Below are positions 1 to 38,710 of a stretch of 38,710 nucleotides of DNA, piece by piece. The notes under the pieces are model-generated. The model saw nothing but the letters and a program-made list of their open reading frames with translations. It was not told the DNA's origin and did not search any database. The stretch is taken from positions 1 through 38,710 of the IMG/VR virus record IMGVR_UViG_3300032249_000960, one strand, 5' to 3'. The position numbers and the translations under genes were made by a program. This stretch comes from a virus. Every line of letters begins with the position of its first letter. Position 1 is the stretch's first letter.

Positions 1-2027
1 AACCGCTGGCCATAGGCCTCAGCCAGCACCGACGCAAAAACCTTGCTGTTGCTGCGGATCGTCGGGATGTGTTTGATCGTCCTGGCCACCAGCATGCGAC
101 CGACTTCCTCGGTGCAGTGTTGAGTGATCTCGCGGCGCAGGGCCTCCCAGTGCTCTTTGGGCTTGTCCTTGGCGGGCACGAGGGACAGGACGCAGATGCG
201 ATCGAAATCGGCTTTCTGGAAGATGCCGACTGTGATCGAACTGAAGCAGAACATCGATCGGATCTCATAGGCTGCCGTGCCACCGGTGGCGGTGCCTTTG
301 ATGATCTGGCCGCCTTCTGATGATGCGACCCGGGCCAGGGCCAAGACGGATTGGACGAGGGACTTGTCTTTGAGCTCGTTCTGCTCGAACTCGTCAAACA
401 GAACGGGGATGGCATCGGAGCGGAGGGCGCCACGGATGCCGGCTTCGGTGGTGCCGCCGGTTGCAGCTTTGAAGATGCCACCGAGGAGCGGGCGCATGAA
501 ATCGCGCAGCACGGTCGACTTGCCCGAGCCAGCAGCCCCCGTCACCCAGATATGCGGACGCCAGGAGAGGGCCCCGCATACGGGAGCGAGAACGATCCAG
601 CCGAGGAGGAGGTTGGCTGAGACGGGCGACTCCCAGGAGAAGCGCTCGGAGATATTGGCGAGTGCTGTTGCGGCTTCGTCGGAGAGGGGCGTGTCGGATG
701 GGCCGTCGAGTGATTCGCTGTTTTCGTAGAAGTAGCGGGAATCGAATTGATGTGGCTTGGGGATGTGCTTGCCATCAGCGATGAGTCGATTGCCGAGGTG
801 AACGATGACGGAGTTGCCATCGCACCAGGCACCGCGACCGCGCACGAGGGACGGAGAGTAGATGCCGGTTGCTTGGCAGCGTGCGATGAGTGAGTTGACT
901 GCCGAGTCCCAGTCGATGGCGCCTTTTTCGGTTTGGAAGAGGGTGGCCCACCATGTGAGTGGGGCAAGGGTCATGAGGTTGTTCTTGGTGTGGGCACCGG
1001 CTGAGAGCTCGATCACCTGCCCGCCCCGGGAGGGCATGTAATAGAAGTTGTTGCGGTTGAAGCCGAGGCAACGGAAAGGTGTGTCGTCAGCGGGTGCGCT
1101 GCCTGCCGCCGCTGGGGGGGTGACTGGTGGGAGGTCGCGGACGGGTCGTTTGCGCTTGTAGCCGTAGTGCTTGGCCCAGTACCAGAAGGTGGATTCGTTG
1201 ACGCGTGCGCCACCAGAGCGTGCGACCTGCTGGATTCCCTTCCACTCAGGCGAGTGGGATTGCATTAGGGATATTGCTTCGTCTTCGTTGCCGGTTGCTT
1301 TAATGAGGCCCCAGAGAATGTTGCGATAGATGTCGTAGGTGTTGGTGCCTGGTTTGCGTGGTGGGATGTAAGCAAGTGCATCGCGGATTTCATCGGGTGT
1401 GGATGTGGAGGGGTAGTCAGTGAATTTCGCGGGTTCATAGAGCTGTTGCTCTGAGGGGAGGAATGCGGCGAATTCTTCGACGGTGTAGTGGTTGTCAGAG
1501 GTGTGGATGATGTCGGTGCGGCCATCTGGTGTGCCGTTCTTGTCCATGTGCATGGCACCGGGTAGGCGCATGACACGGGAGGGGTTTTTAAGTTTTGTGT
1601 CAGCCTCGAGGTAGTCGAGGAGGCGGGTTTGGATCGGTTTCCATGTCTCAGGTGAGACCGGTTCTGAGAGCACCCAGTAGTTGTGGATGGATTTGCCACC
1701 GGTGTCGACCTGGATGGTGGGCTCTGGGAGGTTGAATTCCTGCCATGCGGTGACCTGCCAATCCTTAGGGCGGTCGTCCCATTCGGCGAAGAAGGCGCGA
1801 CAGGCGGTGATGTCTGCATCGGTGTCGCCGCCGTCATTGATGACGAGGTAGACACCTCGGCCTTCGGACTGCCAGCGGGTGATGGTGTTGCGATCGGGGC
1901 CGGACTTGCGACCTGAGTCGGAATCCTTGAGGGGGTGGCCGGCGGGGTAGAAGCCACGAAGCCTGATGGAGCCTGGGTCTTTGCCGAGGGCGAGGACGAA
2001 GGCGTTGGCAGCGTCGAAATCAATCAT
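1..2027 (-). CDS. DNA primase-polymerase/helicase, 3' end cut by window
   Basis: The reading frame opens at the ATG at 2027 and stays open to base 1, giving 675 visible residues; the C-terminus lies outside. Residues 60-160 look like an archaeo-eukaryotic primase (prim-pol) domain: an acidic AEWDD stretch at 81-85, the SIHNYW motif with H115, and an SRVMRLPG segment at 150-157, as in RepB/D5-type plasmid and phage primases. A P-loop GAAGSGKS follows at 497-504 and a Walker B VLFDEFE at 542-548, so it is a primase fused to an SF3/D5- or AAA-like helicase. It would prime and unwind the origin of phage DNA. It is transcribed leftward, divergent from the small genes starting at 2092. Other frames over this region, including one with a TTG start at 2023, are shadows. 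Exact helicase subfamily cannot be settled because the end is missing. Confidence 0.88.
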   Translation of the reverse strand, partial: MIDFDAANAFVLALGKDPGSIRLRGFYPAGHPLKDSDSGRKSGPDRNTITRWQSEGRGVYLVINDGGDTDADITACRAFFAEWDDRPKDWQVTAWQEFNLPEPTIQVDTGGKSIHNYWVLSEPVSPETWKPIQTRLLDYLEADTKLKNPSRVMRLPGAMHMDKNGTPDGRTDIIHTSDNHYTVEEFAAFLPSEQQLYEPAKFTDYPSTSTPDEIRDALAYIPPRKPGTNTYDIYRNILWGLIKATGNEDEAISLMQSHSPEWKGIQQVARSGGARVNESTFWYWAKHYGYKRKRPVRDLPPVTPPAAAGSAPADDTPFRCLGFNRNNFYYMPSRGGQVIELSAGAHTKNNLMTLAPLTWWATLFQTEKGAIDWDSAVNSLIARCQATGIYSPSLVRGRGAWCDGNSVIVHLGNRLIADGKHIPKPHQFDSRYFYENSESLDGPSDTPLSDEAATALANISERFSWESPVSANLLLGWIVLAPVCGALSWRPHIWVTGAAGSGKSTVLRDFMRPLLGGIFKAATGGTTEAGIRGALRSDAIPVLFDEFEQNELKDKSLVQSVLALARVASSEGGQIIKGTATGGTAAYEIRSMFCFSSITVGIFQKADFDRICVLSLVPAKDKPKEHWEALRREITQHCTEEVGRMLVARTIKHIPTIRSNSKVFASVLAEAYGQR

Positions 2028-2053
2028 GCCGTTACGGTAGCACCTGAATTTTG

Positions 2054-2062
2054 TGGTACGCT
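2054..2062 (+). promoter_or_regulatory. possible extended -10 promoter
   Basis: TGGTACGCT fits the extended -10 pattern TGn-TAnnnT. A transcript would begin near 2069 and read into the gene at 2092. No good -35 is visible, which is typical for extended -10 promoters but also leaves this call weak. It sits in the short gap between the divergent primase and zinc-protein genes. Confidence 0.3.
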
Positions 2063-2091
2063 ATGCGAGTCGTTGCTTTTGGAGCACACCC

Positions 2092-2295
2092 TTGAATAGA
2101 AAAGATAGATGCGGCGACTGCCGATGGTGGGACTGGATGGGAGAGCTGGAGGGCATGCCTGGCAGCATCGGCCGTTGCCGGCGGCATGCGCCCGTGGTTT
2201 CGGTGCACACCGAGCACAGCCTGAGTCTGGCAATGATCGCTGTGTGGCCTCTCACCGGGAATGGTGAGTGGTGCGGTGAGTGGAGGCGCAAGTGA
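2092..2295 (+). CDS. small cysteine-rich zinc-binding protein
   Basis: 67 residues. The chosen start is the TTG at 2092, which has GGAG seven bases upstream (2081-2084); a longer in-frame start at 2053 has no such site. The protein has CGDC near the N-terminus, GRCRRHAP in the middle, and WPLTGNGEWCGEW at the end. This C-x2-C...C-x2-H...C spacing with a terminal WCGE is a pattern seen in short bacterial and phage zinc proteins of unknown function. The stop overlaps the GTG of the next gene (GTGA). No catalytic activity can be proposed; it could be a DNA-binding or adaptor protein. Confidence 0.6.
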   Translation: MNRKDRCGDCRWWDWMGELEGMPGSIGRCRRHAPVVSVHTEHSLSLAMIAVWPLTGNGEWCGEWRRK

Positions 2296-2606
2296 GGTGG
2301 CTGATGGCTGCCGTGCTGCTGACGGCACCGGTCCAGGCTCGAGAGGTGACCGCCAGCACCTATCACGAGTGGTATGACGGCCGGACGACCTATTGCGGCC
2401 AGGTCTACCGTCACTGGGGCGTGAGCGCAGCGCATCCCTGGCTGCGGTGCGGGACGATCGTGACCGTCACCCACCGAGGGCGCCGGTTGCGTGTGCCGAT
2501 CACCGACAGGTGCGACTGCGGTCGGATTGACCTGTCCGCTGGCGCTGCGCACCGGCTGGGCGTGCCACTGGACGGCATTGCAAATGTTCACATAACGCAT
2601 CCTTGA
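2292..2606 (+). CDS. secreted RlpA-like double-psi beta-barrel protein
   Basis: 104 residues from the GTG at 2292, which overlaps the previous stop as GTGA and has GGAG six bases upstream; a start at 2280 is possible but less well placed. The first 16 residues (MRWLMAAVLLTAPVQA) read as a signal peptide with an A-x-A-like cleavage site. The mature part carries TASTYHEWYDG, LRCGTIVTVTH, VPITDRCDCGRIDLSAGAAHRLG, the usual order of an RlpA/DPBB domain: a GT-x-V-x-V strand, the ITDR loop, and the DLS-x-A-A helix. RlpA relatives bind or cleave denuded peptidoglycan glycan strands, so the product probably acts in the periplasm. Its place beside replication genes, away from the lysis genes at 16-18 kb, is unusual. 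It may alter the cell wall during infection; that role is inference. Confidence 0.75.
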   Translation: MRWLMAAVLLTAPVQAREVTASTYHEWYDGRTTYCGQVYRHWGVSAAHPWLRCGTIVTVTHRGRRLRVPITDRCDCGRIDLSAGAAHRLGVPLDGIANVHITHP

Positions 2607-2608
2607 GC

Positions 2609-3265
2609 ATGAAGCTACTGATCATTGACACAGAGACCACAGCATTAAAACCGACCGATGGCAGCTTGGCCGAGGTTGGCATGATTTTCTTTAGCGTTGA
2701 ACATCGTGCGGTGATTGCACAGATGTCGTTCTTGCTGCCGGTGAGCACGAATCCGGCAGAGCATGTGAACGGCATCAAGCCAGCACTGACAACATGTGCT
2801 CCTGCTGGCGCAACGGCTAACATGCAGGGCGCCGCTTACGACATGGCGTGTCATTGCGACGCTTATGTAGCGCACAATGCAGCATTCGATCGGCAATGGG
2901 TCGAGGATTTCTTGCCGAAGCGCCCATGGATTTGCACGATGGATGATGTTGAGTGGCCTGGCGTGCGCAAGCGTCCGGCATTGCAGAACGTAGCGCTGGC
3001 CTACGGTGTGCCGGTGTGGGCTGCACATCGAGCGCTGACAGATTGCATTTATATCGCGCAGGTATTTGAGCGGTGTCCGAATCTCGAGGAGCTGCTTGCT
3101 GATGCAATGAAGCCACGGTTTCTGTATCAGGCCATTGTGTCATTTGAGAGCAATGGTTTGGCCAAGGATGCTGGTTTCAGTTGGGATCGAGACCGTCGAG
3201 CGTGGACCCGGAAGATGACTGCAGAAGCTGCTGAGTTGTTGCCGTTTGGAGTGAAGCAGCTGTGA
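2609..3265 (+). CDS. DnaQ-like 3'-5' exonuclease (DEDDh)
   Basis: 218 residues from ATG 2609; an upstream TTG at 2603 overlaps the previous stop but is not needed. The exonuclease motifs are in order: IIDTETT with D7 and E9 (Exo I), HNAAFDRQW with D94 (Exo II), and AAHRALTDC with H140 and D145 (Exo III), so the family's metal-binding acidic residues and histidine are all present. Residues from about 168 form a separate small domain (FLYQAIVSFESNG...GFSWDRDRRAWTR) that is often appended to phage and cyanobacterial DnaQ proteins. It would proofread or degrade single-stranded 3' ends. No clear ribosome binding site precedes the ATG, so it may be translated by coupling to the RlpA-like gene. Confidence 0.87.
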   Translation: MKLLIIDTETTALKPTDGSLAEVGMIFFSVEHRAVIAQMSFLLPVSTNPAEHVNGIKPALTTCAPAGATANMQGAAYDMACHCDAYVAHNAAFDRQWVEDFLPKRPWICTMDDVEWPGVRKRPALQNVALAYGVPVWAAHRALTDCIYIAQVFERCPNLEELLADAMKPRFLYQAIVSFESNGLAKDAGFSWDRDRRAWTRKMTAEAAELLPFGVKQL

Positions 3266-3435
3266 GCAAACGTCGCGCCGCTTTTGAGTGGTTGATCTTC
3301 TTTATCCCTGTCATTGTTATTGCAACTATTCTTCACGATCATGCGCCGCTTTTATTACCAGATCAAAAGATTGAACAAGATCGGGATGGTGTGGGCCCGC
3401 AGCCGCGCCGAGGCTCTGCAGATTATTTCGTATAG
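3262..3435 (+). CDS. tiny single-pass membrane protein
   Basis: 57 residues from a GTG that overlaps the exonuclease stop (GTGA), with GGAG about ten bases upstream. Basic residues (SKRR) precede one hydrophobic helix, WLIFFIPVIVIATIL at residues 10-24, followed by a polar, charged tail. The expected topology is N-in with a single span. Function is unknown; phages often carry such peptides as host-membrane modifiers. The second half overlaps, in another frame, the ORF at 3341, so one of the two could be spurious. Confidence 0.45.
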   Translation: MSKRRAAFEWLIFFIPVIVIATILHDHAPLLLPDQKIEQDRDGVGPQPRRGSADYFV

Positions 3436-3481
3436 CGATGATGCTGCATTTATCGGTCAGATCGAATGGCTAACTGAATAG
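3341..3481 (+). CDS. small protein with VWARSRAEA motif
   Basis: 46 residues from ATG 3341, out of frame and largely inside the 3262 ORF. The composition looks coding: MRRFYYQIKRLNKIG, then VWARSRAEALQII, then an acidic and hydrophobic end finishing IEWLTE. A short strand followed by [VY][WY]A-x-S and a helix is also seen in the products of the genes at 11597 and 12156, suggesting a family. No ribosome binding site is seen before the ATG, so expression would depend on the overlapping gene. Its stop lies 12 bases inside the tail of the leftward VRR-NUC gene. Function unknown. Confidence 0.45.
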   Translation: MRRFYYQIKRLNKIGMVWARSRAEALQIISYSDDAAFIGQIEWLTE

Positions 3482-3817
3482 CCGCTGGGCGTCCTCCACC
3501 GAACGAGCGACGCCAGCGATGCCACCGCGAGAGCGGATGAAGTCGATGAACCTCTGCTGTTCGGGTCTGACCCGGCCAGTGGAGGTTTTCACTTCGCAGG
3601 CGCTGAAGACGGCCATGGTGCGACCGACGTGCTCAGGGCCGATGGTGATGGTGCGGAGGCCGATCAGGTCCGAGCCGCCGGGATTGGCAACGCCGAATTC
3701 AACCCAGCGGTTGGTGCGTGGGTCGGGGAGCTTGCCGCAATTGTTGCGCCAGAGGGTGACGTCTGGCCTGGTACCGAGCGCAAGTCGAATTGCTTGTTGG
3801 ACGTGCTGTTCGGACAT
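3470..3817 (-). CDS. VRR-NUC domain nuclease
   Basis: 115 residues, the normal length for a stand-alone VRR-NUC (PD-(D/E)XK) protein. The core is visible: GGSDLIGL with D50, CEVKTSTGRVRPEQQRF with E75, K77 and Q87/Q88, and a terminal GGIAGVARS strand. The family includes structure-specific nucleases (FAN1 type) and phage proteins coded next to helicases, as here, where it follows the SF2 helicase by 51 bases. It probably cuts branched DNA during replication or recombination. The start ATG at 3817 follows directly on the U-tract of a terminator hairpin, and the only Shine-Dalgarno-like run (AAGGGGGG) lies inside that hairpin, so its translation may be limited. Confidence 0.85.
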   Translation of the reverse strand: MSEQHVQQAIRLALGTRPDVTLWRNNCGKLPDPRTNRWVEFGVANPGGSDLIGLRTITIGPEHVGRTMAVFSACEVKTSTGRVRPEQQRFIDFIRSRGGIAGVARSVEDAQRLFS

Positions 3818-3849
3818 AAAAAAGGGCCCCCCTTCACTTTGAGGCCCTT
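3818..3849 (-). terminator. rho-independent terminator between helicase and VRR-NUC
   Basis: Read on the minus strand, AAGGGCC (3849-3843) pairs perfectly with GGCCCTT (3828-3822) around a 14-base loop, and six T residues follow at 3823-3818. The T-run ends exactly at the VRR-NUC start codon. It should stop most helicase transcripts and let only readthrough reach the nuclease. The loop and 3' arm also hold the G-rich run that could serve as ribosome binding site. Confidence 0.75.
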
Positions 3850-3868
3850 GTTTGGTGCCGGGTGCAGT

Positions 3869-5260
3869 TTACGCCGTCTTGAGCTGTTTGCGCTGTCTTG
3901 CTTGCCAGATGTGTTTGGCCCAGCCCTCGGAATAGCCCTTTTCGCGAGCACGCTGGACGAGGTCTTCGTATGTCTTGCATCCTGCTGCAGGATGCGGTTT
4001 GCGAATCTTCTCAGCTACTTCACTTGTAATTTCAAGAAGCTCACCTTCAACGATACGCGGCCCTTCACGTTCTGCAACAAAATAAGTATGTCCACAGCAA
4101 GGGCACACGGGTGCCGGAGCGTGAGCGGCAAAGCATGCAGGACATTGACGCACAGGTGGTGCTGCCTGGCCTTTGCGCTTCCGTCGTCCTTCCAGGGTCC
4201 ATTCTCGCGGCTCGTCTGGCATTCCATGCTCGAATACGTTTCCAGCATGATCGAGGACAACAAGGTCGTCTTTATCTTGATGGATACGCAGTCCTCTGCC
4301 TATTGATTGCAAGTAAACCGTGACCGACTTGGTGGGTCTTAGGAGAATCACGCAGCCGATGTTCGGGCAGTCGACACCAGCCACCCACAGGCCCACGTTG
4401 GCCACCAAGTCAATCTGGCCAGCCTTGAGGGCCTCGAGTGCGTGCTTGCGCTCACCGGCGGTCGATTTGCCTGAGATCGCTACCGCCCTGAACCCCGCAG
4501 CAGCGAATGCCTCTGCGGTGTGGGTCGCGTGCTTGATGTTGGTGCAGAACGCGACCGCCGGCCGGCCCTGGGCGTACTTGCGGTAGGCCGCGATGGCGTC
4601 ACCGGTGATGGTGGGCTGGTCCATGACCTCAGCCAGATCGCCCTCGTCGTAATCGCCACCGCGATCGCGGACGTTGGTGAGATCTGGCAGCGACGGGGCG
4701 TAGTAACGGAAGGACGAGAGCAGGCCCTCATCGATCAGGTCCCGGGTGGAGCAGGTGGGCACGAGGTGATCGAAGAGCTCGTTCAGGCCCTTGCGATCAA
4801 GGCGCTCAGGTGTGGCGGTGAGACCCAGGAGTCTCGGGTTCCCGGCTGCCTCGATGACGCGGAGGTAGGTCTTGGCGACCGCCAGGTGGCATTCGTCGAT
4901 GATGATCAGCGCTGGCTTGGACAGGATCGGCCGCCGTGCTGCGGTTTGCACCGAGACCACCTGAACCATGGCGGTCGGATCCGAGGGCATGCCGGCCATG
5001 ATGAAACCGTGCTGGATGCCTTCACCGGTGAGCCGGCGACTGGTGTCGAGCAGGATTTCCTGCAGGTGCGCGAGGAACCAGACGGGATTGCCCCGGCTGA
5101 TGGCTGATCGGATGATCTCAGCGGCTGTTGCTGTCTTGCCCATACCAGTGGGCGCGACGAGCACCACGGCATCCCGGCCGGCCCGGTAGGCAGCACGCAG
5201 ATCATCGACTGCTTTTTGTTGTCTGGGGCGTAGTGCAGGCATTGCCAAAGCATACTGCAT
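3869..5260 (-). CDS. SF2 DEAD/DEAH-box helicase with zinc ribbon
   Basis: 463 residues from ATG 5260. Motifs: RPRQQKAVDDL (Q-like, about 11-21), APTGMGKT Walker A at 36-43, IDECH at 121-125, LTATPERLD at 147-155, and QSIGRGLR motif VI at 318-325. A zinc ribbon CPAC (373-376) ... CPCC (386-389) follows, then a C-terminal segment containing KTYEDLVQRAREKGYSEGWA. This is the phage helicase type usually coded with VRR-NUC, probably for unwinding at forks or recombination intermediates. A second in-frame ATG at 5242 (MPALRPRQQ) coincides with the start point expected from the minus-strand promoter described at 5242-5276; the true start may therefore be 5242 on a leaderless message. The gene forms a leftward island between two rightward operons. 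Confidence 0.9.
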   Translation of the reverse strand: MQYALAMPALRPRQQKAVDDLRAAYRAGRDAVVLVAPTGMGKTATAAEIIRSAISRGNPVWFLAHLQEILLDTSRRLTGEGIQHGFIMAGMPSDPTAMVQVVSVQTAARRPILSKPALIIIDECHLAVAKTYLRVIEAAGNPRLLGLTATPERLDRKGLNELFDHLVPTCSTRDLIDEGLLSSFRYYAPSLPDLTNVRDRGGDYDEGDLAEVMDQPTITGDAIAAYRKYAQGRPAVAFCTNIKHATHTAEAFAAAGFRAVAISGKSTAGERKHALEALKAGQIDLVANVGLWVAGVDCPNIGCVILLRPTKSVTVYLQSIGRGLRIHQDKDDLVVLDHAGNVFEHGMPDEPREWTLEGRRKRKGQAAPPVRQCPACFAAHAPAPVCPCCGHTYFVAEREGPRIVEGELLEITSEVAEKIRKPHPAAGCKTYEDLVQRAREKGYSEGWAKHIWQARQRKQLKTA

Positions 5261-5276
5261 CGTGTATGCTGTGCAA
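5242..5276. promoter_or_regulatory. divergent promoter pair with inverted-repeat operator
   Basis: Plus strand: TTGCCA (5242-5247), 17 bases, TATGCT (5265-5270), with start expected near 5277 and the nuclease GTG at 5291. Minus strand: TTGCAC (5276-5271), 16 bases, TATGCT (5254-5249), with start expected near 5242, the second ATG of the helicase. Both -10 boxes are the arms of a perfect 7-bp inverted repeat, AGCATAC (5249-5255) and GTATGCT (5264-5270), spaced by 8 bases. A dimeric repressor bound there would cover both -10 elements. The pairing of good sigma-70 boxes with a perfect repeat in a divergent gap is direct sequence evidence; binding of a regulator is inference. Confidence 0.6.
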
Positions 5277-5290
5277 GTCCTACCTTAGAT

Positions 5291-6181
5291 GTGACCTTGC
5301 ATCCTGACGAGTACCACGCGCATCCGGCGATGTCCGCGACGCGCCTAAAAGCAATGGTGACCGGCACTGCGCTGGATTACTGGGCCAAGCATGTCGACCC
5401 TGATCGGGAAGTGTTCCAGCCCACCGACGCGATGCGGCAGGGGTCGCTGGTTGACTGCTTGCTGACGGAGCCGACTGAGTTTCACAAGCGCTATGCGGTG
5501 CTGCCGGCTGATGCGCCGAAGAAACCGACCAGCAGCCAGCGCAATGCGGCCAAGCCATCGGAAGCGACCGTCTTGGCGGTCACATGGTGGGATCAGTGGC
5601 TGCTGAAAAACGAGGGCAAAGAGGTCGTGAACGAAGAGTGGATTGAGACCTCTCATGCGATCGCCGGCCGGCTGCGTGCAGATCCTGTGATCGGGCCCTT
5701 GCTGGCGAGCTTGCCAACGAAGCAGAAGCCGCACTTCTGGACTGATGCCGAGGGCCGCGAGTGCCGGTACAAGCCGGACCTCGAGGTGCCGCGTCAGAAG
5801 ATCCTTCTGGACCTGAAGAAGACGATCAGCGCTCACCCGCTGATGTTCAGGAACCAGGCGTGGAAGCTGGGCTATGACGTGCAGCTCGCGCATTACAGCC
5901 TGGGCTACGCCGATCGGCATGGGTTTGCGCCCGAGCAGACCGGCTTCATCGCATACGAGTGGAAAAAGCCTTACAACTACTCGCTCGTATGGGCTGACGA
6001 GGAATTCATGGACGAAGGTTTCCGCAGACGCGACGAGGCATTCGATCGCATAGCCGAATGCGAAGCGCGAAACGAATGGCCCAGCTACGGTGAGGCATGG
6101 ATTGTGCCTCCTGCGTGGGCCGATGTGTCATCTGCTGATGACGATACAAATCTTGATGATCTTGGCTTGGAGGGTCTGTGA
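5291..6181 (+). CDS. RecE-type PD-(D/E)XK exonuclease
   Basis: 296 residues from GTG 5291. The N-terminus MTLHPDEYHAHPAMSATRLK, then GSLVDCLLTEPTEF, is the start pattern of the RecE/DUF3799 (PDDEXK_1-like) phage nuclease family; here D55 stands where a histidine is usual. The catalytic core is RYKPDLEV with D163, ILLDLKK with D174 and K176, and YDVQLAHY with Q198 (QxxxY motif). It would resect double-stranded DNA to expose 3' single strands for phage recombination. It is the first gene of the rightward operon, about 14 bases after the predicted transcription start and without an obvious ribosome binding site. Its stop overlaps the next GTG as GTGA. No RecT/Redbeta partner is recognisable, so the next gene may serve that step. 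Confidence 0.82.
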   Translation: MTLHPDEYHAHPAMSATRLKAMVTGTALDYWAKHVDPDREVFQPTDAMRQGSLVDCLLTEPTEFHKRYAVLPADAPKKPTSSQRNAAKPSEATVLAVTWWDQWLLKNEGKEVVNEEWIETSHAIAGRLRADPVIGPLLASLPTKQKPHFWTDAEGRECRYKPDLEVPRQKILLDLKKTISAHPLMFRNQAWKLGYDVQLAHYSLGYADRHGFAPEQTGFIAYEWKKPYNYSLVWADEEFMDEGFRRRDEAFDRIAECEARNEWPSYGEAWIVPPAWADVSSADDDTNLDDLGLEGL

Positions 6182-6753
6182 CTGCATTCCAATCGTTTGA
6201 CGAGCTGTACCCGGGCCGGTTCCTGAAGGCTGGCCTGTTCAATGGCGAGCCGGTCACCTTCACGGTTCGTGACATCGTTCGCGAAGAGCTCCAGGGCGAG
6301 CGGGGCGTTGAGCCGAAGGTGATCATGTCGTTCGAGGAGACGCCGCTGCAGTTGGTGCTGGCGAAGATCAACGCGGTCGCGATCAAGGCGATGTTCGGGC
6401 CCGATCCACGGCAGTGGGTAGGGAAGCGGGTGACGCTTTACGGGACCACGAGCTTGATGCCGCACCCGAAGCGGCGGAACGAGCCGTGCATCCGGGTGAT
6501 GGGCAGCCCTGATCTGGCCGCGCCGGTGTCGTGTGAATGGACGCCACCGAGACGGAAGCCGATCGTGCAGAACCTGAAGCCGACCCAGGCCGATGATGTG
6601 TTCAAGAAGGCATTGGCAGCGATACAGGCAATGCCAATAGAACAACTGGATTCGGTCGATGCGTTGCTTCAGGCTCGGTTCAATGAGCGAAAGATCACAG
6701 CCGAGCAGTACCAGCAGCTTTTCGCTGCAAAACAGGCCCGTTTAGGGGTATAG
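6178..6753 (+). CDS. conserved phage recombination-cassette protein, possibly OB-fold
   Basis: 191 residues from a GTG overlapping the nuclease stop. It resembles a conserved phage family whose members read GLFNG(E/K)PVTFTVRDI, KVIMSFEETPLQLVLAKINA, and W-x-GKRVTLYGT followed by CIRVMGSPDL. The strand-rich core (about residues 15-125) is compatible with an OB-like fold and single-strand binding; the last 60 residues are helical and charged. Because it always travels with recombination nucleases it may play the annealing or ssDNA-binding part in the absence of a RecT. This function is inference; no known catalytic motif is seen. Confidence 0.7.
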   Translation: MTAFQSFDELYPGRFLKAGLFNGEPVTFTVRDIVREELQGERGVEPKVIMSFEETPLQLVLAKINAVAIKAMFGPDPRQWVGKRVTLYGTTSLMPHPKRRNEPCIRVMGSPDLAAPVSCEWTPPRRKPIVQNLKPTQADDVFKKALAAIQAMPIEQLDSVDALLQARFNERKITAEQYQQLFAAKQARLGV

Positions 6754-6775
6754 TGTCAATGCGTTCCGTATCGCA

Positions 6776-7108
6776 ATGAGTTTCAACGTCATTTCCGCCC
6801 AGGACATCCCTACCACTACCACTCGAATTACAAAAACCTTCCCGTTGAGGACTGCCCTGCAGCAGCTTCAGATCGGCGAAGCGATCGAAGTGGCTTACGA
6901 CACCGCTGACGAGGAGTTCGGCTACAAGGCCACCACGATCTCCCAGGTCGCTGGTGCAATGTCAGCCCGCTCCGAGGCCATCCGCTACTCGGTGAAGCGC
7001 AAGCCCGATGGCACCGGCTGCTATCTGATCGCCAATGCCAAGCCGGCACCTGGCACCGAGAAGAAGCGCGGCCGTCGCAGCACCAAGAAAGCTGAGGTGG
7101 AAGCATGA
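6776..7108 (+). CDS. early protein with basic C-terminal tail, function unknown
   Basis: 110 residues from ATG 6776. Residues 1-85 look like a compact domain (TFPLRTALQQLQIGEAIEV, then ISQVAGAMSARSEAIRYSVKR) and the end is strongly basic and disordered (KKRGRRSTKKAEVEA), suggesting nucleic-acid binding. A TATAGT hexamer at 6749-6754 could be a -10 box for an internal promoter, but the -35 region is poor. It sits between two putative ssDNA-binding proteins, and its stop overlaps the next start as ATGA. I do not recognise the family. Confidence 0.65.
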   Translation: MSFNVISAQDIPTTTTRITKTFPLRTALQQLQIGEAIEVAYDTADEEFGYKATTISQVAGAMSARSEAIRYSVKRKPDGTGCYLIANAKPAPGTEKKRGRRSTKKAEVEA

Positions 7109-7656
7109 GCAGCTTTGCTGCCAATGGCGCCATCTTCCGCCAGGACCCGAACGTGCTGCGCCAGCGCATGGGTGACCGCTTCGATCCGTCGAAGCAGTAC
7201 CCGGCCTACTCGGGGACGATCAATGTGCCGGCTGATCAGGCCTATGCGATCGCCGAGTACCTGATGAATGCGCAGCCGAATGAGCGCAACGAGATCCCGG
7301 TGAGCGTGTCTGGCTGGGACAAGTCCTCGAATACCCAGCCCTGGTACATGAGTGTCCAGCTCAAGCCAGACAGCCGGGTGCAGACTGCTGCGGCTCCGGC
7401 TGCTGCTGCGGCGCCTGCGCCGGCCGCCCAGGGCGCCCCAGGCGCGTGGGGCCCGCCCGGTGCTCCGGTCGCCCCAGCTGCTCTGGCCGCACCGGCTGGC
7501 TGGGGGCCTCCCGGCGCCCCGGCAGCCGCACCCGCTCCCGCTGCGGCCCCGGCAATGACCCCGCCACCGGTGAATCCACCCGGCTGGGGCCCGCCGCCCA
7601 GCGCTGCACCAGCACCTGCCGCTCAGCCTCCTGGTGGTTGGCAGCCTCCGTTCTGA
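7105..7656 (+). CDS. putative ssDNA-binding protein with Pro/Ala/Trp-rich tail
   Basis: 183 residues from ATG 7105, preceded by GAGGTGGA. Residues 1-90 are a strand-rich domain (GTINVPADQAYAIAEYLM, EIPVSVSGWDKSS, WYMSVQLKPDS). From residue 95 the chain is low complexity, almost only A, P and G, punctuated by AWGPPGAP (114-121), GWGPPGAP (132-139), GWGPPPSAAP (160-169) and a final GGWQPPF. A disordered tail ending in PPF recalls the tip of bacterial SSB (IPF), used to recruit partners, although the usual acidic residues are absent. Position in the recombination operon fits ssDNA binding. A terminator follows its stop. Alternative: a structural or coating protein of unknown role. Confidence 0.6.
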   Translation: MSSFAANGAIFRQDPNVLRQRMGDRFDPSKQYPAYSGTINVPADQAYAIAEYLMNAQPNERNEIPVSVSGWDKSSNTQPWYMSVQLKPDSRVQTAAAPAAAAAPAPAAQGAPGAWGPPGAPVAPAALAAPAGWGPPGAPAAAPAPAAAPAMTPPPVNPPGWGPPPSAAPAPAAQPPGGWQPPF

Positions 7657-7664
7657 TCAACAAT

Positions 7665-7690
7665 GGGGCCTTCGGGCCCCTCAATTTTTC
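7665..7690 (+). terminator. rho-independent terminator after recombination cassette
   Basis: GGGGCC (7665-7670), loop TTCG, GGCCCC (7675-7680), then TCAATTTTTC. A perfect 6-bp GC stem with the very stable TTCG tetraloop and five T residues. It would end or attenuate the recombination transcript just before the small-gene train; no strong promoter is seen between it and 7693. Confidence 0.75.
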
Positions 7691-7692
7691 CC

Positions 7693-8136
7693 ATGATTAC
7701 ATTTACAAGCGAATTTCTCAGCCGCTCAGTCGAAATCGATCAAATTCAATCGCTTAGCAAAGAAGAACTCGATGGCTTTCATGGCGAATTAAAAGCTGTT
7801 ATTGCTTCTATTGATGAAGCGCTATCGAAAGCCTCAGTAAAACAAGAAGCATCTGGCGTACCGTTTAGCTCGGCCTGGATGCATCGCATCACTACCAAGA
7901 AGCGCATTGCATTGAAGTTCGCCGCTGAAGTGAATTCAGCCAAGAATGGCGGATCAGCACGAGATCAGCTTAATCAGTACAACAAAATCTTTAAGGTAAA
8001 GTTTCGTGAAATTCTTAGCAAGGAATTTTCAGAGGAAGAACTTCGGGAGATTGAACTCGAAGCTGTTGACGCTGCTCGAAAGGAGTACGAGGCTTGGATC
8101 GCCAAGACCGGCCAGAAGCTCTGGTACGTCCCATGA
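7693..8136 (+). CDS. helical early protein, function unknown
   Basis: 147 residues from ATG 7693, the first start after the terminator; an in-frame ATG at 7663 would put the hairpin inside the gene and is less likely. Two helical parts are suggested: residues 20-80, where ELKAVIASIDEALS leads to SAWMHRITTKKRIALKF, a pattern met in small phage proteins, and residues 95-147, which are rich in E, K and R and end ARKEYEAWIAKTGQKLWYV. The first 350 bases are AT-richer than the neighbours, hinting at separate origin. Its end overlaps the next ATG. No function can be assigned. Confidence 0.6.
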   Translation: MITFTSEFLSRSVEIDQIQSLSKEELDGFHGELKAVIASIDEALSKASVKQEASGVPFSSAWMHRITTKKRIALKFAAEVNSAKNGGSARDQLNQYNKIFKVKFREILSKEFSEEELREIELEAVDAARKEYEAWIAKTGQKLWYVP

Positions 8137-8276
8137 ACCAAGAATCGATCGAGGCCGCCTTCAAGGAGTGGTGGAAGGATTCCTATGGTCGTCTGCCCGC
8201 GCCTCATGCAGTGATGACCCACGTCGCCTTTGGCGAACACCTGCTGCGACTGCTGGAGTTGATGCGCGAGGCCTAA
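8133..8276 (+). CDS. small conserved phage protein (IEAAFKEWW family)
   Basis: 47 residues from ATG 8133, overlapping the previous stop as ATGA. The sequence MNQESIEAAFKEWWKDSY, then HAVMTHVAFGEHLLRLLEL, matches a recurring type of short phage ORF with an aromatic helix and a final leucine-rich helix. A longer in-frame start at 8094 would overlap the upstream gene and is not used. Function unknown. Confidence 0.6.
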   Translation: MNQESIEAAFKEWWKDSYGRLPAPHAVMTHVAFGEHLLRLLELMREA

Positions 8277-8599
8277 TGCGAGGCAACCGGTTCTGGTATC
8301 ACATGTCGTGCGACCTGGCCCGGGCGCTGCGACAGGCGGCGCAAGCCAGTCCGACGCCAGCCTTTGAGTGGCTGCAGTTGCTGGACAGGTTCAATTCAAG
8401 CAACGACCACGTCGAGTTGCGCACGGCCTTGCGCAATGATGTATCCTTATTGCATCCGCTGCTTCGAGCAGGGGTGTTCTCCGTTGACCACGTCCTAAGC
8501 CTTGAATTTGATGATTTGTTACTGATGGACCAAATCGGTCCCACAAGGGCCCATAGGATCATCGAGCTTTGCGCTGCTTACAGCAATGGAGCTTCATGA
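8276..8599 (+). CDS. helix-hairpin-helix protein, RNAP alpha-CTD-like
   Basis: 107 residues from ATG 8276, which shares its A with the previous TAA. The C-terminal part (58-101), LLRAGVFSVDHVLSL followed by DDLLLMDQIGPTRAHRIIEL, follows the helix and helix-hairpin-helix spacing of the C-terminal domain of the RNA polymerase alpha subunit (LKRAGI-x-TV...DLL-x-I-x-N-x-G). That fold binds DNA minor groove and regulators. A related domain is coded at 12304. The N-terminal half has no recognised motif. Possible roles are DNA binding or interaction with host transcription; both are inference. Confidence 0.6.
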   Translation: MRGNRFWYHMSCDLARALRQAAQASPTPAFEWLQLLDRFNSSNDHVELRTALRNDVSLLHPLLRAGVFSVDHVLSLEFDDLLLMDQIGPTRAHRIIELCAAYSNGAS

Positions 8600-8675
8600 T
8601 TTAGCTGTTCGATTATTTGCTATTTGGGGTTTATTTGCGTTGATTATTCTTGTTCTATCTAAAATGTTGCCATGA
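8586..8675 (+). CDS. 29-residue membrane micropeptide
   Basis: MELHDLAVRLFAIWGLFALI and then ILVLSKMLP, one hydrophobic helix with a charged start. The ATG at 8586 lies inside the end of the previous gene, and the TGA overlaps the next ATG (ATGA at 8672), the same linkage used through the operon. It fills a gap that would otherwise be empty and is clearly AT-richer than its flanks. It could be a small membrane regulator or antiholin-like peptide; nothing more specific can be said. Confidence 0.5.
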   Translation: MELHDLAVRLFAIWGLFALIILVLSKMLP

Positions 8676-8845
8676 CTATTGAAGAAGTGAAGACTGCCAA
8701 GGCAGCCCTCGAGGTCGCAATTCAAAACGCTCTGGATCAGTTTCTGAAGACCACCGGCTGCAAGGTGAGCAGCCTTGATCTGCAAGCATGCAGCACCACG
8801 GCCGGCGTCTACCGCTACATCGTGGGCGTGGAGGTGCGGCTATGA
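8672..8845 (+). CDS. small early protein, function unknown
   Basis: 57 residues, ATGA-coupled at both ends. MTIEEVKTAKAALEVAIQNA forms a helix, followed by LDQFLKTTGCKVSSLDL and a YRYIVGVEVRL strand. The helix-strand arrangement and two cysteines are the only visible features. Not recognised. Confidence 0.6.
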   Translation: MTIEEVKTAKAALEVAIQNALDQFLKTTGCKVSSLDLQACSTTAGVYRYIVGVEVRL

Positions 8846-9027
8846 CCCCCGCTGAAGAAGCCACTGTCAAGGCATTGATCAAGCAGACCACATGTGACGC
8901 TATCGATGATGGCCTCCAGCTCGCTGTCACGATGATTCGCATGGCCGCAGGCCGGCACCCAGAAATGACGCTTGAACAGGTCGCTGACGCTATCGAAGCC
9001 ATTGTTGGCAAGCACTCCGATGACTGA
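8842..9027 (+). CDS. small helical early protein
   Basis: 61 residues from ATG 8842, overlapping the previous TGA. MTPAEEATVKALIKQTTCDA, then LQLAVTMIRMAAGRHPEMTL and EQVADAIEAIVGKHSDD: three amphipathic helices. The gene ends with the 8-base ATGACTGA that also starts the next gene. Not recognised. Confidence 0.6.
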   Translation: MTPAEEATVKALIKQTTCDAIDDGLQLAVTMIRMAAGRHPEMTLEQVADAIEAIVGKHSDD

Positions 9028-9601
9028 ACACAAAGCAAGGCCAGAGCCGTGGCAGGCGGACGCTGCACGATGGTTAGAGGCAATTCTTGAACTCCGCGAC
9101 AGGATTCAGCTGCTGGAAGATGCCGCCCAGAAACACATTGTTGAAACCAGTGCCAACATCTTGGCCCTTGCAAGCCGGGTCGAGACGCTGGAGTCCACGC
9201 AGCAGCAACCTGAGCCGATTAACGAGGGAGAGAACAACCGCCGGTTTCATGCGTGTATGGACTTGATCCGCAATGCCACGCCAGAACAGATCCGTACGGC
9301 CGCCGAGTTGTCCAAGCGCCCAGCCTCAAAGGTCTACGAGATCAATGAACCACTGCAGTTGACGCCTGAGCAGGCGCGACAGGTCAGGGATCTGCTTGCA
9401 CCCGACTCAAAGCCAGCTCCTAATTTCTCCCAAATTGGAAGTTCGCTGGTGGAACGGGTTCAGGGCGCCCAGATGGAGAGCGTCAAGGAGCGGAGCTCCA
9501 TGGCCCGCGCTGCGATCCGCGAGATCGCTGCCTGGTTGCGCGAGCAGCAAGACGGCGATCTGGTTGCGGCGACCGTGCTTGAGCGGGAGGCCGAGCGATG
9601 A
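9020..9601 (+). CDS. coiled-coil early protein, function unknown
   Basis: 193 residues from ATG 9020 (8-base overlap ATGACTGA with the previous gene). Residues 15-65 are heptad-like (WLEAILELRDRIQLLED, then ILALASRVETLEST) and should form a coiled coil. A middle segment (75-135) contains ATPEQIRTAAELSK and LTPEQARQVRDLL, and the C-terminus (165-193) is another charged helix, ARAAIREIAAWLREQ. It may oligomerise and act as a scaffold or adaptor; no enzymatic motif is present. Confidence 0.6.
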   Translation: MTEHKARPEPWQADAARWLEAILELRDRIQLLEDAAQKHIVETSANILALASRVETLESTQQQPEPINEGENNRRFHACMDLIRNATPEQIRTAAELSKRPASKVYEINEPLQLTPEQARQVRDLLAPDSKPAPNFSQIGSSLVERVQGAQMESVKERSSMARAAIREIAAWLREQQDGDLVAATVLEREAER

Positions 9602-9792
9602 CCCATCCCATCACTCCACTGCCAAAGCTGGCCTATGTCGTGCAGGGACTTAACTGGCCAGAAACTCTCGGTGATTTCACTCTTATGGGTCCAGTTAATA
9701 ACAAGGGAGCTTGGCGCTGGTACGAACGCCATCATAATGGCACCGTTGAGCGCATCAAAGTCGATCACCAATTGCGTCCTATTTATCAATGA
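9598..9792 (+). CDS. small early protein, function unknown
   Basis: 64 residues, ATGA-coupled at both ends. The sequence MTHPITPLPKLAYVVQGLNW, then GAWRWYERHHNGTVERIKVD, is rich in aromatic residues and predicted beta-strand, consistent with a small beta-barrel. Not recognised. Confidence 0.55.
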   Translation: MTHPITPLPKLAYVVQGLNWPETLGDFTLMGPVNNKGAWRWYERHHNGTVERIKVDHQLRPIYQ

Positions 9793-10022
9793 CAAGTCAA
9801 CACCCTATCGTCCCACCGCCGGAGCTGGTGCAGCAGTGGGTTGCCGAAATCTGGCATGAAGGCACACCCGTCCGCGTCTCACTCAGCGATGAGCACATCG
9901 CCACCCTTGCCGCCCAATGGGGCGCCGAGCAGGCGCTGGAGGCACTGTCTAGACGAAGCACGTTTGCATTGGATCGCGACCGTGACACCATCCGCCGCGC
10001 ACTGGAGGCGCTGCCCGAATGA
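9789..10022 (+). CDS. small phage protein (PPPELVQQW type)
   Basis: 77 residues, ATGA-coupled. It begins MTSQHPIVPPPELVQQWVAE and continues LSDEHIATLAAQWGAEQALE and RRALEALPE. Short proteins opening with a proline run and an ELVQQW helix occur repeatedly in small-gene arrays of cyanophage-like genomes, from memory. Mostly helical, with no catalytic motif. Function unknown. Confidence 0.6.
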   Translation: MTSQHPIVPPPELVQQWVAEIWHEGTPVRVSLSDEHIATLAAQWGAEQALEALSRRSTFALDRDRDTIRRALEALPE

Positions 10023-10198
10023 TCAGCATCGACTCTGACCAAGGCCGCATTGGTGAGTTCTGGTGGATCAACTCTGAACCATCAAGGAAGATCTACGGCG
10101 GCAACATCGTCCAAGGTTTGCGACAAACCTTCGCCCTGTGGGGCACCTGCGGTTATGGCCGCGACATCAAAGTCTGGCTGGAGCCAATCAATGACTGA
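10019..10198 (+). CDS. small early protein, function unknown
   Basis: 59 residues from ATG 10019, overlapping the previous TGA. MISIDSDQGRIGEFWWINSE, then YGGNIVQGLRQTFALWGTCG and DIKVWLEPIND. The strand-turn pattern with several Trp suggests a compact beta domain. Its last codons (AAT GAC TGA) are also the start of the next gene, an 8-base overlap. Not recognised. Confidence 0.55.
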   Translation: MISIDSDQGRIGEFWWINSEPSRKIYGGNIVQGLRQTFALWGTCGYGRDIKVWLEPIND

Positions 10199-10385
10199 CC
10201 TAGATTACAAAACCGAATACCTGCGGATCGCTCGCGAGGTGGGCAAGCAGTTTCCCGAGTGCGAAGCTACCACTCTTGACATGGTCAAGCTACTGATTCA
10301 CGAAAACAACACACTGCGAATGGCTCTCAAGATTCCAACCGCTCGCGATGTGAACTGGCGTCTTCACACTGATAGCCATGACTAA
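10191..10385 (+). CDS. small early protein, function unknown
   Basis: 64 residues from ATG 10191 in the ATGACTGA junction; it ends in the analogous ATGACTAA junction. MTDLDYKTEYLRIAREVGKQ then LDMVKLLIHENNTLRMALKI suggests two helices with a coiled-coil tendency. The 135 bases of open frame upstream belong to the previous gene. Not recognised. Confidence 0.55.
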   Translation: MTDLDYKTEYLRIAREVGKQFPECEATTLDMVKLLIHENNTLRMALKIPTARDVNWRLHTDSHD

Positions 10386-10704
10386 CCATCTCACCTCCCG
10401 CGCTCAGCGCCTGATCGAAAAGTTTGAGTACGGCGAAAGCGTCAGCGTCCGCCACGGCATTGCCAATGTGCTGCTGCACCTAGCCGCCGCCTGGGGCAAC
10501 TACAGCGATGGTGATGTGTTCTGGCACGGAGTCACAGTTGACACCCTTGAAGAGTTTGCCGCCGAACTTATCGCTCCCACCTTGCTTGACCAAGCTTTGG
10601 CCGGCGACAAGGAAGCCGCTCGGCAGTTCCTGCAGGAGGCGGGTTTTGTTGACGAGCACGGCCAGCTTAGACCGCCTTACCGACCCGAGGATCTCAATGA
10701 CTGA
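10378..10704 (+). CDS. small early protein, function unknown
   Basis: 108 residues, linked by 8-base overlaps on both sides (ATGACTAA, ATGACTGA). SRAQRLIEKFEYGESVSVRH and IANVLLHLAAAWGN are helical; the middle has TVDTLEEFAAELIAPTLLDQ, and the end is AARQFLQEAGFVDEHGQLRP. Acidic and soluble. Not recognised. Confidence 0.6.
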   Translation: MTNHLTSRAQRLIEKFEYGESVSVRHGIANVLLHLAAAWGNYSDGDVFWHGVTVDTLEEFAAELIAPTLLDQALAGDKEAARQFLQEAGFVDEHGQLRPPYRPEDLND

Positions 10705-10888
10705 CCATCCCGCCAACTGCATCATGTTCTGTTTTCCACCAACTAAAGAAATGTTGCGCCTCGACAAAGAAGGCTTCCACTATCGAGGCCAGTTCATTGC
10801 CGACGCCGGTGAAGCACATCGGTTGATGGTGGAGTTCCTAAAGCAGAACACCAGTCCCAAACTGCAACAGGAGACCGACCGTGACTGA
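10697..10888 (+). CDS. small early protein, function unknown
   Basis: 63 residues from ATG 10697 (ATGACTGA junction). MTDHPANCIMFCFPPTKEML then LDKEGFHYRGQFIADAGEAH and RLMVEFLKQN. The EGFHYRG segment preceding a helix is reminiscent of short phage ORFs in which a strand pair is followed by a helix. It ends in a GTGACTGA junction with the next gene. Function unknown. Confidence 0.55.
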   Translation: MTDHPANCIMFCFPPTKEMLRLDKEGFHYRGQFIADAGEAHRLMVEFLKQNTSPKLQQETDRD

Positions 10889-11120
10889 CCTTTCCCCCGC
10901 CGCGCTGGCTGTGATGATCGCAGGCACGATGGGCAACCCCAACGTGATTAACGACCCCGTCTACCGGCAGTGCATTGCCGCCGCCCTGCGAGCTGCTACG
11001 GATCAGGTGGCGCCCGATGACGCTGTTGAGCCGCGCAACTACCTGCCGGTAGCACTGGAGTGCCAGCGTATCCGCGCCGAACTCCTCGCCATCGCCACCG
11101 AGCTGGAGGGTGCGCAATGA
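10881..11120 (+). CDS. small early protein, function unknown
   Basis: 79 residues from a GTG in the GTGACTGA junction. LSPAALAVMIAGTMGN is followed by PVYRQCIAAALRAATDQVAP and a C-terminal helix RIRAELLAIATELEGAQ. Mostly helical and alanine-rich. It ends with a 4-base overlap with the next ATG. Not recognised. Confidence 0.55.
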   Translation: MTDLSPAALAVMIAGTMGNPNVINDPVYRQCIAAALRAATDQVAPDDAVEPRNYLPVALECQRIRAELLAIATELEGAQ

Positions 11121-11407
11121 CTGACTTCCGTGCGCTGTCCATCGAGCTGCTTGATTGCCTCGAGAAGGCTGACTGGCCGCCTCGTTATCAGGTGGTGTTC
11201 CAGCAATGGGTCGACATCGCCAACGCAGCGCTTGCCGAGCCATCCCCGGCCAGCAAGGCAATCCTGGAGGCGTTCCATGAAGAGCAAAGCACCAGCAAGG
11301 CGCTTGCCGGTGCGCTCACCGCTCTGGCGGTCCGCATCAAGGGTGCCGACGGCATCCGCCAAGACATCTTCGACATCATTAACGAATTGAACAATGACCC
11401 CAACTGA
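11117..11407 (+). CDS. small early protein, function unknown
   Basis: 96 residues from ATG 11117, ATGA-coupled to the previous stop. MTDFRALSIELLDCLEKADW, FQQWVDIANAALAEPSPASK, ALAGALTALAVRIKGADGIR. All helical; the ELLDCLE...WVDIANAAL stretch matches its neighbours in style and may be distantly related to the gene at 10881. It overlaps the next gene by 14 bases. Confidence 0.55.
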   Translation: MTDFRALSIELLDCLEKADWPPRYQVVFQQWVDIANAALAEPSPASKAILEAFHEEQSTSKALAGALTALAVRIKGADGIRQDIFDIINELNNDPN

Positions 11408-11600
11408 GATCATGTCCGAGGTGGCAAAAGGAATCACGTTCAAGCATCGTCTTTTCTTTGCCTTTCTTGGCCTTCTTGTTCTATTTTTTCCAGGCTTCGT
11501 TTTCACGATTGTGATGCGCGGGATTGCGCAAGCAGTCAAAAAGCTCGCCAAGGACGACGCCGAATTCGTTGCATTCTTCTCTGCCTTTTGCGAATCATGA
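11394..11600 (+). CDS. small membrane protein, function unknown
   Basis: 68 residues from ATG 11394. A hydrophobic stretch at about residues 20-41 (FFAFLGLLVLFFPGFVFTIV) forms one membrane span or a hairpin broken by PG, followed by a basic amphipathic helix AQAVKKLAKDDAEF. Hydrophobic content and a basic flank are compatible with a holin-like or membrane-modifying role, but it is in the early cluster, far from the endolysin. AT-richer than neighbours. Confidence 0.55.
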   Translation: MTPTEIMSEVAKGITFKHRLFFAFLGLLVLFFPGFVFTIVMRGIAQAVKKLAKDDAEFVAFFSAFCES

Positions 11601-11812
11601 GCAAACAGCTTTTTGTTGTATCCGTTACATACGAGGCCTACGTTTGGGCTGACAGCGAGGATATTGCGGAAGATTTTGTTGATGAAATCGTCTCCATCGA
11701 AAAGCCCGATGTCGCGGCAATGCCAGTCAAAGGAAACCCGCTCGGTTGGTCCAAGGACTGCCTTGTTTATTCCGATACCGGCGAAGACATCATGCTGGGA
11801 TCGATCGCTTGA
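11597..11812 (+). CDS. small protein with VWADSEDIA motif
   Basis: 71 residues from ATG 11597, overlapping the previous TGA; an in-frame TTG at 11588 is less likely. MSKQLFVVSVTYEAYVWADS, EDIAEDFVDEIVSIEKPDVA, then GNPLGWSKDCLVYSD. A first strand, the YVWADS turn and a helix match the pattern in the products at 3341 and 12156. The acidic composition is typical of small phage regulators or DNA mimics, but no function can be assigned. Confidence 0.6.
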   Translation: MSKQLFVVSVTYEAYVWADSEDIAEDFVDEIVSIEKPDVAAMPVKGNPLGWSKDCLVYSDTGEDIMLGSIA

Positions 11813-11815
11813 TCT

Positions 11816-12166
11816 ATGAGCTTTCCATGTCGCTTCTGCGGTTGCCAGACCCGTGTCGTCAGCACGGAGCAACGCGCCGAAGGTGCCCACCGCTGGCTTC
11901 GGTGTCTGCACTGCAATCAGATCACCAGAACACTCGAGGAATACTTCCCCAGGAAGCCGGGCGCCAAGCGCGGCTCTAGGCGGCCTGGAACTGGCCCCAA
12001 GGGGTCACAGAATGCCAGCGCCGTGCTCACCGAGGACAACGTGCGCCTGATGCGCCAATTGCATCGCGATGGCGCATCGGTGAAGGAAATCGCTCAGCGA
12101 TTTGGTATGAACCGCGATCACACCAGCAGAATTCTTAACAGAAAACAATGGAAACATGTGCTCTAA
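11816..12166 (+). CDS. zinc-ribbon plus helix-turn-helix DNA-binding protein
   Basis: 116 residues. An N-terminal ribbon CRFCGCQT (C5, C8) ... RCLHCNQI (C30, C33) is followed by a basic, Gly/Arg-rich linker (GAKRGSRRPGTGPKGS) and a C-terminal helix-turn-helix, LTEDNVRLMRQLHRDG then VKEIAQRFGMNRDHTSRILN, ending RKQWKHVL. This HTH form (AxLTE...IAxxFGxxxxxxSxIxxxxxWxH) is the one commonly appended to HNH homing nucleases, but no HNH domain is present. It is the best candidate in the window for a site-specific DNA-binding regulator. It could alternatively be a degenerate homing-nuclease derivative. Confidence 0.65.
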   Translation: MSFPCRFCGCQTRVVSTEQRAEGAHRWLRCLHCNQITRTLEEYFPRKPGAKRGSRRPGTGPKGSQNASAVLTEDNVRLMRQLHRDGASVKEIAQRFGMNRDHTSRILNRKQWKHVL

Positions 12167-12497
12167 AACACATTGCCCACTCATCCAGCCGTGGCATCCT
12201 GTGCGCGGCCACGCAGCTCATCTCATGCAGCCCTTCTATTTTGCTATTCCTTCAACATCTGTAATAGATTTTGTTTATGCAGAATCGCCCTTGAAAGCCC
12301 GTAATGCAGCCGAGTCAGAGTATCCAAACCAATCCTTGGTCGGATTTTCGACTGTTGCCAGAGACGCGGCAGCATATCTCGCAAAGGACACAAAACGCGC
12401 TGAAGCGTGGCGGATACGACACCGCGCAACAAATCATGCTGGCCAGCGGCAGCGATCTGATGAAGATTCGCAACTTCGGTCCACTGGCGCTGACTGA
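12156..12497 (+). CDS. possible small protein with VYAES motif
   Basis: 113 codons from ATG 12156, overlapping the end of the previous gene; ATG 12225 is an alternative start. Residues 24-62 (MQPFYFAIPSTSVIDFVYAE, then SPLKARNAAESEYPNQSLVG) look like real protein and match the strand/[VY][WY]A-x-S/helix style of the genes at 3341 and 11597. The rest overlaps, in another frame, the well-supported HhH gene at 12304 and reads like shadow sequence. Either the true product is short and the overlap is tolerated, or the stop has drifted. Low confidence in the 3' half. Confidence 0.4.
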   Translation: MCSKTHCPLIQPWHPVRGHAAHLMQPFYFAIPSTSVIDFVYAESPLKARNAAESEYPNQSLVGFSTVARDAAAYLAKDTKRAEAWRIRHRATNHAGQRQRSDEDSQLRSTGAD

Positions 12498-12705
12498 GGT
12501 GGCAAACTGGCGCGAGGCGCTGATGCAACAGGACGATCTCCTGTTTCAGCAGTGCTTGAAGGCAGTGATTACTGCCATGGATCAGACGGAGTCGATCACG
12601 TCTGAGAAGCGGGCTCGCGCAGCGATGAGAGCCATTTGGCAACTCATTGCAGACGGTCCATTCACGGCATGTCGTATTCGACAATTACTCATTTCAAATA
12701 GCTGA
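12304..12705 (+). CDS. RNAP alpha-CTD-like helix-hairpin-helix protein
   Basis: 133 residues from ATG 12304. Residues 24-70 read HISQRTQNALKRGGYDTAQQ, then SDLMKIRNFGPLALTEVANW, a close match to the alpha-CTD consensus S-x-R-x-x-N-x-LK-x-x-G...DL-x-K-x-x-N-x-G-x-x-SL-x-E. The C-terminal half is helical (DDLLFQQCLKAVITAMDQTE and RAAMRAIWQLIADG). It may bind DNA like alpha-CTD or compete with it at host promoters. The gene at 8276 has a similar domain. Its 5' part overlaps the frame from 12156. Confidence 0.65.
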   Translation: MQPSQSIQTNPWSDFRLLPETRQHISQRTQNALKRGGYDTAQQIMLASGSDLMKIRNFGPLALTEVANWREALMQQDDLLFQQCLKAVITAMDQTESITSEKRARAAMRAIWQLIADGPFTACRIRQLLISNS

Positions 12706-12709
12706 ATTT

Positions 12710-12952
12710 ATGTCTTTCATTTGGCAAGAACATACAGAAGAGAATCAGCCGCTATTCGGCGATGGCATTTCTCGACCGAAGCCGACCGACATCACCAAGC
12801 CCTTTAAGGTGATCGTCCGCGTGCCCGGTGCGCTCCCGATGACCTGGACAACGCCGGCTCCGAACCCTGACGCAGCAATCTCCTATGCAAAAGCACGATG
12901 GCCCCATGCCCGAATTTCCCTGCCATCCAAAGACCGAGCAACTGAAAGCTGA
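12710..12952 (+). CDS. small early protein, function unknown
   Basis: 80 residues from ATG 12710, four bases after the previous stop. MSFIWQEHTEENQPLFGDGI and a second part, FKVIVRVPGALPMTWTTPAP, NPDAAISYAKARWPHARISL. The strand, strand, helix (AISYAKARWP) and last strand resemble the layout of the other small strand/helix proteins here. Not recognised. Confidence 0.55.
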   Translation: MSFIWQEHTEENQPLFGDGISRPKPTDITKPFKVIVRVPGALPMTWTTPAPNPDAAISYAKARWPHARISLPSKDRATES

Positions 12953-13070
12953 TTTCCTGGAATATCTCTATCAACAATCTGGTCGCACAAACATGCTTTA
13001 TACCGGACTTTGGCAAGAATTTTGCCTGCAATGCGGCCTCGAGGCAAAGCAAGCATGGTCTGAACAATGA
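12885..13070 (+). CDS. small phage protein (GLWQEF type)
   Basis: 61 residues from ATG 12885; the ATG at 12906 is an equally possible start. It contains PEFPCHPKTEQLKADFLEYL, YQQSGRTNMLYTGLWQEFCL and QCGLEAKQAW. The pattern of a helix, GR-x-N, then YTGLWQEF occurs in short phage ORFs of unknown role. It overlaps the previous gene by 68 bases and the next ATG by four (ATGA). Confidence 0.55.
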   Translation: MQKHDGPMPEFPCHPKTEQLKADFLEYLYQQSGRTNMLYTGLWQEFCLQCGLEAKQAWSEQ

Positions 13071-13654
13071 TTATTGGACTCTATTCTCCTGCGGCGCAAT
13101 CTGGCAAAACCACGGTTGCGCAAGAAATTCAAAAGCGTGGTTACAAAGTAAATTCATTCGCTCAACCACTCAAGGACATGCTCGGTGCCATGCTCAAAAG
13201 CATGGGCTATTCAGAAGATGCTATCCACCATTACGTTTACGTCGATAAAGAAGCCTTGATTCCAGAGTTCAAGGTCTCTGCTCGGCACATGCTCCGCACC
13301 CTCGGCACCGAATGGGGTCGCACCTGCGTGTCCCCCTCGATGTGGATCGATCACTGGCTTGCCCGGGTGAGTCGATGCAACTTCACAGTTGTTGATGATG
13401 TCCGCTTTGTAAACGAAGCCGAACTGATCCGCAACCTTGGCGGCCAAATCTGGCGCATTGTCAGGCCTGATGTGACGCGGAACACAACGCACACATCAGA
13501 AGGCGGTCTTGATGAATGGCCTTATTTCACACATGAGATAATCAATGGAGGAACTCTTGAGGAATTACTAAGTGCCATCCCTGAGATACCACTCGGGCCG
13601 AATGGTGTTGCTCCCGGCCGGGGATCAGTGGATTGTCCGCTTGAAGGTGGGTAA
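13067..13654 (+). CDS. deoxynucleoside monophosphate kinase
   Basis: 195 residues from ATG 13067, ATGA-coupled. The P-loop SPAAQSGKTT is at 7-16, followed by VAQEIQKRGYKVNSFAQPLK, RHMLRTLGTEWGR and VVDDVRFVNEAELIR, the order seen in phage dNMP kinases (T4 gene 1 type and relatives). It would phosphorylate dTMP, and possibly dGMP or hydroxymethyl-dCMP in relatives, to the diphosphate. With ThyX (14367) and dCTP deaminase (15091) it completes a dTTP supply route. The last 25 or so residues overlap the next gene by 83 bases in another frame and look like an extension beyond the usual end of the family. Confidence 0.82.
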   Translation: MIIGLYSPAAQSGKTTVAQEIQKRGYKVNSFAQPLKDMLGAMLKSMGYSEDAIHHYVYVDKEALIPEFKVSARHMLRTLGTEWGRTCVSPSMWIDHWLARVSRCNFTVVDDVRFVNEAELIRNLGGQIWRIVRPDVTRNTTHTSEGGLDEWPYFTHEIINGGTLEELLSAIPEIPLGPNGVAPGRGSVDCPLEGG

Positions 13655-13877
13655 GCAGGTCGTGGAGCTCCCTTTGTCAGCACGAGAACTGCCAATCGCA
13701 ATTGCCGAGGCCGAGCAGCTTTATGCGGATGCGAAGACCATCACCAACGGGCGCCCGACCTGCCAGCAATGCACTCACTGGCAGTTTGTGGCTGGTGAGT
13801 GCTCACTGGGATTCCCGGAGGGTAGGCGCTCTGGTGGCAGATGCGCCCACGAGTGCTCAGCGTTCTGGCTGGCCTGA
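13572..13877 (+). CDS. small cysteine-rich protein, last gene of early operon
   Basis: 101 residues from GTG 13572, preceded at nine bases by GAGG (13559-13562); an internal ATG at 13602 is possible. Residues 10-60 are a strand/helix domain (MVLLPAGDQWIVRLKVGKQV, ARELPIAIAEAEQLYADA). The C-terminus is a zinc-type module: CQQCTHW, then ECSLGFPEGRR, then CAHECSAFW, four to five cysteines with a histidine. Its stop lies in the arm of a perfect hairpin, and its last 103 bases are antisense to the C-terminus of the leftward HNH gene. Confidence 0.65.
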   Translation: MPSLRYHSGRMVLLPAGDQWIVRLKVGKQVVELPLSARELPIAIAEAEQLYADAKTITNGRPTCQQCTHWQFVAGECSLGFPEGRRSGGRCAHECSAFWLA

Positions 13878-14179
13878 CGCCTCACCCAGGCCAGCACCCG
13901 CAGGGCCCTGGGGATGCTCCAGTATTTCTGCTGCGTCCACCATGCCCACACCGGCTGGTGACCCTTGTTGCCGTTGCAACGCTTGCAGGCGGGCACCAGG
14001 TTGTATTTCACGGTCAATCCACCGTTGAGCCTTGGCACGACATGATCGAGCGTGTCGGCATAGTTGCCGCAATAGGCGCAATTGTGCCCCCAGGCTTCAA
14101 AGATTGAATGCCGAAAACGCTGCTTACTTGCACGCTTGGGGATCAGCTCTGCTTCCTGAATCGCGTGATCCATCGTCAT
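13775..14179 (-). CDS. HNH endonuclease
   Basis: 134 residues from ATG 14179 (ATG 14173 also possible). The HNH core is complete: HNCAYCGNYADTLDHVVPRL with C-x2-C and the DH pair, then NLVPACKRCNGNKG with the second C-x2-C, and a Trp-rich end VWAWWTQQKYW. The last 30 residues are antisense to the rightward gene ending at 13877. It shares its design with the HNH at 17546 (same core spacing and a W-rich tail with Q-x-x-W) and is likely a paralogue. As a free-standing nuclease at the end of the late operon it could be a homing nuclease or a packaging helper; the position, far from the likely terminase, favours homing. Confidence 0.83.
   Translation of the reverse strand: MTMDHAIQEAELIPKRASKQRFRHSIFEAWGHNCAYCGNYADTLDHVVPRLNGGLTVKYNLVPACKRCNGNKGHQPVWAWWTQQKYWSIPRALRVLAWVRRQASQNAEHSWAHLPPERLPSGNPSEHSPATNCQ
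13868..13895. terminator. perfect 9-bp inverted repeat at convergence of early and late operons
   Basis: GCTGGCCTG (13868-13876), ten bases, CAGGCCAGC (13887-13895). It starts at the stop codon of the last rightward gene and lies inside the leftward HNH gene. No T-run follows on either strand, so it is not a canonical intrinsic terminator, but a 9-bp stem where two long operons collide could slow or stop polymerase in both directions. Confidence 0.45.
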
Positions 14180-14342
14180 CGTCCAGAGGCAGCAGCGTGT
14201 TCTCTATCTCGATGTCAATTATTTTTTCATTCGATCGAAGATATTCCTCGATCCGAGCACAAAGATTTCCAGCCAATTCTTCTTCGTCGACATCGGACTC
14301 GATGATTAAGCGAGCCTTTACATCGACCAGATGGACTGACAT
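14124..14342 (-). CDS. small acidic protein, function unknown
   Basis: 72 residues from ATG 14342, with GGAGG about ten bases upstream. MSVHLVDVKARLIIESDVDE, EELAGNLCARIEEYLRSNEK, IIDIEIENTLLPLDDDD. A strand-helix-strand layout with acidic tail. Overlaps the HNH gene by 56 bases. The ribosome binding site can pair in a small GTTCC/GGAAC hairpin between ThyX and this gene. Not recognised. Confidence 0.55.
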   Translation of the reverse strand: MSVHLVDVKARLIIESDVDEEELAGNLCARIEEYLRSNEKIIDIEIENTLLPLDDDDGSRDSGSRADPQACK

Positions 14343-14366
14343 GGTTCCGTGCCCTCCGGGGGAACT

Positions 14367-15098
14367 CTAGGGGGCGAGGCGTGCCTTTCCCAGGCGATGC
14401 TTCGTGTAATAGGCAGCAATTTCTGGCGCCCATTCTTGAATGCAGGGCCAAAGCAATTGCGAGAACCGCACTATTTCGTGTTGAGCATCGGCCTTACCTC
14501 TGAGGTCCATGAAATGCAGCGCTGACCGCAGGTTGAAGCTGACAACAAAATCCTGCCTGATTGCATAGGGGATCATGTCCCTGGCATGTTCCTCCGACAT
14601 TCCTCGTTCCATTGCATTGCGAAATGCAACTGCTGACTCAAGCAGGATGAAGCTATCGATCTTGCGTTGGTCTTCGGTGTACTGATAAGACTTGCCTTTG
14701 CGATCGTGGTATTCGCCAGTGGGTCGAAGATAGAATACGTCTTCGATTTGTCGTCTGCCTTCGGCTAGGTCGATGATCCTGTTGCCGGTGTAGCGACCGG
14801 ACTGGACATCAAAACTGACGCCGACCCGGTGGGTACGGGCCTGCTGCATCACCGAGTGCGGGAATCCGGCGACAGCCAGGCTGATCTGCGGATGCTCTAG
14901 GCAGCCATAGTGCCCTCGCTCGCCAGCCAGCAGCCGTTTGACTGCGATCTCGCCAGACACTCGCTCGCATGGTGGATCGACGCAATCGATCACCGAATCC
15001 TCGCTGTAGTCCTGGTGCAATGCCAGCCAGACAAGCTGTTGCGGGCTTTCAGTGGCACGGAGCGTTTTAACGCGGAATCGTGAATCCATTTCAGCCAC
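14367..15098 (-). CDS. thyX: flavin-dependent thymidylate synthase ThyX
   Basis: 243 residues, a usual length. The ThyX signature is at 88-103, RTHRVGVSFDVQSGRY, a variant of RHRxxSxNExSxRY with one extra residue; this form with THRVGVSFDVQS is, to my knowledge, characteristic of cyanobacteria and their phages. FNLRSALHFMDLR (188-200) followed by DAQHEI supplies the conserved C-terminal dUMP and FAD contacts. The enzyme makes dTMP from dUMP using methylene-tetrahydrofolate, FAD and NADPH, without producing dihydrofolate. It overlaps the dCTP deaminase by eight bases, so both are co-translated. Start is ATG 15098. Confidence 0.93.
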   Translation of the reverse strand: MAEMDSRFRVKTLRATESPQQLVWLALHQDYSEDSVIDCVDPPCERVSGEIAVKRLLAGERGHYGCLEHPQISLAVAGFPHSVMQQARTHRVGVSFDVQSGRYTGNRIIDLAEGRRQIEDVFYLRPTGEYHDRKGKSYQYTEDQRKIDSFILLESAVAFRNAMERGMSEEHARDMIPYAIRQDFVVSFNLRSALHFMDLRGKADAQHEIVRFSQLLWPCIQEWAPEIAAYYTKHRLGKARLAP

Positions 15099-15606
15099 GG
15101 CTCGGTTGAACGCTCTTATCCATGTTGTAGCGGCCAGTCTGCGAATAATCGCGCAGCGGTGCCGACAGCATTAGCTCGAACTTCATCTGTCCGATTTTCA
15201 TGCCATGCCATAGCTTCACCGGATGCAACTGGCGCAGGCAATGCAGTTCCATTGTCAGGCGGCTGCCATGCCACCCGGGATCGCAATAGCCGCAAAGCGC
15301 ATGGCTGATGCCCTCGCGGCCACGGCTTGATTTCAGGACGAACTGAGCGCAGATGTCATCCGGCAGATTGAACGTCTCGATCGTCTCGGCCAAGATGAAC
15401 TGTCCCGGCTGCAGATAGAACGGGTCATCTTTGGTGGTGTGCGCAATCGACACCGCTCTGAGCTCGTCGTCGACCGCGTCCTCGACCATGATCGTGGGCC
15501 CAAGGCGCACATCCAGGCTGGCCGGATTGATCAGATCCGAATTGTAATCTTCAACCATTCCATAGATTTGACAATAACGAGCAATTTCGTGATCAGGTAA
15601 GATCAT
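15091..15606 (-). CDS. dcd: dCTP deaminase
   Basis: 171 residues. It holds INPASLDVRLG (27-36), FVLKSSRGREGISH (89-102), the glycine-rich GYCDPGWHGSRLTMEL with catalytic E120, and YSQTGRYN near the end, all in the order of the dCTP deaminase/dUTPase family. It would deaminate dCTP to dUTP, or in bifunctional members to dUMP, feeding ThyX just downstream. No separate dUTPase is coded in the window, so a bifunctional enzyme is an attractive idea, not shown by sequence alone. It begins 21 bases after the previous gene ends. Confidence 0.9.
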   Translation of the reverse strand: MILPDHEIARYCQIYGMVEDYNSDLINPASLDVRLGPTIMVEDAVDDELRAVSIAHTTKDDPFYLQPGQFILAETIETFNLPDDICAQFVLKSSRGREGISHALCGYCDPGWHGSRLTMELHCLRQLHPVKLWHGMKIGQMKFELMLSAPLRDYSQTGRYNMDKSVQPSRG

Positions 15607-15627
15607 GAGTCTTTTGATTCCAGTGAA

Positions 15628-15933
15628 TTATGGCATATCGATACCAAGATCGTCCATGATTTGCGCTGTCATTTCGTAATGTTTCTGTTCGACAGCGCCC
15701 GCCTTGTGTCCAGTGGCGGCAAGGGCCAGCTCGACCTCCAGGTGCGCAATCCGCTTGAGGGATTCCATGAGCGTCCTCTCTAGGATGAACACCTGGCGAA
15801 TCAAGGTGGCGGTCAAGTCCAACAATTGCTGCGGATTTTTCAATCCGTGTTCCCGAGTCGACCGAACCATGAGCTCGCACTCGAGTTGAACACCAACCGG
15901 CAATTCAGGAATCATGGACGACGCCAGCAGCAT
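15628..15933 (-). CDS. helical protein upstream of dcd, function unknown
   Basis: 101 residues from ATG 15933, or 95 from ATG 15915 (MIPELPVGV). Contains PVGVQLECELMVRSTREHGL then a long helix, LLDLTATLIRQVFILERTLM and ESLKRIAHLEVELALAATGH, likely coiled coil. Ends DDLGIDMP. It overlaps a possible rightward small gene by 20 bases at its start. Not recognised. Confidence 0.55.
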   Translation of the reverse strand: MLLASSMIPELPVGVQLECELMVRSTREHGLKNPQQLLDLTATLIRQVFILERTLMESLKRIAHLEVELALAATGHKAGAVEQKHYEMTAQIMDDLGIDMP

Positions 15934-16099
15934 GCCTCAATCTACTCGACCATATATCGAGGAACGTATCGAGCACGACGGTTCTGTTTCATATTGCGTT
16001 CACGGTCGCGGGATGATGTTCTGCCACCGGGAACGATGGCAGGCAGACGTGAAGTTGCATTACATGCAATGGTCCGTCAGTAATCCCAGCGCACCCTAG
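15914..16099 (+). CDS. possible small rightward protein
   Basis: 61 codons; starts at 15914 (AGGA three bases upstream) or 15932. The central part, YIEERIEHDGSVSYCVHGRG then HRERWQADVKLHYMQW, reads like a small beta-rich domain and not like shadow sequence. It faces against the surrounding leftward operon and overlaps the endolysin end by 23 bases, which lowers confidence. Not recognised. Confidence 0.35.
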   Translation: MDDASSMPQSTRPYIEERIEHDGSVSYCVHGRGMMFCHRERWQADVKLHYMQWSVSNPSAP

Positions 16100-17138
16100 G
16101 CCGACTCTTTCGTATTCCGAGGTGGATAAAACCCTTGGGAGCGCCATAGCCAAGACTGTACGGCCAATTCTTGTCGCACCATTCTTGGACTTTGTATACG
16201 TCTGCGCCATCAATGTAAAAATCAACAGCTCCAACGCTAGGTGCGTCATAGAGGTGCTCTGAGCTGCTGGCGCCACCAACGGCCCGGTTCACGGCCGGCG
16301 GCCTGTATCCCGAGGTGATGATGATCGGCTTGCCACCGAACGCCGTCCGCACCCGCTCGAGGAACGCCGCCAGCTCAGCAGCCGTGTCCACCTGATGCTG
16401 GTGGTCGAATCGCCGGGCCTCCTGATCAAGCGCAAACTCGCCCAGGGTGATGTGCGGCGTGATCCGTGCCGTGAACGGGCTGTTGAGGGACAGCTTCGCC
16501 GGCTGCTGTTGCATCTCCGGCAGGCCCCAAAGCCGGCCCTCAGCCTGTCGCCGCCGCAGGAGGCCAGCTTCGACGCTGGTGCCCGGGTTGCGATAGAGCA
16601 GCATCGCCTCAGGGACGGCCGCCCAGTCTTTCTCCTTCAACCGCTTGCTGATGGTCTCGAACCCGGTCGAGCCATAGAACCCGCTGCCGAGGTTGTAGGC
16701 GAAGCTGATCAGCGCCGATTGCTTGTCACCAGACATCGCGTTCCAGAACGGAACGGTGGCCCGAAGTTTCTCGACAATGCGCTCGATTTCAACATCGAGG
16801 AGCTTGCTGGCTTCGATGACCGTGATCTTGTCGCCGCGCTGCACCTTGCGGCCGTCGCTGTACCTAGTGGTGCCGTAGCCGATGGTCCAGGGATCGCCGC
16901 CGCTAAGGGGATCTGGGTAGGCCGACAGATGGCAGCCCTCAAATTCTTTGATAAGTTTTGCTGCGGAATCGTAATTATGCAGCTTTCCGCCTTGTTGCCA
17001 AGTCTTGTACCAAGGCTGATCCTTATTAAAGACTTCTGGCGCAACCTTTAACAGCTCTGTTTCTAATTCAGAGATAGCCGCCATCTGGTGTGGCGTGCCG
17101 TGCTTGTAATAGCGGAACAGATCGCTCAGTTTGACCAT
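16077..17138 (-). CDS. bifunctional endolysin: T4-type lysozyme plus M15 peptidase
   Basis: 353 residues. The lysozyme (GH24) domain spans about 55-205: LIKEFEGCHLSAYPDP with catalytic E67 and D76, DPWTIGYGTT with T85, and later FAYNLGSG. A second domain, about 215-353, is a zinc carboxypeptidase of the M15 type: TSGYRPPAVNRAVGGASSSE leading to H295, GAVDFYIDG with D306, and GFIHLGI with H339. It should cut both the glycan and a peptide bond of peptidoglycan. The first 55 residues have no motif. The two-domain form, and the HLYDAP insertion between metal ligands, are familiar from cyanobacterial sequences. It overlaps the upstream frame by 13 bases and belongs to a lysis group with the small membrane proteins up to 18080. 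Confidence 0.88.
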   Translation of the reverse strand: MVKLSDLFRYYKHGTPHQMAAISELETELLKVAPEVFNKDQPWYKTWQQGGKLHNYDSAAKLIKEFEGCHLSAYPDPLSGGDPWTIGYGTTRYSDGRKVQRGDKITVIEASKLLDVEIERIVEKLRATVPFWNAMSGDKQSALISFAYNLGSGFYGSTGFETISKRLKEKDWAAVPEAMLLYRNPGTSVEAGLLRRRQAEGRLWGLPEMQQQPAKLSLNSPFTARITPHITLGEFALDQEARRFDHQHQVDTAAELAAFLERVRTAFGGKPIIITSGYRPPAVNRAVGGASSSEHLYDAPSVGAVDFYIDGADVYKVQEWCDKNWPYSLGYGAPKGFIHLGIRKSRPRVRWDY

Positions 17139-17329
17139 GGTGATTTGATGCTCATGGGGCCACCCAGCAACCGGCTCTCGCCAGTCTGCAGCTCATCATT
17201 CACCGGTTCATGAGTGATGACTGGCTGTGGCTCCGCCGGCTGGGCGGCGTGCCAATCTGCCTCAGCTTGATCGATCTTGGCCGGCAGGGTCAGCTCGAAC
17301 CACCACCGGCGCCAACCGACCTCTAGCGC
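17126..17329 (-). CDS. possible -1 frameshift extension of the holin-like protein
   Basis: From the slippery heptamer A AAA AAG at 17335-17329 the -1 frame stays open for 67 residues (ALEVGWRRWWFELTLPAKID, QAEADWHAAQPAEPQPVITH, ending SIKSPWSN). It has no ATG and no well-placed alternative start of its own near its beginning; the only upstream start is a TTG at 17431 inside the holin-like gene in another frame. A slip would fuse 45 holin-like residues to this hydrophilic, Pro-rich tail, 112 residues in all. Alternatively the tail is not translated. Confidence 0.4.
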   Translation of the reverse strand, partial: ALEVGWRRWWFELTLPAKIDQAEADWHAAQPAEPQPVITHEPVNDELQTGESRLLGGPMSIKSPWSN

Positions 17330-17463
17330 TTTTTTGCCTTTAGCAGATTCAGGATTTGAAACACCAATTGAATGATGCTGTTGCTTTTGAGGGGCGACAA
17401 GGCAATCAGCTCGCTGGCAGCAGCGACACAAACCCAGAAAGCTGGATGGCTCAGAAAATCCAC
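17323..17463 (-). CDS. holin-like small membrane protein
   Basis: 46 residues from GTG 17463; the frame is closed upstream by a TAG. The sequence MDFLSHPAFWVCVAAASELI, then ALSPLKSNSIIQLVFQILNL and LKAKKR, has two hydrophobic segments and a basic end, and resembles short membrane proteins next to cyanophage lysins (pattern FLSHPAFW-V-x-AAASE-I-ALSPLK, from memory). Position immediately upstream of the endolysin supports a holin or antiholin role. Its last sense codons before the stop are a canonical -1 slippery sequence. Confidence 0.55.
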   Translation of the reverse strand: MDFLSHPAFWVCVAAASELIALSPLKSNSIIQLVFQILNLLKAKKR

Positions 17464-17545
17464 GATTGCTACCGTGTTGTGGTACTTCTATCGTAGCCGG
17501 TTGATCTGGTTGCGCTGGCTACATTGAATCCACTGCGGCCCAGCG

Positions 17546-17857
17546 ATGGTTCAACCGGGCGATGAAATAAATTTTTTTGATACAAGGGCTAAAAAGGCTC
17601 GGTACAAGCAACATGTCTTAAATTTTTGGAACAATCAGTGCGCTTATTGCAAAGAGCCCCTTGGTCGCTCTGGAACGCTTGATCACATTGTGCCTCGGTC
17701 CAAGGGAGGCGAAACAGTTCGATCCAATCTGGTGGCATGCTGCTACTCGTGCAACACCAGAAAAGGATCGCTGTCAGAATGGAGGGAATGGTTTAGGGCC
17801 CAAGATTTTTGGACCCAAGATGCAGAAGACGCTTTAGACTTGTGGCTCAACGGCTAA
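17546..17857 (+). CDS. HNH endonuclease inserted in the lysis region
   Basis: 103 residues from ATG 17546. Core NQCAYCKEPLGRSGTLDHIV, then PRSKGGETVRSNLVACCYSC, NTRKG, with both C-x2-C pairs, the DH, and the N. It ends in a W-rich segment EWREWFRAQDFW. It points rightward within an otherwise leftward operon and is AT-richer than its neighbours, as expected for a mobile homing-type gene. Its stop overlaps the end of the next leftward gene by 11 bases. The HNH at 13775 is a likely paralogue. Confidence 0.85.
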   Translation: MVQPGDEINFFDTRAKKARYKQHVLNFWNNQCAYCKEPLGRSGTLDHIVPRSKGGETVRSNLVACCYSCNTRKGSLSEWREWFRAQDFWTQDAEDALDLWLNG

Positions 17858-18080
17858 GCTCAAGCTTTAGAATACGTTGACCCTGATCGTCCACCCTGTT
17901 TTCAAGCGCCGTAATCTGTTTTTCGAATCGAGCTTGGCTTTGCAGTAGGTCGTCCAGTCGTGACGGTACTGTGTAAACCAGATAGCCGATGCCACCCATG
18001 GTGGCACCAGCTCCAATCACAATCAATCCAGCCAGCGCTTCCTGCCGAACGGAGCGCCAAAATCCAGGTTGCGCGTCCAT
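17847..18080 (-). CDS. membrane-anchored coiled-coil protein (spanin- or holin-like)
   Basis: 77 residues from ATG 18080; an in-frame ATG at 18092 is also possible. After MDAQPGFWRSVRQEA comes a hydrophobic, Gly-rich span LAGLIVIGAGATMGGIGYLV, then a coiled-coil tail LDDLLQSQARFEKQITALEN, RVDDQGQRILKLEL. A single span followed by a coil fits an inner-membrane spanin or a class III-like holin. It belongs to the lysis set, separated from the holin-like gene by the inserted HNH gene. Confidence 0.6.
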   Translation of the reverse strand: MDAQPGFWRSVRQEALAGLIVIGAGATMGGIGYLVYTVPSRLDDLLQSQARFEKQITALENRVDDQGQRILKLELSR

Positions 18081-18106
18081 GGCAGGCAGCAATGGCAGCA
18101 GTCAGT

Positions 18107-18244
18107 CTACCGACCCTGCCCTCTGAGCTTCTTGCGGCCACGACGCCGTGGGCGAGATCGCGCTCCCTGCCCAATCGAAGTGGTCTTCGGCGGACCGACG
18201 TGATGCTCGACGCGGGCGGTTCCGGTCTTGGCTTTTACTGCCAT
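18107..18244 (-). CDS. small basic conserved phage protein
   Basis: 45 residues. MAVKAKTGTARVEHHVGPPK, TTSIGQGARSRPRRRGRKKL, RGQGR. This short, very basic protein with KAKTGTARVEHHVG and SIGQG...RPxxRGRK...RGQGR is a recurring phage ORF, also known from cyanophages and T4-like phages as I remember it. It probably binds nucleic acid or peptidoglycan by charge; true function unknown. Its ATG at 18244 overlaps the end of the upstream gene. Confidence 0.65.
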   Translation of the reverse strand: MAVKAKTGTARVEHHVGPPKTTSIGQGARSRPRRRGRKKLRGQGR

Positions 18245-18543
18245 GGCATCCCGGCCTGGCGACTCGGATGACGCTGTTCATCGAGCTGTGCCTGCAGTGC
18301 CGTTTCGATCTCGGCCACCTTCTCGGGCCCGAACTTCTCCTTCACCCACTGAACGCAAAGCTCTTCGGTGAGCTGCGCGAACGGGATCATGCTGCCTTCG
18401 GGCCGCTCCAGCCCAAGACTGCCATAAGCGCCAGCGCTGTAGGCCTCGTCCTCGGCTGAAACCGTGTAGTGGCAAGTGAAAACGAAACCATCAGCAGTCT
18501 CTCGCTCGAGCTGACTGATCTTCCAAGTAAATGTGGTGGCCAT
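18235..18543 (-). CDS. conserved phage protein near tail-fibre genes
   Basis: 102 residues. MATTFTWKISQLERETADGF, then VFTCHYTVSAEDEAYSAGAY, and VQWVKEKFGPEKVAEIETAL ending in AGMPWQ. This is a conserved small phage family in which TWKI-x-QLER, YTVSAED and a final helix are recognisable (DUF7936-type, from memory), usually coded beside tail-fibre or lysis genes in cyanophages and others. It may assist host recognition, but the role is not established. It starts 27 bases after the integrase ends. Confidence 0.7.
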   Translation of the reverse strand: MATTFTWKISQLERETADGFVFTCHYTVSAEDEAYSAGAYGSLGLERPEGSMIPFAQLTEELCVQWVKEKFGPEKVAEIETALQAQLDEQRHPSRQAGMPWQ

Positions 18544-18570
18544 GCAATGCCTTTATTCGGCGCCAATCTA

Positions 18571-19425
18571 TCAGATTTCCGGCATCTCGTACTCTTGCGT
18601 AATGTTGCAATAATGCTTAAAAATAACCTCACTAGTATTGCCAGCCCAGGCGGCCACCTGCGGCACAGGGATGCCGGCCTCGATCCAATGGCTTATGGCT
18701 GTATGCCGGCAATCGTATGGCCGGTAAAGGTGTGAGATCAGTCCAGCCTGGTGTAGCGGCTGCAGTTTCTTGCGGAAGTAACTCTGGAATGCCAGCCGGT
18801 CCCATGGGAACAGGTAATCCGACTCTCGCGGCAAGGTGTCAAGGATTGCCTGGCACTTGCCGTTCAAGGGCACCCATCGCTTTTTGTTTGTCTTGGTGCT
18901 GTCCTTCAGGCCATGGGTCAGCGTCCAGTTCTGATGCACCAGGATCTTGTTCTCTTTGATGTCTGCCCACCGCAGCGCCCTTACCTCACCTGTCCGCATG
19001 GCGGTCTGCAGCATGAACTCGGTGTACTGGGACCAGTTCACGGTCCGATAGGTCAGTTTTGCCTCAAGCGCTGCCAGCACCAGGCCGATCTCGTTGCGCG
19101 GGATAACGATTATCTCTTCGTCACGCTGCGGCGCCTTCGGCATCTTGAAGCTGGCCAGTGGGTTGCGGTCTAGGTAACCAACGTCTTCCTGCGCCGCCCA
19201 CTTGTACATGGTCTTTGTGTACATCGCCACACGCCGCGATGACAGGACAGGCTTCTGCCCCAGCACCCAGATCATCACCTGCCGTGCCTGTTCCAGATCC
19301 TGCACCGGGCAGCGACTGAGCCACTTGGTGACCTGCCGGTAATCAGACGTCAGACTGGTTGGGCACAGCGAGATGGAACGCTCCGTCAGGAAGGCGTCCC
19401 ATAGCTCGCTGACTGTCAGTGTCAC
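18571..19425 (-). CDS. int: tyrosine recombinase / phage integrase
   Basis: 284 residues from GTG 19425. The N-terminal half (1-95) is a SAM-like core-binding domain (VSELWDAFLTERSIS, MYTKTMYKWAAQ). The catalytic part has AMRTGEVRALRW with R144, TKTNKKRWVPL with lysine 178 or 181, YDCRHTAIS with R240, AGNTSEVIFKHY with nucleophile Y272. The first His of HxxR is Y237 and the later His is N263, substitutions that also occur in active integrases of cyanobacterial prophages. The product should integrate or excise the phage genome. There is little room beside the gene for an attachment site: 20 bases upstream and 27 downstream. Confidence 0.88.
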   Translation of the reverse strand: MTLTVSELWDAFLTERSISLCPTSLTSDYRQVTKWLSRCPVQDLEQARQVMIWVLGQKPVLSSRRVAMYTKTMYKWAAQEDVGYLDRNPLASFKMPKAPQRDEEIIVIPRNEIGLVLAALEAKLTYRTVNWSQYTEFMLQTAMRTGEVRALRWADIKENKILVHQNWTLTHGLKDSTKTNKKRWVPLNGKCQAILDTLPRESDYLFPWDRLAFQSYFRKKLQPLHQAGLISHLYRPYDCRHTAISHWIEAGIPVPQVAAWAGNTSEVIFKHYCNITQEYEMPEI

Positions 19426-19426
19426 T
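19410..19426. repeat. overlapping palindromes at the integrase start
   Basis: TGACTGTCA (19410-19418) and AGTGTCACT (19418-19426) are two perfect odd palindromes, sharing one base, across the GTG start codon of the integrase. They could be an operator or recombinase arm site, or chance within coding sequence. Confidence 0.3.
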
Positions 19427-19445
19427 GTGTCATTTGTGAAGGTGA

Positions 19446-19679
19446 CTACTGGGCTCCAGATGGATACATTTCCATCGCTTGATCAATCAAATCATCAAAG
19501 TGTTCTATGCCATTGAAGCCTGTACCATTGACATCAAGCTGATGAGACGGATAGTACTTTTCACCTGTATCTGTTTTAGTCCAAGGAGCGCCATAAGTTT
19601 TGTTGGTACGAATCGCCAGGTCTTGTTGCGCTTTAATCCATCGGTAACGAGATGCGTCTTTTGCGTCTGAGTTGGCCAT
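19446..19679 (-). CDS. small conserved tail-region protein
   Basis: 77 residues: MANSDAKDASRYRWIKAQQD, DTGEKYYPSHQLDVNGTGFN, GIEHFDDLIDQAMEMYPSGA. Proteins with the D-A-x-RYR-x-IK start, the YPxHQLD-x-x-G-TGF-x-G-x-EH block and a final MYP occur next to tail-fibre genes in many phages. Function unknown; possibly a fibre accessory. It follows the fibre gene by 68 bases. Confidence 0.65.
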   Translation of the reverse strand: MANSDAKDASRYRWIKAQQDLAIRTNKTYGAPWTKTDTGEKYYPSHQLDVNGTGFNGIEHFDDLIDQAMEMYPSGAQ

Positions 19680-19702
19680 AGGTGATTAGTGGGAATGACT
19701 GG

Positions 19703-19734
19703 TCTCCCTAGCCGATGTCATTGAGCCAGGGAGA
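19703..19734. repeat. inverted repeat after the tail-fibre gene
   Basis: TCTCCCT (19703-19709) and AGGGAGA (19728-19734), 7-bp arms with an 18-base loop, in the 68-base gap downstream of the fibre gene. No T-run follows on the minus strand, so it is only a weak terminator candidate. Confidence 0.35.
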
Positions 19735-19747
19735 TATGTGAGTAGGA

Positions 19748-21463
19748 CTACGAGAGCTGGGCTTTAACAGCAGCCATCTCTGACTCCAGTTGTTCGATGC
19801 GCTCCATTGCTTCCTGAAGCGCCTTGACTGCCTTCATGTAGAGCACCGACTGGTTGACGCCTTTGGTGACTTCGCCAGTTTCATTGCCTTCGGCATCGCG
19901 GTCTGGGGTCTCGAAGACAAGTCCAGGGCAAACCTGCTCAAGTTCCTGCGCTATAGGACCGATCTGGCGGTGGGTTTCATGCCCGGTTTCTTCTTTGAAG
20001 TTCCAGTTACAAATGCGGATAGCTTTCAGATCATCCCATTGAGAGCTGGCATCAACAATGTTTTCTTTTAATTTTACATCTGAAATTGCGGTATAGCTGC
20101 CATTTGTATTTTGAACGTTTCCATTGGTCCAAACCCAATACGAGGAAGTGCCGGTATTGATTGAGCCTGACGCAGTATGTCTGCCATTAAAAAATGCAAA
20201 AGTAGTGCCTGCTCCTTGTAAAGTTTGAACAAAGTGACCATGCCCCCCGGACTGCCACCAAGTCAGGCCATCACTTGTAATCCTCATCCGCTCCGTCGGG
20301 CTGCTCGCTCCGTCGGCGGTAGTGGAGAACATTATGCGAGTTGGGCAATCTCCTACCGCCCAAGAAGATGGTTGATCGTTGACCGCAATAATAGATGCAC
20401 CTGTTCTAAAGTTTGTGCCGTCATTTCCAGTGAAGTTAATAGTACCCAGTTCAAAAGCGTTGCCTACCGCAGCGTTATTGCCTTGCGTATTACTTGCGGA
20501 TAAGCCAAACGTCAGGACAGGCGAAAACCCACTAGCCGAATAATTGATTAGTGATAAACCATTGTAAACGCTGCCTACGCTTTCAAATTGAACGCTAGGC
20601 GTGGTGGCGGCAGTCGTGTAGTAAACATTGCTACGCGCAGTAGACGTGCCAACTAAAAAACGACCTGAACTATCGATGCGGGCGCGTTCATTATTGCCGT
20701 TAGTTCCAAACAGAAGAGCACCTTGATTGGCGCAAATTGCATAATCTGAAGTCGTGCCACTGCCAAGTGCCGCTCCGCCACCGGCTCCTACATACGCCAA
20801 GTCTCCACCGGCATGATTAACATGGGCAAAGTAATTAGCGCCTGAAGTTCGCGACCTAAATCTAAACGGTTCACCACTAGCAACATCAATGTGCAGAGCT
20901 GATGTAGGGTTAGTAGTGCCAATCCCTACTCGGCCACTGGAATCGATCCTCATGGCCTCAACGCCGCCCTCAACGAAGGCAAGGGTGTCGGCTGCGGGGC
21001 TGTAAATGCCGGTGTTGAGATCACCAGTAAATGTGATCGACGGCGTGCCAACAGCGCCAAGGGGATGATCAATTGCAAGCGCAGAGCTGACTGCAGTTGT
21101 ACTCAGGCTGAGTCGGACCGTACCGCCCGTGCTGATGGCGACTTGGTCAGCGCCTGGGCTGTAGACGCCAGTGTCGGTGCCGCTGTCCTTGAAGTAGATG
21201 GATGGTGCTGCGGCCGAGCCGTTCTCAACCGCCAGCGTGCTCCACTCGCCGTCAAGCTGGAACAGCGTGATCCAGGCGTTGTTCGCAGCGTTGCGCAGCT
21301 TGAGCAGGCCGGTCGTCGTGTCTGCCCACCACTGATACGCGTAGGTGGTGCTGGGTGCAGTGGCGCCGCTGTTCTGGCTGACGATCGCTGCCAGCGCGTT
21401 GTTCAGGTCAGATCGGACGGCCGCACCAGTGCCGTTAGCGATGACGTAATCGTGTTGAGCCAT
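19748..21463 (-). CDS. tail fibre with S74 intramolecular chaperone
   Basis: 571 residues. The N-terminus MAQHDYVIANGTGAAVRSDL, LNNALAAIVSQNSGA, YQWWADTTTGLLKLRNAAN is a virion-attachment domain common in cyanophage fibres. The middle has beta-repeat units (TDTGVYSPGADQVAIS, LNTGIYSPAADTLAFV, GRVGIGTTNP). The C-terminal 110 residues are a peptidase S74 chaperone: SDVKLKENIVDA near 459 (the self-cleavage serine begins the motif), QIGPIAQELEQVCP, and a coiled-coil end MERIEQLESEMAAV. The chaperone trims itself off after trimer folding. This protein probably decides host range. It starts 23 bases after gene J ends. Confidence 0.85.
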   Translation of the reverse strand: MAQHDYVIANGTGAAVRSDLNNALAAIVSQNSGATAPSTTYAYQWWADTTTGLLKLRNAANNAWITLFQLDGEWSTLAVENGSAAAPSIYFKDSGTDTGVYSPGADQVAISTGGTVRLSLSTTAVSSALAIDHPLGAVGTPSITFTGDLNTGIYSPAADTLAFVEGGVEAMRIDSSGRVGIGTTNPTSALHIDVASGEPFRFRSRTSGANYFAHVNHAGGDLAYVGAGGGAALGSGTTSDYAICANQGALLFGTNGNNERARIDSSGRFLVGTSTARSNVYYTTAATTPSVQFESVGSVYNGLSLINYSASGFSPVLTFGLSASNTQGNNAAVGNAFELGTINFTGNDGTNFRTGASIIAVNDQPSSWAVGDCPTRIMFSTTADGASSPTERMRITSDGLTWWQSGGHGHFVQTLQGAGTTFAFFNGRHTASGSINTGTSSYWVWTNGNVQNTNGSYTAISDVKLKENIVDASSQWDDLKAIRICNWNFKEETGHETHRQIGPIAQELEQVCPGLVFETPDRDAEGNETGEVTKGVNQSVLYMKAVKALQEAMERIEQLESEMAAVKAQLS

Positions 21464-21486
21464 AACAAGGCCACTTTGCTACCAGT

Positions 21487-24400
21487 TTAAGCGCCCTTGC
21501 CAAATCCCACCGCAGTCCATAGGAAGTTCCTGCTCACTGCCGTGCCACCGCTGTTTCTGAAGGTCACGTCAAAGCCGCTGCTGGTGACGTTGGTCACGTT
21601 GTAGTAGTCGCCTGTCGCTAGGTTCTGCGCCACGATGCCAATGCTGGGCAGGTAGGCATTCAGACCACCGAGCAGTGCGGTACCAGTGAAGAACGCTTTG
21701 TCGAACGTGACCGCCTTCGTGCCGGCGCCACTGCTGACAGCACCTATCGACTGCTCAGTCCTGCGCTGGAAGGTGGCCTCGTAGCCGAGCTGGTCAATCA
21801 GGATGTTCTGCGCTGTGTTGTTGCTAATTAGCTCTGCCTTGAACTGGAAGCCGCGACCCAGGAAGGTGCCGTTCACGAACTCCTGCCAGCCGGACCACGT
21901 GGGCGAGCCGGCCGGGTTATCAGGCGTGCGCCGCAGGTACAGCTTGGCATTGACCTGATCGATGATGCCACCATCCCAATCTGCCCAGTCATCCACTTCT
22001 GCAGTGCGGCTGTCCACCAGATCGTTCGGGAAGAAGCCAGCCGTCACGAAGAAGCGGCTCAGGTCAAGGGCAAAATTGGCACCCAGGTCGAGCGTGTTGA
22101 GGAACTCATAGGCCCCCAGCGGCTGTACGGCGCCGAGGTAGTCCATGCTGCTGATCAGGTCAAAGTCAGCGATGGAATCCAGCAGCGCGTCACCGTCAAG
22201 CACGAGCGCGTCGAACTCGTCGCTGTAAAAGACGTTGGTCTTGCTGCCCTGATACGGCGGCGTGTCAGCATCTTCACGGCGGCTTTGTACCAGCAGGTTG
22301 CCGAGCGCATCCGGGAAGTCCACGATCACGCTGGCCTCGGTCGGGCTCTGACGCTCTCCGTCATCCTCGAACTTGACCAGGATCTGACCCTCCACAAGTG
22401 GCACGATCGCTTCGGTGCTGTAGCCAGCGACTGCAGGGATCAGGTCAACGCTGTTACTCCAGGTGCCGGTGCCATCGGTCAGGTTGGTATGACGGATGTG
22501 GACACGGCCGGCAACGCGCACGTCCAAGTCAACCGTGGCATCCCAGCGCAGGCGGGCGCTGTTGGCACTGATCGGTTCGATGGTCAGGTTCTGAACGTTG
22601 CCCGGTGGCTCGGTCTTGCCGATCAGGTTGAAGGTCGCTGTCGCTGGGTTGCTGACGCCGCCGAGGCTGTTGATCGACTGCACCCGGACCTGCAGCGTGC
22701 CAGCGTCCAAGCCCTCGATGCGGGTGCTGGGGCTGTTGGTGTCGATCTGCGAGAAGTTGTTATTGCCGAGGCGGTAGATCACCCGGTAAGACTGCACCAG
22801 TTGGGTCGGCGGCACCCAGCTCAGCTCAAATGCCGTGCGGACGTTCTGGCCATCGGTGTAGAGGTGCTCCGTGCCAGTCAGGCCGGTGGGCGATTCAGGC
22901 AGAGCGGACAGGTTGGAGATGTCCCGCGTCTGCAGTTTGATATCCGACTCGATCGCGGCGTAGATGCTGCTGTTGTAGGCCAGCGCTGTGACGCCATAGA
23001 TGCCGTCCTCGGCCTCGGCCACGCTGACGACACGGAACTGCTGCGTCTGCAGGCTGGTGTTCTCCATGACCCAGATGCTCTGGGCGTTGGGCGCTTCACT
23101 GAATGCGCTGGTGACTGTGACCACGCCAGCAGCCAGAGTGCTGACGGTGCGGGTCTCGACCAGGCCGGTGGGCATCAATACGCTGATCGTGGGCGAGGTT
23201 CCCAGCGTGATGCCGGTGGCGTCGTCGAGCGTGACGGTCGTGGTTGTTGCCGTCTTGATGCGGCCGCCGCGTCTGCTGCCAGCCTTGACCGGATCGGCCA
23301 CGTCGATCACCATGCCAGGCCGCAGCACGATGCCCGAGTCGATCGACACTGAAAAGGTGACGGTCTCGGTCAGATTCTGCTCAGACAGCAGCGCCCACTT
23401 GCCAGCACGGTGCGCCTGCCCTTGCGAGTAGCAGCCGACTGCCTTGATGTCTTTGTTAATGATGCCGTACTTGGCAACGGCTGATGCATCCTCGACGTAC
23501 TCGTAGGACACCTCGCCCAGGTTGTCGTAATCCTGGTAAGCGACTGTTGCTGTGGTGTGCCGTGCTTTCTGCGATGAGCCGCTGTAGTTGAACAGCCCAT
23601 CGACCACGTTGGCTGGGGTCAGCAGATACTGCGAATCAGATGGCTTGTCCTGCAGCACCACCATCGCGCCGGCGCCGTAGTAAGCAATGCCACGGAACAG
23701 CGCGACGAACTCTTGGATGACGTTGTAAACCTCGTCTCTGCTGTTGATCAGCATGTTGCAACTGAACCGTGGCTCCTGTCCGCCGCGGCCATTGCTGACT
23801 AGCGCGTTGCAGTACTGGCTGATCGCGTAGAAGTCATACCGATCCAAACTGCTGGTTGGGATGCTGGCGCCATAGCGGGTGTTGGTCAGCAGATCCCACA
23901 GACACCACGCCGGGTCATTGGTCCAGGTAGCAGCGCCGAAGGTGCCATCCCACACGCCGCTGTAGGTGACGCGGCCGAGATAGGTGGTGGTGTCAACAGT
24001 GGCGTTGCTGGGCAGTTGCACCTTGATGCCACGCACCAGATACTTGCGGGCTGGGACGCCTTTGAACTGACGGCTGTCGAAGCGCAGAAAGGCTAATGCG
24101 CTATTTGGGTATTTGAATTTTTCGTCAATAATTTCTGTGTAGCTGAACCAGAACGTGCGGTTCTGCCGGCGGGCGCTGGACTCGTCAGCACTGATGCGCT
24201 CCAACCTGATGTCAACCGGGAACGCACCACTCAGGTTGATGATGTAATCCCGCTGGTAGGCGTTGGTGGTCTTGCCGCTGATCGTGTCCTCAAACACGGT
24301 CGTGTAGCCGCCGCCGTTGTATTGGACCCTGCAGCGGATGCTGACCTCGTGGCCGATGATGTCGCCGTCGTCTTCGATGATCTGCAGCGCTGGCACCTGC

Positions 24401-24813
24401 ACCGTGATGCGGGCACGGTCCACATCTGAGTCAGTGATCTGCCGGGTGACAGATGCAGCAGCCGTGATCTCGACGTTGACGGCTTTCTCGGATTCAGTGC
24501 CGTTGGTGTCAGGGATGTAGCTCTGCGCCTGCGTGCCGGTGCGTGTGACGACCGTATAGCCGGTGAAGTTATCAATGCCACCTGCGCTTTGAACGGGCGT
24601 CCCATCCAAGTAGATGCCTTGCACACCGTTCTCGATGCCTTGGATCTCACCCTCGCTGATCAGGTCAAGGACACTGGCAAATTGGACTGATTGCAGGCTG
24701 TCGTCAGCCTCCGATGGGACGTGGGTCGTGCCGCCACCGCCGCCACCCTTGCCGCCACCGCCGCCGCCGCCACCGCCGCCAGCACCTTGAACCAATAGCA
24801 GATCTTCGATCAT
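21487..24813 (-). CDS. tail tip / host specificity protein (lambda J-like)
   Basis: 1108 residues, close to lambda J. A Gly-run N-terminus (about residues 11-28, coded by the GCC/CCG-rich stretch near 24730-24783) is followed by SVLDLISEGEIQGIENGVQG and IYLDGTPVQS, the hallmark opening of J. Central regions contain the tip baseplate domains (KYLVRGIKVQLPSNATVDTT, YSGVWDGTF) and fibronectin III-like segments around 640-830. It forms the central tail tip and contacts the host. It overlaps the I gene by four bases in the usual K-I-J order. Confidence 0.9.
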   Translation of the reverse strand: MIEDLLLVQGAGGGGGGGGGGKGGGGGGTTHVPSEADDSLQSVQFASVLDLISEGEIQGIENGVQGIYLDGTPVQSAGGIDNFTGYTVVTRTGTQAQSYIPDTNGTESEKAVNVEITAAASVTRQITDSDVDRARITVQVPALQIIEDDGDIIGHEVSIRCRVQYNGGGYTTVFEDTISGKTTNAYQRDYIINLSGAFPVDIRLERISADESSARRQNRTFWFSYTEIIDEKFKYPNSALAFLRFDSRQFKGVPARKYLVRGIKVQLPSNATVDTTTYLGRVTYSGVWDGTFGAATWTNDPAWCLWDLLTNTRYGASIPTSSLDRYDFYAISQYCNALVSNGRGGQEPRFSCNMLINSRDEVYNVIQEFVALFRGIAYYGAGAMVVLQDKPSDSQYLLTPANVVDGLFNYSGSSQKARHTTATVAYQDYDNLGEVSYEYVEDASAVAKYGIINKDIKAVGCYSQGQAHRAGKWALLSEQNLTETVTFSVSIDSGIVLRPGMVIDVADPVKAGSRRGGRIKTATTTTVTLDDATGITLGTSPTISVLMPTGLVETRTVSTLAAGVVTVTSAFSEAPNAQSIWVMENTSLQTQQFRVVSVAEAEDGIYGVTALAYNSSIYAAIESDIKLQTRDISNLSALPESPTGLTGTEHLYTDGQNVRTAFELSWVPPTQLVQSYRVIYRLGNNNFSQIDTNSPSTRIEGLDAGTLQVRVQSINSLGGVSNPATATFNLIGKTEPPGNVQNLTIEPISANSARLRWDATVDLDVRVAGRVHIRHTNLTDGTGTWSNSVDLIPAVAGYSTEAIVPLVEGQILVKFEDDGERQSPTEASVIVDFPDALGNLLVQSRREDADTPPYQGSKTNVFYSDEFDALVLDGDALLDSIADFDLISSMDYLGAVQPLGAYEFLNTLDLGANFALDLSRFFVTAGFFPNDLVDSRTAEVDDWADWDGGIIDQVNAKLYLRRTPDNPAGSPTWSGWQEFVNGTFLGRGFQFKAELISNNTAQNILIDQLGYEATFQRRTEQSIGAVSSGAGTKAVTFDKAFFTGTALLGGLNAYLPSIGIVAQNLATGDYYNVTNVTSSGFDVTFRNSGGTAVSRNFLWTAVGFGKGA

Positions 24814-25487
24814 TTCAGTTGCGCCACGTCAAGGCCGCTGGACAGGACAGCCGAGCCAACGAAAGCGCGGCCGTAAACGATCGGCACCGGCATCCCCTGC
24901 TGGCTGGTGTTGACGATGCCGCTGAAGCTGAACGACTCCAGCCGGGCGGCTTCCTTGCCGCGTTGCAGACCACTGATCGATGCCTGGGGCGAGATCATGC
25001 TGGCAACGCCACCAATGATCAAGCTGGCGCCAGCAAGGCCGATTGCGCTTGCAAGGCCACCGCCAATGATGCCCATGGCCGCGCTACCAGCTGCTGCGCC
25101 TGCAGTGACACCGGAAAGTCCCATGCCCAAGCCGAGAAATCCGCCGGCTGCCGGGCCCAACACGATCGCCAGTGCCACCAGACCGATGCCAGCGAAGATC
25201 TGCCCTGCGCCTCGACCAGCACCAGCCAGCACAGGCGCAATGCTGAACACGTCGCGCTCCGACCATGGCAGCACGGCCACGGTCGGATCCTCGGGGGTCA
25301 CATGCTCGCGGCCGACCGTGACGCGGAAGCCCATTCCGGTCTGCTCAGAGTCGATCAACCAGCGCTCCAGGCCAGGGAAGTTGACGCATAGCGCCTTTAT
25401 CGCCTGCGCGGGCGTGTCCACTTCAAACTCGAACCGGCACTGTCCGAGTCGCTTGCGAAGTGCGCCGTAGACCTTAACGACTTTCAT
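24810..25487 (-). CDS. tail assembly protein (lambda I-like)
   Basis: 225 residues from ATG 25487; an upstream start at 25529 is less likely. N-terminal ubiquitin-like domain (KVVKVYGALRKRLGQCRFEF, TPAQAIKALCVNFPGLERWL), then a long Gly/Ala-rich hydrophobic stretch (about 90-165) and a C-terminal SGIVNTSQQGMPVPIVYGRA. This is the standard layout of lambda gpI. It helps attach J to the tail tip during assembly and is not kept in the mature virion in lambda. It overlaps the K gene by 14 bases. Confidence 0.85.
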   Translation of the reverse strand: MKVVKVYGALRKRLGQCRFEFEVDTPAQAIKALCVNFPGLERWLIDSEQTGMGFRVTVGREHVTPEDPTVAVLPWSERDVFSIAPVLAGAGRGAGQIFAGIGLVALAIVLGPAAGGFLGLGMGLSGVTAGAAAGSAAMGIIGGGLASAIGLAGASLIIGGVASMISPQASISGLQRGKEAARLESFSFSGIVNTSQQGMPVPIVYGRAFVGSAVLSSGLDVAQLK

Positions 25488-26187
25488 GCCGCAAGACCAG
25501 GGCAGTGCTCTTGACATAGTAACCGCCATACACGTCGCGGCTACTCAATCGCCCCTGCACATGATGCAGGATTTGCTGATCGCCCAGGTAGATCGCCGCG
25601 TGGTTGGGCAGCCCTGCAAACAGTTGCATCAAGATCGCGTCGCCGTACTGCAGCTCTTCAAACGGCACCTGTCTGAAGCCCTGCGAGCGATAGCTGTCCA
25701 GATAAAGGTTCTCTCCGCGCTCCCAGAACCGATCACGCCGGTCGAAGTCCGCCAGCGTCAGGCCCCATTCGCGGCTGTACCAGTCCCGCACCAGCGAGTA
25801 GCAATCGACCACGCCGAACACGAACTCACGGCCGACGTAAGGCAGCTCGAACGCTGCAGGCTCGCAGCCGCCCCATGCCTCGGTCTTGGGGTTGACGATC
25901 ACCCACGGCAGGCCGCTGTTGTTGCAGCCGATCTGATCTGCTGCTGATGGCTGGGGCTGCGTCACCGGATGGCTATGGACCACAGCCAAGATCTCGCCCA
26001 GATCCTCGGCTGCTGCATAGTCCGCCGGGTCAAGTACGAAATGCTCGTCCGGTGTGGCGGCAATGTTGCGGCACGGGTAGTAGCGGCGCCGGCCTTTGAC
26101 CACATGGATCAAGCCGCAGCACTCGCGGGGATCTTCGGCCTGCGCGTGCGCCAGGATATCAGCCTTGAGGGTATCCGTCAGTTTCAT
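25474..26187 (-). CDS. tail tip peptidase (lambda K-like): JAMM plus NlpC/P60
   Basis: 237 residues. The N-terminal JAMM/Mov34 metalloprotease has E22 in RECCGLI and HSHP (71-74) with SAAD (81-84). The C-terminal NlpC/P60 peptidase has C129 in VVDCYSL, H196 in PNHAAIYLG and a later HHV. The two-enzyme design matches lambda gpK, which trims tail components and may cut peptidoglycan on entry. Metal ligands and the Cys/His pair are all present. It starts in ATGA overlap with the inserted nuclease gene. Confidence 0.87.
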   Translation of the reverse strand: MKLTDTLKADILAHAQAEDPRECCGLIHVVKGRRRYYPCRNIAATPDEHFVLDPADYAAAEDLGEILAVVHSHPVTQPQPSAADQIGCNNSGLPWVIVNPKTEAWGGCEPAAFELPYVGREFVFGVVDCYSLVRDWYSREWGLTLADFDRRDRFWERGENLYLDSYRSQGFRQVPFEELQYGDAILMQLFAGLPNHAAIYLGDQQILHHVQGRLSSRDVYGGYYVKSTALVLRHESR

Positions 26188-26855
26188 TTCGCAACACGCC
26201 TCGGACGACGGGAGGGCATCGTGAGCGCAGTCACCGGATCAAGCCCTTCGTTCAATCTATTTACAAACGTGGTCACAGGAATGCCGTAACGCCTACACCA
26301 TTCGCACTGGTGCAGGGTCTCTCCGTTGATAGTGAACAACCTATTGCTTCGCTTGTTGGCGTGCTGCTGCATGGCCGTAGCCCATCGGCAATTGTCTGGG
26401 CTATAGCCACGCGAATTATCAATGCGGTCAAGCGTATGCCCGTCGGGGCGCGGACTCATGTCCTCGGCGAAGAGCTTAGGATCGTGCCAGCGTTCACAAA
26501 CCTTGATGCCTCTGCCTCCATACAAATAAAAATCTTTATTGTTTTCGTTGTAGCATCTAGCCATCATCCCTTCCCAAGTTTTGTAAAGAGGATGGCCAAA
26601 CATTCCGTGCTTCACATTGATTGGTGGTGGCACTTGCGCGGCGCATCCGCATGATTTAGGGCTTCCTTTGCGCAAAGATGAAGACGACGCGAATTTTCTG
26701 CCACCGCAATCGCACACGCATTCCCAGACCACACTTTTTCTGAGCCTTTCCTCGGTAGGTCTTAGCGCCACGAGCAACCCGTAGCGCTGTCCCGCTATGT
26801 CAAGCGGTTTTTGCCCTTTGCCCATAAGTAGGGAAAGCCAACTCCCTTTCATCAT
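26184..26855 (-). CDS. HNH homing-type endonuclease between tail genes L and K
   Basis: 223 residues from ATG 26855. A zinc-binding N-terminus (WECVCDCGGRKFASSSSLRK, KSCGC) precedes the HNH-type core: YKTWEGMMARCYNENNKDFY, LYGGRGIKVCERWHD, HTLDRIDNSRGYSPDNCRWA. This is the phage homing-nuclease form with LDRIDN and NCRWAT. A C-terminal segment (IPVTTFVNRLNEGLDPVTAL) resembles a HTH recognition module. It sits between L and K, which are normally adjacent, so it is a clear insertion. Alternative starts at 26852 and 26825. It probably spreads itself by cutting L-K junctions lacking it. Confidence 0.85.
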   Translation of the reverse strand: MMKGSWLSLLMGKGQKPLDIAGQRYGLLVALRPTEERLRKSVVWECVCDCGGRKFASSSSLRKGSPKSCGCAAQVPPPINVKHGMFGHPLYKTWEGMMARCYNENNKDFYLYGGRGIKVCERWHDPKLFAEDMSPRPDGHTLDRIDNSRGYSPDNCRWATAMQQHANKRSNRLFTINGETLHQCEWCRRYGIPVTTFVNRLNEGLDPVTALTMPSRRPRRVAK

Positions 26856-26858
26856 ACC

Positions 26859-27752
26859 CTACGAAGTTAATCCGGCCCCGGGGAAGGAGCCGAATGGCAA
26901 CTCAGCCGTTGCTCCGAAACGCAACTTGCAACTCTCCACCCGTTTGCCGCATACGTCAGCCGCCAGGGTGCCGACCACCTGATCGTTCACGTTCCAATAA
27001 TTGCTGCCGGTGTAGCCGCACTCAGCACCCCTGTATTTCCACTGGCAAACGTTGGCGATGATTTGCCGTTGGGGCAGCATGACGCCGGCCAGGTCAAACT
27101 TGCTGGCCAACTCAAACTCAACCAGATCGCGGTTTTCGTTGGACTTGCGATCGACGTACCAGATCTCCGTCGGGAAGCGAGCATTAGGGTCAGCCGCTGC
27201 CTCGCCATCGAGGAACTTCTTCAGCGTGCGGATCCGCCGCACCGTGGCGCCGCCCAGATCGTTGCCGGGCGTGGTCGCGTTGACCAGCAGCAGCAGCGTG
27301 GTCATGTCGCTGAACAGGTTGCTGATCCGCAGCGTCGGACGCGGCAGGCTGCCGGAGCTGGTGTAATCAAAGCCCGTCGCCTCGACCGGAAGCCTGACGT
27401 AGGTGTTGCTGGCAAAGACGATGTTGCCTGTCACGGCTGCGTTCACGCCGTTGTGCCAGTAGTAGGTGGTACTGGCCCCGTGCAGTGTGGAATCAAGCTG
27501 CAACTCAAACAGCTCGATGATCGCGTTCGGACCCAGGACCGCCAGCTCTTCGTAGACGCTGCTAATCGCTGTCCATGTGACGCCGCCGTCTGCGATCGTG
27601 CTGCCGATGTCGGTCGGCCATGCTGGCTGTGTGCTGGCGCTGGTGCCTGCGACCGTGCAGCGGAACACCAGCCCGCTGACCTGGGTGGTCGTAGCGCGGA
27701 CAATGGCGCCGACCGCGTAGCTTGTGCTGGACTGCCAGGCTGCGTAGGCCAT
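26859..27752 (-). CDS. minor tail protein L-like, iron-sulfur tail tip protein
   Basis: 297 residues. After an N-terminal carbohydrate-binding-like module (AWQSSTSYAVGAIVRATTTQ, VFRCTVAGTSASTQPAWPT), residues 70-200 carry the L core (YVRLPVEATGFDYTSSGSLP, RPTLRISNLFSDM). The C-terminus holds four cysteines (VCQWKYRGAECGYTG, VCGKRVESCKLRFG) as in lambda gpL, which binds a [4Fe-4S] cluster. The N-terminal module is extra relative to lambda L and may bind host glycans. It overlaps the M gene by one base. Confidence 0.85.
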   Translation of the reverse strand: MAYAAWQSSTSYAVGAIVRATTTQVSGLVFRCTVAGTSASTQPAWPTDIGSTIADGGVTWTAISSVYEELAVLGPNAIIELFELQLDSTLHGASTTYYWHNGVNAAVTGNIVFASNTYVRLPVEATGFDYTSSGSLPRPTLRISNLFSDMTTLLLLVNATTPGNDLGGATVRRIRTLKKFLDGEAAADPNARFPTEIWYVDRKSNENRDLVEFELASKFDLAGVMLPQRQIIANVCQWKYRGAECGYTGSNYWNVNDQVVGTLAADVCGKRVESCKLRFGATAELPFGSFPGAGLTS

Positions 27753-28087
27753 TAGGGCTCGAAAACTTCCTCGAATGTAGCCGTAATGTTGTTGAAATTA
27801 CAATTGACCAAGCTATTGTTCCACGCCTTGCAAATCCATTTGCCTGCGTAGCCGGCCGGGTCAGTCCAATCGAATGACTCGACGCCGCCCCGGGCCCGCA
27901 GGAATCCAAGGATGTTGTCCCGCTCGGTGTCGGTGCGGTTCAAGAAGGTCAGTGACCATTTCTTCGGCTGCGTGTTCAGGCCATAAGCAAGCCGCTGCTC
28001 GTAGCCGTCACCAAACTTTACAGACCTAACTCGAGGCTGCTCCTCGAGGTCGGCGCTGAAGCTTGCGATGTAGGTGAAGATTGCCAT
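27752..28087 (-). CDS. minor tail protein M-like
   Basis: 111 residues. IASFSADLEEQPRVRSVKFG, DGYEQRLAYGLN, PKKWSLTFLNRTDTERDNIL, FLRARGGVESFDWTDPAG. These are hallmark blocks of lambda gpM (RVRSVKFGDGYEQR and FDWTDP). It caps the tape measure end of the tail and anchors L. It overlaps both neighbours by one base, as in other lambdoid tail operons. Confidence 0.9.
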   Translation of the reverse strand: MAIFTYIASFSADLEEQPRVRSVKFGDGYEQRLAYGLNTQPKKWSLTFLNRTDTERDNILGFLRARGGVESFDWTDPAGYAGKWICKAWNNSLVNCNFNNITATFEEVFEP

Positions 28088-31000
28088 CAGCGCGTGTTCG
28101 CAAGGAGGCCACCAGGCCGTTGCATCTTCACGATCTCAGCCTGCACAGCAGCGCCGATGATCCGTCCCATCTGATTGGCGCCGGGACCATTGCCCTCAAC
28201 AGCAGTTCCGCTGGCATCCACGCTGACATTCACGACCGTGCTGCCGCCACCGCTGCTGGACACACCCAGTCTGCCATCGGATCCCCGCCGCAGCGGCAGG
28301 ATCGCCTCCGGGCCCGCCTCGCCCATGAGCCCGATGCCCTTGGCGAACGGGAACAGGGTCGGTCGATTGACCACGCCGCCATAGGCGAATGGGACGATGC
28401 CGTTTTTCGCGTAGGCATTGCCCATTGCGTTTTTAGGAAACAACCCACCAAGCAGGCCGCCACCAGTGCCAGTGCCGGACATTACGCCAAACAACAAAAG
28501 ATTTACCGCTACATCTAGCAGCCTGTTCGCAATAGAGCTAAGCAGGTCAGAGGCAACCTGCTGCAACGTCTTTGTTCCGTCGATCGCCCCCTGAATCGCA
28601 CTTACGACTCCGTCCTTGATCGAAGTGCCAATGTCAGAATAGAGCTGCTTCATATCTTTTGCGGCCTGTGTTTGCTGCACAACAGCGTCTTTCTGTGCGG
28701 CAAGAAGTTCTAATTGACCCCGCAATACGGGGTCGAGAGTGTCCCAATCGCCTAAGTATTTTTCTTTGAGCTGATCAAGAGTGCTCAATTCTTGCCCCAT
28801 GCGCTGCAGATCTCGTATTTGCTTTTCCAGATCAGCGACTTCTCCTCCTGCGATTTGGCGACTAGCAATCTGACGCACATCGAGGGCGCCAAGGCCTTCA
28901 AATGCAGCCTGGCCAGCGACGCCGCCAATCTGCAGGGCCCGAGCACGACGCTTTGCAATGTCCTCGGTGATCTCGCGAGAAGCACGCTGAAGAGGAGTCT
29001 CGGTCGGACCAGCAACGCCGCCAGGGCTTGTGACCTCACTCAACAACGAGGCCGCCTCCTCCCTAAGCTTTTTGACTGTTTTATCGAATTCTTGGCGAAC
29101 AGTTTGCCCTTCAAGCTTGATAGCTTTTTGCTGTTCATCGTAAACTTTTTTGCTTACTTCTCCAAATTTCAAGCGCAAGTCAAGCTGGGCCTGCTCATTG
29201 CGAAGAATCTGTTCTGCGGTGAGAAAAGCAGCGGCAGCTTTCGCTGTTTCTGTTTCTGCCAATGATTCACTTAGGCGACCTTGCTTTGCCAGAACTTCAT
29301 TTTGAGCATTTAACTGACCAAGCAATTCATTGAACAAGTCTTTTCTTTCACGCGCAGCAGCTTTGTCATCGCGACCGCCAGCGCCGGCGCCTTGGCGGAA
29401 GTTTGTCCTGCCGCCAGAAAGGTCAAGCGCTGGTATCTCGGGCATCATGGCGCCAAGGCCGCTAAATGCCTGATCAATGGCGCCAGTAATTCCTGATGAA
29501 ATTCCTTTTACGATTTTACCCTGATTAAAGGCCGCATCAATTCCAACGCCCAAGCCCGCGACCAATGCTGCAATTGCGCCTGGTTTGCTCGCCAAGAAGC
29601 CAGCCGCGCCTGCAAGCAAATTGGCGGCAGTAAGACCCTTTAAGGCCTTAATAAGTGCTCCTGTAACAGTAATAGCAGCTCTCGCGCCAGTAATGAACGC
29701 TCCGAACACTTGCAATCCGGCAAACACAACCAGCGAGCCCACGAGCCCATCCACGACCCCTTTAAGAATTCCGCCTTGCTGATAGGCCTTGCGGAAACCG
29801 TCCACCAACGAAGGAAGCGCCCTAGCGATTGCGGTAAGAGCAGGTGTTATTGATACCAGGAAACCGGTAAACACTTCTTGCAACTGTGCCCCCAATGGCT
29901 GCAGCGCCTTGCCAACATTCAACCTCATATTGTTAAATGCAACATTCAATCGAGCGCCTGCATCTTCTGAAGATTTTGCAATTTTTAATGCAGTCTGACC
30001 GTACCTGCCTCCAGCCAGCTCTAAAAATTTCATCAAATCATTCAGGCCAACCTGCCCTTGCTCCAGTGCTTTTTGCAATTCGGGGCCGGTTCTTCCGGTT
30101 GCTTGCGCAAACAGCGTAAACGTGCCAGGCAATCTTTCAGCAATTTGATTTAGTTCTTCAGCGCTAACCTTGCCTTTTGAGAATACCTGCGTCAAGGCCA
30201 GCAGTGCGCCATCAACTTGCTCAGCACCGCCACCCGTAGCCTTAATCGCTTCGGTCATGGACCTAAAGGCGAAAATGGAGTCGTTCACATTGCCGCCGGC
30301 ACCCAGCACAGCAGCACTCAAGCGTGTCAATCCTCTTGTGGCTTCTGTTTGTGGCACATTCAAATCTTTTGTGACCGCCGCCGCCGCCGCGATCGCCCTG
30401 TTGTAATCATTTTGATTGCCAACAATTCCGCGCAAGGCAATTTGCAGCTTTCCGATCTGGGCTGCATAATCAGCCGTGCCAGCAATCTGCTGCCGGAACA
30501 TTCCAAGCTGGGCGCCAGCAGCAGAACCAGCGAATGCGCCACCAACAATTCCCAGGCCTGGTATCGAAGCACCAAGAGCAGCACCTCCCAAGCCGCCCAG
30601 GAAGCCCTCAGGGCCGCCGAAGATGCCACCAGAGATCACAGCGCCAGCGGTTTGCACGGCTTGGCCTGGTGTGATACGACCACGACGGCGGCGTTCTCGA
30701 GCATCAAGCTGACGGTCAAAAGCGGCAAGCTCATCATCAAAGGACTTTTGCCTAACACGACCCTCAAGATCCAGACCTTCAAGCAGCTTTTCAATATGCA
30801 AATCATCGTATCTAGACTGTATTTCGGCTCGTTGAACGCGAGCGTTTTCGTAAATCTTATTTACATCATTCAACGATCTTTCAATTGCCTCTTCCGCCCT
30901 ACGAGCAGCCTCAGGGAAGGGCTCTGGACCGATCGGCCGTGCGTATGCCTGCTCTTGAACGCGAATGCGATCTGGCGTGCGAGCGCCACGGGCGATCATT

Positions 31001-32058
31001 GCACCGGTGGCAGGATCTCGGAAGCCGCCAACACCAGGTGCCATCGGGCCCTGAGTGCGGTAGTACTCCTGGATCGTTTCCAGCTTTGCAGCTCGACGCT
31101 CTGCCCCGGCCTGGGCAATGTTCAGACGGTTGAACGCTTCGGCGGCCCCAAGCAACTCAGTGCGCAGTTCCCGTTGAACTGCTGCCATTCGCATCGAAAC
31201 ATGGGTGTAATCCGCACTTCCTCTTTCAACATTGTTCAATTGCGCGGACAGTTCAGATAACTGCTGTTCGAGCGCTGCAGTTGTATTAGGCAGATCAGGC
31301 AGCCTTGATGGATCTGCATAGCCAGCAGTGAATTCGCGGCTTTGATATGCGCGAAAGCCTGCGATAACATTTGCTCGACCGGTTCTTCCGGCTTGCGTCA
31401 TAGACAGAAGCTGGATTCTTTCCAGCGTCTGTAGATACTGCTCTGAGTCAAAACGCAATTCCGCCATGCCACGGCGAAGAATCGAGATTTGGCTTGCAAG
31501 ACGCTCCGGTGTCGCACCAAAGCCGGCCGTCAGGGCGCGACTGAATTGCTGGGCCTCGGTAGTGAGGCCGGTCAAGCGGGTGCGAGCAGTCTCGATGTCT
31601 CGGCCGAGCTGAGCGAACGCGGACGACCCAGGCCTAGTCTGCTGCTGAAGGGCACCAAATGCCTGAATCTGACGACGCAATGCATCTGCATTGCGCTCCG
31701 ACGCAGACGTGGAGGCAAGAACGGCTTGCCGCTGCTGATCAATGGCGGCGGTAGTGCCGCGCATTTCAGTTTCAAGCCTATTTATGTCGTCGTTAAGCCT
31801 TCTATATGTCGCGCTATTGATGTCAGCCTGCGTCTTGAGGCCGCGCAATGCTTCAAGCTGACCTTTGATTAACTGTTCGCTGCGAGCCGAAGCATCGCTA
31901 TATTCATTGATGCTTCGACGAACACGTTCGATAGCCGAAGTAGTAGGCCCATCAAGAGTCTTCTGCAGATCCTTGAAGGCGCTGCTGACCTTGTCGAGGC
32001 CCTGCAGACCTTCAATGCCAAGGCGGACCAGGATGTCGGTGATCTGCCTAGGCGCCAT
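28087..32058 (-). CDS. tail tape measure protein
   Basis: 1323 residues, the longest gene, in the position of lambda H. The N-terminal third is coiled-coil (LQKTLDGPTTSAIERVRRSI, TRLTGLTTEAQQFSRALTAG). A middle region (about 470-560 and 740-850) is Gly/Ala-rich and hydrophobic, probably membrane-inserting during DNA delivery, and flanks a tape-measure core (GAEQVDGALLALTQVFSKGK, VSAEELNQIAERLPGTF). The C-terminus has IVPFAYGGVVNRPTLFPFAK and EAGPEAILPLRRG, the usual end of this family. It sets tail length. Its ATG overlaps the end of the GT frame by 11 bases. Confidence 0.92.
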   Translation of the reverse strand: MAPRQITDILVRLGIEGLQGLDKVSSAFKDLQKTLDGPTTSAIERVRRSINEYSDASARSEQLIKGQLEALRGLKTQADINSATYRRLNDDINRLETEMRGTTAAIDQQRQAVLASTSASERNADALRRQIQAFGALQQQTRPGSSAFAQLGRDIETARTRLTGLTTEAQQFSRALTAGFGATPERLASQISILRRGMAELRFDSEQYLQTLERIQLLSMTQAGRTGRANVIAGFRAYQSREFTAGYADPSRLPDLPNTTAALEQQLSELSAQLNNVERGSADYTHVSMRMAAVQRELRTELLGAAEAFNRLNIAQAGAERRAAKLETIQEYYRTQGPMAPGVGGFRDPATGAMIARGARTPDRIRVQEQAYARPIGPEPFPEAARRAEEAIERSLNDVNKIYENARVQRAEIQSRYDDLHIEKLLEGLDLEGRVRQKSFDDELAAFDRQLDARERRRRGRITPGQAVQTAGAVISGGIFGGPEGFLGGLGGAALGASIPGLGIVGGAFAGSAAGAQLGMFRQQIAGTADYAAQIGKLQIALRGIVGNQNDYNRAIAAAAAVTKDLNVPQTEATRGLTRLSAAVLGAGGNVNDSIFAFRSMTEAIKATGGGAEQVDGALLALTQVFSKGKVSAEELNQIAERLPGTFTLFAQATGRTGPELQKALEQGQVGLNDLMKFLELAGGRYGQTALKIAKSSEDAGARLNVAFNNMRLNVGKALQPLGAQLQEVFTGFLVSITPALTAIARALPSLVDGFRKAYQQGGILKGVVDGLVGSLVVFAGLQVFGAFITGARAAITVTGALIKALKGLTAANLLAGAAGFLASKPGAIAALVAGLGVGIDAAFNQGKIVKGISSGITGAIDQAFSGLGAMMPEIPALDLSGGRTNFRQGAGAGGRDDKAAARERKDLFNELLGQLNAQNEVLAKQGRLSESLAETETAKAAAAFLTAEQILRNEQAQLDLRLKFGEVSKKVYDEQQKAIKLEGQTVRQEFDKTVKKLREEAASLLSEVTSPGGVAGPTETPLQRASREITEDIAKRRARALQIGGVAGQAAFEGLGALDVRQIASRQIAGGEVADLEKQIRDLQRMGQELSTLDQLKEKYLGDWDTLDPVLRGQLELLAAQKDAVVQQTQAAKDMKQLYSDIGTSIKDGVVSAIQGAIDGTKTLQQVASDLLSSIANRLLDVAVNLLLFGVMSGTGTGGGLLGGLFPKNAMGNAYAKNGIVPFAYGGVVNRPTLFPFAKGIGLMGEAGPEAILPLRRGSDGRLGVSSSGGGSTVVNVSVDASGTAVEGNGPGANQMGRIIGAAVQAEIVKMQRPGGLLANTR

Positions 32059-32404
32059 CCTTGTTCTCCTTGGCGAGCTCGGTGAGAGCGGCTGCTTCCA
32101 TTACCCGCAGCCCCTCCATCATCTCGAGGCGATCATCCACCGAGTATAGATCCAACAAACCGCCTGGCATCAGAAGCACCTCGTATTTCAGCCCGAGATA
32201 GCCTGCCATTGTGGTATTCCATTGTGTTTGCATTCGCAAAAACATCATAACAATATCCCAGTTCTCGTCCCACACTTCAAATTGTTCTTCCTCGTACTCC
32301 TCCGGCTCAGCAGGGAGAACAATGCCAAATGCGGCAGCATCCTCCCCGCTTTTATCTTCTACACGCTTGCCGCCTTTCGTCCAAAAAATGGCGGCCTCTT
32401 TTAG
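32048..32404 (-). CDS. tail assembly chaperone T part, made by -1 frameshift (GT)
   Basis: 118 residues read in the -1 frame after the slippery site at 32410-32404: LKEAAIFWTKGGKRVEDKSG, EDAAAFGIVLPAEPEEYEEE, QFEVWDENWDIVMMFLRMQT, ending TELAKENKDGA. There is no good independent start at the beginning of the frame. A GTG at 32275 is inside it. In lambda the GT fusion binds the tape measure protein and recruits tail tube subunits. Fusion length would be 226 residues. It overlaps the tape measure start. Confidence 0.78.
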   Translation of the reverse strand, partial: LKEAAIFWTKGGKRVEDKSGEDAAAFGIVLPAEPEEYEEEQFEVWDENWDIVMMFLRMQTQWNTTMAGYLGLKYEVLLMPGGLLDLYSVDDRLEMMEGLRVMEAAALTELAKENKDGA

Positions 32405-32727
32405 TTTCCCGCTTTTGCTCCATCAAAAGTTTCGGTATATGCTTTGAGCACACCCCGAATCCAATAAGGATCGTCAGAGAATTCTTTCAGCGCTTCCATC
32501 GAGAACGGCACTTCCTTGCCGTCTTCGTCGGTGATTCCGTCCCATCCAAGCACTACAGACTTGAGGAGCTGCAGGTCGCCCTTTTCGGACAGCTTGCTGA
32601 ACTCGCTGCGTCCAAGGCGCTTAAATACAACGTCGAACGTACTGGAATCGAAGGTGCCCCCGTCGCTGGGCTCTTCGACGGTAACGGGCCATTTGAAAGT
32701 CTTGACCTTTTTGCGGACAAACGCCAT
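32401..32727 (-). CDS. tail assembly chaperone (lambda G-like)
   Basis: 108 residues from ATG 32727 (a TTG at 32751 is less likely). AFVRKKVKTFKWPVTVEEPS, FKRLGRSEFSKLSEKGDLQL, EVPFSMEALKEFSDDPYWIR, GVLKAYTETFDGAKAGN. The layout and position between major tail protein and tape measure identify the G-type chaperone. Its last three codons before TAA form G GGA AAC. It follows a terminator at 32764-32793. Confidence 0.82.
   Translation of the reverse strand: MAFVRKKVKTFKWPVTVEEPSDGGTFDSSTFDVVFKRLGRSEFSKLSEKGDLQLLKSVVLGWDGITDEDGKEVPFSMEALKEFSDDPYWIRGVLKAYTETFDGAKAGN
32404..32410 (-). promoter_or_regulatory. programmed -1 frameshift slippery site G GGA AAC
   Basis: On the minus strand the heptamer G GGA AAC lies immediately before TAA (32403-32401) in the zero frame, following X XXY YYZ. 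Lambda uses G GGA AAG at the same spot. After a one-base slip the next codon is CTA at 32404 and the frame is open to 32048. Confidence 0.85.
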
Positions 32728-32763
32728 TGATTGGAAGGCACTGCTCACCAATCATACACGCAA

Positions 32764-32793
32764 TAAAAAAGGGGCGACCATGGCGCCGCCCCT
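32764..32793 (-). terminator. terminator after the major tail protein gene
   Basis: Minus strand: AGGGGCG (32793-32787), ten-base loop, CGCCCCT (32776-32770), then a run of T. A 7-bp GC-rich stem with U-tract in the 89-base gap between the major tail protein and chaperone G. It should lower expression of the tape measure and tip genes relative to the tube protein, as the virion needs. Confidence 0.8.
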
Positions 32794-32816
32794 CTTGAAT
32801 TGGCCTGCCTGCCGAA

Positions 32817-33752
32817 TCAAGTATAAACAATGCTGAATTCGTCATTACCGCTTGTGCTAGGCACAGCAGTGTAAGGAATGTTCAGCATGTGAATGCCGTC
32901 CTGATCGCTGTAGGACACGTCGCCAATATCGATCTTAGTGGAGGCGAAATCGACGATGTTGCCAGCGGTCTGACCGTGCTGGAACAGCAGGTTGCCCAGG
33001 CTGCCATCGCTCAGAGCAGCAGTGAAGTAGTTCTTGGTGGCCATGGTGACGGCCTCGAGAACCACGGTGCCAGTGGCGGCGCGATCGGTCAGAAGCACCT
33101 CTTTGGTGCAGCCGACGAGCTCGCGATACACCAGGGTGTTGCCCATGTCGAACGTTACAGACTGCAAACAGCCGGCATAGGACAGCAATTGGAAGTCTGT
33201 GGTGTTTCCGTTCTTGAACACCAGAGGAGTGGCCTGGTTGGCATAGGTCACGGCCGGCAGAGCGGTGTCTGTCGGTGTGTTGTAAATGCCAGTGAAGGTG
33301 AAATCGATCGTTGGAATCTGGCCAACGGTCCCGTTAATGGTGAAAGTTCCACGAGCACCGGTAACCTTATGCAGGACACCATCAATGTTGTAATAGATGG
33401 TGCAGCTGCTAAAGGAAGAGCTCACTGGGGCGTAGGTGACGCTTGTGGTGGCGACGATCGTTTCGCTCAGGCCGCAAGCCTTCAGGGCCTTGCCATAGCG
33501 AGGAGCGGTGCCAGCGGTGCCGGACCCGGCCAATTCCACACTGAAGGTGCATTCCACCCGAGTGTTGGCCAGAAGCTGCTCTGATGCGCCCATGTAAGGG
33601 CGAATCAGATCGCGGCTGACAACGTCACTCTGCAGAGGAGTGATGTTCAGATCCCTCACCAGCACCGCGTCGGCGCCGTCTGGAGTCGGATCCGTCCCGT
33701 AGGTCGATTCCGTCTCCAGCAGAATCAGACGCTTGCGAGTCAGAAGGGCCAT
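32817..33752 (-). CDS. major tail tube protein
   Basis: 311 residues. LLTRKRLILLETESTYGTDP then many beta-strands (TVECTFSVELAGSGTAGTAP-like region at about 62-80, TFTINGTVGQIPTIDFTFTG, GNTTDFQLLSYAGCL). The opening KRLILL-x-ETxYGTDPTP is a recurring start of siphovirus tube proteins. Position before a strong terminator and chaperone genes supports this. It forms the stacked hexameric tail tube. The first 128 bases overlap the tail of the small gene at 33625-33864. Confidence 0.87.
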   Translation of the reverse strand: MALLTRKRLILLETESTYGTDPTPDGADAVLVRDLNITPLQSDVVSRDLIRPYMGASEQLLANTRVECTFSVELAGSGTAGTAPRYGKALKACGLSETIVATTSVTYAPVSSSFSSCTIYYNIDGVLHKVTGARGTFTINGTVGQIPTIDFTFTGIYNTPTDTALPAVTYANQATPLVFKNGNTTDFQLLSYAGCLQSVTFDMGNTLVYRELVGCTKEVLLTDRAATGTVVLEAVTMATKNYFTAALSDGSLGNLLFQHGQTAGNIVDFASTKIDIGDVSYSDQDGIHMLNIPYTAVPSTSGNDEFSIVYT

Positions 33753-33864
33753 TGGAAATTACCTCTTGGGTTTCAGGGGGAGCGGTCCGTTCAACAAGGA
33801 CGCGGACGCCAGTTTCGGGATCAAGGATGTAGGAGCCACCCTGCCCATGGAACTCATCAATCAT
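33625..33864 (-). CDS. small protein between tail terminator and tube genes
   Basis: 79 codons from ATG 33864, with GAGG eight bases upstream. The N-terminus MIDEFHGQGGSYILDPETGV, RVLVERTAPPETQEV reads like a known type of short structural-region phage protein (GGSYxLDPxTGxRxLVERT). The remainder overlaps the tube gene by 128 bases and is Asp/Ser/Arg-rich, probably not under selection as protein. Function unknown. An upstream in-frame extension to 33993 overlaps the previous gene and lacks a start signal. Confidence 0.55.
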   Translation of the reverse strand: MIDEFHGQGGSYILDPETGVRVLVERTAPPETQEVISNGPSDSQASDSAGDGIDLRDGSDSRRRRRGAGEGSEHHSSAE

Positions 33865-33874
33865 GGTAGTCGCC

Positions 33875-34300
33875 TCAGGTTGAAAGATCGCCCACTGAAG
33901 TGCGGTAGCGAACAATGTAAATAGAAAAGATAACACCAACCGGTTGGTCGGCATCTTGCATTGTAAATTCTGTTTCCCCTGGCTGAACATCAATTGCTAA
34001 TCCACCAAGAGTGAGATCGGCCATAATCGCACTGTGTGCGGCGTTGATCACCGGATCTGCAAGTTGATCTGGGATCTCTCCACGAACAATTACAGCAACC
34101 CTTACCTGCATCGAGTGATCCAGGGTCGGCAGGCATGTGTTCTGCTCTACGTCATTCCGCACTGGCTCCACAATGACGGCCGGAGACTCGCCCCGGGCCA
34201 GCGGCGTGACCCTGCTGCGATACACGGTGGCGTCCAGCGTGGCCGAACCGGTCAGAGCGGTCTTGATGGCTTCGAGAATCAGCTCACGTTTTGTAGCCAT
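33875..34300 (-). CDS. tail terminator-like / minor tail protein U-like
   Basis: 141 residues. MATKRELILEAIKTALTGSA, VYRSRVTPLARGESPAVIVE, PVRNDVEQNT, LDHSMQVRVAVIVRGE, FTMQDADQPVGVIFSIYIVR, YRTSVGDLS. An N-terminal helix followed by a beta-sheet, with R-x-x-PLARGE-x-PAVxVEP and a final Y-x-V-x-YRT-x-x-xD-xS, is the layout of U/gp-like tail terminators. Caps the tail tube before joining the head. One-base overlap with the upstream gene. Confidence 0.75.
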   Translation of the reverse strand: MATKRELILEAIKTALTGSATLDATVYRSRVTPLARGESPAVIVEPVRNDVEQNTCLPTLDHSMQVRVAVIVRGEIPDQLADPVINAAHSAIMADLTLGGLAIDVQPGETEFTMQDADQPVGVIFSIYIVRYRTSVGDLST

Positions 34301-34917
34301 TACAGAATCTCGCTGGCCAGTAGGCGCCCACGAAGAAATTCAATGTCAACATCGCTGCTAAGATTCGCAACAAATAGAGACACTTCATCGTTGTTAGCCA
34401 TTTGAATCATCCAGCTAGTAACGAGCTTTGCCTGCTCATTGTTACCACCAGTGTTTGCCTGACATTCAGTCTGATCAATTGCAACACCATTCAAGGCCAG
34501 CTTCACGCCGAGATTTTTATTGTTTCCGCTAACAGTTCTGGCATCCATGCTTGCATAAAATCGAAATACTTTCGTACTTCCGCTAGTATTTTTTAACGCA
34601 AATGTATTCGTGGTGCCAAGGGTCATGCCCTGTGCTGTACTTGAATCAAGCGTTGCGGTCAAGCCAGTGGTAACATAAGTGCTCTGAGTCGCAATAGCAA
34701 TAGTGCCAGTAGTAGTTTTGCTGCATTGACCGCGAACCATTGTCGCTGTGCTGGCCGGGTAATAGCTCAGAGAGGACCATGCGCTCGAGCCATTACCAGC
34801 CTTAAATTTACGAGTATCAGTTTCGAGTCCAATCTCACCATTAAGAAGTACAGGATTCGCAGCAGTCCAGTTCGCAGCCGTGTCGCGACGCAAGCGAATT
34901 CGAGCAACGCTACTCAT
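34300..34917 (-). CDS. virion protein with fibre-type N-terminal domain
   Basis: 205 residues. The start RIRLRRDTAANWTAANPVLL then NGEIGLETDTRKFKAGNGSS is the fibre/hyaluronidase-type attachment motif (RRGTxxxWxxxNPVLxxGExGxExDTxxxKxGDG) found in phage fibres and the Bordetella phage tropism protein Mtd. The C-terminal part (70-205) is a separate beta-rich domain (ALKNTSGSTKVFRFYASMDA, KLALNGVAID). Its site between connector and tail terminator genes is unusual for a fibre; it may be a head or neck decoration or appendage. Confidence 0.7.
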   Translation of the reverse strand: MSSVARIRLRRDTAANWTAANPVLLNGEIGLETDTRKFKAGNGSSAWSSLSYYPASTATMVRGQCSKTTTGTIAIATQSTYVTTGLTATLDSSTAQGMTLGTTNTFALKNTSGSTKVFRFYASMDARTVSGNNKNLGVKLALNGVAIDQTECQANTGGNNEQAKLVTSWMIQMANNDEVSLFVANLSSDVDIEFLRGRLLASEIL

Positions 34918-35348
34918 GCTCCACCACCATCAAGGACATTGCCATCAATGTAATCGGTAGTGGCCGATCCACCATCAAGCTCTGGATCAAGCTGCTCAAT
35001 ACCTAAATCATCGATTTGTGCATCGACGCCATTGCCATCAATAGGGGTAGTTGAAACTGATGTTGGCACGTCCACGTCTCTTTGAAGACTTATTTGCACG
35101 AATACTCCATCGTGAACCAATTGCGTAGCGCGAACCGTATACGGAACGCCATTAACGCTTACTTGTGACCCATAAAGCAAATGCCCGAACTCGGACGCCG
35201 CACAAGTCAGCGTATAATCAGTCGTAATAATTTGATTATCAATAATCATTTCGCTCGGCATATCGAAGATACCGAGGCCAGAAATGGCGCCACTGACAAC
35301 AGTGACGCCAAAATCTGCCATATAAATAGCAGGATCGTCTACGATCAC
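34914..35348 (-). CDS. head-tail joining / connector protein
   Basis: 144 residues from a GTG overlapping the previous TGA; an internal ATG at 35318 (MADFGVTVV) is possible. ADFGVTVVSGAISGLGIFDM, LTCAASEFGHLLYGSQVSVN, VNGVPYTVRATQLVHDGVFV, QISLQRDVD. Similar to head-completion proteins of the gpFII/head-closure type (small beta-barrel with YTVR...DG-x-F-x-x-I-x-L). The acidic tail after residue 95 is disordered. Confidence 0.65.
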   Translation of the reverse strand: MIVDDPAIYMADFGVTVVSGAISGLGIFDMPSEMIIDNQIITTDYTLTCAASEFGHLLYGSQVSVNGVPYTVRATQLVHDGVFVQISLQRDVDVPTSVSTTPIDGNGVDAQIDDLGIEQLDPELDGGSATTDYIDGNVLDGGGA

Positions 35349-35725
35349 TGATACTTCTTGACGCCGAAACCGGTAACCGAAATGATCGAGCTAGCGGTGC
35401 CAGTCTCGGTGTGGATGTTCACGCGCACATAGCGCTTCACATCGTCTTTCGAGATGGTCACATGGCCGAGGTATGCCGCGTTGGCAATGTCGGTAAAAGC
35501 ACCGCCGGTGATGGCTTCGTAGCCACTACCACTCGCGTCGCTGTGCTCCAGGCGCACCGAGAAGCCAGCAGAAGCGCCAGCAGCCGTTGCATGCATCACG
35601 AACAAGACGTCGCCGTCGTAGCCCATCAGGTCGACACCGCTGCCAGTGCCAACACCGGTGACGGTTGCGGGGGCATAAGCGCTGAAGTGCTGCAGCGCTT
35701 CAAAATTGCGTTGGCTCAGAGCCAT
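35345..35725 (-). CDS. putative head decoration or minor head protein
   Basis: 126 residues. The N-terminal helix MALSQRNFEALQHFSAYAPA leads to beta-rich repeats: GYDGDVLFVMHATAAGASAG, FSVRLEHSDASGSGYEAITG, DVKRYVRVNIHTETG and SVTGFGVKKYQ. Proteins with GxVLFV..., HSD... and KRYVRV are commonly found just after the major capsid gene in this phage group; role as decoration or joining protein is inference. Confidence 0.6.
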   Translation of the reverse strand: MALSQRNFEALQHFSAYAPATVTGVGTGSGVDLMGYDGDVLFVMHATAAGASAGFSVRLEHSDASGSGYEAITGGAFTDIANAAYLGHVTISKDDVKRYVRVNIHTETGTASSIISVTGFGVKKYQ

Positions 35726-35728
35726 GGA

Positions 35729-35956
35729 TCAGTCCTCCTGGGAAAGTGGTTTGATGGTGCGACGCACAGCAGGCTTCTTCACCTCTGGTGCGGGCATGGG
35801 GCAAACAGGCTCTGGAGGCGCAGGTGCCTCGCAGCGCACAGCTCGACTGAGGCCAACCAAGAGCTGGCCTTCACTCTCGGAGAGGTCGAGCACCTCACCG
35901 GTTGCCCGGGAGGTGCCGCGAACCATCACGTCAGTGGTCAGCTTGAACCAGCTCAT
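35729..35956 (-). CDS. small head-region protein
   Basis: 75 residues. MSWFKLTTDVMVRGTSRATG, EVLDLSESEGQLLVGLSRAV, then a Pro/Lys-rich end (PAPPEPVCPMPAPEVKKP). The first half (VMVRGTxxxxGEVLDLxExEGxLLVGLxRA) matches a small domain that often follows major capsid genes; role unknown. One-base overlap with the capsid gene. Confidence 0.6.
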   Translation of the reverse strand: MSWFKLTTDVMVRGTSRATGEVLDLSESEGQLLVGLSRAVRCEAPAPPEPVCPMPAPEVKKPAVRRTIKPLSQED

Positions 35957-38695
35957 CAGGCGTTGCCAGAGCCGAACACGAAAGCACCGGGGTTGCGAAC
36001 ACCAAAGTCCACATCCTGGAAAGCCACGATGCGAGTGGTGCCCTTGGTGCTGTTGCTGTAGGGATCGACGGTGATGTCGACGCCGGACCAGAAGCCGAAG
36101 ATGGCCTGGCTGAAGTCGCCGAAGATCACGTTCGAGCCGATCAGCTGGTTCGACACGCGAGCGCCGTAACCGTTGACCTCGTTGTTCTCCCAGATGAACC
36201 GCTCGCTGTTGGTGTTGCGCAGGGTCTGCTTCAGAGCACCGCGAACGTGAGCGTTACCCACATAGAACATCGAATCCACGTCCAGGTTGGCCACCGAGAC
36301 GGTGGTCTCCATGTTGACGTAGTCGGCGAAGGTGCCGAAGTAGTAGGTGGTGCCGTCGATGGACTTGTTGGTATCAGCGTTGCTGGCCAGGGTCTCCGAG
36401 CCAACACCGGTGATGTTCTTGATACCCAGCAGAGCGGAGGAACCACCCAGGCCGTAGATGCCGGAGTAGTCGATCGCCAGGGCGATGGACTCAGCCAGGT
36501 CAGCGCGAACCATGGCCTCGACATCCATCGAAGCCTGCTGCATCAGGCGACGGGTGATGTCAACGAAACCGCCCAGCGACTTGGGGGTCATCGAGATCTG
36601 ACCCAGGGTCATTGCGCTCTCGGTGACGGCGACGTCCTCACCCACCCAGTAGGCGGTGGTGGCGCCGGTCTTCTTGGGGATGTCCACGTTGCCGACCAGG
36701 CCGGTCAGCGTGGTGACATTCAGGCCCAGCAGGGCGGAGCGGTTGCGAACCAGATCGATGAACGAACCGGTCAGCAGTTGGGTGTCGACCAGGTAACCAC
36801 CGGCCGTGGCGGTGCCGACGCTTTGGCTACGAACAGCAGGAGCGGACAGCACATCCCAGGGCATCACAACGCCCTTGGCAGCGCGGCCGAGCTTGCCTTC
36901 AGCAGCCTTGGAGCACTCGATCTCGAAAGCAGCAGCTTCACGAGCGGAGCGGTCGGTGGGATCAGCCAGGTGACGAATCACGTTCATCAGGCTGTAGCGC
37001 TTGACCTCTTGCTGAGTCAGGCCGATGGCAGCGGCGCCGTCATCGTGAATGCGGCCCTGGAATTCCTTGCGGCTGCGGCCGAGTTGGGTCAGGACGGCCT
37101 CGCGAGCCTGATCGACAGAAGCGTCGTCGTTGATCAGCTTGTCAGCCAGCTCAGCGCCGACCTGATGCTGTTCGCACATAGCGCGAATGGTGGCAACCCG
37201 ATCGCGCTCAGCAGCCCGAGCGGCGGATTGCACCTCTTTGATGTCGATGGATTGTTCCATTGTTGAGGGCACAGGTTGTTTTTCAGTACCGCGCTCGGCG
37301 GACTGCTCGTGGTCAAGCATAACGTCAGCAGCTTCTACAACATCAAGGGCACGTCCGAGGCCAACCGATTGATCAGCCGGAACGCTTACAGATGATACTT
37401 CCAGTACATTCCATTTTGTAACGAGGAAGTCACCATCTGACGATTCGCGGACATCTGCAATTTCATACGCAAAAGACACATTGCGAACGATTCCTGCTTC
37501 GATGTCACGGCGGCGCTTGTACTCTTCGGTGCCCTTCTCCATTGTGTTCGGGCTCCACTTGACGGTCGCATAAAGCCGGCGGTCGTCGCCCAGCCAGGCT
37601 TTCTCGGCCACGCCCAGCACCACATCGCGGTTGTGGTTCCACAGCCAGGCACCACCGTCGTTCATTCGGCTCAGGTCCATCGACTCAGTGTCATGCACCA
37701 GCACCTCACGCCCCCACCAACGCTCCACCGGAGCCTCGGAGCTGAACGAGAAGGTCAGCCGATCGTCAGCCTTCTCCTCGACACGCATGCCCTGAGCGAC
37801 CTCGCGCTTCAGGCCTTCCTTGTTGATCCGCTTCAGATCAAGTTTCATGACACGCTCCCCGGTGGCCTCCTCGAAAAGGATTGGCTGGTAGTCATTGTCA
37901 TCCAACCACTGCCTTGCCTCGGATACTGTAAAGCGAGAGGCATCAAATCGAATTGCCTGTAGGCGAACGGGATCGCCTTCGTTGATGCCATAAATTGCGT
38001 CGATTCCAGCGCCGAAGTCATCGTTGACGCGGCGGAAGCGCTCGAACATGTCCGGGTCGAGCAGCCGAGCTGCGTGCTCGTTCGGGTAAGGCCGCCCCTC
38101 CTCGCCATCAATCGGTTGGATCTTGGTGAGTGTGCTGAACCGGTGGCCAACCATCACCTCGGTTGCCTGCCCCTCGCGGTAGACGCGGATCAATGCGGCC
38201 GGGTCCTCTTCGGTGGCATCGATGCTGAACTCGCTGTCAGGCACACCCAAAGTGCCTTCGCGCATGATGTGCTCGATTCGTCCACGAGCCCGACCGCCAC
38301 TCGAGTTCCAGCTGACAAAATCTCCCTCTTTCAGTTCGTCGGGAGCGGCGCGAAGTTCCATAGAGCGTTCTTGTGCTGCCTTGATGCTATCGGCCTTCGC
38401 ATCACTCCACCTTTTCCCTGCATCACCGCCCCAAGCAGCCCAAGCCACACGACCTGGTGAGGGATAGCCGTCCTCGTCAGGACTGAAGCCCTGGCCCTGT
38501 TTATCCACCTCGTGCCGGGCGAACCATGCCGACATGGTGATCACGGTGTCAGCACTGAGCTCGTCACCGCTCAGGATCTGCCGGGCCCGGGTGGCGGCCA
38601 CATCGGTGCCACCATCGCGCCCCTCTTCTTTCCATGCCTGATAGCGCTCAGCCTCCTCGCGCATGCCCTCGGTAGGCATCAGGTCGATCTCGACC
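35956..38695 (-). CDS. prohead protease fused to HK97-type major capsid protein, 5' end cut
   Basis: At least 907 residues from ATG 38679, but the frame is open to the window end and homologues start upstream, so the N-terminus is missing. Order: RYQAWKEEGRDGGTDVAATR leader (1-95); Tudor/DUF2945-like GDFVSWNSSGGRARGRIEHI (about 117-175); S78 protease about 290-450 with WNHNRDVVLG (H near 348), VRNVSFAYEI (S near 400), EVSSVSVPADQ; helical delta-like scaffold about 475-610; capsid fold from ATAGGYLVDTQLLTG (about 626) with YWVGEDVAVTESAMTLGQIS to the end. In HK97 these are separate genes 4 and 5; here one chain must be cut to release capsid protein. Followed by small head genes, one-base overlap. 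Confidence 0.88.
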
Positions 38696-38710
38696 AGATC
38701 GGAAGAGCAC
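38696..38710 (+). other. Illumina adapter remnant
   Basis: The last 15 bases, AGATCGGAAGAGCAC, equal the start of the Illumina TruSeq adapter. They are not phage sequence. The real sequence ends at about 38695. Confidence 0.93.

Follow-up and report, generated by a model that had tools for sequence, protein, structure and literature searches.

The window analysed here is the complete IMG/VR virus record IMGVR_UViG_3300032249_000960 (positions 1 to 38,710; 38,710 nucleotides). Synechococcus phages, S-CBS3 foremost, are the best annotated relatives of this 38.7-kb record, and the virus is a cyanophage. A small membrane-protein gene, referred to below as the slip gene, follows the tail fibre genes and adjoins an endolysin gene (Table 1). 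As judged from its sequence, the 81-residue protein encoded further upstream is a candidate second holin or spanin, and similarly built small genes lie directly upstream of the slip gene in S-CBS3, S-CBS1, KBS-S-2A and S-B28. In the window, the 81-aa gene and the slip gene are separated by an inserted HNH endonuclease gene (17546-17857), which runs the other way, on the plus strand. An integrase gene (18571-19425), whose DNA is 76% identical to that of S-LBS1, is located near the lysis cassette and suggests a temperate cyanophage. The endolysins of the window (16995-17138) and of loci L002, L004, L005 and L089 share the N-terminal motif LFRYYK--PHQ-AAI-EL, which precedes the enzyme domain in endolysins of differing catalytic type.

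Table 1. Features at the slip-gene locus (positions in the window).
Feature	Position	Strand	Remarks
Membrane-protein gene, 0-frame	17323..17463	-	46 aa; GTG start 17463; TAG 17325-17323
Slippery heptamer A AAA AAG	17329..17335	-	in phase, one codon ahead of stop
-1 frame tail	17126..17329	-	67 codons + stop; C-terminal end SIKSPWSN; Ka/Ks 0.13
RNA hairpin, candidate frameshift stimulator	17269..17321	-	7 nt 3' of heptamer
Endolysin, phage lysozyme + peptidase M15	16077..17138	-	ATG at 17138; overlaps tail end
81-aa protein, N-terminal hydrophobic segment + coiled coil	17847..18092	-	sequence reading; weak Rz-like match

The slip gene ends in GCA AAA AAG CGC TAG, and its AAAAAAG stands in the phase X XXY YYZ relative to the 0-frame, as stated in the initial annotation of this DNA, which had read the heptamer as a -1 slip site. 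The frame entered after a slip is open for the 67 residues given there (ALEVGWRR...SIKSPWSN) and closes at a stop (17128-17126) just within the endolysin gene. The predicted slip product of 112 aa begins VDFLSHPAFW...LLKAKK and continues beyond the junction as ALEVGWRRWWFELTLPAKIDQ...LLGGPMSIKSPWSN.

Relatives were collected in three IMG/VR scans with the membrane protein, each of which yielded at least about 470-520 confirmed relatives. Among the matches listed, 239 loci (178 distinct sequences), most of them picked by likeness to the membrane part, were analysed and dereplicated to 103 relatives. These share ancestry, and neither the heptamer counts nor the Ka/Ks pairs given below are phylogenetically independent. 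A scan of bacterial genomes returned only four contigs, all in metagenome-assembled bins of non-cyanobacteria, which are possibly misbinned phage.

Conservation of the heptamer, which the initial annotation had proposed as a check, was found in 96 of the 103 dereplicated relatives, all in phase (81 with A AAA AAG and 15 with G GGA AAG); an out-of-phase heptamer occurred in none of the 103. The end of the heptamer always lies 0 or 3 nt (0-1 codon) ahead of the 0-frame stop. The codon preceding AAA AAG has A in its third position regardless of whether it encodes Ala, Gly, Pro, Val, Thr, Glu, Gln, Ser or Lys, and xxA AAA AAG is present at 80 of 83 terminal Lys-Lys sites, with 6.6% expected per Lys-Lys pair. 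The corresponding figure for the neighbouring endolysins is 3 of 13 (Fisher p 7e-9, relatedness ignored). Among named phages, A AAA AAG is found at the homologous place in S-CBS3, S-CBS1, KBS-S-2A, WH11-B and S-B28, and G GGA AAG in S-EIVl, with an open -1 frame behind each. The comparison of homologues shows the heptamer to be kept by selection.

The -1 frame carries the marks of a protein. Its median length is 78 codons, versus 12 for the +1 frame. Over 173 pairs, reading the tail region in the -1 frame gave a median Ka/Ks of 0.13, against 1.29 and 2.19 for the two remaining frames; the median for the membrane part was 0.10, so that the proposed comparison of substitution rates gave low values for both coding frames. 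Conservation of the tail starts exactly at the junction in several subfamilies, and its C-terminal end follows the pattern LQTG-S--LGG--SI(H/K)(A/S)PW or DDLHIRAPW. The loci from a scan seeded with the tail were combined with the earlier ones, redundant contigs among them. At all 289 loci with both parts, the tail occupied the membrane gene's -1 frame, and it was never in frame with that gene or alone; three further tails lay at contig ends. On this comparative evidence, the -1 frame is shown to be a selected coding sequence joined to the membrane gene.

Membrane part and tail were folded separately for structure modelling. The AF2 model of the tail had a mean pLDDT of 89.7 and a pTM of 0.46. 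A fold search of the PDB with this model gave no match, and sequence searches of PHROG and the PDB with the tail gave no convincing match. In BFVD, the fold search returned two entries at E <= 0.001, which by length and identity are probably the tail fragments annotated in S-CBS3 and S-EIVl; S-PM2 T4-GC 852 followed at E 0.02.

The hairpin drawn in the initial annotation proved real and bigger than first depicted. Its predicted stability is -29 to -31 kcal/mol, with z scores of -2.9 relative to dinucleotide shuffles and -3.0 relative to synonymous-codon controls, and its 7-nt spacer falls within the 5-9 nt after the heptamer at which a 3' structure is expected for a -1 frameshift. In 86 relatives, the 60 nt beginning 6 nt into the tail had a mean z of -1.16 (p 3.5e-11, relatedness ignored), with weaker values further downstream. 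The hairpin sequence varies among subfamilies. In 16 close relatives, the helices were retained in 78-90% of cells; strong covariation was looked for in the hairpin and only modest covariation was found, so the claim for a hairpin rests on its stability and placement. A conserved upstream Shine-Dalgarno stimulator was not found in 93 relatives: at most 16 of them have a similar motif 1 nt before the heptamer, and about five have one 11-19 nt before it.

Heptamer and tail are mostly kept or lost jointly in the aligned homologues, with real exceptions. With a single exception, no relative devoid of the heptamer has an intact tail. The S37-C6-type phages, for instance, encode Lys-Lys at the slip position as AAG AAA and have neither the heptamer nor the conserved tail, and L215 has GGGAAAT and a tail interrupted by a stop. 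The loss of one without the other was seen at a few loci: L042 and L046 retain the tail with the weaker site A AAG AAG; L228 and L232 have the heptamer and no tail, with the endolysin following immediately; and these two and L218 keep the heptamer in front of an extension of just 10-12 codons (10 in L218).

Taken together, the site has the properties of the X XXY YYZ class (0-frame phase, protein-level selection on the -1 frame, no independent start), and all comparative checks (heptamer, Ka/Ks, starts, joint loss) lend strong support to the programmed -1 frameshift put forward in the initial annotation. With high confidence, we read the slip gene as a small membrane gene that is decoded in two ways by means of a -1 slip at its heptamer. 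The majority of ribosomes would read through to the TAG and yield the 46-aa membrane protein. In a fraction of them, the two tRNA-Lys would move back by a single base on A AAA AAG, aided by the hairpin 7 nt downstream, and these ribosomes would produce the 112-aa form, in which the shared membrane part is followed by the conserved soluble tail with its SPW motif. We infer that the slippage is brought about by tandem tRNA-Lys in the host.

Other routes to a tail protein were weighed against this frameshift. The tail could be a separate gene with a weak start, or be translated after termination and re-initiation at the 0-frame stop, coupled to its neighbours. A CTG overlaps that stop in 59 of 94 relatives and a TTG or GTG in 5, but the overlapping codon is CTA, GTA or TTA in 30 of the 94, window included. 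The records of S-CBS3 (gp22), S-CBS1 (gp23) and S-EIVl annotate the tail as a stand-alone gene with an internal start; however, in 89 of 93 relatives the stretch from the last -1 stop to the junction contains no ATG, GTG or TTG; 26 of the 93 have no ATG throughout the -1 frame and 4 have none of the usual starts in it. The initial annotation had described the tail as lacking a start, which holds across the family but not in the window itself, where an upstream TTG (17431) is present; this codon is not conserved, and L012, for example, has no start at that place. A separate tail gene would also leave the in-phase heptamer unexplained, as well as conservation that begins at the junction. This explanation is very improbable, and a tail gene with its own start was rejected on the basis of the start-codon test and the tail-seeded scan.

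Slippage of RNA polymerase on the A run, giving mRNAs one base longer or shorter, would fit the presence of such a run in most relatives and its length of exactly six A in 76 of 80. Runs of six A are short for transcriptional slippage, though, and in 15 of the 103 relatives the same place is occupied by GGGAAAG, which has no long homopolymer. Transcriptional slippage, which would explain neither the phase of the heptamer nor the 3' structure, is disfavoured by these G GGA AAG relatives and appears very improbable. A chance heptamer next to a chance open frame might be entertained, given that heptamers also occur elsewhere in the loci (139 AAAAAAG in 475 kb). It is contradicted by conservation, phase, Ka/Ks and co-loss, and the comparison of relatives has already refuted it, leaving it a negligible likelihood.

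The link between membrane gene and tail was missed by the annotators of S-CBS3, S-CBS1, KBS-S-2A, S-EIVl, S-B28 and WH11-B; apart from the three records with a separate tail gene, the tail has no name of its own in the records of the annotated relatives. The terminase small subunit of WH11-B (L007:1729-2016) has been annotated with a start that falls within the tail frame. Its true start is probably a later ATG (MTKQKKATEDQF), and the record may contain an annotation artefact.

The initial annotation designated the 46-aa protein as holin-like. It is a small membrane protein adjoining an endolysin, but it matches only PHROG 22542 (E 1.3e-23), a family of unknown function, and no family in Pfam, so that these two collections gave no sequence match to a known holin family. 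Its hydropathy is moderate (17-residue mean 1.72 at residues 9-25), and it has the basic end KAKKR. The protein was modelled as two helices (pLDDT 77), and a conserved Glu lies inside the first helix of the membrane protein. From its context, the holin label is plausible. A relative of the membrane protein consisting of the TM part only was seen in the microvirus genome SD_MC_44 (L090:1498-1626), outside the annotated genes and between the scaffold and replication genes.

An endolysin-type gene is adjacent to the slip gene in 74 of the 103 relatives and overlaps the tail in the window; a role in lysis is therefore likely, and on this context we favour some such role, with reservation. S-EIVl retains the tail even though the gene that follows is convergent; the tail is therefore more than a carrier of ribosomes to the endolysin start. 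We tentatively propose that, in cyanophage siphoviruses and T7-like podoviruses, the short form acts as the pore former, a membrane protein of the holin type, and the tailed long form modulates it, with the slip rate fixing their ratio. Timing of lysis by this ratio is a hypothesis. The frameshift could also be real and the gene serve another membrane function, for example with the APW motif of the tail binding a host or virion component. Besides the lack of a Pfam match and the PHROG of unknown function, this non-lysis reading draws on eight tail-bearing podovirus-type relatives, which have the T7 GC55/terminase small subunit gene next door and not an endolysin; the tail-less P60 likewise has the T7 GC55/terminase small subunit gene next door. 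Moreover, the C-terminal motif of the podovirus-type tail is common to cyanomyovirus T4-GC 410 proteins outside lysis cassettes. Against it stand the endolysin-type neighbours of most relatives and the distant tail-less relatives S-SRP01, DSL-LC07 and S-CBS4, which likewise adjoin a lysozyme or glycoside hydrolase. A function outside lysis is conceivable, though less likely than a role in lysis.

The mechanism proposed for the slip gene is already known from the frameshifts in dnaX, tail chaperones and capsid genes; what is new is the class of gene. In E. coli dnaX, a -1 programmed frameshift occurs at A AAA AAG with a downstream hairpin, and the slip gene shares heptamer, phase and hairpin with it. 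The dnaX shift truncates the protein, whereas that of the slip gene would extend it, and the slip gene has no conserved upstream Shine-Dalgarno element. In the phage tail-assembly chaperones (lambda G/GT and relatives), a short gene likewise gains a C-terminal domain through a -1 shift close to its end, and the S-EIVl-type relatives have the heptamer of the lambda G/GT site, G GGA AAG. Genes of the lambda G/GT type, however, immediately precede the tape measure gene; the slip gene occupies a different place and encodes a membrane protein adjoining an endolysin. The T7 capsid gene 10A/10B likewise gives a short and a C-terminally extended form from one gene, but these are structural proteins unrelated in sequence to the slip gene. 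In the lambda S105/S107 holin and antiholin, two forms of one membrane protein are made at a set ratio from two starts. The functional likeness suggested here would involve two ends instead of two starts and, unlike lambda S107, the longer form would add a soluble tail of 67 aa. The membrane proteins of P60 (gp39), S-SRP01, DSL-LC07 and S-CBP1 have a related membrane segment and a lysozyme gene nearby, but neither heptamer nor -1 tail; they carry a short charged in-frame C-terminal extension.

A frameshift in a holin-type gene was not found in the open-access literature searched. Publications pairing frameshifting with holins or lysis concerned tail chaperones, capsid or IS3 transposase; lysins and the history of MS2 come up in the PRFect survey (PMC10885494), and the word holin is absent from it. 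A 2025 study of the cyanophage holin-like protein MaMV-DC ORF70 (PMC12843271) describes such cyanophage proteins as little researched and mentions no frameshift. Programmed -1 frameshifting in phages has so far been known mainly from virion-assembly genes (tail chaperones, capsid). If our reading is true, a deeply conserved frameshift in a membrane gene of the lysis cassette would add a means of setting a protein ratio at lysis, and the lysis of Synechococcus phages, whose holins are poorly known, becomes directly testable. The frameshift also brings to light a protein end, conserved among cyanophages, which gene callers overlook or provide with a false start.

Cyanomyovirus T4-LIKE GC 410 proteins (L324:1267-1665, L329:1267-1653 and L327:1327-1722; P-HM1, S-SSM7 and P-RSM1) carry the motif VETGVFGDEGWSI-I-NP, which is closely resembled by FTETGSFGEDGWSISLTSPW in the tail of WH11-B. 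A C-terminal module common to cyanophages, found in slip-gene tails and in GC 410, is possible. In P-RSM3, the GC 410 gene (L326, about 1230-1400) is interrupted by a -1 shift at an A run, which represents either an error of sequencing or another slip site.
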